This document shows positions 1 to 64,000 of a stretch of 64,000 nucleotides of DNA, one piece after another. The translations under genes were made by a program, and so were the position numbers. The notes under the pieces are model-generated. The model was not told the DNA's origin. It did no database searches and saw only the letters and a list, made by a program, of their open reading frames with translations. Location: positions 62,001-126,000 of the forward strand of contig NZ_QKTV01000009.1 in the NCBI RefSeq assembly GCF_003362725.1, read 5' to 3'. Positions within the stretch are counted from its first letter, which is position 1. Each line of letters opens with the position of its first letter. The stretch comes from Winogradskyella aurantiaca (GTDB taxonomy: Bacteria > Bacteroidota > Bacteroidia > Flavobacteriales > Flavobacteriaceae).

Positions 1-241
1 TGTAGCATTGTGGTCCTTGAAAAATTATTGTTACCGGTTTGCTATCCTTCAGAAGTTTGGCATGTGGATTAAAAATATCTATATGCCCAATTAGTTTATT
101 GTCTTCAAACACGAGGGGCAGATGAGTTACAAATGGTTCATTCTCATGCACAGAAATAACAGTTGCAAGCGGATAATGCTTTATAACGGCAATCATGTGT
201 TCACGTGTGTCGTCTTGATGGTGCTGTGGTGGGTATTTCAT
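1..241 (-). CDS. PaiB-like FMN-binding protein, partial (N-terminal part)
   Basis: Reading leftwards from an ATG at 241-239, an open frame runs off the window edge after about 80 codons. It begins MKYPPQHHQDD and contains THLPL near residue 43, GHI near residue 54 and IIFQGP near residue 74. This order matches the N-terminal half of the PaiB/FMN-binding split-barrel family, where the HLP and FQGP segments line the flavin site. The start ATG shares one base with the TAA of the DUF1569 gene upstream, so the two are probably translationally coupled. The family is annotated as a negative transcriptional regulator from Bacillus PaiB, but many members may simply be flavin-binding enzymes. The C-terminal half is outside the window. 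Confidence 0.72.
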   Translation of the reverse strand, partial: MKYPPQHHQDDTREHMIAVIKHYPLATVISVHENEPFVTHLPLVFEDNKLIGHIDIFNPHAKLLKDSKPVTIIFQGPQCY

Positions 242-684
242 TAAACTCCAAATTGTCTCAAGTGATGGTCCAGGTGTTTATACTGCATTTTACCCCATTG
301 ATCTTTGCTTAACTTTCCAAAAGCCGGATGATCTTGCCATTCAGTTTTATTTTTATGCTGGTTCAATTCTGTAAGGAGGCTTAGCAGTTCTTCTTTCTCA
401 TTATTAAAATCATAATCTGCTTTTACTGCAAAGCCTTTAGCCGTAGGCATATTTTTTCGCCATAGTTTATCACTATACATTGATTTTTTAAAGAGTAGGT
501 TGATTAACCAGTTGGGTTTCACCCCATAATCGTTCTTTTCAAGAATGATATGTAAGGGCATTTGACAGTGATGCATCATCTGCGCAGGATTCATCCTGCC
601 CCAAAGTGCAGGTGTGTCTTCATTGAGTTGATTTACCCTGGAAATAATCTCATCATAAATACCACTATTGAAAAAAGACCTCAT
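241..684 (-). CDS. DUF1569 domain protein (DinB-like fold)
   Basis: This 147-residue soluble protein has no signal peptide or membrane segment. It has the DUF1569 layout: an N-terminal helix, the segment WGRMNPAQMMHHCQMPL around residues 28-44, and a C-terminal KHLDHHLRQFGV. The His residues in these two segments sit where DinB-superfamily proteins bind a metal. The molecular function of DUF1569 is not established. Its stop overlaps the start of the PaiB-like gene by one base, which argues for a two-gene operon reading left. It is divergent from radC, with about 60 nt between their starts. Confidence 0.75.
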   Translation of the reverse strand: MRSFFNSGIYDEIISRVNQLNEDTPALWGRMNPAQMMHHCQMPLHIILEKNDYGVKPNWLINLLFKKSMYSDKLWRKNMPTAKGFAVKADYDFNNEKEELLSLLTELNQHKNKTEWQDHPAFGKLSKDQWGKMQYKHLDHHLRQFGV

Positions 685-744
685 GGATTTACAAAACTAA
701 TTTTGGTTAAGATATTGAAATTTTCAATTTTTTATCTTTAACCT

Positions 745-1443
745 ATGGCAGAATTTTCAAACTCAATGAGCATTAAATCCTGGTCTCAAGACGATCAACC
801 TCGTGAGAAGTTAAGAGATAAGGGAAGAAACTCTTTGAGCAATGCAGAATTAATCGCCATACTTATTGGCTCAGGAAGCAAGAACGAGTCAGCTGTTGCC
901 CTAAGTAAACGTATTCTTTCGAGTGTTGATAACAACTTATATTCATTAGGGAAGTTATCCTTAAAACAACTCATGAAGTTCAAGGGAATAGGAGAAGCTA
1001 AGGCTATTGCAATTGCCGCGGCTCTTGAGATAGGGAGAAGAAGGGGTGTTGAAGGTGAAATTGTGTTGGACAAAATTGAGTCCAGTAATACTGTTTTTAG
1101 AATTATGCAACCAATAATTGGAGACTTACCTCATGAAGAGTTTTGGATTTTATTCCTTAATAATTCTAATAAGATATTAAGAAAACAACAGTTGAGTAGA
1201 GGTGGTATGACTGGTACATTGGTAGATACCAGACTTGTTATGAAACAGGCTTTGGAGGAAGGTGCTACGTCCATAATCTTAATTCATAACCATCCATCAG
1301 GTACACTTCGAGCCAGCAAAGCCGATAAGTCTATTACACAAAAATTAAAGGCAGCTGGAGAATTATTAGATGTGAAGGTTTTGGATCATTTAATTGTAAC
1401 AGAACATGCGTATTTTAGCTTCGCAGATGAAGGCTTCCTCTAA
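745..1443 (+). CDS. radC: RadC family JAB/MPN-domain protein
   Basis: The 232-residue product has the RadC layout: an N-terminal helix-hairpin-helix-like region (ELIAILIGSGS near 35, KFKGIGEAKA near 78) and a C-terminal JAB/MPN domain. The JAMM metal motif H-x-H-x7-S-x2-D is intact in HNHPSGTLRASKAD, near residue 178. The name comes from an E. coli mutant once thought to affect repair; the true biochemical role is unclear, although the metalloprotease-like site looks complete. A second ATG at codon 8 (766) would also give a typical RadC start. A 15-nt palindrome, ATTGAAA-T-TTTCAAT (714-728), lies in the divergent promoter region shared with DUF1569. Confidence 0.93.
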   Translation: MAEFSNSMSIKSWSQDDQPREKLRDKGRNSLSNAELIAILIGSGSKNESAVALSKRILSSVDNNLYSLGKLSLKQLMKFKGIGEAKAIAIAAALEIGRRRGVEGEIVLDKIESSNTVFRIMQPIIGDLPHEEFWILFLNNSNKILRKQQLSRGGMTGTLVDTRLVMKQALEEGATSIILIHNHPSGTLRASKADKSITQKLKAAGELLDVKVLDHLIVTEHAYFSFADEGFL

Positions 1444-1460
1444 TTAATGTTCTGTTCTTA

Positions 1461-2759
1461 ATGCTTTTAGTTTATACGCATAAAATAACACCAAGACTGA
1501 CCTATACCTTTAATCATATTTTTAAAAGGGTGTTATTACTTGAGGTTAATTATACCTCTAAGGTTGAAGACTTTATAGCTCATGATTCTATAAAGATGTC
1601 GTATTCAAAAAAGCCCTTGAGCAACGAGTTTCATGTTAAAAGTCATGATTTGCTTTTTGACCAAGGCTTATCTGATTTTGATATCAAGGTACAGAATTGG
1701 GAGGAAACTAAAGGTTTTTTTCCAACCAATGAACGTAGCGATTTACCTTTTGATATTTTTGCTGCTTCCTTTTTTTTACTGAGCAGATATGAGGAGTATT
1801 GGCCACATGTTAGTGATGATTTTGGAAGATTTATGGCTTCGGAGAGCCTTGCATTTCAAAATGGGTTTTTAGAACAACCGGTTGTGGATATTTGGGCTTT
1901 AAAACTAAAAACTAAACTACAGCTTCAATTTCCTAGCTATATCTTTCCTAAGAAAAGATACCAAATTATTCCAGTCATTGATGTTCCCATTGCTTATTAC
2001 TTTAAGCACAAAGGACTCCTGAGATCTTTTGGAGGCTATGCTAGTGATATTCTTCGGTTTAAGTTTTTTCAACTATATCAACGATTTCTGGTAATGTCGG
2101 GCTTTCGGCGTGATCCATATGATTCGTTTAAATGGATTGTTAAAAGACAGAAAGCGGCAGAGACAAAGTTTCAATTCTTTTTCTTAATTGGTGATTACTC
2201 TACCTATGACAAGAATATTAGTCCTAATAAAAAGATATTTGTATCATTAATAAAATCTATTGCGGATTATTGTGATGTTGGTCTCAAGGCATCCTACAAT
2301 TCCCTTGAAGATCCACTGCAATTGAAAAGAGATAAAGATAGAATGGAGCGCATTACACATAGAGAAGTTATTGCCGTAAGAAACTCGTATTCAAAACTAA
2401 ATTTACCTACAACTTATAGAAATTTAAATGATTTGGAAATACGAAAAGACTTTACAATGGGGTATGTAAACCATATTGGTTTCAGAGCTGGTAGCTGTAC
2501 ACCATTTCTTTTCTATGATCTGGATTATGAAATTCAAACCCCATTGCAGGTCGTTCCATATCATTGTATGGATTTTGCCTTATTAAAACTAAAATCGCAA
2601 CTCGATAGAAAACAACTAATTGATAGAATTGTAAATGTAATCAAAGGTGTTGATGGTACCTTTGTAACTGTTTTTCATAATTATTCTTTGGGAAGTGAAG
2701 CCCGTTGGACTGGGTTTAGAGAAATGTTTAATCAAATCATTGATTCAGTTGAAACTTAA
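1461..2759 (+). CDS. Polysaccharide deacetylase-family protein (DUF7033-type)
   Basis: This 432-residue protein starts MLLVYTHKITPRLTYTFNHI and resembles the large deacetylase-like proteins found next to radC in Flavobacteriaceae. The N-terminal 170 residues look like the DUF7033 region (FDIFAASFFLLSRYEEY near 100). The rest resembles a NodB-like barrel, with IIPVIDVPIAYY near 170, FFLIGDYSTYD near 240, TYRNLND near 318 and GFRAGSCTPF near 347. The usual metal-site motifs are not evident: VGLKASY stands where GLHPSY-type motifs occur, and IDVP where a DID motif is common. Catalytic activity is therefore uncertain. No signal peptide is visible. It lies 17 nt after radC and slightly overlaps the HAD gene, so it is probably in an operon. 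Confidence 0.7.
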   Translation: MLLVYTHKITPRLTYTFNHIFKRVLLLEVNYTSKVEDFIAHDSIKMSYSKKPLSNEFHVKSHDLLFDQGLSDFDIKVQNWEETKGFFPTNERSDLPFDIFAASFFLLSRYEEYWPHVSDDFGRFMASESLAFQNGFLEQPVVDIWALKLKTKLQLQFPSYIFPKKRYQIIPVIDVPIAYYFKHKGLLRSFGGYASDILRFKFFQLYQRFLVMSGFRRDPYDSFKWIVKRQKAAETKFQFFFLIGDYSTYDKNISPNKKIFVSLIKSIADYCDVGLKASYNSLEDPLQLKRDKDRMERITHREVIAVRNSYSKLNLPTTYRNLNDLEIRKDFTMGYVNHIGFRAGSCTPFLFYDLDYEIQTPLQVVPYHCMDFALLKLKSQLDRKQLIDRIVNVIKGVDGTFVTVFHNYSLGSEARWTGFREMFNQIIDSVET

Positions 2760-3438
2760 AAATATTAAACACGTGTTTTTTGATCTGGATCACACTTTGT
2801 GGGATTTTGATAAAAACTCTGCACTAACCTTTAAACGTATTTTCGAGATTCACAATATAGAAGTGGACTTGAATAATTTCTTAAATGTGTATGAACCTAT
2901 AAATCTAAAATATTGGAAACTCTATAGAGAAGAGCGTATTTCTAAACCTGATCTCAGGTATAATCGCTTGAGAGAGGCATTTGATTCTGTAGCCTATTTT
3001 CCAGCAGATGAAGTCATTGATATCTTGTCTATTTCGTACATTGAACATTTAACGACCATTAATTATTTATTTGAAGGGACTGTAGATCTTTTAGAATATT
3101 TAAAGCAAAATTATCAGCTTCATATTATTACCAATGGTTTCAGCGAGGCTCAAGAGCGCAAACTTATCAATTCCAATATCCTTGATTATTTCCAGACCGT
3201 CACCAATTCAGAACAGGTAGGAGTCAAAAAGCCTAATCCAAGAATCTTTAACTTTGCCATGCAAGTGGCCTCAGCTGCACCAGATGAATCCATTATGATA
3301 GGAGATAATATTGAGGCAGATGTAGAAGGTGCTGAAAATGTTGGTATGAATTCTGTTTGGTTTGATTATAAAAACAGCAACAAGGATTACACTAAACTTA
3401 GAATTTCTAAACTTAACGAATTAAAAAACTGGCTTTAA
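2749..3438 (+). CDS. HAD-superfamily YjjG-type nucleotidase
   Basis: All HAD motifs are present: motif I FFDLDHT near the N-terminus, motif II in ITNG, motif III Lys in VGVKKPNP, and motif IV GDNIEADVEGA. The size and cap match the YjjG family, whose characterised members dephosphorylate non-canonical pyrimidine nucleotides; the substrate here is inferred. An upstream GTG at 2695 would give 18 extra residues that overlap the previous gene by 65 nt and do not look like this family. I prefer the TTG at 2749 (MKLKNIKHVFFDLDHT), which overlaps the upstream stop by 11 nt and suggests translational coupling; TTG at 2740 is also possible. Confidence 0.85.
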   Translation: MKLKNIKHVFFDLDHTLWDFDKNSALTFKRIFEIHNIEVDLNNFLNVYEPINLKYWKLYREERISKPDLRYNRLREAFDSVAYFPADEVIDILSISYIEHLTTINYLFEGTVDLLEYLKQNYQLHIITNGFSEAQERKLINSNILDYFQTVTNSEQVGVKKPNPRIFNFAMQVASAAPDESIMIGDNIEADVEGAENVGMNSVWFDYKNSNKDYTKLRISKLNELKNWL

Positions 3439-3439
3439 A

Positions 3440-4291
3440 ATGAAGAGACTACAGTTATCTATTTTGTTAATATCAATTACAACAATTCTTCTAGCTCAAG
3501 GCCAACTTGATAGATACAAGTATGTTGTCATTCCCAATCAGTTTGTCTTTTTAAAAGGTAAGGATACTTATAATTTAAACTCACTAACTAAGTTCTTATT
3601 TAATCGTAAAGGATTTGAGGCTTATTTGGAAGAAGATGAATTACCTCAAGACCTATTTCAAGATCGGTGCCTCGCGGCATATGCAGAGGTTGTTCCTGCC
3701 AAGGGCGGCTTCAGACAAAAACGTCTAGTGGTCGTCGTTAAAGATTGTAGAAACAATATTTTACTAGAATCCAGAATTGGTAAATCGGGTACTAACAACC
3801 ATGAGAGAGCCTATCAAGAATCGGTAAGAGACGCCTTTGTAACAATAGACAATTTACCTTACAAGTACATGCCTGTTGATCAACAAGAGACCTCCGAAAA
3901 GGAAGTAATTGCAACTAAATCTAAGCCACAGGCAGTTGAGGTGCCCCTGAAGAGTCCTTCAGTGCCTGTATCGGGTGACCTGGCAGCGGTAAGTGGGGTA
4001 GCAGTGGACGCGACTGAACCTCAAGCTACGACCAGTCCAGAAGTTAGTTTTGAAAAGAAAAAGGTAGAGGCAGATGCTATTTTAAGAGCCACAAAAACCA
4101 ATTATGGCTATGAGGTAAAGGATTTGACCGACACAATTATTATGAATCTTCTTTCTACTGCTGCTGAGGGTATATATATGGTAAAGGGACAGGATGCTAT
4201 TGTTTTTAAGCACAATGGCCAGTGGAAAATTTCTGCTAATGATGGCACATCTGTTACAACTGTTGAGGTGATAAATTTAAAATTTCAATAG
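3440..4291 (+). CDS. Conserved secreted protein of unknown function
   Basis: The 283-residue product has a signal peptide (MKRLQLSILLISITTILLAQ) and no other membrane segment. Residues 21-140 form a compact region (YKYVVIPNQFVFLKGKD; YAEVVPAKGGFRQKRLVVVVKDCRNN) that I do not recognise beyond similar flavobacterial secreted proteins. Residues 145-205 are a Lys/Pro/Ser/Val-rich linker with low-complexity sequence. Residues 215-283 form a short second module ending in VEVINLKFQ. It begins 1 nt after the HAD gene stop, so it belongs to the same transcription unit. Its last 7 nt overlap tail-to-tail with rarA. A periplasmic or outer-membrane-facing location is the only thing I can infer. Confidence 0.7.
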   Translation: MKRLQLSILLISITTILLAQGQLDRYKYVVIPNQFVFLKGKDTYNLNSLTKFLFNRKGFEAYLEEDELPQDLFQDRCLAAYAEVVPAKGGFRQKRLVVVVKDCRNNILLESRIGKSGTNNHERAYQESVRDAFVTIDNLPYKYMPVDQQETSEKEVIATKSKPQAVEVPLKSPSVPVSGDLAAVSGVAVDATEPQATTSPEVSFEKKKVEADAILRATKTNYGYEVKDLTDTIIMNLLSTAAEGIYMVKGQDAIVFKHNGQWKISANDGTSVTTVEVINLKFQ

Positions 4292-5562
4292 CCATACTTA
4301 TCCTTCCATTTTTCTCTTAGATAGGATTTTTGTGCTGTTTCTCGCTGATTATCTCCAGGTTCAAATAGTGTTGTATTGGCAATTTCTTCCGGTAAGAATT
4401 CTTGATTAATAAAATTCCCATCGTAGTCGTGTGCGTATTTATAGGTCTTCCCATAACCAATCTCTTTCATTAAGGCGGTAGGTGCGTTGCGTAAGTGTAT
4501 AGGAACCTCAAGATCACCAGTTTCTTTAACTAATTTTTGAGCCTTATTGATAGCCATGTATGAGGTGTTACTTTTTATAGAACATGCTAAATAAATAACA
4601 CACTGGCTCAGTATTATTCTTGATTCTGGATTTCCTACAACAGAAACAGCTTGAAATGTATTGTTGGCAATTACTAATGCTGTTGGATTGGCATTGCCAA
4701 TATCTTCACTCGCCAAAATTAGGAGTCGTCTAGCTATAAATTTGACATCTTCACCACCTTCTATCATTCGTGCTAGGTAATAGACTGCTGCATTTGGGTC
4801 GCTCCCTCTAATAGATTTAATAAAGGCCGAAATGATGTCATAATGTTGCTCTCCGGTTTTATCATATCTAACTGATTTGGATTGGATTTGTTCGTTTACC
4901 AGCCGATTTGTAATGACTATAGTATCTTCATTGATATTATTGACAATAAGTTCGAATAGGTTTAAAAGTTTGCGTGCATCTCCTCCAGACAATCTAATAA
5001 TTTCCTCAGTTTCTTTTAATTCAATAGATTTCTTTTGGAGTAATTCATCCGTTTCAGCTGCAATTTTTAAAAGGGCGTCCAGATCTTTTTTGGTTAGTGA
5101 TTTGAGAATATAAACTTGGCACCTTGAAAGTAAGGCCGAGATTACTTCAAAGCTTGGGTTTTCAGTAGTAGCTCCAATCAAGGTTACCCATCCTTTTTCT
5201 ACTGCTTCCAGAAGAGAGTCTTGTTGCGATTTACTAAATCTATGAATCTCGTCAATAAATAGTATGGGGTTTTTAGTGGTAAATAAACCGTCATTTTTTT
5301 TGGCTCTTTCAATCACATCTCGTACATCCTTGACCCCAGCGTTTATGGCACTTAATTTAAAAAAAGGTCTGTCAGATTCTTGTGCAATTATTTGAGCAAG
5401 AGTAGTCTTACCAGTACCAGGTGGTCCCCAAAAGAGTATTGAGGGTAAGACTCCGTTTTTAATCTGTTGATACACAGGTTTCCCTTTAGAAACAAGATGT
5501 TCTTGTCCTAAATAAGAGTCTAATGATTTTGGCCTTAAGCGCTCTGCAAGTGGTGAGATCAT
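4285..5562 (-). CDS. rarA: Replication-associated recombination protein A (AAA+ ATPase)
   Basis: The 425-residue protein is a RarA/MgsA (WRNIP1-like) clamp-loader-type ATPase that acts at stalled replication forks. It starts [24 protein letters not shown], typical of the family. Walker A is [13 protein letters not shown] near residue 46 and Walker B is [10 protein letters not shown] near 100; sensor 1 is [10 protein letters not shown] near 130. The C-terminal tetramerisation domain contains [16 protein letters not shown] near 253 and ends [11 protein letters not shown]. Length is normal for the family. It is transcribed leftwards alone, divergent from the rhomboid gene, and its 3' end overlaps the secreted-protein gene by 7 nt. 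Confidence 0.95.
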
Positions 5563-5637
5563 TGATCGAAATTACAAAAAGACCATGACAATATTTCATT
5601 AAACTATATTTGGTAAAATCTTTGTTTAAGATTGAGC

Positions 5638-6363
5638 ATGCAATTCAAGTATTCACCCAAAGTTATTATTTATCCAGTTCTTATTGTATTGCTGCTTTGG
5701 CTGGTATTCTGGTATCAGGTTCGAGTGGATTATAGCATAAAAAGTTTCGGTGTTCGCCCCAGTGAAACATGGGGATTTCTTGGTGCATTTACAAGTCCTT
5801 TTCTGCATGGGGATATTTCCCATCTGTATAATAATACGATTCCCATATTTGTCTTATCAATGGCCTTGTTTTTTTTCTATCCAAAGATTGCATGGAAGGT
5901 TTTGTTATTAGGGGCTCTTTTTTCTGGTTTGCTAACCTGGCTTATTGCCAATCGGGGTAATCATATTGGAGCAAGTGGGGTTATCTATGTCCTTTTCGGG
6001 TTTATTTTTTTTAAGGGGATCTTCGCACGTCATTACAGGCTTGTAGCACTGTCTTTCTTGGTCGTGTTTTTGTACGGAAGTATGGTGTGGTATATATTTC
6101 CCATTAAAGAAGGTATGTCCTGGCAGGGGCATTTAAGTGGGTTGATTGTAGGCTTTGTTTTTGCTTTAATTTTTAGAAAGTCTATTGCTAAGCCTGAAAA
6201 ATATAGTTGGGAACAACTTGACTACGACGAGGAAGATGATCCATTTATGAGACACTTCGATGAACACGGAAATTTTATTGAACATATCGACAAGAATGAA
6301 GAAGATCAGGAAGAAACTAACAAAATAAATGTCAACTATATCTTCAAAAAAAAAGACAACTAA
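5638..6363 (+). CDS. Rhomboid-family intramembrane serine protease
   Basis: The product is a polytopic membrane protein of about 241 residues. The catalytic dyad is visible: Ser in IGASGVIY (GxSG motif, near residue 112) and His in QGHLSGLIVG (near residue 165). HGDISHLYNN near residue 60 is the conserved His/Asn region of TM2. About six membrane helices are followed by an acidic cytoplasmic tail (DYDEEDDPFMRHFDEHG). I chose the ATG at 5638 over the in-frame TTG at 5632. A TATATTTG box at 5605-5612 fits the Bacteroidetes -7 consensus. The natural substrate is unknown. Its 3' end overlaps rlmB by 4 nt, tail to tail. Confidence 0.9.
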   Translation: MQFKYSPKVIIYPVLIVLLLWLVFWYQVRVDYSIKSFGVRPSETWGFLGAFTSPFLHGDISHLYNNTIPIFVLSMALFFFYPKIAWKVLLLGALFSGLLTWLIANRGNHIGASGVIYVLFGFIFFKGIFARHYRLVALSFLVVFLYGSMVWYIFPIKEGMSWQGHLSGLIVGFVFALIFRKSIAKPEKYSWEQLDYDEEDDPFMRHFDEHGNFIEHIDKNEEDQEETNKINVNYIFKKKDN

Positions 6364-7091
6364 ATCCTTTGTCGAACTACTTCATATAGAATGGCACCAC
6401 AGGCCACAGAAACGTTTAAAGAATCAATTTTCCCTATTATTGGGAGTTTTACAAGATGATCACTAATTTTTAAAACAGACGGATTTATTCCTTTACCTTC
6501 CGACCCCATAATTAGTGCTATGGGTTCCTTTAAATCTAGATTATAAACCAAATCAGTAGCTTTTTCAGAGGCAGCAATTATTTTTATGCCTGATCCCTGA
6601 AGAAAATAAATAGCGTCTTTAACATGATCTACTTTGCAAATTGGCATGTTAAAAACTGCACCAGCACTTGTTTTTACGGTGTCAGCATTGATAGGTGCAC
6701 TACCTTGTTTCTGAATAATAATTCCTGATACTCCAGTGCACTCAGCTGTTCTAATGATAGCTCCAAAATTTCTCACGTCGCTAAGTTGGTCAAGAATAAG
6801 AAAGACCGGGTTTGAAGATTTAGAAAGACTTTCTTCAACCAACGCTTCAATTCCAATAAAACTAACGGGTGAAATTTTAGCAATGGCACCCTGATGATTG
6901 CCCTTACTTAGCCGGTAGAGTTTTTCTTGAGGAACATAATGAGGGGTAATACCATTTCTTTTAAGTGCTGATTTTAATTCCTTAATTAAAGGACCATCCA
7001 GGCCTTGCTGAATAAAAACTTTGTCGATGGATTGATTGGCACCAAGAGCTTCAATAATAGCCCTGATTCCATATATGTCATGATACTTCAT
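6360..7091 (-). CDS. rlmB: 23S rRNA 2'-O-ribose methyltransferase, SpoU/TrmH family (RlmB-like)
   Basis: This 243-residue protein has an N-terminal SpoU substrate-binding domain (IYGIRAIIEALGAN; GNHQGAIAKISP near 70) and a C-terminal SPOUT methyltransferase knot. Knot motif 1 is LDQLSDVRNFGAIIRTAE near 103, motif 2 is IMGSEGKGINPSVL near 193, and motif 3 is IDSLNVSVACGAILYE near 221. RlmB methylates G2251 of 23S rRNA (E. coli numbering) in the P-loop using SAM. The family assignment is firm; RlmB versus another SpoU paralogue is inferred from length and the N-terminal domain. It lies just left of the sus operon terminator and is probably transcribed separately. Confidence 0.87.
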   Translation of the reverse strand: MKYHDIYGIRAIIEALGANQSIDKVFIQQGLDGPLIKELKSALKRNGITPHYVPQEKLYRLSKGNHQGAIAKISPVSFIGIEALVEESLSKSSNPVFLILDQLSDVRNFGAIIRTAECTGVSGIIIQKQGSAPINADTVKTSAGAVFNMPICKVDHVKDAIYFLQGSGIKIIAASEKATDLVYNLDLKEPIALIMGSEGKGINPSVLKISDHLVKLPIIGKIDSLNVSVACGAILYEVVRQRI

Positions 7092-7116
7092 ATAATGTCT
7101 AAATATATTACAATAA

Positions 7117-7149
7117 ACAAAGCTTTAGATTAAAAATCTAAAGCTTTGT
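7117..7149 (-). terminator. Terminator hairpin after the sus-like operon
   Basis: The two arms are perfectly complementary over 15 bp (7117-7131 and 7135-7149) with a 3-nt loop. On the leftward strand the right arm is followed by TTATTG, a weak U-rich tail. It sits 38 nt beyond the stop of the last sus-operon gene and about 25 nt before the rlmB start. It therefore most likely ends the susC-susD-lipoprotein transcript. Confidence 0.75.
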
Positions 7150-7187
7150 CAAAACATCAAATAATTGTTTCTATGTTAATTTAATAC

Positions 7188-8114
7188 TTAATCAAATCTA
7201 CATAAGACAACAAAAAACTCACCCTCGGCTTGTGAACCTTCAGCGGCGGTATATAATACCTGACCTTCAGGACCTAAGATTTCAAAACCCATTTCTCCCC
7301 AGAAGTCTCCGGGAAATATCCATTCTAAATTTTCAACACCATCTGGAATATCGATAGTATCGCTGCCGCTACTACCTCCTCCTGAACACCACGCATCTTG
7401 AGAGTCGTTGTAATCGGTACAAATACCTACTTCAGCGATTAAAATACCATCAGCAAAGACCTGAATTCCTGGCCCGTCATCGGCAGTGGTGGACTGCCAT
7501 CCGTCACCATAAGCATCAGTCATGTTTATAGTATAAGTTCCTGGTCGTGGCGGGCATCCAACTATCGTTAGTCTGTACTGAAATGGTGAACGGAAAAAAG
7601 AACCGCCAGCAACACCACCATTAACATCATCTTTTGTGAAGATTCTTCCATCGGTTAAGTTTAATTCAAGTTCAACTCTAAAAACATCACCTCCTTGATA
7701 TTGTTCTGGGGTCAAACCAGCCGCTGATGCCACCTCAGGTAAAGTTAGTTCAAGATCAGCTCTTGGTAAATTATTTTCCCCAGTAAAAAATGCATTAGCA
7801 GGGATTTGTTTAACAAAAGACTTGTCTACATCATTAGATCCATTCTCTGGGGTGTTATCAAAGAAGGTTACAAAAACATTCACAAAATCTAATAGATTGC
7901 CGTTTCTATTATCCTCCATTTCAACTTGTAGATTCCACGATCTTTCTGGGTCTCTTAAATCGAAATTTAATGGGTCAACACTAATTGTTCTCAGAATTGC
8001 GCCTCTTTCTACATTACTGTCTACTTGACTTATAATACTGCTGTCATCTTTTGAACATCCGAGAACAATTAGTAATGCAAAAAGACTAAAAATATATACG
8101 TTTTTTTTCATCAT
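7188..8114 (-). CDS. Surface lipoprotein of the SusCD operon
   Basis: The 308-residue product has a lipoprotein signal peptide with lipobox IVLGC (Cys at about residue 20) followed by SKDDSS, typical of Bacteroidetes surface lipoproteins. Residues 35-180 look like an Ig-like region (SWNLQVEMEDNRNGNLLDFV). Residues 185-308 contain the NMTDAYGDGW segment, a motif seen in many Bacteroidetes extracellular proteins, and end VVLCRFD. It lies 9 nt after susD, so it should be an accessory binding lipoprotein of the same outer-membrane complex. The position resembles SusE/SusF, but I see no sequence proof of glycan binding. MM at the start leaves either of two ATGs possible. Confidence 0.75.
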   Translation of the reverse strand: MMKKNVYIFSLFALLIVLGCSKDDSSIISQVDSNVERGAILRTISVDPLNFDLRDPERSWNLQVEMEDNRNGNLLDFVNVFVTFFDNTPENGSNDVDKSFVKQIPANAFFTGENNLPRADLELTLPEVASAAGLTPEQYQGGDVFRVELELNLTDGRIFTKDDVNGGVAGGSFFRSPFQYRLTIVGCPPRPGTYTINMTDAYGDGWQSTTADDGPGIQVFADGILIAEVGICTDYNDSQDAWCSGGGSSGSDTIDIPDGVENLEWIFPGDFWGEMGFEILGPEGQVLYTAAEGSQAEGEFFVVLCRFD

Positions 8115-8123
8115 TTTTTTTAA

Positions 8124-9803
8124 TTAATTAGCTATTGGAAAGCCAGGTGAAGCCGGATTAGTATCCCAAAACACTTGTTCGGTTACTGCTGCTTTCTGAG
8201 TGGCGTTAGAATTATTGTTTACAAAATTAGCAGGATAGAACAATGATCTTATAAAAGCTCCTGGATTTGGTTCAATATTGGGTGGTACAGTATTTGGAAA
8301 TCCTGTACGTCTGTAAAAATTATAACCATCAATACCATTTCCATACAAATTAGTAAAAAATTCTTCTCCAATAATATTCCATTGATCTTCAGTGGAAGCA
8401 GAATCAAATTTTGCTTCGATATCAGCAGCATGACTTGCGATATCCTGCGCAGTTGGTGCGATAGACAAATCTGCTGTGGTATCAAAAGATCCAAAGGATG
8501 TAACTTTCGTGACAGATTTAGCTAATCCATCAAGTAAAAAGGATTTAGCTTCGAGGGGACTATTGTTAACCATGGCCATCTCAGCTTGATAAAAGCTAAC
8601 TGTGGAAGCTAATATTAATGGTGTTATTGCGCCTAAACCAGCTGCGCCATCTCCTTGTGAAAGCGCTTCAAAACGATCGTCATCAAAGGCACCTCCTGCT
8701 GGATAGACTCCTGCTAATGTTCTTAAGAAACCGTCAGGTGGAATTCCCTCGTTATTTCCATGAATTCTACCCCAATAGCCATTAGGTAAGGAACACCAAA
8801 TATTTTCAAAAGGCGTGCCTAAATAGTGTACCGGAACATCTTGCACTGAACATTGAAGAGTCTCTTCATTTGGATCTGTACCTGTACCTGGAGTGGCATT
8901 GACTTGACGATAAAAATAGTACCGTATTCTTGGGTCATTGTTGTTCAACATATAACTCATGAGCCAATTAGACATGTAGTCTTCACCGCCAGTTACAGTA
9001 TAACTATTGCTGTAACGTGGATGACGCACATCTGGTTGAACTTCATTAGTCCCCCAACCATTAAATTGGAAATCATCATCTGATGAGGAGATGTAATTTC
9101 CATTGTTTATGATAGTGTTAAAGTTGGAAACAGCATTTGCATCAACTAATCTAGTCTGAACATAAATTTTTAATTTAATTGTATTTACTGCCTTAATCCA
9201 TTTATCAGTATTCCCGCTGTAGAAAAAATCTGAAGTTGGTTCAGCGGAGGCATCAGATTCGAAATTGGCAATAGCCTCATCTAATAATGCCAAAGCACTA
9301 TTGTATACCTCCTCGCCAGTATCAAGTTTAGGGTTTGGATTAGCTATTCCTTGAATTGCTTCAGAATAGGGTACATCCCCAAAAAAATCGACTAAGGTTA
9401 TCAATAGATAGGCTTCTAGAGTTTTCGCAATTCCAAGATGATGAGTGAAATTAGCTTCTTCGGCTAATGGCGTCAAGACCCTTATATCTGCCATCATATC
9501 TGCATAAGTGCTTTGCCATTCATCATCAAAATCTGAAGGGCTATAATTGTTAGTGTAGTTTCTACCAAACATGTAGTCGATTCTGGATAACTCAGCACCG
9601 ACTCTCCCAAACCCATCGCCATTACCATCAATTGCATCAATAAATTCCAGTTGGATATTATTCAGTAGAGAGTTAGGATCAGCCTGTTCAGGGCTAAGCG
9701 CATTTGGATTAGTTCTTAAATCAAGATCTGTGGTTTCACAAGAAATGTATGATGCTAAGACTATAAAAATTGCTGTATATTTTATTAATTTTTTCATGAT
9801 CAT
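8124..9803 (-). CDS. SusD/RagB-family substrate-binding lipoprotein
   Basis: The 559-residue protein has a lipoprotein signal (KLIKYTAIFIVLASYISC, Cys near residue 22) and the SusD-like layout of TPR-type helices. Typical segments are NPNALSPEQADPNSLLNNIQ near 32, FGDVPYSEAIQG near 141, GEEVYNSALALLDEAI near 164, and GEEFFTNLYGNGIDGYNFYRRTG near 477. The Asn-Pro-Asn start and the late position of the NLYG region suggest the SusD-like_2 group. SusD proteins cap a SusC transporter and capture the ligand at the cell surface. It lies 7 nt after susC. The substrate cannot be read from sequence. The start could be the first or third Met. Confidence 0.9.
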   Translation of the reverse strand: MIMKKLIKYTAIFIVLASYISCETTDLDLRTNPNALSPEQADPNSLLNNIQLEFIDAIDGNGDGFGRVGAELSRIDYMFGRNYTNNYSPSDFDDEWQSTYADMMADIRVLTPLAEEANFTHHLGIAKTLEAYLLITLVDFFGDVPYSEAIQGIANPNPKLDTGEEVYNSALALLDEAIANFESDASAEPTSDFFYSGNTDKWIKAVNTIKLKIYVQTRLVDANAVSNFNTIINNGNYISSSDDDFQFNGWGTNEVQPDVRHPRYSNSYTVTGGEDYMSNWLMSYMLNNNDPRIRYYFYRQVNATPGTGTDPNEETLQCSVQDVPVHYLGTPFENIWCSLPNGYWGRIHGNNEGIPPDGFLRTLAGVYPAGGAFDDDRFEALSQGDGAAGLGAITPLILASTVSFYQAEMAMVNNSPLEAKSFLLDGLAKSVTKVTSFGSFDTTADLSIAPTAQDIASHAADIEAKFDSASTEDQWNIIGEEFFTNLYGNGIDGYNFYRRTGFPNTVPPNIEPNPGAFIRSLFYPANFVNNNSNATQKAAVTEQVFWDTNPASPGFPIAN

Positions 9804-9810
9804 CTAGTTC

Positions 9811-12800
9811 TTAAAAAGTTAAATTAACGCTGAACCCATATCTTTTGCTACTCGGGCCATTTAAAAAGTCGAAGCCTTGGCCATTACCGACCCCTAGACC
9901 TGCCACATTAGGATCAAAATTTGCTCCCTTAGGAATGTTTACAGCTCTATACCATAAATTAAACCCTTGGGCTGTAAAAGTCACTGATCCGAATGGGGAT
10001 TTCTTAAGAAATTCTTTTGGTAATGAATAACTAAGAGATATCTCTTGAAGTCTAATAGTTGTAGCATCATATACCTGAAGCTCATTTGGACCAAATAGTA
10101 CATTATTAAAATAATATGTTGAGTTATTAATTTGTGTGGTATTTGGCTCACCAGTGGCAGCATTAATTCCTGGAAGAATATAGGTACTTTCTCTATCAAC
10201 AGTTTCTGTAATTAATCCTCTACCAAGTAGGGTGGCAACTGTTGAACTATAGACATCACCTCCGTGCACATAATTGAATAAAAAGTTGAAATTAAAGTTT
10301 TTAAACTTTAAGCCACTTCCAACGTTTAAAATGAAATCTGGATTAGGATCACCAATCACTGGGATTCTGCCATTTTCATCTTGATTTTCAATTATATAAT
10401 CACCATTTGCATCAACTAAAAAATTCCCATTCTCATCTCTTCCAATTCGACTTCCAACCATTGTTCCTAGTTGAAACCCTTCAATAGCTGCATTTCCTAA
10501 ATTAGAAAATCCTTCATAAATTATGATATCTGTATCAGCACCCAAATCTGTAACCTTGGATCTTAGCAACGTAAAGTTTGATTTAATATCCCAATTAAAT
10601 CCAGTCGGTTCAGCACTTCTTATAATGTCTATACCTAAATCAGCTTCTAACCCCCATCCGGTTACCTCTCCAACATTGGTTTGAATTTCAGTCCCACCAG
10701 TAGCGGGATCCAATGGCCTATTAACAATTAAATCTTTAGTTACTCTATCAAAAAACGAGAAATCAAATCTAATTCTATTATCCAACCATCGAGATTCAAA
10801 ACCTGCTTCAAACTCTGTATAACGTTCTGGCTTAATATTTGGATTAGCTAAAACATTGTCTAATGTATTGGTTACTACTGTGGTTCCTTCATCAAGCCAA
10901 GCTTGGGTATTTATAAATAGATTGCTCGATGCTGGAAACCCAGTAGCAAATCCAGCAGATTCACCATAGCCCAATCTTACCTTAAGATAATTAAGGGTGT
11001 TTGATTTTAAATTTTCAAATACAGCTGTTGGTAAAAAGGAAACAGAAGCCCCCTTATAAAATAGTGAATTATTGGCCTCCGGCAGATTTGAAGCCCAGTC
11101 ATTTCGACCGTTGAGTGTTAAAAATAAAAAGTCATCATAGCCAAATTCAAATTGTCCATACAATCCAACAATATTTTGGTAAGTTGTAAACTGAATATCT
11201 TGTTGTAAATCAAAATTGAAGTGTCTTAATACACCAAAGACATTTTGACCTGAGCTACTTACGCCTTGACGGTCATAATTGGTATATCTTGAGGTTGCAC
11301 CAGCGTTAAATCGTAAATCCAATTTGTCAGTTAAATCATAATTTCCACTTAAAATAAAATTATGATCCCAAATCATATTATTATTGTCAAACGTATCTAG
11401 TACACCGCTAATTGTTCTTGCAGGCAGATCCACTCCACCCTTATTTTGAAAATTAATATTCCGCTCATTATAGAAGTCAAAGCCAACTCTATATACTAGA
11501 TTTAAATTGTCATTGAAATCATATTGCGTAGTCAAGTTTCCGTAAACGCGATTAGTCAACTGACGATTTTGAGCATTATTAAGAGTCCATAGAGGGTGCT
11601 GAATACTATTATTTTGCCTGTAGTAGACACTCCCACCAGTTACGGGGTTCTGGTATGGTAATCCTAACAGATCGACACTAATTGGAGTGAAGAATAGATT
11701 TCCAAATATGGAAGATCCTTCACCGAATGAACCATTACCTTGACTCGCAGCAAATGGAGGAGTTGTGAAATCAGTTCGGCTAAAATTCATTGTACCTGAA
11801 ACGGTAAAGTTATTACTCAATTGAGCTCTTCCACCAACGCTAAAATTGGTTCTTGTAAGCTTATTACCTGGTGTAAAACCTTCATCTTCTAAACGGCCAA
11901 AATTGACATTATAAGCAACTCTGCCATCAGCACTTGAACCGGCGGCATTAATTGAAGTGCTCACAACAGCACCTGTTCTAAAGAAGTTCTCAACACTTCT
12001 GTAGGGTTTCCAATCATATCTTGCATCCGCGAATTCTGGAAAGGCCTGTGGAATTCCCGTTGCTGATGAAGCCGTTGAATAAGGATGCGCTAATGTTCCA
12101 TTTTCATCTATAGAACTTTGATTACCCCAACCTGCAGGGCCGTCTTCATTAAAACTTGGGCCCCAATTACTAAAAAACCAACCAAAAGCCTGGTCGAAGC
12201 CATTACCGTATTGATATTGGTAATCTGGCATAGAAGCAATTTCATTAAAAAACAATCCTTGATTAATAGTTATTTCAGTTTTTTTGGCTGTTTGCCCCAG
12301 TGCTCCACCTTTTGTCGTAATAAGAATGACACCATTTTTACCAGCTTCACCATAGATAGTTGCAGCAGAAAAACCTTTAAGGATATTGATACTTTCGATA
12401 TTATTGGGATCTAGATCTAAAAATCTACTTGAACCCGAGTTTCCATCAACGAAATCCCCAGAGGCGTTGGTGTCCGAACTGAATGGTACACCGTCAACAA
12501 TGAATAAAGGTTGATTATTTTGATTAAATGAAATTTGCCCCCTGATGTTGATGTTTGTTGCAGAACCAGATAGACCGCTTTGTTGAGTGATTTGAACACC
12601 AGATGCCTTTCCTCTTAAAATTCTACCAACATCTCCTTCAGGTCTGTCTTCAATTTCTTGAGATTCGACTGTACTCACGGCGTATCCAAGAGCTTTCTTT
12701 TCTCTCTTAATCCCTTGTGCCGTTACAATAACTTCTTCAAGTACCTCACTGTCTTCTTTCAATGAAATATCTATAACGGAATTATCGCCCACAGTGATTT

Positions 12801-13044
12801 CTTGGGTTGTCATTCCAATGTAGGAAAAAACAACAATATCGCCAAGATTAACGGCTAAATTGTAGTTACCATTAAAATCCGTTTGGGTTCCACTAGTTGT
12901 TCCTTTAATTAAAACACTAACGCCTGGTAGTGGAATGCCAGATTCGTCAGTTACTGTACCGGTAATCTCCTTTTCTTGGGCTTGCATGGAAAGCACACCA
13001 AGAGCAAAGAAGAACACCAAAAATCGTAGAATTTTTGACTTCAT
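9811..13044 (-). CDS. SusC/RagA-family TonB-linked outer-membrane transporter
   Basis: This 1077-residue protein has a signal peptide ending MQAQ, then a carboxypeptidase-regulatory-like domain (EITGTVTDESGIPLPGVSV, residues 25-105). A TonB-box-like segment EEVIVTAQG follows near 102, then the plug domain (GRILRGKASGVQI near 140, NINIRGQISF near 165) and a long beta barrel ending in Phe (RYGFSVNLTF). It imports oligomeric substrates across the outer membrane using TonB energy, with the SusD partner as lid. No glycoside hydrolase, lyase, sulfatase, peptidase or ECF/anti-sigma gene lies beside it, so the substrate is unassigned. A palindrome and a -7 box lie just upstream. Confidence 0.95.
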   Translation of the reverse strand: MKSKILRFLVFFFALGVLSMQAQEKEITGTVTDESGIPLPGVSVLIKGTTSGTQTDFNGNYNLAVNLGDIVVFSYIGMTTQEITVGDNSVIDISLKEDSEVLEEVIVTAQGIKREKKALGYAVSTVESQEIEDRPEGDVGRILRGKASGVQITQQSGLSGSATNINIRGQISFNQNNQPLFIVDGVPFSSDTNASGDFVDGNSGSSRFLDLDPNNIESINILKGFSAATIYGEAGKNGVILITTKGGALGQTAKKTEITINQGLFFNEIASMPDYQYQYGNGFDQAFGWFFSNWGPSFNEDGPAGWGNQSSIDENGTLAHPYSTASSATGIPQAFPEFADARYDWKPYRSVENFFRTGAVVSTSINAAGSSADGRVAYNVNFGRLEDEGFTPGNKLTRTNFSVGGRAQLSNNFTVSGTMNFSRTDFTTPPFAASQGNGSFGEGSSIFGNLFFTPISVDLLGLPYQNPVTGGSVYYRQNNSIQHPLWTLNNAQNRQLTNRVYGNLTTQYDFNDNLNLVYRVGFDFYNERNINFQNKGGVDLPARTISGVLDTFDNNNMIWDHNFILSGNYDLTDKLDLRFNAGATSRYTNYDRQGVSSSGQNVFGVLRHFNFDLQQDIQFTTYQNIVGLYGQFEFGYDDFLFLTLNGRNDWASNLPEANNSLFYKGASVSFLPTAVFENLKSNTLNYLKVRLGYGESAGFATGFPASSNLFINTQAWLDEGTTVVTNTLDNVLANPNIKPERYTEFEAGFESRWLDNRIRFDFSFFDRVTKDLIVNRPLDPATGGTEIQTNVGEVTGWGLEADLGIDIIRSAEPTGFNWDIKSNFTLLRSKVTDLGADTDIIIYEGFSNLGNAAIEGFQLGTMVGSRIGRDENGNFLVDANGDYIIENQDENGRIPVIGDPNPDFILNVGSGLKFKNFNFNFLFNYVHGGDVYSSTVATLLGRGLITETVDRESTYILPGINAATGEPNTTQINNSTYYFNNVLFGPNELQVYDATTIRLQEISLSYSLPKEFLKKSPFGSVTFTAQGFNLWYRAVNIPKGANFDPNVAGLGVGNGQGFDFLNGPSSKRYGFSVNLTF

Positions 13045-13099
13045 AAATAATATTTGAATGTGTTAGTTGGGGCGAAAATGCTAAATAAATGTTAATATC

Positions 13100-13127
13100 C
13101 AAAAATAGCGACTTAACAAAATGTTAA
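13100..13127 (-). promoter_or_regulatory. Putative susC promoter box and palindromic operator
   Basis: On the leftward strand, TATTTTTG (13107-13100) matches the Bacteroidetes -7 element TAnnTTTG, about 55 nt before the susC start. Immediately upstream is the perfect palindrome TTAACA-AAA-TGTTAA (13113-13127). It occupies the -10 to -30 region, where a regulator could block or recruit polymerase. I do not see a good -33 TTG at the usual spacing, so activation may be needed. The regulator is unknown. Confidence 0.45.
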
Positions 13128-13773
13128 CATGTAATAGATGTAATGTAATATTAAATTTAGAAAGGAACTGTAATGTTCTGATATTCAGTAATAAAATTTA
13201 ATTATCAAGTTAGATTTACTTGTTAATAAAAAATATTTATTTTTAAATTATTTTGGTTTTTAATAGAAAAATCACAGTAAAAGAGTTAAAAAAGTATAAA
13301 TACAATAATGACTAAGTCTGTATACTTAATAAAAAGCAAGATGAATTTTTCAGATTTGCTATCTAAAGATGAGAATATCAGGGAAATAAATCATGTAACT
13401 CAGCGATGATAGAGTTCTGTTTTAAAAATGTTCATCTCTAACCTATGACTCGTTTTATTAATGAGTTTTTAGAAACAATACTACCACGATTGTATAATCA
13501 TGCTACGTATGTTTTTTATTAAATGCGGAACTGGGAAGTGATAAAAGGTACCTAAAGCTGTAGCAGTAATTATTATTGAATTTAATTATCTATGGATATT
13601 TTTTACTCTGAATCGAGGGGTCCCTGTAGAAAGGCGGATTCATAAAAATACAACTAAAAGAAATCATATTTTCTTTTCAAATAATTGAAGATTCACCACT
13701 TGATAAACATATATTACTAAATTGAAGGAAAAGCCATTGCAAATTTATTTCTAGAATAAACAAAGCGATGGAT
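13128..13773. other. AT-rich intergenic stretch without a supported gene
   Basis: About 645 nt separate the susC promoter region from the sulfotransferase-like gene. Both neighbours read left, so this stretch is the upstream region of susC and lies downstream of the sulfotransferase gene. Only very short open frames occur (for example 13341-13409, 22 codons, and 13445-13522, 25 codons), with no recognisable product. A small structure, GAATC..GATTC (13610-13641) enclosing AGGG-GT-CCCT, is the only notable feature. No tRNA or clear mobile-element end is visible. Confidence 0.5.
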
Positions 13774-15417
13774 TTATTTTTTAATTAATTTTTTTACAAA
13801 ACTTCCAAAATTTGATGAAATTTTTACAAAGTAAATGCCATCTTCAATTCGACGCAAATCAATACTGTTCCCTCCTGTTTGAGTAGAGATTAATTGCCCA
13901 TTTATATTAAATAAGCTGATAGAAGTTATTGGGTCTGCACTTCTAATAGTAACGAAGTCTCGACTTGGGTTGGGATAGAGTAATACATTGGTGAAGTTAT
14001 CTTCTTCCATCCCTAATAATTCGCAAGGTGATAGATCAGGATTAAATTCTATTGTGTCACCCGGTGTTAGATCTCTTCCATCGAATGCCTCATAATCCAA
14101 TGGGTATTTAATAGCTCTAAAAGAGAATGCGTTGACCGGGGGGGTATCTCCTTGTTGGTACAAAGTACCATCAGCATTACTAACTGGTAGAAGGTATTTC
14201 CAAACAATATTATTGTTGTTGTCAAGTTCAAAGAAAATGGCCTCACGTCCTTCGCAAACTAAGATATTTCCATTGGGTAATTGTTGGGCATTACTCACAA
14301 TAGCCGAGTAAAATTCAGAATCTTCAAATGGGGGGGTCTCTGGGAATGTAAAGTCAGTTTCCGATGGACCATAGGCAGTGCCTGGGGTGTATTGGTAAAA
14401 TCCAGGTGCGCTTGTTGGTAGATTTATAATATCCACTTGAGAGAAACTTGGACTTCTTTTAAACCCATTATTGAAAACCATTAGTTTTCCTGCATTTGGT
14501 AAACCATTAGGTATGATATATGGAGTGTGTTGGCCAAATAATTTTTGATCAGAAGCATCTCCTTGCTTGTATGCTTGTGGGTTTCCCCAACGGTACAAAA
14601 GATCCCCGCCTTTGCCATAGGTGCCCCCACTTGAGGATGCCGCTTCAGCCGTGGTAGTTGAATGATCAATAATCCAAATTTCACAAAGGTTACGGGTGCT
14701 AATGACAATTTGATCTAAATCCTCGTTATACTGAATTGAGTTTATATGAAGCCAATTCAAATTGGGATCATTACCATTGAGGAAATTGATATCAATTTTT
14801 TCTGGGGAATCAGCAACCACTCCAAAATTATCTTTGGTATTGTCAAAATCTTGAATCACATGATCAATAGCATTCCATTCCCAGACTACAGTCCCACCAT
14901 TAGAGCCATTGGGTTCAATTTCAAAAATCCGTTCATTGTATAAATTGGTTTCTGATAATAAAGCCGGATTGCGCCCTGCCTGGATGGCATCGGTACCTTC
15001 AACAACCGTAGCTGCCAAAATCAAGATATTTCCATTTGGTAGGGGGTAAACATCATGATGCTGTCTAAAAGAATTACTACTGTAGACGTATTCCCAAATT
15101 TTATCACCTTCCCAATTGAATAATTCCACAATACCACCTTGCCCACCAAAACCAATATCACTACTTCCATCATCTAACCTTCCTGGTCTTAATAAGTTGC
15201 CGTTTGGAAGGAGGTAAACAGATGTGCCGGGCAAATAATCACTTGTCCACTGATTAATTATCTCACCGCAATTGTTTATTAAATAAGACTCTCTATGGAC
15301 CGTCGCCAAGGTGTAAGCGTCATAAACACCTTCTTCTATGCTTATCGTTCCAATGGTATTCTGAGAATGCCCGATCAAGGACAAGAGTAATATGAGAAGA
15401 GTAATTTTATTGATCAT
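13774..15417 (-). CDS. Aryl-sulfate sulfotransferase-like secreted protein with T9SS sorting tail
   Basis: The 547-residue protein has a signal peptide (MINKITLLILLLSLIGHSQ) and a beta-propeller-like body of the arylsulfotransferase type. Repeated propeller segments include VYLLPNGNLLRPG near 66, HHDVYPLPNGNILILA near 119, WLHINSIQYN near 221, HTPYIIPNGL near 296 and AQQLPNGNILVCEGRE near 373. The last 75 residues form a Por-type C-terminal sorting domain (LLYPNPSRDFVTIRS, GIYFVKIS, KKLIKK), so the protein should be exported by the type IX secretion system and anchored or released at the surface. True sulfotransfer needs a catalytic His that I cannot assign; propellers of this family may have other roles. 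It is 47 nt downstream of the Omp85 gene in the same direction. Confidence 0.78.
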   Translation of the reverse strand: MINKITLLILLLSLIGHSQNTIGTISIEEGVYDAYTLATVHRESYLINNCGEIINQWTSDYLPGTSVYLLPNGNLLRPGRLDDGSSDIGFGGQGGIVELFNWEGDKIWEYVYSSNSFRQHHDVYPLPNGNILILAATVVEGTDAIQAGRNPALLSETNLYNERIFEIEPNGSNGGTVVWEWNAIDHVIQDFDNTKDNFGVVADSPEKIDINFLNGNDPNLNWLHINSIQYNEDLDQIVISTRNLCEIWIIDHSTTTAEAASSSGGTYGKGGDLLYRWGNPQAYKQGDASDQKLFGQHTPYIIPNGLPNAGKLMVFNNGFKRSPSFSQVDIINLPTSAPGFYQYTPGTAYGPSETDFTFPETPPFEDSEFYSAIVSNAQQLPNGNILVCEGREAIFFELDNNNNIVWKYLLPVSNADGTLYQQGDTPPVNAFSFRAIKYPLDYEAFDGRDLTPGDTIEFNPDLSPCELLGMEEDNFTNVLLYPNPSRDFVTIRSADPITSISLFNINGQLISTQTGGNSIDLRRIEDGIYFVKISSNFGSFVKKLIKK

Positions 15418-15464
15418 GTGCTTTTTAAAATTGGTCGTAAATATAAAAGGAAAATATCAACGCA

Positions 15465-17153
15465 TTAGAATCTGGCAACTAGGCTTATATGAACTTTTGA
15501 ATTTGAGAGTCGAAAGGGTTGATTATCAACCTTTGAAACTGCATAATTGAATCTAAATAAACCTGTGTTTGTTAATAGACCAAACCCAAAACCAAATCCA
15601 AACAATTTTTCTTCAACATCTATTAACTGGTTTTGATAGTAGGCACCATCAATGACTGAATTGACAAAGAGGTTATTGCTAAGGCGATACCGGTATTCGG
15701 TATTAATGACTCCATAAAGATTAGCCACTAGGCTATTTTCTTCAAATCCACGAATGGAATTAATACCGCCAAACCTAAATAGTTCGTTGTCAAAGTAATT
15801 GTTAGATATTAAGGCTGCGCCATTAAACCTAAGATAAATACTATTGCGTGTGTTTAAATTGAACAATTTATAAGTATTGAGTAATATTTTGGATTGATTG
15901 GTAGTCTCTACATCTGTCTTTCTATTACCCTGATTAAGACTTAGATCCACTAAAAAGTTAACTGGAAAAAGATCATCGTAATACTGGGGTATCACAAAGT
16001 CATATGTTAATGAATAAAAGGTGCTTTTATAGTCTTCAATGAAGGTACTAGTATCATCTTGTAAATTACTTGAAGTAATGCCAGAAATACCAAGACTTAG
16101 CCGACTTTTTGGGTTGACCTGGTAATTGACTTTTAAATGTTGATTGGTGGTTACAAATGTGGTGTCTTTCCTAAAGATATTGAGTCTGAATTCTGCTCCA
16201 ATTGGCGACCTAAATAGGTAAGGCGTTGAGACTTGAACATCAATTGTTTGTTGATCTATTTCGTCACTCTTGTATGAGATTTTTAAGGACTCACCGTAAT
16301 TAAGGTTATTAATAAGATGAAGGTTTAGATATCCATCCAGTTCTAGTTTGTTCGTTTGCTCGTTGGTGCCAAAACCAAGAAAACCGTCAAAATTATTACT
16401 GGGGTCCTTTTCTATATATAGATACAATACAGTTGAATCTTTTGTGAATAGTACTTCGGGTTCTCTTACTTGATTGGCAAAAATCAAATTTGATAGCTGA
16501 TCGGTTCGTTCTTTGAGCTCTGCCAGCTTAAAGATATCTCCTTCTTTAATTTTTAAATAGCGTCTTACGTATGACTTCGGGAATTTCTCATAACCTTTGA
16601 CGACTATTTTGTCAATACGCCTGGCTTGGTTTGAGATGATCTTTAAATCTGCACTCATCAAAGAAGGACTGACCTTTTGTATGTTGTCGAGTTTGAGTTT
16701 TGAAAATGGATACCCATCTTCAATAAAGGCTGTATTTAAATTGGTTAAAACAGTTTCTAATTGGTCTATTGGGATCTCCAAATAATTTAATTTGGGATCT
16801 TGTAGAAATTGAAGTCGTATCTTATCAGATATAGTCGAATCTAGCTGTATTTGTATACTCCTTACGCGTTCGCCGAGATAGAATTCAGATGTATAAAGCG
16901 AGTCGGTTTCTTTCATTATCTCGGTATGATAAGAATCGATGTACCCTAGTCTTATAATTTTGTATTGCAGTGTATCAATCTCAGCTGTCAGACTTTTAAT
17001 ACTGGCATGTTTATTTTGATAACCAATAGAATCTAAAGTGCGCTGGTTTATTGAATCTAAAGTCGACAAGTTAAGTTGGAGTGTTTGGCCAACTCCCTTA
17101 AGAGAACTTATAAAGAGAAGTAGTATAAAATAAAGAAACCGATTTGGTATCAT
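15465..17153 (-). CDS. Omp85/BamA-superfamily outer-membrane protein (POTRA plus barrel)
   Basis: The 562-residue product has a signal peptide (MIPNRFLYFILLLFISSLKG) and a predicted coiled segment at 40-120. POTRA-like sequence follows (IDKIVVKGYEKFPKSYVRRY near 181), then a 16-strand-type barrel ending in Phe (VHISLVARF). The conserved loop motif of Omp85 barrels appears as GGINSIRGFEEN near 465, with the RGF tripeptide. It is shorter than BamA (usually five POTRA domains) and resembles the one- or two-POTRA Omp85 proteins common in Bacteroidetes. Its partner is unknown; the sulfotransferase-like gene is immediately downstream. It is divergent from rpsL. Confidence 0.8.
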   Translation of the reverse strand: MIPNRFLYFILLLFISSLKGVGQTLQLNLSTLDSINQRTLDSIGYQNKHASIKSLTAEIDTLQYKIIRLGYIDSYHTEIMKETDSLYTSEFYLGERVRSIQIQLDSTISDKIRLQFLQDPKLNYLEIPIDQLETVLTNLNTAFIEDGYPFSKLKLDNIQKVSPSLMSADLKIISNQARRIDKIVVKGYEKFPKSYVRRYLKIKEGDIFKLAELKERTDQLSNLIFANQVREPEVLFTKDSTVLYLYIEKDPSNNFDGFLGFGTNEQTNKLELDGYLNLHLINNLNYGESLKISYKSDEIDQQTIDVQVSTPYLFRSPIGAEFRLNIFRKDTTFVTTNQHLKVNYQVNPKSRLSLGISGITSSNLQDDTSTFIEDYKSTFYSLTYDFVIPQYYDDLFPVNFLVDLSLNQGNRKTDVETTNQSKILLNTYKLFNLNTRNSIYLRFNGAALISNNYFDNELFRFGGINSIRGFEENSLVANLYGVINTEYRYRLSNNLFVNSVIDGAYYQNQLIDVEEKLFGFGFGFGLLTNTGLFRFNYAVSKVDNQPFRLSNSKVHISLVARF

Positions 17154-17255
17154 TGACTCCGTTCAAAAACTATCTTAAGAACGTAAAAATAGACCTTATT
17201 ATATAAGCAATTTGATTTGATGCTTTTTTCTTTTTGAAAATAAGGAAAGTACTAT

Positions 17256-17285
17256 TTGAATTATTGATTTTAATTTCTACCTTTG
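17256..17285 (+). promoter_or_regulatory. Promoter of the ribosomal-protein supercluster
   Basis: TTG at 17256-17258 and TACCTTTG at 17278-17285 are separated by exactly 19 nt. This matches the primary sigma-factor consensus of Bacteroidetes (TTG-N19-TAnnTTTG). Transcription should start a few bases later, in the GCAGCCC segment, giving a leader of about 40 nt before rpsL. It is the best-formed promoter in the window and the only clear one before the 17-kb cluster. Confidence 0.8.
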
Positions 17286-17288
17286 CAG

Positions 17289-17304
17289 CCCTCAAAAGTG
17301 AGGG
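17289..17304 (+). promoter_or_regulatory. rpsL leader stem-loop
   Basis: CCCTCA and TGAGGG form a perfect 6-bp stem around an AAAG loop, followed by TTTT. It begins within a few nucleotides of the predicted transcription start. It could be a 5' stabilising hairpin or a small attenuator; the following T-run is short and interrupted by AAA. It lies 26 nt upstream of the rpsL start codon. Confidence 0.6.
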
Positions 17305-17329
17305 TTTTAAATTTATATAATAATATTAT

Positions 17330-17704
17330 ATGCCAACAATTTCACAATTAGTACGAAAAGGAAGAGCCAAAATAACCAAGAAGAGTAAATCGGCTGCTTT
17401 GGATTCGTGTCCGCAAAGACGTGGTGTATGTACTCGTGTTTATACAACGACTCCAAAGAAACCTAACTCAGCAATGAGAAAGGTTGCAAGGGTTCGTTTA
17501 ACAAACGGAAACGAGGTTAACGCATACATCGGTGGTGAAGGACATAACCTCCAGGAGCACTCGATAGTATTGGTTAGAGGTGGAAGGGTAAAAGATTTAC
17601 CAGGTGTTAGATATCACATTGTTCGTGGTGCATTGGATACAGCCGGTGTAGCAGGTAGAACACAGAGGCGATCTAAGTATGGTGCAAAACGCCCTAAGAA
17701 GTAA
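17330..17704 (+). CDS. rpsL: 30S ribosomal protein S12
   Basis: This 124-residue protein matches S12 end to end: [12 protein letters not shown] start, [17 protein letters not shown] in the middle and [12 protein letters not shown] at the end. S12 lines the decoding centre and helps control accuracy. The two lysines tied to streptomycin sensitivity (in TPKKPNS and GGRVKDLPG) are both Lys, the sensitive-type residues. It is the first gene of the cluster, 22 nt before rpsG. Confidence 0.98.
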
Positions 17705-17726
17705 TTAAACACTTTAAGAAGAAGAC

Positions 17727-18203
17727 ATGAGAAAAAGACAAGCAAAGAAAAGACCTCTTTTACCAGATCCAAAGTTTAACGATCAGTTAGTAACTAGATT
17801 CGTTAACATGATGATGTGGGATGGAAAGAAGTCTGTGGCATTTAAGGTTTTCTATGATGCCATTGATATTGTTGAAGAAAAAAACAATAACGAAGAAAAG
17901 ACAGCATTAGAGCTTTGGAAAGATGCGTTATCTAATGTAATGCCACACGTAGAAGTAAGAAGTAGAAGAGTGGGTGGAGCTACATTCCAAATTCCAATGC
18001 AAATACGTCCAGACCGAAAGGTGTCAACTGCAATGAAGTGGTTGATTGGATATGCCCGTAAAAGAAATGAGAAGTCTATGGCTCAAAAGCTAGCTGCTGA
18101 AATCATAGCCGCTTCAAAAGAAGAAGGTGCTGCAGTGAAGAAAAGAGTTGACACTCATAAAATGGCAGAAGCTAACAAAGCATTCTCTCACTTTAGATTC
18201 TAA
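17727..18203 (+). CDS. rpsG: 30S ribosomal protein S7
   Basis: The 158-residue product has the S7 signature [20 protein letters not shown] near residue 73 and the basic [13 protein letters not shown] helix. S7 binds the 3' major domain of 16S rRNA, nucleates head assembly and contacts the E site. In E. coli S7 represses the str operon; no such site is obvious in the 22-nt gap before this gene. It is followed by fusA after 7 nt. Confidence 0.98.
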
Positions 18204-18210
18204 TTAACAA

Positions 18211-20337
18211 ATGGGAAGAGATTTAAAATATACTAGAAATATAGGTATAGCCGCGCATATTGACGCTGGTAAAACTACTACTACAGAGCGTGTTTTATTT
18301 TACACGGGTGTATCGCATAAAATTGGTGAGGTTCACGATGGTGCTGCTACTATGGACTGGATGGAGCAAGAGCAAGAAAGAGGTATTACTATTACTTCAG
18401 CTGCAACAACTTGTACTTGGCAGTTTCCAACTGAGCAAGGTAAACCAACTGCAGATGCTAAGGGTTACCATTTCAATATTATTGATACCCCAGGTCACGT
18501 TGATTTTACTGTTGAGGTAAATAGATCATTACGTGTACTTGATGGATTAGTATTCTTATTTAGTGCTGTTGATGGTGTTGAGCCACAATCTGAGACTAAC
18601 TGGAGACTAGCTGATAATTATAAAGTACCTCGCATGGGCTTTGTAAACAAAATGGACCGTCAAGGATCTAATTTCTTAGCGGTATGTCAGCAAGTAAAGG
18701 ATATGTTAGGGTCTAATGCGGTGCCAATTGTATTGCCAATTGGTGACGAAGCTGATTTTAGAGGTATTGTTGACCTTGTAAAAAATAGAGCTATTGTATG
18801 GCACGAAGAGAACTTTGGTTCTACATTCGATGTTGTAGATATTCCTGCAGAGATGCAAGATGAAGTTAGCGAGTACAGAGCTGCGTTAATCGAAGCTGTT
18901 GCTGAATATGATGAGGAGTTAATGGAGAAGTTCTTCGAAGATGAAGACTCTATTACTGAAGAAGAAATTCATGCGGCATTGAGAGCTGCCGTTATGGATA
19001 TGGCTATCATTCCTATGGTATGTGGTTCTGCGTTCAAAAATAAAGGGGTTCAGTTCTTATTAGACTGTGTATGTCGTTATTTACCATCACCAGTTGATAA
19101 AGACGCTATCGTTGGAACTAATCCTGACACTGATGAGGAAGTTTCAAGAAAGCCAGATGTTAAAGAGCCATTTTCAGCTTTAGCATTTAAGATTGCTACA
19201 GATCCATTTGTTGGACGTTTAGCATTCTTCAGAGCTTATTCAGGTCGTTTAGACGCTGGTTCTTACGTATTGAATAATAGATCTGGTAAAAAGGAACGTA
19301 TTTCACGTATCTACCAGATGCACTCTAATAAGCAAAATGCTATCGAGTATATCGAGGCTGGTGATATTGGAGCTGCTGTAGGATTTAAAGACATTAAAAC
19401 TGGTGACACATTATCGGCTGAGAAGTCTCCAATTGTATTGGAATCAATGGACTTCCCTGATCCGGTAATCGGTATTGCAGTTGAGCCTAAAACAAAGGCA
19501 GATGTTGACAAGTTGGGCATTGCTTTAGCTAAGTTAGCTGAAGAAGATCCAACATTTACTGTTAGAACTGATGAAGCTTCTGGTCAGACGATTATCTCTG
19601 GTATGGGTGAGCTTCACTTAGATATTATTGTAGACCGTCTTAAACGTGAGTTCAAGGTAGAGGTTAACCAAGGTCAGCCTCAGGTAGAGTACAAAGAAGC
19701 AATTACCCAAGTTGCACAACACAGAGAAGTTTATAAGAAACAATCTGGTGGACGTGGTAAATTTGCTGATATCGTATTTACTCTTGAGCCTGCTGAAGAA
19801 GGAAAGCAAGGTTTAGAATTTGTTTCTAATATCAAAGGTGGTAACGTACCTAAAGAATTTATTCCATCCGTAGAGAAAGGGTTTAAGCAAGCTATGGTAA
19901 ATGGCCCATTGGCAGGCTATGAAGTAGATGCTATGAAGGTTACCTTAACTGATGGATCTTACCACGATGTGGATTCTGATCAGTTATCATTCGAATTGGC
20001 TGCTAAATTAGGTTTTAAAGCTGCTGCTAAAGCTGCTAAAGCCGTCATCATGGAGCCAATTATGAAATTGGAAGTGTTAACTCCTGAAGAAAACATGGGA
20101 GATATTGTTGGAGATCTTAACCGTCGTCGTGGTCAGGTAAATGACATGAGCGATAGAGCAGGATCTAAAGTTGTTAAGGCAAATGTGCCATTATCTGAAA
20201 TGTTTGGTTATGTAACATCATTAAGAACATTATCATCAGGTAGAGCAACATCTACTATGGAATTTTCACACTATGCTGAAACACCTTCTAACATTTCGGA
20301 AGAGGTGATTAAAGCAGCAAAAGGAGTTGAAGCTTAA
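18211..20337 (+). CDS. fusA: Elongation factor G
   Basis: The 708-residue translational GTPase has all G motifs: [13 protein letters not shown] near 17, the switch I region [11 protein letters not shown] near 62, DTPGHVDF near 92 and NKMDRQ near 146. Domains II-V follow, including [10 protein letters not shown] near 470 and [10 protein letters not shown] near 512. EF-G drives translocation and, with RRF, ribosome recycling. Length and order are typical. It is embedded between rpsG and rpsJ with gaps of 7 and 11 nt, so it is co-transcribed with them. Confidence 0.98.
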
Positions 20338-20348
20338 ATTTTAAGAAA

Positions 20349-20654
20349 ATGAGTCAGAAAATCAGAATAAAATTAAAATCATACGATCACAACTTAGTAG
20401 ACAAGTCTGCTGATAAGATTGTAAAAACTGTAAAAAGTACAGGAGCGGTTGTAACAGGTCCAATTCCGTTACCAACTCACAAAAAAATCTTTACAGTATT
20501 ACGTTCTCCTCACGTAAACAAGAAGTCGAGAGAGCAGTTCCAATTAAGTTCTTATAAGAGATTATTGGATATCTACTCATCGTCCTCAAAGACAATTGAT
20601 GCTTTAATGAAGTTAGAGTTGCCAAGTGGGGTTGAAGTTGAGATCAAAGTGTAA
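20349..20654 (+). CDS. rpsJ: 30S ribosomal protein S10 (NusE)
   Basis: The 101-residue protein has the S10 core: [31 protein letters not shown] and [13 protein letters not shown]10 is a 30S head protein and, as NusE, links NusG to the ribosome and takes part in antitermination. In E. coli S10 opens its own operon; here it follows fusA by 11 nt. The 138-nt gap after it carries a structured element (see 20663-20758). Confidence 0.98.
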
Positions 20655-20662
20655 GTATAAAT

Positions 20663-20758
20663 CCTGAATTGTTCAGGAAAACATGTCCGGAGCTGCGAGC
20701 GAAGGAAAAACGGTAAAAATACAATTCAAGGCTGAAATGTATTTCGGCCTTGAATTTT
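20663..20758 (+). ncRNA. Candidate ribosomal-protein leader/attenuator between rpsJ and rplC
   Basis: Three elements lie in a row. Hairpin I (20663-20677) is CCTGAA-TTG-TTCAGG. Module II (20686-20706) has outer stem UCC/GGA and inner stem GCU/AGC, separated by a purine internal loop GGA/GAA that could form tandem G-A pairs. Hairpin III has 15-bp arms at 20724-20738 and 20741-20755 with one G-U pair, followed by TTTGA. TGAATTGT (20665-20672, in hairpin I) is fully complementary to ACAATTCA (20721-20728, in hairpin III), so I:III pairing excludes both hairpins. This layout fits a switch controlling rplC and the genes downstream. The ligand is not known; L4 regulates the E. coli S10 operon. Confidence 0.55.
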
Positions 20759-20792
20759 GAATAATAAATAGTAACAATAAATAATAATTAAA

Positions 20793-21410
20793 ATGTCTGG
20801 GTTAATTGGAAAGAAAATCGGTATGACCAGCATCTTCGACGAGAATGGAAAGAATATTCCATGTACCGTTATTGAAGCAGGTCCATGTATCGTTACCCAA
20901 GTCAGAACCGAAGAAGTTGATGGTTATAATGCCTTACAACTTGGTTTCGATGACGCGACAGAGAAAAGTGCTACTAAAGCAGACTTAGGTCATGCTAAGA
21001 AAGCTGGTACTTCTGTAAAGCGCAAAGTCGTTGAATTCAAAGGTTTTGATGAGGAGTACAAATTAGGTGATGCTATTACTGTAGATCACTTTATGGAAGG
21101 AGAGTTTGTTGATATTTCTGGAACTTCTAAAGGTAAAGGATTCCAGGGGGTTGTTAAACGCCACAATTTTGCTGGTGTTGGTCAAGCAACTCACGGTCAA
21201 CATAACCGTTTAAGAGCTCCAGGTTCTATTGGTGCCGCTTCATATCCTGCAAGAGTATTTAAAGGAATGAAAATGGCCGGTAGAATGGGCGGTGAAACAG
21301 TTAAAGTTCAAAATTTAAGAGTGTACAAGGTTGTTCCTGAAAAGAACTTATTAGTTGTTAAAGGATGTGTGCCTGGTCATAAGAACTCTTATGTAATTAT
21401 TGAGAAGTAA
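20793..21410 (+). CDS. rplC: 50S ribosomal protein L3
   Basis: The 205-residue product shows the L3 landmarks: [19 protein letters not shown] at the start, [17 protein letters not shown] near 111, and [16 protein letters not shown] near 152. The [17 protein letters not shown] loop reaches toward the peptidyl transferase centre. L3 is one of the first proteins in 50S assembly. The last base of its TAA stop is the first base of the rplD ATG, so translation is coupled. It follows the structured rpsJ-rplC gap. Confidence 0.98.
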
Positions 21411-22039
21411 TGAAGGTAGCAGTTTTAGATATTAAAGGAAATGACACTGGTAGAAAAGCAGAGCTTTCTAAAGAAGTGTTTGCTATTGAACCAAACAATC
21501 ACGCTGTTTATTTAGATGTGAAGCAATACTTGGCTAATCAAAGACAAGGAACTCACAAGGCTAAAGAAAGAGGTGAGATTACTGGTAGTACTCGTAAGAT
21601 CAAAAAACAAAAAGGAACTGGTACAGCTCGTGCGGGAAGTATCAAGTCTGGGGTGTTTAAAGGTGGTGGACGTATGTTTGGTCCTAGACCTAGAAATTAC
21701 GGGTTTAAATTGAACAAAAATCTTAAGCGTTTAGCTAGAAAGTCTGCCTTAACTCTTAAGGCAAATGACAAATCCATCGTGGTTGTAGAGGACTTTAATT
21801 TTGAAGCTCCAAAAACTAAGGATTTTGTTAACGTGCTAAAGGCATTAGAGATAGAAAACAAAAAGTCTTTGTTCGTGTTGGGTGACTCAAATAATAACGT
21901 ATATTTGTCGTCGCGCAATTTAAAAGGCTCTGAAGTTGTAACCAACTCAGAATTAAGTACTTACAAGATTATGAGAGCTAATAAAGTAGTTCTTTTAGAA
22001 AGTGCGTTAGAAGGAATTGAATCGAATTTAAGTAAATAG
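21410..22039 (+). CDS. rplD: 50S ribosomal protein L4
   Basis: This 209-residue protein has the L4 extended loop [20 protein letters not shown] near 63-82, which lines the peptide exit tunnel, and the FGPRPRNY motif. L4 is the feedback regulator of the S10 operon in E. coli, acting on an mRNA leader; a structured gap lies one gene upstream here. Its start overlaps the rplC stop by one base. Confidence 0.98.
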
Positions 22040-22047
22040 AAACAGAG

Positions 22048-22338
22048 ATGAGTATCTTAATAAAACCTATCATCACCGAAAAAGCGACCATGCAAAGTGA
22101 GTTGCTTAATGCGTACGCATTTGAGGTGAATACAAAGGCGAACAAGGTAGAAATCAAAAAAGCTGTTGAAGAAGCTTATGGTGTTTCTGTTGAAAAAGTT
22201 CGTACAATAAACGTCCGTCCAGATAGAAGAACCCGTTATACAAAAACAGGTATTCAGCATGGTAAAACAAACGCTGTTAAAAAAGCGATTGTACAACTGG
22301 CGGAAGGTGAGACTATAGATATATACGCTAACATGTAA
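22048..22338 (+). CDS. rplW: 50S ribosomal protein L23
   Basis: The 96-residue protein begins MSILIKPIITEKATMQSE, the standard L23 N-terminus, and has the KANKVEIKKAVEEAYGV and VRTINVRPD segments. L23 sits at the tunnel exit and docks SRP and trigger factor. It is 8 nt after rplD and 10 nt before rplB. Confidence 0.97.
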   Translation: MSILIKPIITEKATMQSELLNAYAFEVNTKANKVEIKKAVEEAYGVSVEKVRTINVRPDRRTRYTKTGIQHGKTNAVKKAIVQLAEGETIDIYANM

Positions 22339-22348
22339 TTAGACAACA

Positions 22349-23176
<828 letters not shown>

Positions 23177-23186
23177 TTAGAAGACT

Positions 23187-23465
23187 ATGGCACGTTCATT
23201 AAAAAAAGGACCATACATCCATCATTCATTAGAAAAGAAAGTTGCAGCTAATGTTGCAGCTAACAAAAAGACCGTAATCAAAACTTGGTCTAGAGCTTCA
23301 ATGATCTCACCTGAGTTTGTTGGACAGACTATTGCGGTTCATAATGGAAGACAATTTGTTCCAGTATATGTTACTGAGAACATGGTAGGTCACAAACTCG
23401 GAGAATTTTCACCAACACGATCGTTTAGAGGTCACGCTGGTGCTAAAAATAAAGGTAAAAAATAA
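23187..23465 (+). CDS. rpsS: 30S ribosomal protein S19
   Basis: The 92-residue protein begins [19 protein letters not shown] and contains [19 protein letters not shown] and FRGHAGAK, all hallmarks of S19. S19 forms a head complex with S13 and contacts the A-site finger. It is followed by rplV after 5 nt. Confidence 0.98.
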
Positions 23466-23470
23466 GCGCA

Positions 23471-23878
23471 ATGGGAAGTCGTAAAAAACAAATGGCAGAA
23501 GCCATTAAAGCCGAAAAGAAGCAAGTTGCTTTTGCTAAGCTAAACAACTGTCCTACTTCGCCAAGAAAAATGCGCTTAGTTGCGGATTTAGTAAGAGGTG
23601 AGAAAGTTGATAAGGCGCTTCAGATATTAAGATTTAGTCCAAAAGAAGCTTCTAAGAGACTAGAGAAGTTATTGCTTTCTGCGATAGCTAACTGGCAAGC
23701 TAAGAATGAGGATGCTGATATTGAAGAGGCAGATCTTTTTATCAAGGAAATAAGAGTTGACGGTGGTACAATGCTGAAGCGTTTACGTCCGGCACCTCAG
23801 GGAAGAGCACACAGAATTAGAAAAAGATCTAACCATGTAACTATGGTTGTAGATTCATTAAACAATACACAAAGCTAA
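23471..23878 (+). CDS. rplV: 50S ribosomal protein L22
   Basis: The 135-residue product carries the L22 core ([20 protein letters not shown] near 27) and the beta-hairpin tip [19 protein letters not shown] near 109. That hairpin lines the exit tunnel, where macrolide-resistance mutations occur in other species. It has an N-terminal extension of about 17 Lys-rich residues relative to E. coli. It is 9 nt before rpsC. Confidence 0.97.
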
Positions 23879-23887
23879 GATAGAGAT

Positions 23888-24598
23888 ATGGGACAGAAGA
23901 CAAATCCAATCGGAAATCGTTTAGGAATTATCAGAGGATGGGAATCTAACTGGTATGGTGGCAATGATTATGGAGATAAGCTTGCTGAAGACGATAAGAT
24001 TAGAAAATATGTTCACGCTCGTCTTTCTAAGGCTAGTGTATCAAGAGTAATTATCGAGCGTACTTTAAAGCTTGTAACCGTTACTATCACTACGGCAAGA
24101 CCTGGTATCATTATTGGTAAAGGTGGCCAAGAGGTAGACAAGTTAAAAGAAGAGCTTAAGAAAATTACCGGCAAAGAGGTTCAGTTGAACATCTTTGAAA
24201 TTAAGAGACCTGAGCTAGATGCGTATTTAGTAGCGTCAAGTGTTGCTCGTCAGATTGAAAGCCGAATTTCATACAGACGTGCAATTAAGATGGCTATTGC
24301 TGCGGCAATGCGTATGAATGCTGAAGGAATTAAAATTCAAATTAGTGGTCGTTTAAACGGTGCTGAAATGGCACGTTCTGAGCACTATAAAGAAGGTAGA
24401 ATTCCATTATCAACATTCAGAGCAGACATTGATTATGCTTTAGTTGAAGCTCATACTACTTACGGTAGATTGGGTGTAAAGGTTTGGATCATGAAAGGTG
24501 AGGTTTATGGTAAGCGTGAGCTATCTCCATTAGTTGGCCTTTCTAAGAAACAAGGTAAAGGTGGACGCGGAAATAACAAGATGCGTCGCAGAAAGTAA
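23888..24598 (+). CDS. rpsC: 30S ribosomal protein S3
   Basis: This 236-residue protein begins [18 protein letters not shown]. It has the KH motif [20 protein letters not shown] near 74 and the C-terminal [17 protein letters not shown]3 forms part of the mRNA entry tunnel and its helicase activity. The Gly/Lys-rich tail ([16 protein letters not shown]) is typical of Bacteroidetes. It is 20 nt before rplP. Confidence 0.98.
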
Positions 24599-24618
24599 TT
24601 TTTTAAAGCAAAAAGGAA

Positions 24619-25038
24619 ATGTTACAGCCTAAAAGAACAAAATTTCGTAAGCAGCAGAAAGGCCGCATGAAGGGTAACTCTGGAAGAGGTCATATGTTGT
24701 CAAACGGTACCTTTGGAATCAAGTCGTTAGACTCTTCATTTATAACAGCAAGACAAATTGAGGCAGCTCGTGTTGCCGCTACACGTTACATGAAAAGGGA
24801 AGGATCTCTTTGGATCAAAATTTTCCCAGACAAGCCTATTACTAAAAAGCCTCTTGAGGTACGTATGGGTAAGGGTAAAGGTGCGGTAGAATACTGGGCA
24901 GCTGTTGTAAAACCAGGTCGTATTTTATTTGAAGTTAGTGGTGTGCCATTAGACGTTGCTCAAGAAGCATTGCGTTTGGCAGCTCAAAAGCTTCCAGTTA
25001 AAACTAAGTTTATCGTAGCTAGAGATTACGAAGCTTAA
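24619..25038 (+). CDS. rplP: 50S ribosomal protein L16
   Basis: The 139-residue protein starts [20 protein letters not shown] and has [20 protein letters not shown] and [10 protein letters not shown], diagnostic of L16. L16 organises the A-site side of the 50S subunit and helps place tRNA. It lies between rpsC and rpmC with short gaps. Confidence 0.98.
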
Positions 25039-25051
25039 AAAGTAGTTTATT

Positions 25052-25243
25052 ATGAAACAATCTGAAATTATAAGCTTATCTACAGCTGAGTTACAAGAAA
25101 AACTTGGTGAAACGAAAAAGAGTTATACTGATCTTAAAATGGCTCATGCCATTTCGCCGTTGGAGAATCCAATTCAATTAAAGCACCTCAGAAGAAGTGT
25201 TGCAAGAATGGCTACTGAGTTAAGTAAAAGAGACGATCAATAA
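25052..25243 (+). CDS. rpmC: 50S ribosomal protein L29
   Basis: The 63-residue helical protein matches L29: EIISLSTAELQEKLGETKKS, then NPIQLKHLRRSVARM. L29 sits beside L23 near the tunnel exit. It is 13 nt after rplP and 16 nt before rpsQ, in the standard order. Confidence 0.96.
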   Translation: MKQSEIISLSTAELQEKLGETKKSYTDLKMAHAISPLENPIQLKHLRRSVARMATELSKRDDQ

Positions 25244-25259
25244 TTGTATCTGCTGAAAG

Positions 25260-25517
25260 ATGGAAAAAAGAAATTTAAGAAAAGAACGTATTGGTGTAGT
25301 AACCAGCAACAAAATGCAAAAGTCAATTGTTGTATCTGAGGTTAAAAAAGTAAAACACCCTATGTACGGGAAATTCGTTTTAAAAACGAAGAAATACGTT
25401 GCACACGACGAGACAAACGACTGCAACATTGGTGATACTGTAAAGATCATGGAAACAAGACCTATGAGTAAATCCAAGTGTTGGAGATTAGTAGAAATTA
25501 TAGAAAGAGCTAAGTAA
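25260..25517 (+). CDS. rpsQ: 30S ribosomal protein S17
   Basis: This 85-residue OB-fold protein has S17 signatures: [38 protein letters not shown] and [21 protein letters not shown]17 is a primary 16S-binding protein of the 30S body. It is 2 nt before rplN, so coupled translation is likely. Confidence 0.97.
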
Positions 25518-25519
25518 TT

Positions 25520-25888
25520 ATGGTACAACAAGAATCAAGACTTAAAGTTGCAGACAATACGGGCGCTAAAGAAGTTTTAACGATCCGTGTCTTAGGAGGT
25601 ACGAAGAAACGTTATGCCTCTGTTGGTGATAAAATTGTAGTATCAGTTAAATCTGCCACTCCAAATGGAAGTGTTAAGAAAGGTGCTGTTTCTACTGCTG
25701 TAGTAGTGAGAACTGCTAAAGAAGTAAGAAGACCAGACGGCTCTTATATTAGATTTGATGATAACGCTTGTGTTTTATTGAACCCTCAAGGTGAAATGAG
25801 AGGAACACGTGTTTTTGGTCCTGTGGCCAGAGAGTTACGTGACAAGCAATTCATGAAAATAGTTTCATTAGCACCTGAAGTGCTTTAA
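25520..25888 (+). CDS. rplN: 50S ribosomal protein L14
   Basis: The 122-residue protein begins [20 protein letters not shown] and has [18 protein letters not shown] and [13 protein letters not shown], as in L14. L14 forms an intersubunit bridge and is the docking site of RsfS, whose gene lies at 45741-46112. It is 8 nt before rplX. Confidence 0.98.
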
Positions 25889-25896
25889 AAGCTAGT

Positions 25897-26211
25897 ATGA
25901 TGACAAAATTGAAAATTAAATCAGGAGACACTGTACAAGTTATTGCTGGAGATCACAAGGGATCTGAAGGTAAGGTGTTACAAGTGCTAAGAGATAAGAA
26001 CAAAGCTATTGTTGAGGGTATTAATATGGTGAAACGCCATACAAAGCCAAGTGCTCAGAATCCTCAAGGTGGAATTGTTGAGAAAGAAGCAGCTATTCAT
26101 ATCTCAAACCTTTCGTTATTAACAGCTAAAGGTGAGACTACAAGAGTGGGATATAGAATGGAAGGCGATAAGAAAGTTAGATTTTCTAACAAATCAAATG
26201 AAGTAATTTAA
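25897..26211 (+). CDS. rplX: 50S ribosomal protein L24
   Basis: The 104-residue product has the KOW motif ([20 protein letters not shown] near 9-28) and [11 protein letters not shown]24 initiates 50S assembly and sits near the tunnel exit. The MM start leaves one residue of ambiguity. It is 2 nt before rplE. Confidence 0.97.
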
Positions 26212-26213
26212 TT

Positions 26214-26765
26214 ATGGCTTACGTTGCAAGATTAAAAAAGGAGTATGCGGAAAAAGTTGTTCCGGCCCTTACAGACGAATTTGGATATGAGAACGTAATG
26301 CAAGTTCCAAAACTTAAGAAAATTGTTATTTCTAAAGGTGTTGGTGCTGCAGTAGCTGATAAGAAATTAATTGATCACGCAGTTGAGGAATTAACTAAGA
26401 TTTCTGGACAAAAAGCCGTGGCTACAATTTCTAAAAAAGACGTTGCTTCATTTAAGCTTAGAAAAGGAATGCCAATTGGCGCTAAAGTTACTTTAAGAGG
26501 TGAGCAGATGTATGAGTTTTTAGATAGACTTGTTACTTCAGCTTTACCACGTGTAAGAGACTTTAACGGTATCAAGGCTAACGGATTTGATGGTAGAGGT
26601 AATTATAACTTAGGTATTACTGAGCAGATTATCTTCCCTGAGATCAATATTGACAAGATCAACAAGATCTCTGGAATGGACATCACCTTCGTAACTTCAG
26701 CTGAGACTGATAAAGAAGCAAAATCGCTTTTAACAGAACTAGGATTACCATTTAAAAAGAATTAA
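26214..26765 (+). CDS. rplE: 50S ribosomal protein L5
   Basis: The 183-residue protein matches L5: [39 protein letters not shown], and [16 protein letters not shown]5 binds 5S rRNA in the central protuberance. It is nested tightly between rplX (2 nt) and rpsN (1 nt). Confidence 0.98.
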
Positions 26766-26766
26766 T

Positions 26767-27036
26767 ATGGCAAAAGAATCAATGAAAGCACGTGAAGTGA
26801 AGCGTGCAAAAACAGTAGCAAAATATGCCGCTAAGCGTAAAGCCCTTAAAGAGGCTGGAGATTATGAGGCATTACAAAAGCTACCAAAGAACGCTTCTCC
26901 AATCCGTATGCATAACCGTTGTAAATTAACGGGACGGCCAAAAGGTTATATGCGTCAGTTTGGAATTTCTCGTGTTACCTTCAGAGAGATGGCTAATCAA
27001 GGTCTTATTCCTGGAGTGAAAAAAGCGAGCTGGTAA
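26767..27036 (+). CDS. rpsN: 30S ribosomal protein S14, zinc-free type
   Basis: The 89-residue protein begins [20 protein letters not shown] and ends in the S14 signature [20 protein letters not shown]. The paired CxxC motifs of the short zinc-binding form are absent and the length fits the long C-minus form. S14 is a late-assembling head protein. The 65-nt gap that follows contains a strong hairpin before rpsH. Confidence 0.97.
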
Positions 27037-27051
27037 AATAAATTAGTAATG

Positions 27052-27087
27052 GGTTTTAGGTTTGCAGTTGCTGCAAAAACCAAAACC
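27052..27087 (+). promoter_or_regulatory. Stem-loop between rpsN and rpsH
   Basis: The arms 27052-27067 and 27071-27087 form about 15 bp around a UUG loop, with a single-A bulge on the left and an AA bulge on the right. It ends 14 nt before the rpsH start. No U-run follows, so it is not a simple terminator. S8 is the spc-operon repressor in E. coli, which makes a site directly before rpsH interesting, but the motif is not visibly the E. coli S8 site. Confidence 0.5.
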
Positions 27088-27101
27088 GTAAATCAATAGT
27101 T

Positions 27102-27500
27102 ATGTATACAGATCCAATTGCGGATTTTTTAACGCGAATTAGAAATGCTGTGAAAGCCAACCACAGAGTGGTAGAGATTCCTGCTTCTAATTTAAAAAAG
27201 GAGATGACTAAAATATTATTCGATCAAGGGTATATTTTAAGTTACAAGTTTGATGATTCAACTGCTCAGGGTACTATTAAAATTGCCCTGAAGTATAACA
27301 AAGACACTAAAGAGTCTGTCATCAAGAAAATTCAAAGAATTAGTACACCAGGTTTACGTAAGTATGCAGGTGCCAACGAAATGCCTCGTATCCTTAATGG
27401 ATTAGGTATTGCTATTGTTTCTACTTCTCACGGAGTAATGACAGGTAAGCAAGCTAACAAGGCCAATGTTGGTGGTGAATTATTATGTTACGTTTACTAA
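27102..27500 (+). CDS. rpsH: 30S ribosomal protein S8
   Basis: The 132-residue product begins MYTDPIADFLTRIRNAVKAN and ends STSHGVMTGKQANKANVGGE, the S8 C-terminal signature. S8 binds helix 21 of 16S rRNA and, in E. coli, represses the spc operon through an mRNA mimic. A stem-loop (27052-27087) precedes it. rplF follows after 12 nt. Confidence 0.98.
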   Translation: MYTDPIADFLTRIRNAVKANHRVVEIPASNLKKEMTKILFDQGYILSYKFDDSTAQGTIKIALKYNKDTKESVIKKIQRISTPGLRKYAGANEMPRILNGLGIAIVSTSHGVMTGKQANKANVGGELLCYVY

Positions 27501-27512
27501 AAACTGTAAGTC

Positions 27513-28055
27513 ATGAGTAGAATAGGTAATAATCCAATTTCAATTGCTGATGGTGTTACTGTTGAAGTAAACAACAACACAATTGTAGTAAAAGGAAAAC
27601 TAGGTGAGTTAACTCAAGAGTTTTCAGATATCGATATTAAAATCGAAGAAGGTGTAGTGACATTAAGTCGCCCTTCAGATAAGAAAGATCACCGCGCTAA
27701 GCACGGTTTATATAGAGCTCTTATCGCTAACATGATTCACGGTGTGTCTCAAGGATGGACTAAAGAATTAGAATTAGTTGGTGTAGGTTACAGAGCCTCT
27801 AACCAGGGTCAAAAATTAGATCTTGCTTTAGGATTTTCACACAACATCGTTATGGACATTGCTCCTGAGGTGAAAATTGAAACAGTAAGTGAAAAAGGAA
27901 AGAACCCAATAGTAAAATTAACATCACACGATAAGCAACTTGTAGGTCAGGTAGCTGCTAAAATCCGCGGATTTAGAAAGCCAGAGCCATACAAAGGAAA
28001 AGGTGTGAAGTTTGTTGGTGAAGAAATTAGAAGAAAAGCAGGTAAATCAGCTTAA
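27513..28055 (+). CDS. rplF: 50S ribosomal protein L6
   Basis: The 180-residue protein has the L6 double alpha-beta repeat, with ELVGVGYRASNQGQKLDLAL near 88 and the C-terminal KIRGFRKPEPYKGKGVKF. L6 sits at the base of the L7/L12 stalk near the factor site. Length is normal. It is 10 nt before rplR. Confidence 0.98.
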   Translation: MSRIGNNPISIADGVTVEVNNNTIVVKGKLGELTQEFSDIDIKIEEGVVTLSRPSDKKDHRAKHGLYRALIANMIHGVSQGWTKELELVGVGYRASNQGQKLDLALGFSHNIVMDIAPEVKIETVSEKGKNPIVKLTSHDKQLVGQVAAKIRGFRKPEPYKGKGVKFVGEEIRRKAGKSA

Positions 28056-28065
28056 TAATTAAGTT

Positions 28066-28422
28066 ATGGCATTAACAAAGAACGAAAGAAGAACTCGTAT
28101 AAAAAACAGAATTAGAAAAGTTGTTTCTGGTACTACAGAAAGACCAAGATTGTCTGTTTTTAGAAGTAATAAAGAGATTTATGCTCAAATCGTTGATGAT
28201 GTGACTGGTAAGACTATTGCTGCTGCATCTTCAAGAGATAAAGACATAAATAAAGAAAAAGGAACCAAGTCTGAGATTGCTAAGTTAGTAGGTAAAGCTG
28301 TTGGCGATAAAGCAGTTAAGGCTGGGGTAGAGACTATTTCATTTGATAGAGGTGGTTACCTGTATCATGGTAGAGTAAAATCATTAGCTGAAGGCGCCAG
28401 AGAAGCTGGTTTAAAATTTTAA
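28066..28422 (+). CDS. rplR: 50S ribosomal protein L18
   Basis: This 118-residue protein has [20 protein letters not shown] and the C-terminal [20 protein letters not shown], both characteristic of L18. It binds 5S rRNA with L5. It is 6 nt before rpsE. Confidence 0.98.
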
Positions 28423-28428
28423 GAAATT

Positions 28429-28953
28429 ATGTATCAGAAGTATAAAAATGCAGAATTAGTTAAGCCAAGCGGATTAGATCTTAAAGATCGATTAGTTGGT
28501 GTCCAGCGTGTGACTAAAGTAACTAAAGGTGGTAGAGCATTTGGTTTCTCTGCAATTGTTGTTGTAGGTGACGAAGCAGGTGTTGTAGGTCATGGTTTAG
28601 GTAAATCTAAGGATGTGGCAACTGCTATTGCTAAGGCGGTAGAAGATGCTAAGAAAAACTTAGTTAGAATTCCTATCATTAAAGGAACCTTACCACACGA
28701 GCAAAAAGGTAAATATGGTGGTGCACGAGTAAATATTATTCCTGCTGCCCCTGGTACAGGAGTTATTGCTGGTGGTGCTGTGAGAACTGTTTTAGAAGCT
28801 GTTGGAGTACATGATGTACTTTCAAAGTCTCAAGGTTCATCTAACCCACACAATGTTGTAAAGGCCACTTTCGATGCGTTGTTACAGTTGAGAGACGCTC
28901 AAACAATCGCTAGAGAAAGAGGTATTTCACTAGAAAAAGTATTTAACGGATAA
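28429..28953 (+). CDS. rpsE: 30S ribosomal protein S5
   Basis: The 174-residue product has the S5 double-stranded RNA-binding segment [20 protein letters not shown] near 22 and [19 protein letters not shown] near 108. S5 helps form the mRNA entry site and affects accuracy. It is followed by rpmD after 11 nt. Confidence 0.98.
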
Positions 28954-28964
28954 TTCAAGGAAGA

Positions 28965-29147
28965 ATGGGAAAGATTAAAGTAACGAAAGTAAAGAGCGCT
29001 ATCAATCGTCCTAAAAACCAAAAGCTAACTTTAGAGGCTTTAGGCTTAAAGAAAATTGGTCAGGTTGTTGAGCATGATGCGACTCCAAACATCCTTGGAA
29101 TGGTTAGAAAAGTTGAACATTTAGTTTCTGTAGAGGAAACAAAATAA
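28965..29147 (+). CDS. rpmD: 50S ribosomal protein L30
   Basis: The 60-residue protein has the L30 fold: KIKVTKVKSAINRPKNQKLT, then LGLKKIGQVVEHDATPNILG. L30 is a small late-assembly 50S protein. It sits 11 nt after rpsE and 13 nt before rplO, in the standard spc order. Confidence 0.97.
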   Translation: MGKIKVTKVKSAINRPKNQKLTLEALGLKKIGQVVEHDATPNILGMVRKVEHLVSVEETK

Positions 29148-29160
29148 TACTTAAAAGATA

Positions 29161-29613
29161 ATGGATTTAAGTAATTTAAAACCTGCAGAAGGTTCAGTAA
29201 AAAGTCAGGGAAAACGCGTTGGTCGTGGACAAGGATCTGGTAAAGGTGGTACCGCTACCAGAGGTCACAAAGGGGCAAAGTCTCGTTCAGGTTATTCTAA
29301 GAAATTAGGGTTTGAAGGAGGTCAAATGCCACTTCAAAGACGTGTTCCTAAATACGGTTTTAAAAACATCAATAGAGTAGAATATCAAGGAGTCAACTTA
29401 GACACCCTACAACAATTGGTGGATGATAAAAAGATAAAAGACACAGTAGATTTTAATACTCTTGTTGATTTAGGTCTTGCAGGCAAGAACGATCTTGTAA
29501 AGATTCTAGGTAGAGGAGAATTAACGTCTAAATTAAATGTAACTGCTCATAAATTTACCGCTTCTGCTAAGGCTGCAATCGAAGCTGCTGGTGGTGAGGC
29601 TGTAACTTTATAA
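29161..29613 (+). CDS. rplO: 50S ribosomal protein L15
   Basis: The 150-residue product begins MDLSNLKPAEGSVKSQGKRV and carries the Gly-rich GRGQGSGKGGTATRGHKGAK and FEGGQMPLQRRVPKYGF segments of L15. L15 is a late 50S assembly protein with a long extension into 23S rRNA. secY follows after 12 nt. Confidence 0.98.
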   Translation: MDLSNLKPAEGSVKSQGKRVGRGQGSGKGGTATRGHKGAKSRSGYSKKLGFEGGQMPLQRRVPKYGFKNINRVEYQGVNLDTLQQLVDDKKIKDTVDFNTLVDLGLAGKNDLVKILGRGELTSKLNVTAHKFTASAKAAIEAAGGEAVTL

Positions 29614-29625
29614 GATATTGCGCCC

Positions 29626-30978
29626 ATGAAATTAATTGAAACATTAAAAAACGTTTGGAAGATAACAGAACTAAAGGATAGAATTATACTAACCTTAGGA
29701 ATGTTATTGGTTTATCGTTTTGGTGCTCAAGTAGTACTTCCTGGTATTGATGCCAGTCAGTTAGGTGGTTTACAAGATAGCACTGATGGTGGTATACTTG
29801 GTTTATTAAATGCCTTTACTGGCGGTGCCTTTGCCAATGCCTCTGTATTTGCTTTAGGAATTATGCCGTACATTTCTGCCTCAATTGTAGTGCAGTTAAT
29901 GGGTATTGCTATTCCTTATTTACAGAAGCTACAAAAGGAAGGTGAAAGTGGACGTAAAAAAATAACCCAGATCACACGTTGGTTAACAATAGCAATTTGT
30001 TTGGTGCAGGCACCAGGTTATTTGGCTAGTTTACCATCTTTAGGTATTCCTCAAAGTGCCTTCTTATTAGGAACAGGTGGATTGTTTTACTTTTCATCAA
30101 TTGTAATCCTGGTAACAGGCTGTATTTTCGCGATGTGGTTGGGTGAGAAGATTACTGATAAGGGTATTGGTAATGGTATCTCTTTATTAATTATGGTAGG
30201 TATCATCGCTACATTGCCTCAGGCATTCTTGTTGAATTCTGCTTCTAGATTAGAAGGTGCTGGTAATGGTGGTTTCATGATGATTTTAATAGAACTAGTT
30301 ATCTGGTTCTTAATCATCTTGGCTTCAGTATTATTGGTAATGGCAGTGCGTAAGATACCAGTACAATATGCAAGAAGAACTGCTTCTGGTGGTTATGAGC
30401 GCAATGTATTTGGATCGCGTCAATTCTTGCCATTAAAGTTAAACGCCTCTGGTGTAATGCCAATCATCTTTGCTCAGGCAATTATGTTTGTGCCAAGCTT
30501 GATAGGTGGTTCGTCTTTAATGAAAGATACAGGTGCTGGTCAGTGGATGCAGGCTAATTTCTCTGATATTTTTGGTTTCTGGTACAACTTAGTTTTTGCC
30601 TTGTTGATTATCATATTTACATATTTCTATACGGCAATCACTGTTCCTACTAATAAAATGGCTGATGATCTTAAGAGAAGCGGTGGTTTTATTCCAGGAA
30701 TCAGACCTGGTTCTGAAACATCAGAATATTTAGATAAGATCATGTCTTATATCACATTACCTGGGTCTATATTCTTAGCATTAATTGCAGTATTTCCTGC
30801 CTTTATTGTTAAGCTTATGAATGTACAACAGGGATGGGCCTTGTTCTTTGGTGGGACATCACTATTAATTATGGTAGGTGTGGCTATCGACACTATGCAG
30901 CAGGTAAATTCATACTTGTTAAATAAGCATTATGACGGCTTGATGAAATCTGGTAAAAATAGAAAAGCAGTAGCTTAA
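29626..30978 (+). CDS. secY: Protein translocase subunit SecY
   Basis: This 450-residue protein has ten predicted membrane helices. It shows SecY landmarks: MPYISASIVVQLM near 82, GNGISLLIMVG near 185, the cytoplasmic loop VQYARRTASGGYERN near 246, and DDLKRSGGFIPGIRPG near 345. SecY is the channel through which the many signal-peptide proteins here are exported. Its place between rplO and infA is usual; no adk or map gene intervenes, as it does in many Firmicutes. Confidence 0.98.
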   Translation: MKLIETLKNVWKITELKDRIILTLGMLLVYRFGAQVVLPGIDASQLGGLQDSTDGGILGLLNAFTGGAFANASVFALGIMPYISASIVVQLMGIAIPYLQKLQKEGESGRKKITQITRWLTIAICLVQAPGYLASLPSLGIPQSAFLLGTGGLFYFSSIVILVTGCIFAMWLGEKITDKGIGNGISLLIMVGIIATLPQAFLLNSASRLEGAGNGGFMMILIELVIWFLIILASVLLVMAVRKIPVQYARRTASGGYERNVFGSRQFLPLKLNASGVMPIIFAQAIMFVPSLIGGSSLMKDTGAGQWMQANFSDIFGFWYNLVFALLIIIFTYFYTAITVPTNKMADDLKRSGGFIPGIRPGSETSEYLDKIMSYITLPGSIFLALIAVFPAFIVKLMNVQQGWALFFGGTSLLIMVGVAIDTMQQVNSYLLNKHYDGLMKSGKNRKAVA

Positions 30979-30987
30979 GCATATACT

Positions 30988-31203
30988 ATGGCAAAACAAG
31001 CAGCAATAGAGCAAGACGGGACGATAATAGAGGCATTATCTAATGCCATGTTCCGTGTAGAATTAGAGAATGGTCACATTGTGACAGCACACATATCTGG
31101 TAAAATGCGTATGCATTACATTAAATTATTACCAGGTGATAAAGTAAAATTAGAAATGAGTCCTTACGATCTAACGAAGGCTCGTATAACTTATAGATAC
31201 TAG
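30988..31203 (+). CDS. infA: Translation initiation factor IF-1
   Basis: The 71-residue OB-fold protein has [39 protein letters not shown] and [11 protein letters not shown], all IF-1 signatures. IF-1 occupies the 30S A site during initiation. It lies 9 nt after secY and 22 nt before rpmJ. Confidence 0.98.
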
Positions 31204-31225
31204 TAGTATTTAAAAATTTAGACAG

Positions 31226-31342
31226 ATGAAAGTAAGAGCATCAGTTAAGAAGAGAAGTGCCGATTGTAAGTTGGTACGTCGTAAGGGTAGACTTTACGTA
31301 ATTAATAAAAAGAATCCAAGGTTCAAACAAAGACAAGGGTAA
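31226..31342 (+). CDS. rpmJ: 50S ribosomal protein L36
   Basis: A 38-codon open frame encodes [20 protein letters not shown] and ends RFKQRQG, a complete L36. Only one of the zinc-ligand positions is Cys (SADCKLVRR); the later Cys/His ligands are replaced ([16 protein letters not shown]), so it is the zinc-free form. It is too short for many ORF cut-offs. It lies between infA (22 nt) and rpsM (2 nt). Confidence 0.96.
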
Positions 31343-31344
31343 TT

Positions 31345-31719
31345 ATGGCAAGAATAGCAGGTGTAGACATTCCAAAGCACAAAAGAGGTGTAGTTTCTTT
31401 AACCTATATTTTTGGTATAGGTAGAAGTAGAGCTAAAGAAATTTTAGCCACTGCAAAAGTTGACGAAAGCACTAAGGTTCAAGATTGGACTGACGCTGAA
31501 ATCGGGGCAATCCGTGAAGCTGTAGGTTCATACACAATCGAGGGTGAATTACGTTCTGAAACACAATTAAACATCAAGCGTTTGATGGATATTGGTTGTT
31601 ACAGAGGAATCCGTCATAGAGCTGGTTTACCATTACGTGGTCAGAGAACTAAAAACAACTCAAGAACACGTAAAGGAAGAAGAAAAACCGTAGCAAACAA
31701 GAAAAAAGCAACTAAATAA
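31345..31719 (+). CDS. rpsM: 30S ribosomal protein S13
   Basis: The 124-residue product begins [20 protein letters not shown] and ends with the S13 signature [20 protein letters not shown] plus a basic tail. S13 contacts the P-site tRNA and bridges to L5. It opens the alpha-type part of the cluster. The 106-nt gap to rpsK holds a long imperfect inverted repeat. Confidence 0.98.
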
Positions 31720-31729
31720 AAGATAGACG

Positions 31730-31819
31730 TTAGTCAATTAGTGTTTAGAAGTTAGATGAATCTGTTTGAAATAGAAATGTTTAGGATTCTAATAACTAAA
31801 ACTAACAACTAGAAACTAA
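31730..31819 (+). repeat. Imperfect inverted repeat of TTAG/CTAA units between rpsM and rpsK
   Basis: Left-arm words TTAGT (31730), TTAGT (31738), GTTTAG (31743), AGTTA (31750) and GAATC (31758) pair in order with right-arm words GATTC (31785), TAACT (31793), CTAAAAC, ACTAA (31801) and ACTAA (31815). The result is a roughly 90-nt hairpin built from short repeated units. It looks more like a small REP/MITE-type insertion than a compact protein-binding leader. I cannot tell whether copies exist elsewhere in the genome. Confidence 0.5.
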
Positions 31820-31825
31820 AGTAAT

Positions 31826-32209
31826 ATGGCAAAGTCAAGTACTAAAAAACGTAAAGTAATTGTTGATGCAGTTGGAGAAGCGCACATCGCCGCATCTTTT
31901 AACAACATCATCGTTTCTTTAACAAACAAAAAAGGAGATGTTATTTCATGGTCATCAGCCGGTAAAATGGGCTTTAGAGGATCTAAGAAAAATACTCCAT
32001 ATGCAGCACAATTGGCAGCTGAAGATGCAGCTGGTGTTGCTAAAGAGGCTGGATTAAAAAAGGTAAAAGTTTATGTTAAGGGTCCTGGAAACGGAAGAGA
32101 ATCTGCTATCAGATCTATCCATAATTCAGGAATTGAAGTTACAGAGATCATCGATGTAACTCCACTACCACATAACGGATGCCGTCCTCCAAAACGTAGA
32201 AGAGTTTAA
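31826..32209 (+). CDS. rpsK: 30S ribosomal protein S11
   Basis: This 127-residue protein has [34 protein letters not shown] near 88, and the ending [16 protein letters not shown], all S11 signatures. S11 forms the 30S platform near the E-site mRNA. It is flanked by two structured gaps. Confidence 0.98.
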
Positions 32210-32227
32210 TTTAATTAAGTATCAACC

Positions 32228-32284
32228 GAGGGGAATCCATCTTTTAAAGGATAAGATATAGACCTTAATTTAAAAGAACCTCTC
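32228..32284 (+). ncRNA. Candidate rpsD leader structure
   Basis: GAGGGG (32228-32233) pairs with CCTCTC (32279-32284) with one G-U pair. CTTTTAAA (32241-32248) pairs with TTTAAAAG (32269-32276), and GG (32249) with CC (32263). The two stems are separated by a very asymmetric internal loop of 7 and 2 nt. The element ends 14 nt before the rpsD ATG. S4 controls its own operon in E. coli and Bacillus through mRNA structures, so an S4 target is a reasonable hypothesis. Confidence 0.5.
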
Positions 32285-32298
32285 AATAACAATTTAAA

Positions 32299-32904
32299 AT
32301 GGCAAGATATACTGGTCCAAAAACTAAAATCGCTCGTAAGTTCGGGCAACCTATCTTCGGAGAAGATAAATCTTTCGAAAAAAGAAACTACCCTCCTGGT
32401 CAACACGGTAACAACCGTAGACGTGGTAAAAAATCTGAATATGCTATCCAGTTAATGGAAAAGCAGAAAGCTAAATATACGTACGGTGTATTAGAGCGTC
32501 AGTTTAGAAACATGTTTAAGAAAGCTACCGCTGCACAAGGAATTACTGGTGAGGTATTACTTCAACTTTGTGAGTCTAGATTAGACAATGTAGTGTTTAG
32601 AATGGGAATTGCTCCTTCTAGAAGTGCTGCAAGACAATTAGTATCTCACAGACACATTACAGTAAATGGAAAGAAAGTAAATGTTCCTTCTTACCAATTA
32701 AAGGCAGGTGATGTTGTTGCTGTAAGAGAAAAATCTAAGTCTCTTGAAGTTATCCAGAATTCATTGGCAAATGCAAGCCAGGTTTATGAGTGGATTACGT
32801 GGAATAACGATACTATGGAAGGTACTTATGTATCTGTTCCTGCACGTATTCAAATTCCTGAGCAGATCAACGAGCAGTTCATCGTTGAATTGTATTCTAA
32901 ATAA
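32299..32904 (+). CDS. rpsD: 30S ribosomal protein S4
   Basis: The 201-residue product begins [20 protein letters not shown]. It has the S4 RNA-binding domain ([20 protein letters not shown] near 90, [20 protein letters not shown] near 114). The N-terminal Cys zinc motif of some S4 forms is absent. S4 is a primary assembly protein of the 30S body and often a translational repressor. A structured element precedes it. Confidence 0.98.
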
Positions 32905-32934
32905 TAAATTAATCACATTGGTATTTGGCCAAAG

Positions 32935-32964
32935 GGTTTAAAGTCTTCTTCAAACTTTTAAACC
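32935..32964 (+). promoter_or_regulatory. Stem-loop between rpsD and rpoA
   Basis: GGTTTAAAGT (32935-32944) pairs with ACTTTTAAACC (32954-32964) with one bulged T, around a CTTCTTCAA loop. It lies 30 nt after the rpsD stop and 34 nt before the rpoA start. There is no U-run, so termination is unlikely; RNA processing or control of rpoA translation is possible. Confidence 0.45.
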
Positions 32965-32998
32965 GCGCAACCAGATAACAATTAAAACGAAGAAAAAA

Positions 32999-33991
32999 AT
33001 GGCAATATTAAATTTTCAGAAACCTGATAAAGTAATCATGATTGATTCTACTGATTTCGAAGGTAAATTCGAATTCAGACCATTAGAACCAGGATATGGA
33101 TTAACAGTTGGTAATGCACTTAGACGTGTGTTGTTATCTTCTTTAGAAGGCTTTGCAATAACATCTGTTAGAATAGAAGGAGTAGATCATGAGTTTTCTA
33201 CAATTTCTGGTGTTGTTGAAGACGTTACAGAGATGATCTTGAATTTAAAGCAAGTGAACTTTAAGCGTCAAATTGATGAGATTGATAACGAGACAGTAAC
33301 TATTTCTATCTCAGGTCAGGATCAAATTACTGCTGGTGATTTCCAGAAGTTTATTTCAGGATTCCAGGTGTTAAACACAGACTTGGTAATCTGTAATCTT
33401 GATCCTAAAGTTAACATCAATATGGAGTTAACTATTGAGAAAGGTAGAGGTTATGTTCCTGCTGAAGAAAACAAAAAATCTTCAGCACCAGTTGGAACCA
33501 TCTTTACAGATTCAATTTACACTCCAATCAAGAATGTAAAATACAGCATTGAGAATTTTCGTGTTGAACAAAAAACTGACTATGAAAAATTAGTTTTTGA
33601 AATCATCACTGATGGGTCAATCAATCCTAAAGATGCCTTAACAGAAGCAGCCAAGATCCTGATCCACCACTTTATGTTATTCTCTGATGAGCGTATTACA
33701 TTAGAAGCAGATGAGATTGCACAGACTGAAACATATGATGAAGAGTCATTACATATGAGACAACTTCTTAAAACAAAGCTTGTAGACATGGATCTTTCTG
33801 TAAGAGCCTTAAACTGTCTTAAAGCTGCTGAAGTTGATACTTTAGGTGACTTAGTTTCATTTAACAAAAATGACTTAATGAAATTCAGAAACTTCGGTAA
33901 GAAGTCCTTAACTGAGCTTGAAGAGCTTGTTAGTGTAAAGGGTCTTAATTTCGGAATGGACTTAAGTAAATATAAATTAGATAAGGATTAA
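32999..33991 (+). CDS. rpoA: DNA-directed RNA polymerase subunit alpha
   Basis: The 330-residue protein has the alpha N-terminal dimerisation domain ([20 protein letters not shown] near 31, [13 protein letters not shown] near 57). The C-terminal domain ([19 protein letters not shown] near 262, [16 protein letters not shown] near 288) contacts UP elements and activators. Length is typical. The 69-nt gap after it holds a long stem-loop before rplQ. Confidence 0.98.
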
Positions 33992-33993
33992 CT

Positions 33994-34046
33994 TAACCAT
34001 AGTTTGCTCTTCTAACTGTTGTTAGAATCTGGAAGCAAGATGGTTA
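33994..34046 (+). ncRNA. Candidate rplQ leader: long three-segment stem-loop
   Basis: TAACCAT (33994-34000) pairs with ATGGTTA (34040-34046). TTGC (34004-34007) pairs with GCAA (34035-34038). TTCTAAC (34010-34016) pairs with GTTAGAA (34021-34027) around a TGTT loop. Between the inner two stems lies an asymmetric loop of 2 and 7 nt. The structure starts right after the rpoA stop and ends 14 nt before rplQ. The lack of a U-run argues against a terminator and for translational control or processing. Confidence 0.5.
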
Positions 34047-34060
34047 CTTAAAAGAATGTC

Positions 34061-34534
34061 ATGAGACACGGAAAAAAATTCAATCACTTAGGTAGAAAGA
34101 CAGCGCATAGAAAAGCTATGTTAGCTAATATGGCTTGTTCATTAATTGAGCACAAGCGTATCAATACTACCGTGGCTAAGGCCAAAGCTCTTAAGCAATT
34201 TGTAGAACCAATTATTACAAAGTCTAAAGAAGATACTACTCACAACAGACGTGTTGTAATGTCTAGATTAAGACAAAAAGATGCAGTAACTGAATTGTTC
34301 AGGGATGTGGCTGTAAAAGTTGGTGACAGACCAGGTGGATACACACGTATCATAAAACTTGGTAACAGACTTGGTGATAATGCTGATATGGCCATGATTG
34401 AGCTTGTAGATTACAACGAGCTTTACAATGCCGGTAAGCCTGCTAAGAAAACAACGAGAAGAAGTAGAAGAGGAGGTAAGAAAGCTGCAACAGCTGTCGT
34501 ACCAGAAACTAACGCTTCTAACGAAGAAGAATAA
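34061..34534 (+). CDS. rplQ: 50S ribosomal protein L17 with C-terminal extension
   Basis: The first 115 residues match L17: [20 protein letters not shown], then [20 protein letters not shown] and [20 protein letters not shown]. The total of 157 residues exceeds the roughly 120 of E. coli L17; the extra tail is basic, then acidic ([13 protein letters not shown], ending NASNEEE). L17 lies near the tunnel exit. It is the last gene of the cluster and is followed by a strong terminator. Confidence 0.97.
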
Positions 34535-34558
34535 ATGTTAATAAGCATTGATAAATAT

Positions 34559-34593
34559 AAGGGGTAAGCTTTTTAAGTTTATCCCTTTTTTTT
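34559..34593 (+). terminator. Rho-independent terminator after rplQ
   Basis: AAGGGGTAAGCTT and AAGTTTATCCCTT pair over 13 bp with two G-U pairs, followed by an 8-T run. It lies 25 nt after the rplQ stop and most likely ends the ribosomal supercluster transcript. Confidence 0.88.
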
Positions 34594-34650
34594 GGATTTT
34601 TGTGTGGCTAAAATGCCCACCCATCTTAATCAAATAATATAGTTGCTCTA

Positions 34651-35754
34651 ATGAAGTATACGCAAAGAAAAAAAGCCTTGGTTCTTTTAGCAGATGGAAC
34701 CATTTTTTATGGAAAATCAATTGGTATGGAAGGAACATCTTTTGGGGAGGTTTGTTTCAATACGGGGACTACAGGATACCAGGAGATATTTACAGATCCT
34801 TCCTATTATGGACAATTAATGGTGACTACAAATGCGCACATAGGAAACTATGGAGCAGCCAACGATGAAGTAGAATCTGATGATATTAAAATAGCTGGAT
34901 TAATTTGTAGAAACTTTAGTTTCGAATATTCCAGACCTGCTGCCGATGAATCATTGCAGTCCTTTTTTGAAAGACATAATAAGATGGTCATCTCAGATGT
35001 AGACACTAGAGCTTTGGTGAGTTACATTAGAGAAAATGGTGCAATGAACGCCGTTATCTCAACCGAGGTTGATAATATTGAAGGCTTAAAAAAACAATTA
35101 GCAGAAGTCCCATCCATGAATGGATTGGAATTAGCTTCTCAGGTGTCTACAACAGAACCTTATTATTATGGTGAAGAAAGTGCTCAGTATAAAATTGCAG
35201 CCTTAGACATTGGAATTAAAAAGAACATTCTAAGAAACCTCGCTAAGCGTGGAGCTTATATAAAGGTGTTTCCATACAATGCTAAATTTGAAGAGCTAGA
35301 AGCATTTAATCCTGACGGTTACTTTTTATCCAATGGACCTGGTGATCCAGAACCATTGGTAGAGGCACAGGAACTGGCTAAAGAAGTACTAAAACGCGAT
35401 CTACCATTATTTGGAATTTGCCTAGGGCATCAGGTTATAGCCTTAGCAAATGGTATTTCTACTTATAAGATGCACAATGGTCATAGAGGTATCAATCATC
35501 CGGTAAAGAACCTCTTAAGTGGAAAAGGTGAGATCACTTCACAAAACCATGGTTTCGCCATTAATCGTGACGAAACTGAAGCCAACCCTAATGTAGAAAT
35601 TACACATCTTCATTTAAATGATGACACTGTTGCAGGTATACGAATTAAAGACAAAAACTGTTTTTCAGTTCAATACCACCCTGAGGCAAGCCCTGGGCCT
35701 CATGACTCTATGTACTTGTTTGATCAGTTTATAGAGAATATCAGTAAAAACTAG
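34651..35754 (+). CDS. carA: Carbamoyl-phosphate synthase small subunit
   Basis: The 367-residue protein is the glutaminase subunit that feeds ammonia to CarB for pyrimidine and arginine synthesis. The N-terminal half has GTSFGEVCFNTGTTGYQEI near 29. The class I amidotransferase domain has the nucleophile Cys in GICLGHQVIALA near 255 and the His-Glu pair in VQYHPEASPGPHD near 340. carB is not adjacent. The gene has its own unit between two strong terminators. Confidence 0.97.
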   Translation: MKYTQRKKALVLLADGTIFYGKSIGMEGTSFGEVCFNTGTTGYQEIFTDPSYYGQLMVTTNAHIGNYGAANDEVESDDIKIAGLICRNFSFEYSRPAADESLQSFFERHNKMVISDVDTRALVSYIRENGAMNAVISTEVDNIEGLKKQLAEVPSMNGLELASQVSTTEPYYYGEESAQYKIAALDIGIKKNILRNLAKRGAYIKVFPYNAKFEELEAFNPDGYFLSNGPGDPEPLVEAQELAKEVLKRDLPLFGICLGHQVIALANGISTYKMHNGHRGINHPVKNLLSGKGEITSQNHGFAINRDETEANPNVEITHLHLNDDTVAGIRIKDKNCFSVQYHPEASPGPHDSMYLFDQFIENISKN

Positions 35755-35755
35755 T

Positions 35756-35796
35756 AAAAAAACCGCAACAAAATTTCGATTCTGTTGCGGTTTTTT
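35756..35796 (+). terminator. Rho-independent terminator after carA
   Basis: AACCGCAACA (35761-35770) and TGTTGCGGTT (35783-35792) form a perfect 10-bp stem, preceded by an A-run and followed by six Ts. It starts 2 nt after the carA stop. Confidence 0.92.
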
Positions 35797-35811
35797 CGTT
35801 CCGAAAACATT

Positions 35812-35877
35812 ATCGTAAATATTAATCGTAAATATGATAAATGCTAGTTTTACGAGTTTCATATTTTCGTAATTTTG
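35812..35877 (+). promoter_or_regulatory. eno promoter region with direct repeat
   Basis: TAATTTTG at 35870-35877 matches the -7 consensus, 29 nt before the eno ATG; the -33 position reads TTT, not TTG. Upstream, ATCGTAAATAT occurs twice (35812-35822 and 35825-35835), a perfect 11-bp direct repeat with 13-bp spacing. TTTTACGA (from 35847) is partly inverted relative to it. These could be regulator half-sites. Confidence 0.45.
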
Positions 35878-35882
35878 AGTGA

Positions 35883-37196
<1,314 letters not shown>

Positions 37197-37217
37197 TGGA
37201 TATTATATCCAAATAAG

Positions 37218-37243
37218 AAGCCCTCTGCTAAGAGGGCTTTTTT
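37218..37243 (+). terminator. Rho-independent terminator after eno
   Basis: AAGCCCTCT and AGAGGGCTT form a perfect 9-bp stem around GCTA, followed by a T-run. It lies 22 nt after the eno stop. Confidence 0.93.
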
Positions 37244-37353
37244 AGTTATTGTAATTGAAATAAATATTAACCTCAATTTAAAGAACATTGCGGTATTCAT
37301 ATGTTCTAATTGGTTAATTTCGAGGCTTAAATATTCAAACTGAGAATTAGACT

Positions 37354-38895
37354 ATGGCCAATTTCTTATTCGTATGTGCAGAAAATGACGGTATTCCAAA
37401 TTGCAAGGCTGGTGGCATGGGAGATGTTGTTAGAGATGTACCCAGAGTTATTGCAGAAAAGGGAGATACCGTTCATGTTGTCACCCCATCTTATAGCAGA
37501 CTTCATAAGAATGGTAGCGTAATCTCAGAAATTAAAATTAACTATCGTGGTAAGACTACAATTCTTGAATTATATAGAGTGCCGCCCAAAAAGGAGTTTG
37601 AGGGACTGACACACTATGTAATTCATCATGACGATATTGAGTCAGGGAACATAGCCGATATTTATTTTAATGATGAGGATCAGCCATTTTTTACAGATTC
37701 CTGTATGTTTTCTTTATTCTGTACTGCCGTTTCGCAGGCTATTAAGGATGAAGTTTTTGGTATCCTGGACATTGTTCATTTGCATGATTGGCATACCAGT
37801 CTTATTCTCTTTTTAAGGTCATATCATCCTGATTTTGGCCGTCTTAAGAATATAACAATGGTCTATTCTATACATAATCTGGCAATTCAAGGTATTCGTC
37901 CCTTACGGGATAATTATGCGTCTATACAAGCATTCTATCCAGAACTCGAATTAGTGGATGCTGATATCCAGGATCACAGGTATTTGGATTGTATTAATCT
38001 TATGTCTGTTGGAATTAGATTAGCAGATGCTGTTCATACGGTATCTCCATCTTATATGGAGGATATTCAGAAACCAAGTGATTTCCCAAATTTTGTCGGT
38101 GGAGAAGGACTAGAGCGGGATTTAATAGAAGCGAACGGGCAAGGAAGATTATTTGGAATCCTTAATGGTTGTAATTATAAGAACATTAATAAGGCTAAAA
38201 GAGGTGCCTTCTATTCAAATGCTGTTCAGGCCATTTTTAAATGGCTTCAGAAACCTGACAAGGAATACAAGTATGAGTTTCTCATACATACAGGCGAAAA
38301 AATAGCCGATTTAATGAAGGACAAGCCCAACTTTGTTTGTGCCAGTGTCGCCAGGTTAACGGAACAGAAGTTCTACATTTTTAAACAGAATCCTCAAATT
38401 TTAATTGAGATACTTGATCTATTGAAAGAACGCAATGGAATTTATGTGGTTCTTGGGACAGGTGCTCCGGAATATGAAGAACTACTTCGCAATATCAGTA
38501 GAGAACATAAGAATCTGGTGTTCTTTAATGGCCAGTCAGAGGAGGTAATAGATTCAATTTATACTGAATCAGATTTGTATTTGATGCCAAGTCTATTTGA
38601 ACCCTGCGGTATTAGTCAAATGCTGGCAATGCGTAATGGTCAGCCTTGCCTGGTACATGCTACAGGTGGTCTCATAGATACCGTGGAAGATCAAGAAACA
38701 GGATTTCATTTTAAAGGAAATAACCTAGAAGAAAAGGGTGTTGATTTTATTAATTCATTCACCAAAGTATTGGACTTATTTTTTAATGACCCGAAACAGT
38801 GGAAAAGTGTTAAAAAATCCGCGAAAAAACAACGATTTACTTGGAGTAAATCGGTGGAGGAATACTACAAAAGTCTTTACCTGATTGACTCGTGA
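37354..38895 (+). CDS. Glycogen/starch synthase-like glycosyltransferase (GT5)
   Basis: The 513-residue protein has the GT5 ADP-glucose-binding motif KAGGMGDV near residue 18, HLHDWHTSLI near 142, and a C-terminal GT-B domain with LYLMPSLFEPCGISQMLAM near 407. GT5 enzymes extend alpha-1,4-glucan from ADP-glucose. No glgC, branching enzyme or phosphorylase gene is nearby, so it is an orphan in this window; a glycogen role is inferred from family. It sits between eno and gltA with its own 5' gap of 157 nt. Confidence 0.85.
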   Translation: MANFLFVCAENDGIPNCKAGGMGDVVRDVPRVIAEKGDTVHVVTPSYSRLHKNGSVISEIKINYRGKTTILELYRVPPKKEFEGLTHYVIHHDDIESGNIADIYFNDEDQPFFTDSCMFSLFCTAVSQAIKDEVFGILDIVHLHDWHTSLILFLRSYHPDFGRLKNITMVYSIHNLAIQGIRPLRDNYASIQAFYPELELVDADIQDHRYLDCINLMSVGIRLADAVHTVSPSYMEDIQKPSDFPNFVGGEGLERDLIEANGQGRLFGILNGCNYKNINKAKRGAFYSNAVQAIFKWLQKPDKEYKYEFLIHTGEKIADLMKDKPNFVCASVARLTEQKFYIFKQNPQILIEILDLLKERNGIYVVLGTGAPEYEELLRNISREHKNLVFFNGQSEEVIDSIYTESDLYLMPSLFEPCGISQMLAMRNGQPCLVHATGGLIDTVEDQETGFHFKGNNLEEKGVDFINSFTKVLDLFFNDPKQWKSVKKSAKKQRFTWSKSVEEYYKSLYLIDS

Positions 38896-39057
38896 TACAA
38901 AGAGATGACATCAGTAAGAAAATACGTGTTAAAATTCCGTTCATTCTAATAGAATAGCTATTTCAATTTACCAAATCCATGTTAATTCTACTTTCGAAAT
39001 CGTTATAGTTTTCGTAAATTCGCGTACCTTTTTTAGAATCAAAAAATCAATTATTAA

Positions 39058-40344
39058 ATGTCAGACAAAGCTATAGTAGAAATCGATGGAAATAAGCATG
39101 AATTGCCTCTTATCAAAGGAACTGAAAATGAGGTTGCAATTGATATTAAGGCGCTGAGATCGTCTACTGGAGGTGCCATTACTATTGATCCTGGATATAA
39201 AAATACGGGTAGTTGTGAGAGTGCAATTACATTCTTAGATGGTGAAAAGGGTATTTTAAGGTATCGCGGTTATTCAATAGAGGAACTCGCTGAAAAGGCA
39301 AGCTTTCTAGAAGTGGCTTATCTTTTGATTTTTGGAGAATTACCAACTGGTGAAGAACTGGACAAGTTCTATACAGATATTAAGTCACATGCTGTTGTTG
39401 ATGAGGATGTTAAAAAAATCATTGATGCTTTTCCAAAGGCGGCCCATCCAATGGGAGTATTATCGTCATTGACCAGTGCTTTAACTGCATTTAATCCATC
39501 TACTGTTGACGTTCGTAATAATGATGAGATGTATAATGCCATAGTTAAAATTCTCGGTAAGTTTCCTGTACTAGTGGCATGGACCATGCGAAAAAAGCAA
39601 GGGCTTCCACTAATTTATGGAGATGACAATCTAAGCTATGTTGAGAACGTGCTTAAAATGATGTTTAAGAGTCCTAATAGCGAATACGAACAAAACCCAG
39701 TTTTGATAGATGCTTTAAACAAACTGTTAATCCTTCATGCTGACCATGAGCAAAATTGTTCGGCGTCAACAGTAAGAATCACAGGTTCATCACATGCAGG
39801 TTTATTTGTTTCCCTTTCAGCTGGAATTTCGGCACTTTGGGGTCCATTGCATGGAGGAGCTAATCAAGCCGTATTAGAAATGCTTGAAGCTATTAAGGAA
39901 GATGGTGGTGACACTAAGAAGTATATGGCAAAAGCAAAGGATAAAGAAGATCCGTTTAGATTGATGGGCTTTGGACATAGAGTTTATAAAAATTTCGATC
40001 CAAGAGCTAGAATTATAAAAAAGGCGGCGGATGAAGTTTTAGGTGATCTTGGGATTGAGGATCCAATTTTAGATGTTGCCAAAGGGCTAGAGAAAGAGGC
40101 TTTAGAAGATCAGTATTTTGTGGACAGAAAGCTCTATCCAAATGTTGACTTTTATTCTGGTATCATCTATAGAGCTATGGGGATACCAGTTGAAATGTTC
40201 ACCGTTATGTTTGCATTAGGGCGTTTACCAGGATGGATAGCCCAGTGGAGAGAAATGCGACTAAGAAAAGAACCAATTGGTCGTCCAAGGCAATTATATG
40301 TTGGTGAAACATATAGACCATTTAAATCACTTAGCGAAAGATAA
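39058..40344 (+). CDS. gltA: Citrate synthase
   Basis: The 428-residue type II-like enzyme condenses oxaloacetate with acetyl-CoA. Key segments are GYSIEELAEKASFLEVAYLL near 70, ILHADHEQNCSASTVR near 226, LHGGANQAVLEML near 266 and MGFGHRVYKNFDPRARI near 302. The catalytic His and Asp lie in HGGANQ and the region around 360 (NVDFYSGIIYRAMGIP). It has its own 5' gap of 162 nt and a terminator. Confidence 0.97.
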   Translation: MSDKAIVEIDGNKHELPLIKGTENEVAIDIKALRSSTGGAITIDPGYKNTGSCESAITFLDGEKGILRYRGYSIEELAEKASFLEVAYLLIFGELPTGEELDKFYTDIKSHAVVDEDVKKIIDAFPKAAHPMGVLSSLTSALTAFNPSTVDVRNNDEMYNAIVKILGKFPVLVAWTMRKKQGLPLIYGDDNLSYVENVLKMMFKSPNSEYEQNPVLIDALNKLLILHADHEQNCSASTVRITGSSHAGLFVSLSAGISALWGPLHGGANQAVLEMLEAIKEDGGDTKKYMAKAKDKEDPFRLMGFGHRVYKNFDPRARIIKKAADEVLGDLGIEDPILDVAKGLEKEALEDQYFVDRKLYPNVDFYSGIIYRAMGIPVEMFTVMFALGRLPGWIAQWREMRLRKEPIGRPRQLYVGETYRPFKSLSER

Positions 40345-40349
40345 TCAGC

Positions 40350-40378
40350 AAAGCTTCATCATACCAATGAAGCTTTTT
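40350..40378 (+). terminator. Rho-independent terminator after gltA
   Basis: AAAGCTTCAT and ATGAAGCTTT form a perfect 10-bp stem with a CATACCA-type loop, then a T-run. It starts 6 nt after the gltA stop and ends 12 nt before the next start codon, so it may partly read through. Confidence 0.85.
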
Positions 40379-40389
40379 CTATTTATTTC

Positions 40390-41301
40390 ATGGAATTAAA
40401 TATTACAAATGAAACATCGCGTTTAAGAGCGGTAATTCTTGGTACAGCTAAGAGTAATGGACCTACACCTAGTGTAGAGGAATGTTACGATCCAAAAAGT
40501 CGGGAGCACGTCATTGCGGGAACTTACCCAAAAGAGAACGATATGATTCTGGAAATGGAAGGAGTAGCTGAAGTGTTGAAAAAATACGATGTTACCGTTT
40601 ACAGACCCGAAGTTCTGGAGAATTACAATCAGATTTTTGCAAGAGATATTTCATTTGTAATTGACAACAAGATTATTATTGCTAATATTTTGCCAGACCG
40701 CAAACGAGAGGTCGAGGCCACAGAATATGTCTGGATAAATGTCGATAAAGCCAATCGTATTATTCTACCCGACGAGTGTCACGTAGAGGGTGGTGATGTG
40801 ATGCCATGGAATGATTATATTTTTATAGGAACATATTCGGGATCTGATTATTCATCATATATCACGGCCCGCACTAATATGGCGGCAGTGGCGGCGATTC
40901 GGGAGCTTTTTCCTAATAAGATTGTCAAGTCTTTTGAACTACGCAAGCATAATACCAATCCCAAGGAAAATGCCCTACACCTGGATTGTTGTTTTCAACC
41001 TGTTGGAAAAGATAAAGCCATCCTTCATAAGAATGGATTTCTTGTAGAAGAGGAATATCAATGGCTGGTGAATTTCTTTGGAAAGGAAAATATATTTGAA
41101 ATCACAAAGGACGAAATGTACGATATGTACAGTAATGTATTTTCAATTTCAGAAGACGTGGTTATTTCTGAAAGAAATTTTACCAGGTTAAATAATTGGT
41201 TAAGAGATTGTTCTATAAAGGTAGAAGAAGTTAAGTATTCTGAAATTGCAAAACAAGAAGGGCTTTTAAGGTGCTCGACTATGCCCTTGATTAGGGATTA
41301 A
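40390..41301 (+). CDS. Dimethylarginine dimethylaminohydrolase/amidinotransferase-like protein
   Basis: The 303-residue protein belongs to the pentein (guanidino-modifying) superfamily. It has FARDISFVI near 86, HVEGGDVMPW near 133, the His region ALHLDCCFQPVG near 196 and a C-terminal Cys in LLRCSTMPLI that fits the catalytic nucleophile. Members hydrolyse or transfer guanidino groups of arginine-like substrates; the exact substrate is not deducible. It starts 45 nt after gltA. A second pentein enzyme (ctlX) lies 9 kb downstream. Confidence 0.75.
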   Translation: MELNITNETSRLRAVILGTAKSNGPTPSVEECYDPKSREHVIAGTYPKENDMILEMEGVAEVLKKYDVTVYRPEVLENYNQIFARDISFVIDNKIIIANILPDRKREVEATEYVWINVDKANRIILPDECHVEGGDVMPWNDYIFIGTYSGSDYSSYITARTNMAAVAAIRELFPNKIVKSFELRKHNTNPKENALHLDCCFQPVGKDKAILHKNGFLVEEEYQWLVNFFGKENIFEITKDEMYDMYSNVFSISEDVVISERNFTRLNNWLRDCSIKVEEVKYSEIAKQEGLLRCSTMPLIRD

Positions 41302-41304
41302 AAT

Positions 41305-41571
41305 TTACTCCCGATACAAAAAATAATTTCTCACTAATTCTATATATTCTCGCTTAGCATCTTCAGGAGTGATATCCTGGGTTTGAAATAAGGCATTGGT
41401 CTTAAAGGCATTAATAATCGCTTTTTTACTGCTAGGACGCCCATAATCATTGGTGGCCTTCTTATAATAAGCATAAAGACGTAGCAAGAAATCAGCAGGA
41501 AATGGATCCATATGAGCATTCACTTGCTCAACAGCTTTATGAAACTCCTTATCTAATTCTTCGGGACTCAT
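41305..41571 (-). CDS. Acyl-CoA-binding protein (ACBP family)
   Basis: The 88-residue helical protein matches ACBP: LDKEFHKAVEQVNAHMDPFP, then RLYAYYKKATNDYGRPSSKK, and a C-terminal EDAKREYIELVRNYFL. The Tyr and Lys residues that clamp CoA in animal ACBPs (YYKKAT) are present. These proteins carry long-chain acyl-CoA. It is the last gene of the rsfS-ftsH-LUD-cdsA-psd run and overlaps psd by 4 nt, so a phospholipid-supply role is likely but inferred. Confidence 0.8.
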   Translation of the reverse strand: MSPEELDKEFHKAVEQVNAHMDPFPADFLLRLYAYYKKATNDYGRPSSKKAIINAFKTNALFQTQDITPEDAKREYIELVRNYFLYRE

Positions 41572-42221
41572 TTTATTTGGGCAATAATACTCTCGCCACC
41601 CCTAACTTTATCATTAAGTGAGACCTTAATATCCGCATCAAGGGGAAGAAAGACGTCAACTCTTGAACCAAATTTAATAAATCCTGAGTCAGCTCCTTGC
41701 AAGACTCTTAAGTCCTTCTGCGCATAATTTACAATGCGTTTAGCTAAAGCACCTGCGATTTGACGGTATAAAATTTCACCAATTGTTGCATTCTTTACAA
41801 CCACCGTGGTACGTTCATTTTCTTCGCTGGCCTTGGGATGCCAAGCAACTAGGTATTTGCCAGGATGGTACTTACTAAAAGTAACCTCACCAGAATTTGG
41901 GTATCTGGTGACATGAACGTTTAAAGGAGACATAAATATGGAAACCTGAATGCGTTTATCGTTAAAATATTCGTTTTCCATAACCTCTTCAATAACTACC
42001 ACCTTTCCATCCACTGGAGATGTTATGGTATTATCGTCAAGGTTTGTATAACGCTTCGGATTTCTAAAAAATTGTAGAATTAGAATAAATAAAGCCAATA
42101 TAACTAGCATGAGAGTCATTCTCAGCCATTCAATGGTTATAAAATAATCAATTGTAAAAAACGAGAGTACTACAATTACTAATGAAATAAAAATGATGCT
42201 TTGCCCTTCCTTATGAAACAT
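41568..42221 (-). CDS. psd: Phosphatidylserine decarboxylase-family protein
   Basis: The protein is about 217 residues if it starts at the ATG at 42221 (MFHKEGQSII), which overlaps the cdsA stop by 11 nt; an upstream in-frame ATG at 42263 lies deep inside cdsA. Two membrane helices occupy residues 10-50. The Psd core has TSPVDGKVVVIEE near 76, VHVTRYPNSGEV near 107 and the self-cleavage Ser in KFGSRVDVFLP near 190 (the family motif is GST or GSS; here GSR). It makes phosphatidylethanolamine and should become a pyruvoyl enzyme after cleavage. Confidence 0.88.
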   Translation of the reverse strand: MFHKEGQSIIFISLVIVVLSFFTIDYFITIEWLRMTLMLVILALFILILQFFRNPKRYTNLDDNTITSPVDGKVVVIEEVMENEYFNDKRIQVSIFMSPLNVHVTRYPNSGEVTFSKYHPGKYLVAWHPKASEENERTTVVVKNATIGEILYRQIAGALAKRIVNYAQKDLRVLQGADSGFIKFGSRVDVFLPLDADIKVSLNDKVRGGESIIAQIK

Positions 42222-43032
42222 AATTGATGATTCTGAGAAATAAGTAAATAAATGGTGCCGCAAAGATAATACTATCTAAGCGATCAAGTATACCTCCATG
42301 CCCAGGCATAATAACGCCACTGTCCTTAACCTGAGCTTGGCGTTTGAATTTGGACTCAATTAAATCTCCTAAGGTGCCTAAAACACTTACAATAATTGAT
42401 AGTATTAACCAGTTAGAAAATTCGAGTGTATCAGTGAATTTTGCAATAAAATAGCTGGCAATCCCTGAAAAAAATAGCCCACCAAGAAATCCTTCAACGG
42501 TTTTCTTAGGCGAAATACGTGGAAAGAGTTTCTGTTTACCAAAGTTTTTACCCACTAAATAGGCGAAACTGTCATTAACCCAAACTAAAATAAAGCTACC
42601 AAGAAGTAAAAACGGAGTAAAATTGTTCTGGTAGTTAGCGATCATCAACATAAAGACAAATCCTGACGTTAGATAAAAGGTAATGGTTAAATACCGCTTT
42701 GATTCAAAAAGAGGAATTACTTTTTCAGATAGTAAATCCTTAATAAGTATCAGATTCACAAAAATGGTTGTAACCAGATAAATCTGTAAGGCGTCAGAGC
42801 TACCTTTTTGATAGTCTGTATAAAGCATCCAATAACCAAAGCTTATATATATCAAGAGAAATATGATATAGGCAATTTTAGACCTTAATTCTATTAATTT
42901 GATATATTCAGCTGTTGCCATAAGGCCAAATACCATTAAAATCAAAAACAGGGATAATCGTGTATACAGCGATAAAACTAAAAGCGATACATACAGAGCT
43001 CCGGATATAGCTCTAGTTGCAAGTTCTTTCAT
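42211..43032 (-). CDS. cdsA: Phosphatidate cytidylyltransferase
   Basis: This 273-residue membrane protein has about eight helices. The C-terminal CDP-alcohol-forming signature is VKDSGVIMPGHGGILDRLDS near 236, with the two Asp residues conserved. It makes CDP-diacylglycerol from phosphatidate and CTP, the precursor of all bacterial phospholipids. Its ATG directly follows the LUD-gene stop (TAAATG) and its 3' end overlaps psd, so the three genes are tightly coupled. Confidence 0.93.
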   Translation of the reverse strand: MKELATRAISGALYVSLLVLSLYTRLSLFLILMVFGLMATAEYIKLIELRSKIAYIIFLLIYISFGYWMLYTDYQKGSSDALQIYLVTTIFVNLILIKDLLSEKVIPLFESKRYLTITFYLTSGFVFMLMIANYQNNFTPFLLLGSFILVWVNDSFAYLVGKNFGKQKLFPRISPKKTVEGFLGGLFFSGIASYFIAKFTDTLEFSNWLILSIIVSVLGTLGDLIESKFKRQAQVKDSGVIMPGHGGILDRLDSIIFAAPFIYLFLRIINYVS

Positions 43033-43641
43033 TTAAAGGTCTTCAAGTAGAAGTAGGTAAAGATTTTTGGAACTGCTGCCATAAGTCATAAAGTCTTTAT
43101 CCTCAACAGTCTTAAAGTGTTTTATCGTTGTGATATTGGTGGGGATTTTAGATTTGTTCTTTTCCTTTATGCCTTTTAATCCTTCGCCAATAGTCTCTAC
43201 AAACTGACTGGTTGTGGCAAAAATGATAAAATTCGATGGCAATTCTTTTAACTTCTTCTCCGCTATTTGGTTGGAAGAAATGAGTAAGGAGCCATCATCT
43301 GAAATTAAATACTCACAAGTAGAAAAGAAAAAGGTTGCTTCAGAAGGATTTTTACTGGTTTTTAACTGGAAGCCCTCAAATTTACGCTCCAAACGATCAT
43401 CTAAGATTAAGGCTGTTTTGTCTGACCAGTTATTTTCACTGAGTATATTCTGTAGGCTTTCGTTGATCTCTTGCAAATTTTCACAATAGAGAAATTTGCC
43501 ACCATTAGCATTGAAATTAATTGTAAATCTCTCGTCTGCAGGCAACTTCACTTCAGGCATGTATTTGCCCCGTTCGTGATTTGGAATTTGCTCCTCGGTT
43601 TTTTCTGATTTTCTTCCGAAAAGCCTTTTAAATATACTCAT
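43033..43641 (-). CDS. LUD-domain (LutC-like) protein
   Basis: The 202-residue protein begins MSIFKRLFGRKSEK and has a C-terminal LUD-type fold, with LISDDGSLLISSNQIAEKKL near 112 and FIIFATTSQFVETIGEGL near 137. The LUD family includes LutC, part of lactate-oxidation complexes, but no lutA or lutB is nearby. Single LUD genes beside ftsH are common in Flavobacteriaceae and uncharacterised. It is the gene before cdsA and is separated from ftsH by 105 nt. Confidence 0.7.
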   Translation of the reverse strand: MSIFKRLFGRKSEKTEEQIPNHERGKYMPEVKLPADERFTINFNANGGKFLYCENLQEINESLQNILSENNWSDKTALILDDRLERKFEGFQLKTSKNPSEATFFFSTCEYLISDDGSLLISSNQIAEKKLKELPSNFIIFATTSQFVETIGEGLKGIKEKNKSKIPTNITTIKHFKTVEDKDFMTYGSSSKNLYLLLLEDL

Positions 43642-43746
43642 TTAACTACCTAGCTATTACTGTCAATTAAAAGGAATATTTCCAAAGATAACAAAACTAC
43701 CTACAACGCCTAGTTGTAAGGCTTTTTTTCGACAAAAAGAGAGGTT

Positions 43747-45720
43747 TTACTCTTCTTCATCAGCAGCACTGAGCGCAGGAGATTCACTGTCAATTTGAAG
43801 CGTTTCTGCTTTCTCAAATTTTCGCTTCCCAAAGATCTTCTCCAAATTGTCTTTAAAAATCACTTCTTTTTCAAGAAGTACTTCAGCCAGTTGTGTCAAT
43901 TTATCTTTGTTTGCTTCGAGAATTTTAATAGCACGCTGATACTGTTCTTCAATAATTGCTGATATTTCTTTATCAATCAATTCGGCAGTTTGCTCACTAT
44001 ATGGTTTGGTAAACCCATACTCAGATTGACCTGATGAATCATAATAAGTGAGATTACCAACTTGATCACTAAGGCCGTAAATCGTCACCATTGCTCTTGC
44101 TTGCTTTGTCACTTTTTCAAGATCACTCAAAGCGCCGGTTGAAATCTTATCGAAGATTACTTTTTCTGCAGCACGGCCTCCGAGGGCAGCACACATTTCA
44201 TCAAGCATTTGCTCAGGTCTAACGATTAATCGTTCCTCTGGTAAGTACCAGGCAGCACCGAGGGAACGGCCTCTTGGAACAATCGTCACTTTTACTAAAG
44301 GAGCGGCATGTTCAAGCATCCAGCTAATGGTGGCGTGTCCAGCCTCATGAAAAGCAACAGCACGTTTCTCCTCTGGGGTAATGATTTTATTTTTCTTTTC
44401 TAGACCACCTACAATACGATCTACCGCATCAAGGAAATCTTGTTTATTTACCGATTTTTTTCCTTTTCTAGCTGCAATCAGTGCGGCTTCATTACAGACG
44501 TTGGCAATATCAGCACCAGAAAATCCTGGTGTTTGCTTTGCTAAAAATTCAATATCGAGTGAGTCATCTTTTTTAAGTGGTCTTAGATGTACTTCAAATA
44601 TCTCTTTACGCTCTCTCACATCTGGAAGATCAACATAAATTTGACGGTCAAATCTTCCCGCTCGCATTAACGCCCCATCAAGAACATCAGCTCTGTTTGT
44701 AGCTGCCAAGACAATCACATTAGTATTGGTGCCAAAACCATCCATTTCGGTCAGTAATTGATTGAGCGTGTTTTCGCGTTCGTCATTAGAACCTGAGAAA
44801 TTAGCCTTACCTCGTGCACGGCCAATAGCATCTATTTCATCAATAAATATGATAGAAGGAGATTTTTCTTTGGCTTGTTTAAATAGGTCTCTTACTCGTG
44901 ATGCTCCAACACCAACAAACATTTCAACAAAATCTGATCCAGATAATGAGAAGAATGGAACTTTGGCCTCGCCAGCTACGGCTTTCGCTAAAAGGGTTTT
45001 ACCTGTTCCTGGAGGGCCTACTAATAATGCACCCTTTGGAATTTTACCTCCCAAAGAGGTATATTTTTCTGGAAACTTTAAAAAGTCTACAATTTCCTGA
45101 ACTTCTTCTTTAGCACCTTCAAGTCCTGCCACATCCTTAAACGATGTTTTAGTATCTGTCTTCTCATCAAAGAGTTTGGCTTTAGATTTTCCTATATTAA
45201 AAATCTGGCCTCCAGCGCCACCGCTGCCCCCTGCTGACATACGTCTCATTATAAAGATCCATACACCAATGATGAGAATAAAGGGCAACAAGGAGATAAG
45301 GAATTCTCCCCAGGCGTTACTCTCAGTCTTAAAAGCTATGGGAACGTTTAAGTTGTTTTCCTGATTTATTTTATTAATCTCTTCCTGGAAAAGTTTCAAA
45401 TCACCAAACTCAAAACGGTAATTAGGAACTGGTCCTACTGATGGAAACATCCCACCTGGTCTGGTTTTTTTGTGAATTTCTTTTTGGGAGGCTTCGGTGG
45501 TTAAATACACCCGTGCTTCACGATTGTTTACGATTTCAACATTCTTGACGTCACCATCTTTAAGAAAGGAGAAAAAGTCTGCAGGGGTAGTTTCGTTACC
45601 ATTTTGTCCTCCAAATCCTCCTGAAAATATTTGAATACCAAAGAAAACAGCAAGGATAATTGCGTATATCCAATAGGGACTGAACTTCGGTTTTTTATTA
45701 GAATTTTTAGTATTTGCCAT
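43747..45720 (-). CDS. ftsH: ATP-dependent zinc metalloprotease FtsH
   Basis: The 657-residue inner-membrane protease has two N-terminal helices (about 14-31 and 135-157) flanking a periplasmic domain. The AAA+ module has Walker [14 protein letters not shown] near 230 and Walker [17 protein letters not shown] near 290. The second region of homology is [20 protein letters not shown] near 343 and the zinc site is [12 protein letters not shown] near 458. FtsH degrades misfolded membrane proteins. It is 20 nt after rsfS in the same direction. Length and all catalytic residues are normal. Confidence 0.97.
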
Positions 45721-45740
45721 CTAATTATTAATCTTAAGAT

Positions 45741-46112
45741 TTAATAGCTTGTTGTTATTTCTGTGGTTTTAGCATCTCCCCATAAACTCTCAATGTCATA
45801 GTATTCTCTAATGTGTTTTTGAAATACATGTACAACCACATTGACATAATCAATCAAGACCCATTCTTGATTGTCCATACCCTCAACGTGCCAAGGTTTG
45901 TCTTTTAAAGATTTGCTAACTTGTTTCTGGATTGAATTTACGATGGCACTAACTTGAGTATTAGATGTACCTTCGCAGATGATAAAGTAATCACAAACCG
46001 TATTCTCTATTTCCCTTAAATCTAAAATCGTGATCTCCTTCCCTTTTACCTCTTCAATACCACTTAAAATTGTTGTTATTAATAGGTCTGCATTACTTTT
46101 GTTGTTGGTCAT
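45741..46112 (-). CDS. rsfS: Ribosomal silencing factor RsfS
   Basis: This 123-residue protein matches RsfS/DUF143: VKGKEITILDLREIENTVCD near 18, FIICEGTSNTQVSAIVNSIQ near 43 and WHVEGMDNQEWVLIDYVNVV near 78. It binds L14 (rplN is in this window) and blocks subunit joining in starved cells. It heads the run rsfS-ftsH-LUD-cdsA-psd-ACBP and is divergent from birA, a conserved flavobacterial arrangement. Confidence 0.94.
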   Translation of the reverse strand: MTNNKSNADLLITTILSGIEEVKGKEITILDLREIENTVCDYFIICEGTSNTQVSAIVNSIQKQVSKSLKDKPWHVEGMDNQEWVLIDYVNVVVHVFQKHIREYYDIESLWGDAKTTEITTSY

Positions 46113-46207
46113 TCAATTGAATTATATTTATACAAATTTATTATAATTTTTGTTGAAGTTTTACCTTATAGTCATAAGAAAACCATAAAAATAATTCCTT
46201 CTCAATC

Positions 46208-46939
46208 ATGCCTATAATCAAACTTGATGCCACTGATTCTACCAATTCGTATTTGAAACGAATTAGTGCGGAGCAGCCATTGGAAGATTATACCATTATA
46301 CAGGCAAATACACAATCTAAAGGTCGTGGTCAAATGGGAACCTCTTGGCAATCCGAATCTGGCAAAAACCTTACTGTCAGTGTGTTTAAGGATGTTTCGT
46401 TTTTAAAATTTGAAGAGCAGTATTTTATTAGTATTGTCACGGCTTTAGCAGTTGCTGAAACTTTAAAAAAACTCAAAACTCCTAACATTAAGATTAAATG
46501 GCCTAACGACATTTTGTCAGAAACTTTCAAGATCTCAGGGATATTAATAGAAAACGTAGTTAAAAACAATGAGCTTAAAAGCGCCATTGTTGGAGTTGGT
46601 ATTAATGTTAACCAGCGTTTTTTTGATGATTTACCTAAGGCCTCTTCGGTTTTACTGCAGTCTGGAAAAGTTTATAACGTTGATGAGGTATTAGATGTAT
46701 TTATAAAAGAATTAATGCACTTTTTCCAAAGACTCATGAATAAAGAGTTGGGTGCCTTAAAATCCGAATACGAAGAACAATTGTTTAGAATCCATAAACC
46801 ATCCACTTTTATGGTAGAAGACGGGCAGCATTTGACAGGCTATATTAATGGTATTAATCATCAGGGCCATTTGGAGGTCCTAACCGAGGACGCCATTATC
46901 AGAACTTATGATATGAAAGAAATACGCCTACTCTATTAG
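46208..46939 (+). CDS. birA: Biotin--[acetyl-CoA carboxylase] ligase, catalytic domain only
   Basis: The 243-residue product has the biotin-protein ligase core: KLDATDSTNSYLKR at the start, the biotinyl-AMP loop SKGRGQMGTSWQSESGKNLT near 38-57, and IKIKWPNDILS near 97. It lacks the N-terminal DNA-binding helix-turn-helix of E. coli BirA, so it is an enzyme and not a repressor. It adds biotin to the acetyl-CoA carboxylase carrier protein. It is divergent from rsfS. Confidence 0.93.
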   Translation: MPIIKLDATDSTNSYLKRISAEQPLEDYTIIQANTQSKGRGQMGTSWQSESGKNLTVSVFKDVSFLKFEEQYFISIVTALAVAETLKKLKTPNIKIKWPNDILSETFKISGILIENVVKNNELKSAIVGVGINVNQRFFDDLPKASSVLLQSGKVYNVDEVLDVFIKELMHFFQRLMNKELGALKSEYEEQLFRIHKPSTFMVEDGQHLTGYINGINHQGHLEVLTEDAIIRTYDMKEIRLLY

Positions 46940-46945
46940 ATGGTG

Positions 46946-47341
46946 TTATAGAGCTTCAGGAATATTCTTGCTGAGGGTCTCTATGAACTTAGTTATGGGA
47001 CCTTTAATCATCATACTCATCATTGGATTAAAATCACCTTCAAACTTAAGTTGCACATCACTATTGTCACTATCGGTAGATTGAATTTCTCCAGTCAATG
47101 AGAAGTCGAGTTTTCCTCCTGCTGCTCCAAGAACAATTTTGTTTGGTGCCTGAACCTCTTTTTTCTTTAATACAATTTCAGGCATACCTTTTAAGGCAAA
47201 TAAAAATTTGTCTTCCTCTAACAATTCAAATTTGCTGATATTTTCAGGCATTAATTTTTCAAAATTTTTGACATCCGATAAAAAGTCAAAAATAGCCTGC
47301 TGGTTTTTAGGTACTGATACTTTGGGAGATTCTAATTTCAT
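46946..47341 (-). CDS. SRPBCC-family (START-like) protein
   Basis: The 131-residue protein has the START/polyketide-cyclase-like pattern: a first strand followed by a helix (QQAIFDFLSDVKNFEKLMPE), alternating strands and a long C-terminal helix (MMIKGPITKFIETLSKNI). No enzyme motif is visible. It starts 8 nt after pyrE and reads with it, so it is probably co-transcribed. Ligand and function are unknown; similar genes next to pyrE are common in Flavobacteriaceae. Confidence 0.72.
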   Translation of the reverse strand: MKLESPKVSVPKNQQAIFDFLSDVKNFEKLMPENISKFELLEEDKFLFALKGMPEIVLKKKEVQAPNKIVLGAAGGKLDFSLTGEIQSTDSDNSDVQLKFEGDFNPMMSMMIKGPITKFIETLSKNIPEAL

Positions 47342-47349
47342 AGGTGTTT

Positions 47350-47994
47350 TTATTTAAGTGACCATTCACTTGGGTTGTTATTCCAGGAGGATAACACCTC
47401 AAGCTGCTTGTTGGTTATGTAGTTTGTTTCCAGTGCCTCGTTTAAAAGGCTGTCATAATTGCTTAAAGTGTGTAATTGCACATTAGCTGCTTTGAAATTC
47501 TCTAGAGCCACATTAAAACCGTATGAGAATATAGCAATCATACCTTTGACGTCTGCTTCGGCGTCTTTCAAGGCCTTGACAGCATTAAGACTACTTTTTC
47601 CAGTACTTATTAGATCTTCTATAACAACTACTCTTTGGTGTTTGTCAAGTTGACCTTCAATTTGATTTTGTCGACCATGCTTTTTGGCTTCTGGGCGTAC
47701 ATAAACAAAGGGAAGATTCATTTCTTGAGCAACCAATGCCCCAATACCAATGGCACCCGTAGCAACACCGGCAATCACATCTGGTTTTCCGTATAATTCC
47801 TCGATACCAGTTGCCATTGCTGACTTTACGTAGTTTCTTATCTGCGGGTAAGATAATACAATTCGATTATCACAGTAAATTGGAGATTTCCATCCTGAAG
47901 CCCATGTAAAAGGATCTTCTGGACTTAACTTTATCGCATTAATTTGCAATAAAAGTTCTGCAGTTTTTTTGGCTGTTTGCTCATTTAAAATCAT
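47350..47994 (-). CDS. pyrE: Orotate phosphoribosyltransferase
   Basis: The 214-residue enzyme makes orotidine 5'-phosphate from orotate and PRPP in pyrimidine synthesis. It has PFTWASGWKSPIYCDNR near 24, DVIAGVATGAIGIGALVA near 70 and the PRPP motif VVVIEDLISTGKSSLNAV near 121. A TAATTTTG box (47999-48006) sits only 4 nt upstream of its ATG, which suggests a leaderless or near-leaderless mRNA. It is divergent from the Nudix gene. Confidence 0.96.
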   Translation of the reverse strand: MILNEQTAKKTAELLLQINAIKLSPEDPFTWASGWKSPIYCDNRIVLSYPQIRNYVKSAMATGIEELYGKPDVIAGVATGAIGIGALVAQEMNLPFVYVRPEAKKHGRQNQIEGQLDKHQRVVVIEDLISTGKSSLNAVKALKDAEADVKGMIAIFSYGFNVALENFKAANVQLHTLSNYDSLLNEALETNYITNKQLEVLSSWNNNPSEWSLK

Positions 47995-47998
47995 GCGG

Positions 47999-48006
47999 CA
48001 AAATTA
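47999..48006 (-). promoter_or_regulatory. -7 box of pyrE, abutting the start codon
   Basis: On the leftward strand TAATTTTG matches the -7 consensus and ends 4 nt before the pyrE ATG. Transcription would then begin at or just before the start codon. No clear -33 TTG is seen at the usual distance, so the call rests on the one box. Confidence 0.4.
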
Positions 48007-48113
48007 ACTAATTTTAGTAAACAGTTATTTATTGATAACTTAATTTATGCCTTTGTGACTTGAAATTTTAATTTGATAATTTAGTCCAATAATAAGGTGA
48101 TAAAATTGTAAGA

Positions 48114-48695
48114 GTGCAAACCATTTTTGTCGGGAATAAACCCATTATTCTAACTTCAAATTTCGAGAAAGAGACCAATCATAAAACCTTTCTCTTACGT
48201 ACTGTTAATATTGGTAAGGTTATTAAGTTATTAAACCAAACTGATTTGAAGGCTGTTCATTTATATGACAAGGATTCTGAAAATTTATTAAAACGATTTT
48301 TAAAGCTACTTCCAAATACTGTTGCCGGCGGTGGTAAGGTTTTTAATGATGCTAACGAAATACTTTTTATTTACAGAAATGATAAATGGGATCTGCCTAA
48401 AGGACGAGCCGAGGCCAAAGAGAGTATTGAAGAAACTGCCATTAGAGAAGTTGAAGAAGAAACTGGTGTGGAAGGACTTAAAATTTCTAAACCCCTTCAG
48501 ACCACTTATCATATATTCAAACGCAACGGAAAGCACCGTATAAAAGTGACCTATTGGTTTGAAATGACTACAAACTACAGTGGAAAACTAAAACCACAGA
48601 TTAAAGAAGGAATTACCAAAGTGCAATGGCTAAATAAGAAAGAATCCAGGCAAGCATTAGAACATAGCTATGCTAATATCAGGATCCTCATTTAG
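48114..48695 (+). CDS. Nudix hydrolase
   Basis: The 193-residue protein has a complete Nudix box, G-x5-E-x7-REUxEE-x-GU, in GRAEAKESIEETAIREVEEE followed by TGV, near residue 100. The first 65 residues are an N-terminal extension typical of flavobacterial members. The substrate cannot be assigned; Nudix enzymes cleave nucleoside diphosphates linked to another group. The start is GTG at 48114, the only good option upstream of the conserved region. Its 3' end overlaps the M14 peptidase gene by 8 nt, tail to tail. Confidence 0.85.
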   Translation: MQTIFVGNKPIILTSNFEKETNHKTFLLRTVNIGKVIKLLNQTDLKAVHLYDKDSENLLKRFLKLLPNTVAGGGKVFNDANEILFIYRNDKWDLPKGRAEAKESIEETAIREVEEETGVEGLKISKPLQTTYHIFKRNGKHRIKVTYWFEMTTNYSGKLKPQIKEGITKVQWLNKKESRQALEHSYANIRILI

Positions 48696-50427
48696 CTACC
48701 CTGAATATCGGATAGGTCATGTGTGCCTTCTCATAATTATTACTTTGTTTGTGTAACCAGTCTAATTGTGCATACCAATTATTGGCAAAATCACTGTCGT
48801 ATGTTTTCTTGAGATTAAAGTCAATTTGTAATTGAGGGTTAGCCCTGAGCAATTCAGAAGCTTTGTCTTCCCAAACGTAAGGCGAGAATCCTTCTTTTTG
48901 TTGTAAAACGGTATCAAAATAATTCCAATTAAAGAACGAATCAACTGCAGTTGGCTCTAAAGTTTCAATTAGGTATCGAATCCCCGGTTGTGCCGTTTTT
49001 ACAATATAATCACCTTTATAAAATTGTAGTTCAGTTTCTTTCGAAGAAACGGTTGTCCTATAATGTGAATAATGCCCTTCGTAAGGTCGGGTCCGGGTTT
49101 TGTAATCTTTAATTTTATATTGTTCCACCTTGATCATTGTATCCTTCTCAAATTGCTGCATTGCAATTCCATTTTCTGTTAAGCGATCAATAACATGATG
49201 CCAACCTTTGGGAATAATGTAAGCCTCAGGAATTGATATACTGTCTGTAGCTTTAAAGTAGTTAGAATAAGTTACGGGTTTTGTGAAGGGTTTGCTTTGG
49301 TCATATTTTAGACGCTGGCCACCAGTTAAGGAACTTTCTAAGTATGTGCCTTCATAGCCCTTGAAATTAAGGGTACTTGTTTTAGTGGTGTCAATGGCCC
49401 ATTGGGTAGGGTAGTAGCTAGATGATTGCCAGAAATTTAATTGGTCTTGTTTCAAAGACTTAATAGTTTCTGAATTGGAATCAACAATTGTAATCATAGA
49501 TTTCATTAACTGATAGGTGCTTTCCACTCGTTTCTTGTAAGGCTTTAGCATATGCGTTTCCACCATCATTCCTAGAGTGTTAAATAAGGTGGTATAGCCA
49601 GTTGAGTATCTTGGTGAATCCATAAACTGCGAAAAACCAGTTTCAGGGACTCTATTAAATACATTGACGTAAGGGGTAATATCCCAGTTATTGTCTAGGA
49701 GGTCCTTTTCTAATTGAGGCATAAGAAACTCATGCAGATAAGTACCCTGGGGACCACCAAGCTTATTGTGTTGTGTAAAAAGATGGGTTAGAGTATACTG
49801 ATAGTCAGCACCGTTGCTTACATGGTTATCTATAAATGCGTCGGGTTGAATTGTATTAAAAATTTGAGCAAAGGCTTGAGCATTGCGTGTATCGGCTTTT
49901 ATGAAATCTCTATTGAGATCATAGTTTTGAGCATTACCTCTAAACCCGTAGGATTTTGGTCCGTTTTGATTGGTTCTGGTTCCAGAATTTCTATTAAGAC
50001 TTCCTCCAATATTATAGACAGGGATGGTTACAAGTATGAGGTTTTCCGGAGAGTCGATTTTATTTTGTGCTAAATCTCTATAGAGCATCATGGTGGCGTC
50101 GATACCATCTGATTCTCCAGGGTGAATGCCATTATTAATGAGTAAAATGCTATGCTCCTTGCGCAGTGTATTAAAATCTGTCCCATTGGAGGATGGATTA
50201 TAGGTAACGAAGTGTAGTGGTTCTCCTGAATCACTCAGACCCATACTGTCAATTGAAATTTCAGAATAGGTGTCAGCTAAAGCCTTGTAGTATTCAATAA
50301 CTTCTGGATAGGTAGCCGTCTCTTGTCCTTCTGAAGATTCAAATGTAGTGGTGAAATCAAAATCAACATAAGGACTTTTCTTGGCACATGAGGTTACAAG
50401 AATAAGTACAATTAGAAGTTTTTTCAT
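48688..50427 (-). CDS. M14-family zinc carboxypeptidase-like lipoprotein
   Basis: I place the start at the ATG at 50427 (MKKLLIVLILVTSCAKK), which gives a lipoprotein signal with lipobox LVTSC; an ATG 10 codons upstream would put a polar stretch before it. The M14 domain has the zinc HxxE in IHPGESDGIDATMML near 105, NYDLNRDF near 170 and the later His in IDNHVSNGADYQY near 200. The final 250 residues look like an accessory beta domain. The protein of about 579 residues is probably anchored in the envelope and trims peptides. It overlaps the Nudix gene tail to tail. Confidence 0.83.
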   Translation of the reverse strand: MKKLLIVLILVTSCAKKSPYVDFDFTTTFESSEGQETATYPEVIEYYKALADTYSEISIDSMGLSDSGEPLHFVTYNPSSNGTDFNTLRKEHSILLINNGIHPGESDGIDATMMLYRDLAQNKIDSPENLILVTIPVYNIGGSLNRNSGTRTNQNGPKSYGFRGNAQNYDLNRDFIKADTRNAQAFAQIFNTIQPDAFIDNHVSNGADYQYTLTHLFTQHNKLGGPQGTYLHEFLMPQLEKDLLDNNWDITPYVNVFNRVPETGFSQFMDSPRYSTGYTTLFNTLGMMVETHMLKPYKKRVESTYQLMKSMITIVDSNSETIKSLKQDQLNFWQSSSYYPTQWAIDTTKTSTLNFKGYEGTYLESSLTGGQRLKYDQSKPFTKPVTYSNYFKATDSISIPEAYIIPKGWHHVIDRLTENGIAMQQFEKDTMIKVEQYKIKDYKTRTRPYEGHYSHYRTTVSSKETELQFYKGDYIVKTAQPGIRYLIETLEPTAVDSFFNWNYFDTVLQQKEGFSPYVWEDKASELLRANPQLQIDFNLKKTYDSDFANNWYAQLDWLHKQSNNYEKAHMTYPIFRVAK

Positions 50428-50487
50428 TTGAAAGTTGGGTCTGGAATTAAACTTCAAACTTAGTCAAATTCTTTTGTTAAACACAAT

Positions 50488-50516
50488 TTGTAAATACGTA
50501 TAAAACCATAATTTTG
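50488..50516 (+). promoter_or_regulatory. ctlX promoter
   Basis: TTG at 50488-50490 and TAATTTTG at 50509-50516 are 18 nt apart, close to the TTG-N19-TAnnTTTG consensus. The -7 box ends 18 nt before the ctlX ATG, which fits a short leader. Confidence 0.6.
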
Positions 50517-50534
50517 TGCTGCTAAATTTTATTC

Positions 50535-51467
50535 ATGCGACAAATAAGCAATTCAATTTTAATGATTCGCCCGGATGGAATAAGGGCCAATGAACAGACA
50601 GCAGTTAATAACTATTTTCAAAAACAATTAGAAGGGTCAGCAGAGCAAATTAATGCACAAGCTCAGAAGGAGTTTGATGCCTTTGTAAAGAAGTTACAAG
50701 ATGCGGGTGTTAACGTAATTGTTGATCGTAGTGGAGCCAGTAAGGATACACCAGATGCTGTTTTTCCTAACAATTGGGTGAGTTTTCATGCCAATGGAGA
50801 TGTCGCTGTATATCCTATGTTTGCCGAAAACAGAAGAACAGAGAGACGGACGGAGGTATTTGATCTCATAGAATCAGACGGCTTTAAAATTGCCGAAATA
50901 GTTGATTATACCGGTGCAGAAGATGAGGGTTTGTTTCTGGAAGGAACAGGAAGTCTCATCTTAGATAGAGAAAATAAAAAAGCCTATTGCGCATTGTCAC
51001 CTAGAGCAGATGAGGATTTAGTTATTGAATTTTGTGAGGACTTTGAATATACTCCTGTGATTTTCAACGCGTATCAAAGCGTAAATGGTCAGCGCTTGGC
51101 CATCTATCATACCAATGTAATGATGTGTATAGCCGAAACATTTGCCGTGATATGTACTGCTTCAATTGATGACAAGAAAGAGCGCAAACTGGTCTTGAGT
51201 AACTTAAAGGAAGATGGTAAAGAAGTTATTGATATCACCGAAGCGCAAATGCATCAATTTGCAGGCAATATGCTTCAAGTAGTCTCAAAAAACAATCAGC
51301 CACTATTAATTATGAGTGCCACTGCTTACCACAGTCTTAGGCCTGATCAGGTTGCAAAAATTGAACAACATTGCCCTATTTTGTATAGCGATATAAATAC
51401 CATTGAAACTTTAGGAGGTGGATCGGCCCGTTGTATGATGGCCGAAGTATTTTTACCGAAGGCTTAG
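50535..51467 (+). CDS. ctlX: Citrulline utilisation hydrolase CtlX-like (arginine deiminase-related)
   Basis: The 310-residue pentein-fold protein begins MRQISNSILMIRPDGIRANE. It has DAVFPNNWVSFHANGDVAVY near 76, the Asp/Glu region GLFLEGTGSLILD near 132, the His region IYHTNVMMCI near 194 and the Cys nucleophile in GGGSARCMMAEVF at the C-terminus. This fits the CtlX group of guanidino hydrolases linked to citrulline and arginine use. Exact substrate specificity is inferred from family. Its last 4 nt overlap the end of the interrupted CpcT-like gene. Confidence 0.85.
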   Translation: MRQISNSILMIRPDGIRANEQTAVNNYFQKQLEGSAEQINAQAQKEFDAFVKKLQDAGVNVIVDRSGASKDTPDAVFPNNWVSFHANGDVAVYPMFAENRRTERRTEVFDLIESDGFKIAEIVDYTGAEDEGLFLEGTGSLILDRENKKAYCALSPRADEDLVIEFCEDFEYTPVIFNAYQSVNGQRLAIYHTNVMMCIAETFAVICTASIDDKKERKLVLSNLKEDGKEVIDITEAQMHQFAGNMLQVVSKNNQPLLIMSATAYHSLRPDQVAKIEQHCPILYSDINTIETLGGGSARCMMAEVFLPKA

Positions 51468-52090
51468 TTAATCTTATTAAAAACATACCCGCCTTTTTCG
51501 GCGCCCCAAACCTGATTACCATCACCGTCCATACCGCGGTCCCAGGAAATGATGGTTCCTTTGGTTAGTTCAACCTCGCTCGTAGCATAGCTGGCACCTC
51601 TAAGGGAACTGTTGCATTAGTTTTCGCCTGTACTTCCTTTGAAATGGTTCTTGTCAAGTCGTTTTAAAATGACTTCGCAGCCATCTCGTAGAATAAGATC
51701 TGATTTCGAAATCTTATTAAATGATTTTGAAGTCTTCCATTTTCCTATCCATTCTTTTTCGTTAGGAAGGGCATACACGGCAGAACTAAACGTTGAGTCA
51801 GTTATTCTTGTAATTTCATAGACCCGTTGTCTATAGGGTTTGTCTTGCATGCTGTTAAGTGCCTGTTCCACGTAGAGGAAATGTCCTTGATCCTTCCAGA
51901 TAGGATACATATGCAAAGAGATGTTATAGTAGCTTGAATCCTGCTGAGATTGCAACTCAGAATTGAAGGATCCTTGCATTAATTTATGAAGTTCACTTAG
52001 CTCTTTATCCTGATTAAAAGTATGAGTGGTGTCAATTTCTGGCTTGAAGAAAATTGATAATAAAATGAGTAAAATTACGGGTGCCTTCAT
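51464..52090 (-). pseudogene. CpcT/CpeT-family gene interrupted by an in-frame stop
   Basis: The first part (52090-51617) encodes 157 residues with a signal peptide (MKAPVILLILLSIFFKP), LMQGSFNSELQSQQD near 37 and DGCEVILKRLD near 137, then TAA. In the same frame a further 50 codons follow (51616-51464): NSSLRGASYATSEV, SWDRGMD and VWGAEKGGYVF. These are the conserved C-terminal motifs of the CpcT/CpeT chromophore-lyase-like family. So one stop codon splits an otherwise full-length gene of about 208 residues. It reads as a recent nonsense mutation; readthrough or a sequencing error are alternatives. In bacteria without phycobilins this family has no known role. It lies 34 nt downstream of the histidine kinase gene, on the same strand. 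Confidence 0.82.
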
Positions 52091-52124
52091 TTAAGCTTGA
52101 TTTAGAGGGCTAATGTAAATAAAA

Positions 52125-54167
52125 TTAAGATTGAGGTGCTGCTTTTGGAAGTTCAATAAAGAATTTACTACCAACATTTAAAGTGCTTTCTACCCAGATT
52201 TTTCCTTGGTTTAGTTCCACAAGATCCTTGGCGATACTCAGACCTAAACCTGTACCTTTTTCATTTTTAGTACCACGGGTTGTAAAGTTATTAGCTGCAT
52301 TAAATAATTTATCAAGATTTTCATCAGAGATACCAACACCAGTATCCTCAACACAAATAAGGGATTTTCCATTTTTGTCAATATTGGAAATGGTTATCAT
52401 GTCTCCGTTTCGGCTAAACTTAACGGCATTGGTAATAAGATTTTGAATTACAATTTCGATCATACTCTTGTCCGCATAGACGAAATCCCGCTCGCTTTCA
52501 TCAATAAGAATTATACTCTTTTCTTCAACCTTTTGCTCTACGAGATCCATCTTATCCCTAAACACTTCCTGGATATTAAACATCTCTGGTTTAGGCTCCA
52601 AACTTTGAAGCTGAGACTTCGACCAATTCAATAAATTAAACAGTAAAGCAGAAGCATTATTGGCATTTTCACTCAATTCGGGAATCAGCTCATTAAACTC
52701 CTCTTTACTAATACTGTCTTCTCTCAACAGATCCAGAAACGCTTTAATGGATGATATGGAATCCTTTAAATCGTGGGATACAATAGAAAATAACTTGTCT
52801 TTTACCTGATTGCTTTCTTCAAGTTCGTCTTTGGTAATTTTTAGGGATTTAGTCTCAGTTCTTAAGTTTCCAATTTGTTCCTTTTGATCTGAAAGTGATG
52901 CTCGAATACCACGATTTCTAACTGCTTGAATAATTAGTAGGGATAAAAGCCCAAATGATATAACAAGTAATCCATAGAACCACCAGTCTGGAGTCTTGGA
53001 AGGATTTTCTAATGAGACTTTGGTGTCGGAATCAACTGAACCAAAATCAATAGGGTTGACTCTTGTTGTTTCTGAGTTGAGATTAGTTTTTGAATCCTTT
53101 GAAGAAGTCATGGTATCTCGTAACTCGTAATACGCACTTTGCCATTTGAAAGCATTTTGGAAGTAACCCCTAGTCGAATCTAATTGAATACGAATTAGGT
53201 AATTTTCTAAAAGTTCTGGTTTTAAATCGCTTTTATCTGCAATTGCATAGGCTTCTAATAATTGGCTTTCAGCTGTTCTTAACTTACCTCTCTGATAGTT
53301 TAAGTTGCCAAGTCCATTTAATGAAATAGCCAGTCCTTCAGAATTATTGGAATTTCGGTTGTACCTAAGGCCTTGTAACAGATATTTGGTAGCGAGATCA
53401 TATTCCTTAAATATTAAGTATTCGCTTCCTAATCTTGGTAACACCTCACCTAATAATGTTCCGTCGGTTTCTGGATTCAATAATTGAATGGCCTCTTTAT
53501 AATATTCAATTGCTTTACGATGTTCTTTAAGCTTAGAATAAAGCTTGGCAATATTTACAGTTGAGATCTTAATACCAGAACTATCCGCTAGGGACCGTCT
53601 GACCATCAGTGCTTTTTCGTTGTATTCAAGAGCTTTGTCTACATTATTAGTGTTGAGATAGGCTTCAGCAAGGCAATTATATGCACTACTTAACTCAGTT
53701 TGAAGATCATATTGTTCAAAGGTTGAAATGGCGGCTAGGGAATAGCCCAAACCTTGCTGGTAATTCCCTCGTTCAATTTCCAGGAGGCCAATTTTGCTAC
53801 TAACCCGCGCTAGTCCTAAAGAATCATTGATCGTAAAGTAGAAGTTGAGGGATTTGTTGTAATTGTCAATGGCATTAAAATAATCGTCACGCGAGTTGTA
53901 AATCACAGCCTTGTAGTAGTTGGCCTCTGCCAGTCCTCTAGAATAACTGAGGGTTTTTGCAAGGTCAAGAGTCTGATTTACATAAAGAAATGCCTTTGTA
54001 TAGTTCTTTGCATCTATGAGCTTAGAAATAAGCAGAAGGGAGGTGTCAACTTTAGCTGAGTCTTGGTTTTGATACGTTAATTCTACGGTAAGGCGATCTA
54101 TCTCTTCATTCTGGGCTTGAATAAAGAGCACGGATAAGAGTGCAGTTAGTACCAAAAAACGCTTCAT
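52125..54167 (-). CDS. TPR-containing hybrid-free sensor histidine kinase
   Basis: The 680-residue protein has a signal peptide (MKRFLVLTALLSVLFIQAQ), then about six tetratricopeptide repeats in the periplasm (residues 20-350; for example YNCLAEAYLNTNNVDKALEY). One membrane helix follows (WWFYGLLVISFGLLSLLIIQ, near 395) and a coiled linker. The kinase core has the H-box SIVSHDLKDSISSIKAF near 461, N-box QNLITNAVKFS near 575, G1 VEDTGVGIS near 605 and G2 GTGLGLSIAKDLVE near 637. It should sense an envelope signal. No response regulator gene is adjacent, so its partner is elsewhere. Confidence 0.92.
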   Translation of the reverse strand: MKRFLVLTALLSVLFIQAQNEEIDRLTVELTYQNQDSAKVDTSLLLISKLIDAKNYTKAFLYVNQTLDLAKTLSYSRGLAEANYYKAVIYNSRDDYFNAIDNYNKSLNFYFTINDSLGLARVSSKIGLLEIERGNYQQGLGYSLAAISTFEQYDLQTELSSAYNCLAEAYLNTNNVDKALEYNEKALMVRRSLADSSGIKISTVNIAKLYSKLKEHRKAIEYYKEAIQLLNPETDGTLLGEVLPRLGSEYLIFKEYDLATKYLLQGLRYNRNSNNSEGLAISLNGLGNLNYQRGKLRTAESQLLEAYAIADKSDLKPELLENYLIRIQLDSTRGYFQNAFKWQSAYYELRDTMTSSKDSKTNLNSETTRVNPIDFGSVDSDTKVSLENPSKTPDWWFYGLLVISFGLLSLLIIQAVRNRGIRASLSDQKEQIGNLRTETKSLKITKDELEESNQVKDKLFSIVSHDLKDSISSIKAFLDLLREDSISKEEFNELIPELSENANNASALLFNLLNWSKSQLQSLEPKPEMFNIQEVFRDKMDLVEQKVEEKSIILIDESERDFVYADKSMIEIVIQNLITNAVKFSRNGDMITISNIDKNGKSLICVEDTGVGISDENLDKLFNAANNFTTRGTKNEKGTGLGLSIAKDLVELNQGKIWVESTLNVGSKFFIELPKAAPQS

Positions 54168-54524
54168 ATAATAGATGCGCCTGGGTTATTTGCAATGTTA
54201 TTGTGATTTATATTAGCACGGAGGGATAGCCATAGTAAGTTCACACAAAACAATAACAACCAGATCAATGATTGATTATCAAGTTCCATTACCATTTGGG
54301 GCATGGTTAATAGCTTCTCAAAGTTGACTTAATCTTGCCAATTTTGCCAATAATCGGGTTTTAATACCTAAATAATAGATGAACGGTAAGTCACTTGTCT
54401 TAATTATTGACTCATTTCCGATTAATGACAAATTAATCCGAGGAAATACCGTTTGCTCGATGAAATGCATAAACCGCATAAATAACTGTAAATCAATTAA
54501 ATAAATATTCTATAAGATCGTGAT
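54168..54524. other. Intergenic region upstream of the histidine kinase
   Basis: These 357 nt between the kinase start and the VOC pseudogene hold only short open frames. I see no strong inverted repeat, tRNA or mobile-element end. Both flanking genes read left, so this is the kinase promoter region, but I cannot place a convincing promoter in it. Confidence 0.5.
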
Positions 54525-54890
54525 TCATTTAATTTCTTCACCAAACTTAATGAGGTTACCATGAACATCCAGAATGGCAAATTCTCTCATCCCATAAGGC
54601 TTGTCTTCTAAGTATCCATTAGGGTGTATGACGTTGCATTCCAGGAATTCTTTACAGAGTTCTTCAATCTGATTTACATCCACATAGCAACTTGTGTTTT
54701 TAGGATGGATGGGATCGTTACACTTCCAAAAATGGACAATAAAATCGTCTCGCCCTATAACAGCATAATTAGCACTAATATAGCCTGTTTCGTCAAATCA
54801 TAATTTAGCTCTGTAGAATTCCACACTTTCATTAATATCTAAGGATGCTAATACTGGAATCCCTCTTCTTAAATGATTGCCTCTATTCAT
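54525..54890 (-). pseudogene. VOC/bleomycin-resistance-like gene with an in-frame TGA
   Basis: Reading left from the ATG at 54890 (MNRGNHLRRGIPVLASLDIN), codon 31 is TGA (54800-54798) in the segment YRAKL-stop-FDETG. Most VOC-family proteins have Gly there (KLGF), so a GGA-to-TGA change is the simple explanation. After the stop the frame stays open for another 90 codons and shows normal VOC sequence: YAVIGRDDFIVHFWKCND, SCYVDVNQIEELCKEF and the C-terminal REFAILDVHGNLIKFGE. Frame, length (121 codons) and motifs are otherwise intact, which points to a recent nonsense mutation or a base-call error. Function before loss could be glyoxalase- or antibiotic-binding-like. Confidence 0.82.
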
Positions 54891-54968
54891 ATAATTACAG
54901 GGGTAAAAAATTGTTTTCTAAGGTACAAATAATGGCAAATCACAAAGGCTTCACACGCTTAAAAAGCT

Positions 54969-54976
54969 TATATTTG
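54969..54976 (+). promoter_or_regulatory. -7 box of argS
   Basis: TATATTTG matches TAnnTTTG and is followed by CTGCCC, like the start-site context seen before rpsL. It lies 32 nt before the argS ATG. A -33 TTG at the normal spacing is not obvious. Confidence 0.4.
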
Positions 54977-55008
54977 CTGCCCTTTAAAGCACAATATTAT
55001 TGAATGTT

Positions 55009-56799
55009 ATGAGTCTTCAGAGTATTATTAAACCACAAGTTATTTCAGCAGTAAAAGCCATTTTTAATGTGGATATTGAGCAAGTTGAATTTCAATCGAC
55101 ACGACCTGAATTTGAAGGCGATATTACAGTTGTGGTGTTTCCGTTATTACGCTATATAAAAGGTAATCCTGCTGTTATTGGTGAACAAATAGGTGAGTAT
55201 CTTAAGGCTAATGTTGATGAAGTTGTCAATTTTAACGTTATAAAGGGGTTTTTAAATCTTGTCATCGCAGATAGCTATTATCTCGATTTTCTTGAGAATC
55301 TCAAGAATCTGAAGACTTGGGGATATAAAGAAATAAAAAACCATGAAGATTCTGTAATTGTTGAGTATTCGTCTCCAAATACCAATAAGCCTTTGCATCT
55401 CGGCCATGTTAGGAATGTTCTATTAGGATATAGTGTGGCTGAAATTATAAAAGCCTCTGGCAAGAGGGTATATAAAACACAAATTATCAATGATAGAGGG
55501 ATTCATATTTGCAAGAGTATGTTGGCATGGCAGCGATTTGGAAATGGGGAAACTCCTCAATCTTCGGGACTAAAAGGTGATAAACTTGTTGGTAATTATT
55601 ATGTAGCCTTTGATAAGGCTTATAAGGAAGAAATTCAGGAACTCATAAATTCTGGTAGTACCGAAGAGGAGGCAAAATCCAAGGCACCAATTTTACTTGA
55701 TGCTCAGGAAATGTTGCGCCAATGGGAGGCCGGAGATGATGAGGTTGTGGCTTTATGGGAAATGATGAACCAATGGGTTTATGATGGATTTGATGTTACC
55801 TATAAGAACATTGGAGTTGATTTTGACTCCTATTATTACGAAAGTAAGACCTATTTATTGGGAAAAGAGTTTATAGCCCAAGGTCTTGAAAAAGGACTAT
55901 TTTATAAGAAGGAAGATGGTTCTGTTTGGTGTGATTTATCGGACCAAGGCCTGGATGAAAAACTGTTGTTACGAAGCGATGGTACAGCCGTATATATGAC
56001 ACAGGATATTGGTACAGCTATCCAGCGTGTAAAAGACCATCCGGATGTTGGTGGTATGGTTTATACTGTGGGTAATGAGCAAGATTACCATTTTAAGGTA
56101 TTGTTCATCATTTTAAAGAAACTTGGGTTTGAGTGGGCAGATAATTTGCATCACCTCAGTTACGGAATGGTAGATCTACCTTCTGGAAAAATGAAAAGTC
56201 GTGAGGGAACCGTGGTTGATGCTGACGATTTGGTGGATGAGATGGCAAATACCGCTAAAACGATTTCAAATGAATTGGGTAAACTAGATGGCTATTCAGA
56301 AATTGAAAAGGAAGCGTTGTATAAAACCATTGGCTTGGGTGCGTTAAAGTATTTTATTTTAAAAGTAGATCCTAAAAAACGAATCCTCTTTGATCCAAAG
56401 GAATCAATCGATTTTCAAGGTAATACAGGGCCTTTTATTCAATATACCTATGCTCGAATTCAGTCCATTTTAAGAAAGGCGAAAGAGAAAGAACTGTATG
56501 CTATTGGATTTAACCCAGAAACTGGTTATCAATTAGATCCAAAAGAGCGACAGTTAATAAAAACCGTTATGCAATTTCCAGAGGTTATTCAATCGGCCGC
56601 AAAAGACTACAGTCCGGCACTCATCGCTAATTACGTTTATGATTTGGTAAAAGAGTTTAATTCCTTCTACCAGAATGTATCGATTTTAGGTGCAGATGAA
56701 CCCCTGGCGAGATTCAGGGTGTCTTTATCAGAATTTGTAGCTCAGGTAATTTACAACGGGACGAAAGTTCTTGGGATAGACCTCCCCAATCGTATGTAA
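55009..56799 (+). CDS. argS: Arginyl-tRNA synthetase
   Basis: The class I synthetase is about 596 residues from the ATG at 55009 (MSLQSIIKPQVISAV); the TTG three codons upstream is less likely. It has the HIGH-type motif SSPNTNKPLHLGHVRN near 123, the KMSKS-type segment SGKMKSREGTVV near 400, and the ArgRS anticodon-binding domain with TGPFIQYTYARIQS near 480. The N-terminal Add1 domain covers residues 1-105. It charges tRNA-Arg. It converges on the proteorhodopsin gene across a shared terminator. Confidence 0.97.
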   Translation: MSLQSIIKPQVISAVKAIFNVDIEQVEFQSTRPEFEGDITVVVFPLLRYIKGNPAVIGEQIGEYLKANVDEVVNFNVIKGFLNLVIADSYYLDFLENLKNLKTWGYKEIKNHEDSVIVEYSSPNTNKPLHLGHVRNVLLGYSVAEIIKASGKRVYKTQIINDRGIHICKSMLAWQRFGNGETPQSSGLKGDKLVGNYYVAFDKAYKEEIQELINSGSTEEEAKSKAPILLDAQEMLRQWEAGDDEVVALWEMMNQWVYDGFDVTYKNIGVDFDSYYYESKTYLLGKEFIAQGLEKGLFYKKEDGSVWCDLSDQGLDEKLLLRSDGTAVYMTQDIGTAIQRVKDHPDVGGMVYTVGNEQDYHFKVLFIILKKLGFEWADNLHHLSYGMVDLPSGKMKSREGTVVDADDLVDEMANTAKTISNELGKLDGYSEIEKEALYKTIGLGALKYFILKVDPKKRILFDPKESIDFQGNTGPFIQYTYARIQSILRKAKEKELYAIGFNPETGYQLDPKERQLIKTVMQFPEVIQSAAKDYSPALIANYVYDLVKEFNSFYQNVSILGADEPLARFRVSLSEFVAQVIYNGTKVLGIDLPNRM

Positions 56800-56802
56800 A
56801 TA

Positions 56803-56829
56803 AAAAAGACTGCCATAAGCAGTCTTTTT
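56803..56829. terminator. Bidirectional terminator between argS and proteorhodopsin
   Basis: AAAAAGACTGC and GCAGTCTTTTT pair perfectly around CATAA, with As on one side and Ts on the other. It can therefore end the rightward argS transcript and the leftward proteorhodopsin transcript. It lies 4 nt after the argS stop and 33 nt beyond the rhodopsin stop. Confidence 0.88.
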
Positions 56830-56861
56830 CACTATTAAAACTTATAAACTATAAATAAAGA

Positions 56862-57605
56862 TTAAGCGTCTGCAGTTGATTGTGCAGCAACAGCGGCACC
56901 ATAAACTACAAGTCCAAATCCAATTTTGTTAATGGCATCACCGATATTGTAGATGACGTCCATATTTAGCCCTAAATTGGCTACACCTGAGTACCAGCCT
57001 TCTGTTCCGGCCATGTATCCAAGAGGATAAATCGCCCAACCGACAAGTACAAACCAACACAGTGTTTTGTGTGCTTTTAAAACGGCACCACCTGCATTTT
57101 CTGCCAGTTTCTTAGCTTCACCAAACCAAATGATGTATACGATGGCGAAGTAAGCAATACCAGAAATAAGACCCCATAAGGCTGGTCCTGATCCTGTTGT
57201 ATGTATAGCTTCACCAGCATAACCAGTTACTAACATCACAACCGATAAAAATATCATTTGCCACATTAGTGATTTTTTAGCCCCAGCTACTTTAAGAATC
57301 AGATAAAATTCCACACACATCAACGGTACTGTAAGCACCCAGTCAACGTAACGGAAAAAAGTAGGAGATTCAGCATTGGCAGCCCAATAATCTCTCATGT
57401 ACCAATAATGTACCGCAGCGATAAAAGTGATCAATCCTGATACTAAAATTGATACTCTCCATTTTCTGTCAAATTGGTTCATTGACAAAAAGAAAAAGGC
57501 AGCTGCTGCCATCATGGCCATACATCCTACGAAAAATGTAAACCCTACATAATCGTCTGTGGCCATTTTACCAACTGAGGCGATTGCATTGAAAAAATTA
57601 CTCAT
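56862..57605 (-). CDS. Proteorhodopsin, light-driven proton pump (green-type)
   Basis: The 247-residue protein has seven membrane helices. The proton-pump DTE set is present: Asp88 (acceptor), Thr92 and Glu99 (donor), in RYVDWVLTVPLMCVEFYL. The retinal Schiff-base Lys is Lys227 in AINKIGFGLVVYG. His66 (AAVHYWYM) matches the His that pairs with the acceptor in SAR86 proteorhodopsin. Met96, at the spectral-tuning position (105 in that numbering), is typical of green-absorbing forms. NDQ or NTQ (sodium or chloride pump) motifs are absent. It lies divergent from blh, which supplies retinal. A TAAATTTG box precedes the start. Confidence 0.97.
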   Translation of the reverse strand: MSNFFNAIASVGKMATDDYVGFTFFVGCMAMMAAAAFFFLSMNQFDRKWRVSILVSGLITFIAAVHYWYMRDYWAANAESPTFFRYVDWVLTVPLMCVEFYLILKVAGAKKSLMWQMIFLSVVMLVTGYAGEAIHTTGSGPALWGLISGIAYFAIVYIIWFGEAKKLAENAGGAVLKAHKTLCWFVLVGWAIYPLGYMAGTEGWYSGVANLGLNMDVIYNIGDAINKIGFGLVVYGAAVAAQSTADA

Positions 57606-57634
57606 AATTTTGCTAATTAGTTATTTTGTTGAAA

Positions 57635-57642
57635 CAAATTTA
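57635..57642 (-). promoter_or_regulatory. -7 box of proteorhodopsin
   Basis: On the leftward strand TAAATTTG matches the -7 consensus, about 29 nt before the rhodopsin ATG. No TTG is seen at a 19-nt spacing upstream, so the promoter may depend on an activator. Confidence 0.45.
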
Positions 57643-57672
57643 AATAAAGTTAAACGTTAATATGGTAAAATT

Positions 57673-57704
57673 TTGTGAAAAAAATTATTAAATATGTAAT
57701 TTTG
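57673..57704 (+). promoter_or_regulatory. blh promoter
   Basis: TTG (57673-57675) and TAATTTTG (57697-57704) are 21 nt apart, a slightly long version of the Bacteroidetes promoter. The -7 box ends only 10 nt before the blh ATG, so the leader is very short. It shares the 109-nt divergent region with the rhodopsin promoter. Confidence 0.5.
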
Positions 57705-57714
57705 AACCAGAATC

Positions 57715-58584
57715 ATGAGTAATATTCATAATATTTCTATTGTTTTAACATTTTTAGCATTGTGGATGTCAAATTTTTTTGATAAACGGATGGAAACAAC
57801 TGTTGCCTTGATTCTCATTTTTTCTATCGGGATTATTCATGGATCAAACGACATCCAGATTATTCAGAAAGTACAAACAAGACAAAAATCATTCTTACGT
57901 TTACTTGGTGTTTATGTTGTGACAGTGATTCTTGCAGCCATTCTATTTTACGTATTGCCACAATTGGCCTTGGCAATTTTTATTCTCATAAGTGCCTATC
58001 ATTTTGGTGAACAGCATTTTCATGGATTAAAGATCAATTCTCCAGCAGATAAGACTTTATTTTTTGGTTGTTATGGATTAACATTATTGTTAATGTTATT
58101 GTATTGTCATTGGCAAATGGCTGCAGAGGTAATTGAACAAATTAGCGGTTTAAAAATGGAAAGTGACTACTTTTTATATGGGTTTGTAGGTTCAAGTGTT
58201 GCGATGCTCTTATTGGGTTTTTATCTTGTCTATTCAAGAGTTCTAAAGAGTTGGTATAAGGAACTGTTCTATTTGCTGGTGCTGTTCATCATATTTAAGT
58301 CTGCATCACTTATTTGGGGATTTGCCATATACTTCGTCATCTGGCATTCGTTACCATCGATGCTGGATCAGGTAAAGTTCTTGAATGGAGCTATTTCAAA
58401 AAAAAGCATTTGGTCTTATGTAAAGTCCTCTTTAGTTTACTGGCTCATGGCTATGGCAGGGATGGCAGTTTTCTTTTATGTTTTTAAAGATCAAGATCAA
58501 TTGTTCCTGACCTTATTTTTTACCTTTTTAGCGGCCATTACATTTCCACATGTACTAGTTATGCACAAACTTTTTGATCATTGA
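57715..58584 (+). CDS. blh: Brp/Blh-family beta-carotene 15,15'-dioxygenase
   Basis: The 289-residue membrane protein has about eight helices. It has the conserved His-containing motifs of Blh: IIHGSNDIQII near 42, SAYHFGEQHFHG near 98, IWHSLPSMLDQ near 210 and FPHVLVMHKLFDH at the C-terminus. Blh splits beta-carotene into two retinals, the chromophore of the adjacent rhodopsin. The four His residues fit the non-haem iron site. Head-to-head pairing with proteorhodopsin is common in marine Flavobacteriia. The genes that make beta-carotene are not in this window. Confidence 0.93.
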   Translation: MSNIHNISIVLTFLALWMSNFFDKRMETTVALILIFSIGIIHGSNDIQIIQKVQTRQKSFLRLLGVYVVTVILAAILFYVLPQLALAIFILISAYHFGEQHFHGLKINSPADKTLFFGCYGLTLLLMLLYCHWQMAAEVIEQISGLKMESDYFLYGFVGSSVAMLLLGFYLVYSRVLKSWYKELFYLLVLFIIFKSASLIWGFAIYFVIWHSLPSMLDQVKFLNGAISKKSIWSYVKSSLVYWLMAMAGMAVFFYVFKDQDQLFLTLFFTFLAAITFPHVLVMHKLFDH

Positions 58585-58645
58585 ATACAATAATCAAATG
58601 GATCAATTTTAAGTTCTTGGCATAAGCTAGTCATTAAGATTTGAT

Positions 58646-58653
58646 TAAATTTG
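58646..58653 (+). promoter_or_regulatory. -7 box of ffh
   Basis: TAAATTTG matches TAnnTTTG and is followed by CAAC. It ends 22 nt before the ffh ATG. The -33 element is not clear. Confidence 0.4.
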
Positions 58654-58675
58654 CAACTTCTAAATATTTGATTGA

Positions 58676-60007
58676 ATGTTCAATAATTTAAGTGATAAGT
58701 TAGATAAGGCATTACACGTTTTAAAGGGGCATGGCAGCATAACCGAAGTCAATGTTGCTGAAACCTTAAAAGAAGTGAGGCGTGCATTGCTTGATGCGGA
58801 TGTCAATTTTAAAATAGCCAAGCAATTTACCAATACGGTTAAAGAGAAAGCGCTTGGACAAAACGTATTAACAACACTTCAGCCAGGTCAGTTAATGGTG
58901 AAGATTGTTAAGGACGAATTGACGCAATTGATGGGCGGCGATGCGGAAGGTATAAATCTATCTGGCAATCCAAGTGTCATTTTAATGTCAGGTTTGCAAG
59001 GTTCTGGTAAAACTACCTTCTCCGGTAAGCTGGCTAATTATTTAAAGAATAAGAAAACTAAGAAACCATTATTAGTAGCCTGTGATGTTTATCGTCCTGC
59101 CGCTATTGATCAGCTTCATGTGGTAGGCGAACAGATAGGTGTAGAGGTTTTTAGTGATAGGGGAAATTCAGACCCTGTCGCGATTGCCAATGCTGGTATT
59201 GCACATGCTAAGGCAAATGGCTTTAATGTGGTTATTATAGATACGGCAGGTCGACTTGCTGTGGATGAGGCCATGATGACCGAGATCTCTAACATTCATA
59301 AGAGTATCCAACCACAAGAGACGCTTTTTGTAGTTGATTCCATGACAGGTCAGGATGCCGTAAACACCGCGAAGGCCTTCAACGATATTCTGAATTTCGA
59401 TGGGGTTATCCTCACCAAACTTGATGGTGATACGCGAGGTGGTGCAGCTATTTCTATTAAATCTGTTGTTAACAAGCCTATCAAGTTTATTGGTACTGGT
59501 GAAAAGATGGAAGCTATTGATGTATTCTATCCGTCTCGTATGGCCGATCGTATCCTTGGAATGGGAGATGTGGTATCGCTTGTGGAACGTGCCCAGGAGC
59601 AGTTTGATGAGCAAGAGGCCAGAAAGCTTCAGAAGAAGATTGCTAAGAACCAGTTTGGATTAGATGATTTCTTAAAGCAAATTCAACAGGTTAAGAAAAT
59701 GGGTAACATCAAGGATTTAGTAGGTATGATACCCGGTGCAGGCAAGATGATGAAGGATGTGGACATTGATGACGATGCTTTTAAAGGTATTGAGGCTATT
59801 ATCTTTTCTATGACACCTGGAGAACGCTCCAATCCGTCCATTATAAATTCAAGCAGAAAGAAACGAATTAGTAAGGGTTCTGGTACATCTGTGCAGGAAG
59901 TCAACCAACTTTTGAAGCAGTTTACTCAAATGAGTAAGATGATGAAGATGATGCAAGGAGGTGGCGGTAAGCGCATGATGCAGATGATGAAAAACATGCC
60001 ACGATAA
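58676..60007 (+). CDS. ffh: Signal recognition particle protein Ffh (SRP54)
   Basis: The 443-residue GTPase has an N domain, the G domain (SGLQGSGKTTFSGKL near 106, DTAGRLAVDEAMM near 190, TKLDGDTRGGAA near 247) and a Met-rich M domain that binds signal sequences and SRP RNA (QMSKMMKMMQGGGGKRMMQM near 420). It targets membrane proteins such as rhodopsin and SecY to the translocon. It precedes folD by 30 nt in the same direction, so they are likely one operon. Confidence 0.97.
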   Translation: MFNNLSDKLDKALHVLKGHGSITEVNVAETLKEVRRALLDADVNFKIAKQFTNTVKEKALGQNVLTTLQPGQLMVKIVKDELTQLMGGDAEGINLSGNPSVILMSGLQGSGKTTFSGKLANYLKNKKTKKPLLVACDVYRPAAIDQLHVVGEQIGVEVFSDRGNSDPVAIANAGIAHAKANGFNVVIIDTAGRLAVDEAMMTEISNIHKSIQPQETLFVVDSMTGQDAVNTAKAFNDILNFDGVILTKLDGDTRGGAAISIKSVVNKPIKFIGTGEKMEAIDVFYPSRMADRILGMGDVVSLVERAQEQFDEQEARKLQKKIAKNQFGLDDFLKQIQQVKKMGNIKDLVGMIPGAGKMMKDVDIDDDAFKGIEAIIFSMTPGERSNPSIINSSRKKRISKGSGTSVQEVNQLLKQFTQMSKMMKMMQGGGGKRMMQMMKNMPR

Positions 60008-60037
60008 TAATTTAGGTATACGCAATACTATTTACAG

Positions 60038-60922
60038 ATGACAATATTAGACGGTAGAAAGACCAGTAACGACATTAAGAATGAGATCAAGGCTGAAGTT
60101 GATAAAATGAAGGCTAATGGTGAAAAAGTTCCACATTTGGCAGCAGTTATTGTTGGAAATGATGGGGCTAGTTTAACCTATGTGGGTAGTAAGGTAAGAG
60201 CATGTGAACGCGTTGGTTTTGACTCTACCTTGGTAAAAATGCCTAATACCACAAGTGAGGTTGAGTTATTGGACAAAATTGATGAACTTAATAATGACCC
60301 AGAAATCGATGGGTTTATAGTTCAATTACCGCTACCAAAACAAATTGATACCCAGAAAGTCTTATTGGCGGTTAACGCTGATAAAGACGTTGATGGTTTT
60401 CACCCCACTAATTTTGGTAAAATGGCCTTGGACATGTCCACCTTTATACCGGCAACACCCTTTGGAATATTGGAGTTGTTAGATCGCTACAAGGTGGAGA
60501 CAGATGGGAAACATACCGTAATTATAGGGCGTTCTCATATTGTGGGTCGTCCAATGAGCATCTTAATGGGTAGAAAAGGGTTTCCCGGGAACTCAACTGT
60601 AACCTTGACACATAGCCACACTAAAAATATAACACAGATTACCTCACAGGCCGATATCATCATTTCTGCCTTAGGTGTTCCAGGGTTCTTAAAAGCCGAG
60701 ATGGTTAAGGACGACGCTGTGATTATCGATGTAGGTATCACTAGGGTGCCGGATGACTCTGAAAAAGGCTATTATATTACTGGTGATGTGGATTTTGAAA
60801 ATGTAAGCAAAAAAGCCAGTTTTATCACCCCAGTTCCAGGAGGTGTGGGGCCAATGACAATTGCCATGCTTCTTAAGAATACGCTGTTAGCGCGAGAGCG
60901 TCACAGACTCGCTAAAAAGTAA
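60038..60922 (+). CDS. folD: Bifunctional methylenetetrahydrofolate dehydrogenase/cyclohydrolase
   Basis: The 294-residue enzyme interconverts one-carbon folates. It has LTYVGSKVRACERVGF near 48 with the catalytic Lys, DGFIVQLPLPKQID near 90, IIGRSHIVGRPM near 163 (NADP site) and the C-terminal TPVPGGVGPMTIAMLL near 265. Length is typical. It ends at a strong terminator and follows ffh. Confidence 0.97.
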   Translation: MTILDGRKTSNDIKNEIKAEVDKMKANGEKVPHLAAVIVGNDGASLTYVGSKVRACERVGFDSTLVKMPNTTSEVELLDKIDELNNDPEIDGFIVQLPLPKQIDTQKVLLAVNADKDVDGFHPTNFGKMALDMSTFIPATPFGILELLDRYKVETDGKHTVIIGRSHIVGRPMSILMGRKGFPGNSTVTLTHSHTKNITQITSQADIIISALGVPGFLKAEMVKDDAVIIDVGITRVPDDSEKGYYITGDVDFENVSKKASFITPVPGGVGPMTIAMLLKNTLLARERHRLAKK

Positions 60923-60936
60923 GCGTCAAAATATTC

Positions 60937-60971
60937 AAAACCGTATAATCAGGGATTTATACGGTTTTTTT
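60937..60971 (+). terminator. Rho-independent terminator after folD
   Basis: AACCGTATAA and TTATACGGTT form a perfect 10-bp stem around a loop containing CAGGG, followed by seven Ts. It lies 16 nt after the folD stop. Confidence 0.92.
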
Positions 60972-61016
60972 ATTTCAGGGAATTCTTCTAACTTCTTTCA
61001 CTTAAAACCAAACGTT

Positions 61017-62750
61017 ATGAAGGTCCTAAGTGCTTTAATGCTCTCTATGCTGTTTCTGTTCTCTTGTCAGCAAAATTCTAATGATATTAATTCTGGTTTG
61101 TCGGTTGAAATCACAATTGATGAGGTCCTGAAAATTGATACCCTCAAGGGACGTATGATATTAATTCTATCAGATGACGACAGCCAGGAGCCACGCTTTC
61201 AGGTACGTCCAGATGTTAAGGCGCAACCAGTATTTGGAATGGATGTCAAGGATATTAATTCCCGTAGTGTTGTAGAATTTGATACCGAACAGTTAGGATT
61301 TCCATATACATCTCTTAGGGACATTCCTCCAGGAGCGTATCATGTTCAGGCTGTATTACACACTTATGAAACCTTCAATTTAAGTACAGGTCACACAGTT
61401 GAATTGCCCATGGATAATGGCGAAGGGCAACAATGGAACAGGTCGCCAGGAAATTTGATAAGTACTCCTGTTAAGGTTGAGATTACGGGGGATCCAAATC
61501 AGGTGATAGCAATCAATTTAGATCAAATCATTCCAGAAATAGAAGAGCCAGAGGATACCAAATGGATCAAGCACATACAAATGAAGTCTGATCTGTTATC
61601 AGAGTTTTGGGGGCGGGACATGTATTTAGGTGCACATGTCTTATTGCCTAAGGGCTTTGATGAGCATCCCGAGGCAAAGTATCCATTAATGATTTTCCAT
61701 GGTCATTTCCCATCTGATTTTGGTGGTTTTAGAACAACACCTCCAGATGCAGAAATGGAGCCGGAATTCTCAGAACGTTTTGGTGTGGACGGCTACAATA
61801 TTATTCAGCAACAAGAAGCTTATGACTTTTACAGACGATGGAATGACCCTGATTTTCCAAGATTCATAATTATCGAAATTCAGCACCCAACGCCCTATTA
61901 TGACGATTCTTATGCGGTGAATTCTGCTAGTCAGGGACCTTATGGTGATGCCATTACCTATGAATTGATTCCTTACATAGAACAACAATTTCGTGGTATT
62001 GGGGAAGGCTGGTCCCGGTTTTTGTACGGTGGTTCTACTGGAGGATGGGAGGCCTTGGCCGTTCAGGTGATGTATCCCAATGAGTATAACGGCTGTTTTG
62101 CGGCTTGCCCTGATCCTATTGACTTTAGATCCTATACACTGGTAGATATTTATAATGATGACAATGCCTATTTTGAATCAGGGACTCACAAAAAAGTGTT
62201 ACGACCCGGACATCGCGATTACTTGGGTAAGGTTAACGCCTCACTAAAGGATTACAACGATTTAGAATTGGTTTTAGGCACCAAATCCAGATCCGGACAA
62301 CAATATGATATTTGGGAGGCCACCTATTCCCCTCAGGGAGATGACGGTTATCCTGTGCGTCTATGGGATAAGCAAACAGGTACAATTAATCATGAAGTGG
62401 CCAATTACTGGCAAGAGAATTACGACTTACGCTATATTTTGGAGCGGGACTGGGATAAAGTTGGAGAGGACCTAAAAGGGAAGATCCATATTTATTGTGG
62501 TGATATGGACAACTACTATTTGAATAATGCGGTGTATTTGATGGAAGATTTTCTGGAGAACACCAAGGATCCCTATTACGATGGTGAGGTGGATTACGGA
62601 GATAGGGCAGAACATTGTTGGAATGGGGATCAGGAGAATCCAAATCACATCTCACGCATGCGTTATAACAGTATGTATGTTCCTAAAATAATGAAGCGTA
62701 TTATGGCATCAGCACCTCAAGGTGCAGACCTAACAAGTTGGAGGTATTAA
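61017..62750 (+). CDS. Esterase-like lipoprotein (alpha/beta hydrolase with N-terminal domain)
   Basis: The 577-residue product has a lipoprotein signal (LSMLFLFSC, Cys near 17). Residues 25-180 form a beta-rich module I do not recognise (VEITIDEVLKIDTLKGRMIL; SLRDIPPGAYHVQAVL). From about 190 comes an alpha/beta hydrolase of the putative-esterase (EstD/Fes-like) type: PLMIFHGHFPSDFGGF near 221, a nucleophile-type GGSTGGWEALAV near 341, and late His residues (AEHCWNG near 534). Substrate is unknown; surface ester cleavage is inferred. It stands alone between terminators and the convergent VOC gene. Confidence 0.78.
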   Translation: MKVLSALMLSMLFLFSCQQNSNDINSGLSVEITIDEVLKIDTLKGRMILILSDDDSQEPRFQVRPDVKAQPVFGMDVKDINSRSVVEFDTEQLGFPYTSLRDIPPGAYHVQAVLHTYETFNLSTGHTVELPMDNGEGQQWNRSPGNLISTPVKVEITGDPNQVIAINLDQIIPEIEEPEDTKWIKHIQMKSDLLSEFWGRDMYLGAHVLLPKGFDEHPEAKYPLMIFHGHFPSDFGGFRTTPPDAEMEPEFSERFGVDGYNIIQQQEAYDFYRRWNDPDFPRFIIIEIQHPTPYYDDSYAVNSASQGPYGDAITYELIPYIEQQFRGIGEGWSRFLYGGSTGGWEALAVQVMYPNEYNGCFAACPDPIDFRSYTLVDIYNDDNAYFESGTHKKVLRPGHRDYLGKVNASLKDYNDLELVLGTKSRSGQQYDIWEATYSPQGDDGYPVRLWDKQTGTINHEVANYWQENYDLRYILERDWDKVGEDLKGKIHIYCGDMDNYYLNNAVYLMEDFLENTKDPYYDGEVDYGDRAEHCWNGDQENPNHISRMRYNSMYVPKIMKRIMASAPQGADLTSWRY

Positions 62751-62755
62751 TAAGT

Positions 62756-63178
62756 CTACTTGGCAAACAATTGTCCCATATCCTTAAAGGCTTTAAACTC
62801 TAAAGCATTGCCTGCAGGGTCTTTAAAAAACATGGTTGCTTGTTCTCCTACCTGACCTTCAAATCGTATATAGGGCTCAATAATAAATGCAATACCTTTA
62901 GATTTTAGTAAGTCCGCAAATTCAGAAAAGGTATCCCATTCTAAGACCACTCCAAAGTGAGGCACTGGCACATCCTTTCCATCAACAAGGTTGGTATGAG
63001 CGTCCTCTTCGGTCTTGGGCTTGTAATGGATCACTAGTTGGTGTCCAAAGAAATTATAGTCGACCCAGTGATCGCTACTTCTACCTTCTTCAAAGTTGAG
63101 GGTATTGGTATAAAAGTCACGGCACTCGGCTAAATTATGAACTGGTATTGCCAGGTGAAAAGGTGAAAGTTGGGCCAT
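62756..63178 (-). CDS. VOC-family glyoxalase/dioxygenase-like protein
   Basis: The 140-residue protein has the two-module VOC pattern: [20 protein letters not shown] at the start, [18 protein letters not shown] near 94, and the C-terminal [18 protein letters not shown]. Metal-ligand candidates are His8, His94 (VPHFGV) and Glu127 (NALEF). The specific reaction is unknown. It converges on the esterase gene and starts upstream of a 76-nt gap to the next secreted-protein gene. Confidence 0.85.
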
Positions 63179-63254
63179 AATTATTTTTTCTCCAAAATAC
63201 TATTTGTGATGCTAATTGTCACTACAAAAATCAAATTTGCCATGTCTCATATAA

Positions 63255-63818
63255 CTAATTGCGCTTGCAATTAATTTTCCAGGTAGGGAACACCACCTGC
63301 TCACTCGGATCTACCCATTCACCAACCCATTTATAGCCTTTATCATCGATATCATAGAAGGTTAAACGGTAAAAACCATCCATACCGTTTGGGGCTTGTT
63401 GCGGCCGGTATAATACTATAGTCCCATCATCTTTTTTTCCTCCTTCCCAGGTGGGGAGTATGGTTGTTGGAGTTTTTGAAGAATAATAATGCACATACCA
63501 TTTGCTACTATCTGCAATAAATTGTCTTATACTGCCTGAGTGGCCACTGTCTGCCTTTAGGGTTTCATCCTGAACGGCCATACCGTTCATTATGTATTTC
63601 CATTCCCAGGTCATGGACATGGGTTCCGCCCAACTTTGATCTGGATTTCTGGTTTGAGAGCTGCAGGCGCAAGTGCCTATTAGGGCATCAAAATCTTTGA
63701 TTTCCTTGGGAGCATCGGGGTTTGGTAAACCGTAAGGATGTTCTGTTGAGGCAGCATACTTGTTTTGAGAATAGGAGAAAAAGGTGAGGCCTAGAAATAG
63801 AAGATAGACTACTTTCAT
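63255..63818 (-). CDS. Secreted DUF1579-like protein
   Basis: The 187-residue product has a signal peptide (MKVVYLLFLGLTFFSYS). The body is beta-rich, with FDALIGTCACSSQTRNPDQS near 43, TWEWKYIMNGMAVQDETLKA near 69 and GFYRLTFYDIDDKGYKWVGE near 147, resembling DUF1579-type proteins that may bind small ligands. Two adjacent Cys residues near 50 could form a disulfide or bind metal. No function is known. It reads left and may be transcribed with the VOC gene. Confidence 0.65.
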   Translation of the reverse strand: MKVVYLLFLGLTFFSYSQNKYAASTEHPYGLPNPDAPKEIKDFDALIGTCACSSQTRNPDQSWAEPMSMTWEWKYIMNGMAVQDETLKADSGHSGSIRQFIADSSKWYVHYYSSKTPTTILPTWEGGKKDDGTIVLYRPQQAPNGMDGFYRLTFYDIDDKGYKWVGEWVDPSEQVVFPTWKINCKRN

Positions 63819-63890
63819 AACTATAAAGGATTGATTTAGCCTTTTAAAGTTAAGGATGTAGGATCTTCAAAATCAGTAATTAAGATTTAA

Positions 63891-64000
63891 TTAACGCCGT
63901 TTGCGTCGCGGAAATTGCTCTTTAGCTTCAAAGGTCTTTCTAGAATCGCTAATCAGCTCACTTAAGACTTTGAACTCAGAATTGCTTAACTCGCGATATT
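63891..64000 (-). CDS. C-terminal fragment of a gene cut by the window edge
   Basis: Reading left from the right edge, a frame of 35 full codons ends in TAA at 63893-63891. The visible residues are YRELSNSEFKVLSELISDSR, then KTFEAKEQF and a basic tail PRRKRR. The other two frames close quickly. I do not recognise the family; a basic, helical C-terminus is all that can be said. It reads in the same direction as the secreted-protein gene, 72 nt before that gene's start. Confidence 0.5.
   Translation of the reverse strand, partial: YRELSNSEFKVLSELISDSRKTFEAKEQFPRRKRR

Follow-up and report, generated by a model that had tools for sequence, protein, structure and literature searches.

Introduction

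In Escherichia coli, the ribosomal protein (r-protein) L4 controls the S10 operon in part by attenuation, together with NusA and at a Rho-independent terminator in the leader, as described in PMC10931766. In Archaeoglobi, a leader before rplC, rplD, rplW and rplB is assigned to L4 with the rating "?" in Table 1 of Eckert and Weinberg (2020; PMC7247131); the same table has leader candidates for S4, S15 and S16 in Flavobacteria, all in other operons, and names rplC only for Archaeoglobi. Attenuators of r-protein and translation operons that use intrinsic terminators include the rpsL-leader and the rimP-leader in the main text of Naville and Gautheret (2010; PMC2965389), in which the words flavobacter, bacteroid and rplC are absent. 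Finally, a table row in Weinberg (2010; PMC2864571) gives a GUCCY-hairpin motif from Bacteroidetes and Proteobacteria, rated "?" and without an Rfam number, whose consensus is in the supplement.

Here we describe an RNA element that occupies the rpsJ–rplC gap of Flavobacteriaceae. Like the E. coli S10 leader, it is a likely attenuator of the S10 gene cluster, but the E. coli leader precedes rpsJ whereas the element follows it, has a different layout (P1, linker, P2, linker, antiterminator or terminator) and matches no Rfam family. It occupies the same place before rplC as the archaeal L4 candidate, a likeness of position. The S4, S15 and S16 candidates of that table are r-protein leaders from a similar bacterial group at different operons, and the rpsL- and rimP-leaders of the PMC2965389 main text are attenuators of the same type at other genes. 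The name GUCCY-hairpin fits the UGUCC before and within a hairpin of the element, a likeness drawn from the table row, and it is possible that this motif was an earlier sighting.

Across the 64 kb analyzed, the covariance models of Rfam 15 gave no match at gathering score, and the nine matches below it at an E cut-off of 5, the best of them at 0.15, included no S10 or L4 leader. We found no description of a structured RNA in the rpsJ–rplC gap of Flavobacteriaceae in the open-licence literature searched, supplements aside (including PMC7247131, PMC10931766, PMC9723704, PMC2864571, PMC11109978, PMC6429828 and PMC2965389). The element is probably a new family within a familiar class of RNA.

Results

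A structured RNA in a ribosomal protein cluster

The window is a 64,000-nucleotide stretch of the Winogradskyella aurantiaca genome. On its forward strand it carries rpsL, rpsG, fusA and rpsJ followed by rplC, rplD, rplW, rplB and more r-protein genes, in the order of a fused str-S10 operon, with the gap at 20655–20792 between rpsJ and rplC. NCBIfam profiles name ten proteins of the cluster around this gap, among them rplD behind rplC (TIGR03953). The features discussed below, all on the forward strand, are as follows:

17278–17285, +, promoter-like TACCTTTG before rpsL (likeness to the Bacteroidota −7 consensus)
20349–20654, +, rpsJ (S10), last gene 5′ of the element (NF001861, E 3.5e-46)
20662–20678, +, P1, hairpin UCCUGAA-UUG-UUCAGGA (folding against shuffles)
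20681–20687, +, 5′ linker ACAUGUC, nearly invariant; its last two bases open P2
20686–20706, +, P2, covarying; a GGA/GAA purine loop between the stems UCC/GGA and GCU/AGC, with GCG as apical loop
20704–20713, +, 3′ linker GGAAAAACGG, nearly invariant
20717–20744, +, antiterminator hairpin, AAAUACA (20717–20723) with UGUAUUU (20738–20744) (swap test and minimum free energy folding)
20725–20728 with 20733–20736, +, antiterminator inner stem, UUCA with UGAA (partial support)
20723–20756, +, terminator-like hairpin of 15 bp, loop 20738–20741, overlapping the antiterminator
20755–20758, +, U-tract UUUU, its first two bases also closing the stem; longer in most relatives
20793–21410, +, rplC (L3), first gene 3′ of the element (TIGR03625, E 9.7e-83)

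A preliminary description of the gap had proposed three structures, hairpin I, a compact purine-loop module (U20686–A20706) and a 15-bp hairpin III. All three were recovered, as P1, P2 and the terminator-like hairpin, respectively. The region 20640–20800 folds at −34.1 kcal/mol compared with −23.2 ± 3.5 kcal/mol for 200 dinucleotide shuffles, none of which was as stable (z −3.1). Read 5′ to 3′, the layout is P1, the linker ACAUGUC, P2, the linker GGAAAAACGG and then either the antiterminator or the overlapping terminator-like hairpin.

The element is widespread in one family and lies upstream of rplC

A DNA search of 60 relatives gave 30 loci, and the element was present in 25 of their 30 rpsJ–rplC gaps, the window's own included. 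The first alignment held 24 elements (one further copy, L020, was not caught by the regular expression), and a covariance model was built from this stage. With an E cut-off of 0.01, the model found a match in 242 of the 299 genomes sampled from the window's family, about 80% of these Flavobacteriaceae; by subset, 218 of 249 good-quality genomes and 191 of 236 genera were matched. These are counts of model matches, of which the individually read copies are a subset, and they include one genome (G250) through its sole match at E 0.009. More than one match was seen in 13 genomes. The second match of G006 overlaps its element on the opposite strand, and weak second matches in G253, G175, G274, G228 and G165 lie outside the copies read. 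Applied to 100 sources (the window and 99 loci), the model gave 100 matches, one per source.

In samples of the order and the class, the element was not seen beyond the family. Nine of 119 genomes in a sample of the order carry a real element and all nine belong to the window's family, while three further weak matches lacked the core motif or rplC. In a class sample of 119 genomes, the real element was found in the window's own genome only, and six other weak matches lacked the core motif or rplC. Searches across more than 40 genomes apply stricter filters and lose weak matches.

We also scanned the GTDB species genomes with a pattern that contains parts of each linker, and this returned at least 117 stretches. 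Among the matches listed, rplC follows 86–217 nt downstream in 86 of the 117, and in three only rpsJ was found, as the stretch ends before rplC. The remaining 28 listed stretches, with neither gene, were set aside as chance; the 14 of them with listed record titles are all from outside the family. Listed records with the element come from Winogradskyella, Polaribacter, Tenacibaculum, Maribacter, Gramella, Salegentibacter, Cellulophaga, Aquimarina and Sinomicrobium, which we take to be Flavobacteriaceae. One record titled as a Rhodobacteraceae metagenome-assembled genome (L132, CALSPC010000003.1) also has the element before an rplC match and is probably mis-binned.

The final set comprised 162 distinct elements after removal of duplicates over the core plus 50 nt, with a terminator called in 160 (all but L114 and L237). 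For the covariation and swap statistics given below, near-identical sequences were removed and phylogeny was otherwise ignored. We located rpsJ upstream of 157 of the 160 elements and rplC downstream of 158. By eye, three loci with gaps of 191, 177 and 339 nt (L015, L017 and L022) have repeat-like inserts between rpsJ and an intact element. By its conservation and placement, this is a cis-acting RNA element between rpsJ and rplC that is family-wide and position-specific, and it has the general character of an r-protein leader: a structured RNA before r-protein genes that is conserved across species with covariation.

Two nearly invariant linkers flank a covarying hairpin

P1 varies freely in sequence among elements and is kept as a hairpin. 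For 117 divergent 32-mers from the P1 region, the mean folding z score against shuffles was −2.52, with z below −1 in 85%; a control stretch 48–80 nt upstream (n = 116) had a mean z of −0.43 and z below −1 in 22%. In 100 of the 114 representatives that form any pair, P1 ends 0–4 nt before the linker.

The most constant parts of the element are the two linkers that flank P2. Each position of ACAUGUC is kept in 130–133 of 133 elements and each position of GGAAAAACGG in 132–133 of 133, a constancy that is partly by construction because 82 of the 162 elements were retrieved with a pattern fixing parts of both linkers and all 162 had passed a linker regular expression. In a check set of 30 loci, mostly from low-scoring genomes, the 28 distinct elements, which had themselves passed a looser linker expression, contain UGUC in 28 of 28 cases, exact ACAUGUC in 23 and exact GGAAAAACGG in 24.

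P2 itself occurs in 96 distinct versions of 20–23 nt among the 160 elements. Its inner positions fit their own partners better than swapped ones (8.25 compared with 6.88 ± 0.17; 0 of 10,000 permutations, with related sequences and no tree correction). The purine loop to which the preliminary description had given weight proved too narrow a focus: the hairpin is real and covaries, but its loop has other forms (UGA/GA, UAA/GA), and 12 of the 96 distinct hairpins have standard pairs in its place.

A terminator-like hairpin precedes rplC

In an alignment of 100 sequences, all 12 modelled pairs of the terminator showed double changes. P2 and the terminator together had double changes in 16 of 19 pairs, compared with 10.1 ± 1.5 in shuffles, and a covariation score of 0.347 compared with 0.178 for shuffles and at most 0.103 when the pairing was slid; the alignment had been fitted to the structure, and the slid versions serve as its control. 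One of five covariation measures was not above shuffles in the first alignment of 24 elements. G-U pairs are frequent at two adjacent positions of the stem, consistent with an RNA of the forward strand. In some genera (loci L091, L094 and L104), the terminator stem has a quite different sequence in an unchanged layout.

Behind the stem, at least five of nine bases are U in 157 of 160 elements and at least seven of nine in 101. The hairpin and U-tract of an intrinsic terminator are thus present family-wide, with the hairpin called in 160 of 162 elements, and are weak in the window, where the best 9-nt frame has five U. A terminator scan of the window did not report hairpin III on the forward strand. 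The window belongs to a clade with a CAAGG stem in which the longest U-run is four or shorter in 22 of 34 elements, compared with 19 of 126 others. Given these short runs and the scan result, termination in this clade may be weak or in need of help.

A conserved candidate antiterminator overlaps the terminator-like hairpin

The A-rich strand behind the second linker is able to pair with U-rich sequence high in the terminator hairpin: in the window, the partner of AAAUACA is a UGUAUUU that lies within hairpin III. This competing pairing, absent from the preliminary description, is conserved and covaries. There are 74 distinct antiterminator helices among the 160 elements, for example AAAUAC/GUAUUU, UAAAACAC/GUGUUUUA, AAAACAAA/UUUGUUUU, AAAGAAAA/UUUUCUUU and AAAAAUG/CAUUUUU, and the helix has at least 6 bp in 155 of 160.

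When strands were swapped between elements, own strands scored 15.0 and swapped strands 12.14 ± 0.25 (n = 87; 0 of 10,000 swaps as good). The difference persisted at stronger redundancy removal (15.2 compared with 11.89 ± 0.40, n = 40; 14.53 compared with 11.26 ± 0.65, n = 16; each 0 of 10,000), and in an earlier, smaller set 0, 0 and 8 of 5,000 swaps were as good. Reversed strands, used as a control, were also raised (11.36 compared with 10.10, 11.78 with 10.24 and 11.03 with 10.07 for n = 87, 40 and 16, with 0, 0 and 206 of 10,000 swaps as good), a gain about half or less of that of the true strands. Since the lengths of the A-run and the U-run go together, part of the swap signal is composition. 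G-C pairs inside the helix are less exposed to this effect, and here own strands formed 45 compared with 24.9 ± 3.3 for swapped strands (0 of 10,000; n = 55).

Within the antiterminator, the inner stem UUCA/UGAA surrounds the G-rich start of the terminator stem and has the variants UUCG/CGAA, UCUG/CAGA and UCUA/UAGA. A structure-free alignment gave 15 double-change cells compared with 6.8 ± 2.0 in shuffles and a score of 0.237 compared with 0.174 (0 of 500 each). Two of five measures were not above shuffles and slid versions reached 11 cells, so support for this stem is partial.

We also folded RNAs cut before most of the 3′ arm of the terminator. Their mean z score was −2.9, with values below −1 in 95% of elements; among the 70 cut RNAs listed, most formed the antiterminator, and the upper terminator stem was formed in the window (L001), L008 and L123. 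Along the transcript of the window, the minimum free energy structure contains the antiterminator from a 3′ end at 20740, all seven outer pairs at 20744–20750, and the terminator from 20752. The two hairpins compete for 20723–20736 and 20742–20744. Only 0–6 nt (5 in the window) separate the 3′ strand of the antiterminator from the outer seven pairs in the 3′ arm of the terminator, a spacing that probably does not let the two hairpins form at once. Mean energies were −1.9 kcal/mol for the outer antiterminator helix alone, −6.3 kcal/mol for the cut RNA and −14.6 kcal/mol for the terminator.

Analysis of many gaps thus found helix covariation in P2, the terminator and the antiterminator; together with the nearly invariant linkers and the family-wide conservation, this bears out the earlier proposal of a switch-type cis RNA between rpsJ and rplC. 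The antiterminator is conserved and overlaps the terminator, as in an attenuator, with partial support for its inner stem. As judged from these comparisons, the conserved switch is antiterminator against terminator.

Promoter-like sites and genomes that lack the element

The sequence TACCTTTG before rpsL, a promoter-like site of the Bacteroidota −7 type, is the presumed start of the operon transcript. Directly behind it, at 17287–17306, the hairpin AGCCCTCAAAAGTGAGGGTT is followed by a U-rich tail and may be a small leader structure belonging to the str part.

The gap of the window has no TAnnTTTG site. Among 157 gaps with the element, this site lies between rpsJ and the element in 17, compared with 7.0 ± 2.5 in shuffles (maximum 14), including records of Polaribacter (L085), Tenacibaculum (L133 and L139) and Aquimarina (L123). 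The longer TTG-N16–22-TAnnTTTG occurs after rpsJ in eight of the 157 compared with 0.87 in shuffles (maximum 3). With such a promoter, rplC would be the first gene of the transcript and the element would be part of its 5′ leader.

We then looked for rplC in 30 genomes: 20 of the 57 in the family that the model had not matched, six of genus g146 and four from the order. It was obtained from 25, of which 21 are in the window's family. By eye, ten of these 21 gaps without the element are 54 nt or shorter, four have a bare hairpin (one of them, L205, doubtful), six have a promoter-like site before rplC and one has none of these. That a short gap, a bare hairpin or, in one genus, a promoter-like site takes the place of the element in these genomes argues that the junction of rpsJ and rplC is a regulatory boundary. 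The earlier suggestion that S10 has been left outside the regulated unit agrees with the eight promoter-like sites after rpsJ and with the six before rplC in genomes without the element, the latter seen by eye.

All six gaps with a promoter-like site belong to g146, which may be Flavobacterium; in these (L204, L206, L207, L210, L211 and L213), a TAnnTTTG-type site precedes rplC, and some of them also have a terminator-like hairpin between rpsJ and this site (by eye). The bare hairpins of L198, L199 and L200 (gaps of 83, 89 and 93 nt) lack the receptor part, and that of L200 has a U-rich tail (by eye); they are possibly decayed or ligand-free versions. In three genomes of another family of the order (L218, L219 and L220), rpsJ is not adjacent to rplC, and a promoter-like site TAAATTTG and a stretch GCACACTCATTTTAGGG before rplC are common to all three.

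Discussion

We consider it likely that the element is a cis-acting transcription attenuator of the S10-spc genes from rplC on, inside a fused str-S10 operon of the order rpsL-rpsG-fusA-rpsJ / rplC-rplD-rplW-rplB and so on. As RNA polymerase leaves rpsJ, the RNA would fold P1, P2 and then the antiterminator hairpin. Once the 3′ arm emerges, the overlapping terminator could displace the antiterminator and transcription would stop before rplC. The putative receptor consists of the linkers on either side of P2; a protein would bind the linker and P2 region, and excess protein would favour termination. What the sequence comparison itself supplies to this scheme are the parts and how they covary, the sharing of sequence between the two hairpins and the position before rplC. 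The ligand is probably an r-protein encoded downstream, which would make the control autogenous, as suggested by this position and the precedent of L4 in the S10 operon, which makes L4 the first candidate and L3 the next.

A different signal, such as a small molecule, another RNA-binding protein or a Nus factor, or an activator that stabilizes the antiterminator, seems doubtful to us. It would agree with the results of our search for rRNA likeness, in which one element core scored 21 on either strand in local alignment to a 23S locus from the family (shuffles averaged higher, at 22.4 and 24.4), E. coli 23S 230–460 viewed beside the element showed nothing above chance, and a two-block search of rRNA loci (a 16S–23S stretch from the family and E. 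coli rRNA), at sequence level, gave none above shuffles; 23S was not matched in the window's own assembly. The want of rRNA likeness is, however, called typical of ribosomal leaders in a passage of PMC2864571. The terminator is also by far the more stable state. Without a stabilizing factor termination should therefore win, which would fit positive control; in switches of the T-box type, the bound ligand must hold the antiterminator. Against a signal other than an r-protein, all copies read sit before rplC, whereas one would expect a switch that senses a metabolite to occur at other genes as well. Akin to this is a version that we hold to be unlikely, in which the receptor is formed by the nearly invariant linkers rather than by the helices, with P1, P2 and the antiterminator keeping the linkers together, and the element is a positive switch and a new RNA family. 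The default would then be a stop in transcription of the whole S10-spc cluster, and the antiterminator would be held by a factor that binds the linkers.

Less probable still is a partial terminator without a ligand, which would respond to no signal and fix the ratio of the str part (S12, S7, EF-G and S10) to the S10-spc part. A bare hairpin is indeed kept in three or four genomes of the family that lack the receptor (L198, L199, L200 and perhaps L205), and six of one genus carry a promoter-like site before rplC instead, both seen by eye; but a fixed terminator needs no covarying antiterminator, no P1 or P2 and no two nearly invariant linkers.

Control of the attenuator by a leader peptide, translated from the AUG of ACAUGUC, is very improbable. 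The window has an open frame from this AUG through hairpin III to a UGA, but frame lengths are not kept across the 160 elements: 72 have a stop after two codons and the rest run for 4–37 codons (37 being about the length examined), and in L018 and L233 UUG replaces AUG. We therefore rejected it. Least credible of all is a switch of hairpin I against hairpin III, the mutual exclusion proposed in the preliminary description: the exact 8-nt complement of TGAATTGT and ACAATTCA stands for the window, but among 41 elements with ACAATTCA at the terminator base only the window has TGAATTGT upstream, and complements of at least 8 nt occur in 1 of 160 own and 7 of 800 swapped pairs, as expected by chance, which refutes the exclusion as a conserved mechanism.

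An attenuator responding to an r-protein is the reading that we prefer, and with a candidate receptor, a terminator and an antiterminator in hand, its ligand, direction and strength are directly testable. To our knowledge, little is known about the control of ribosome synthesis in Bacteroidota. The element would place control of the S10 cluster after rpsJ, unlike the arrangement in E. coli, and it stands at the head of the series of r-protein genes that rplC opens; about 80% of the sampled Flavobacteriaceae genomes have a match to it. If the positive switch were true, it would set the share of the large-subunit programme that follows the S12-S7-EF-G-S10 programme in most Flavobacteriaceae.
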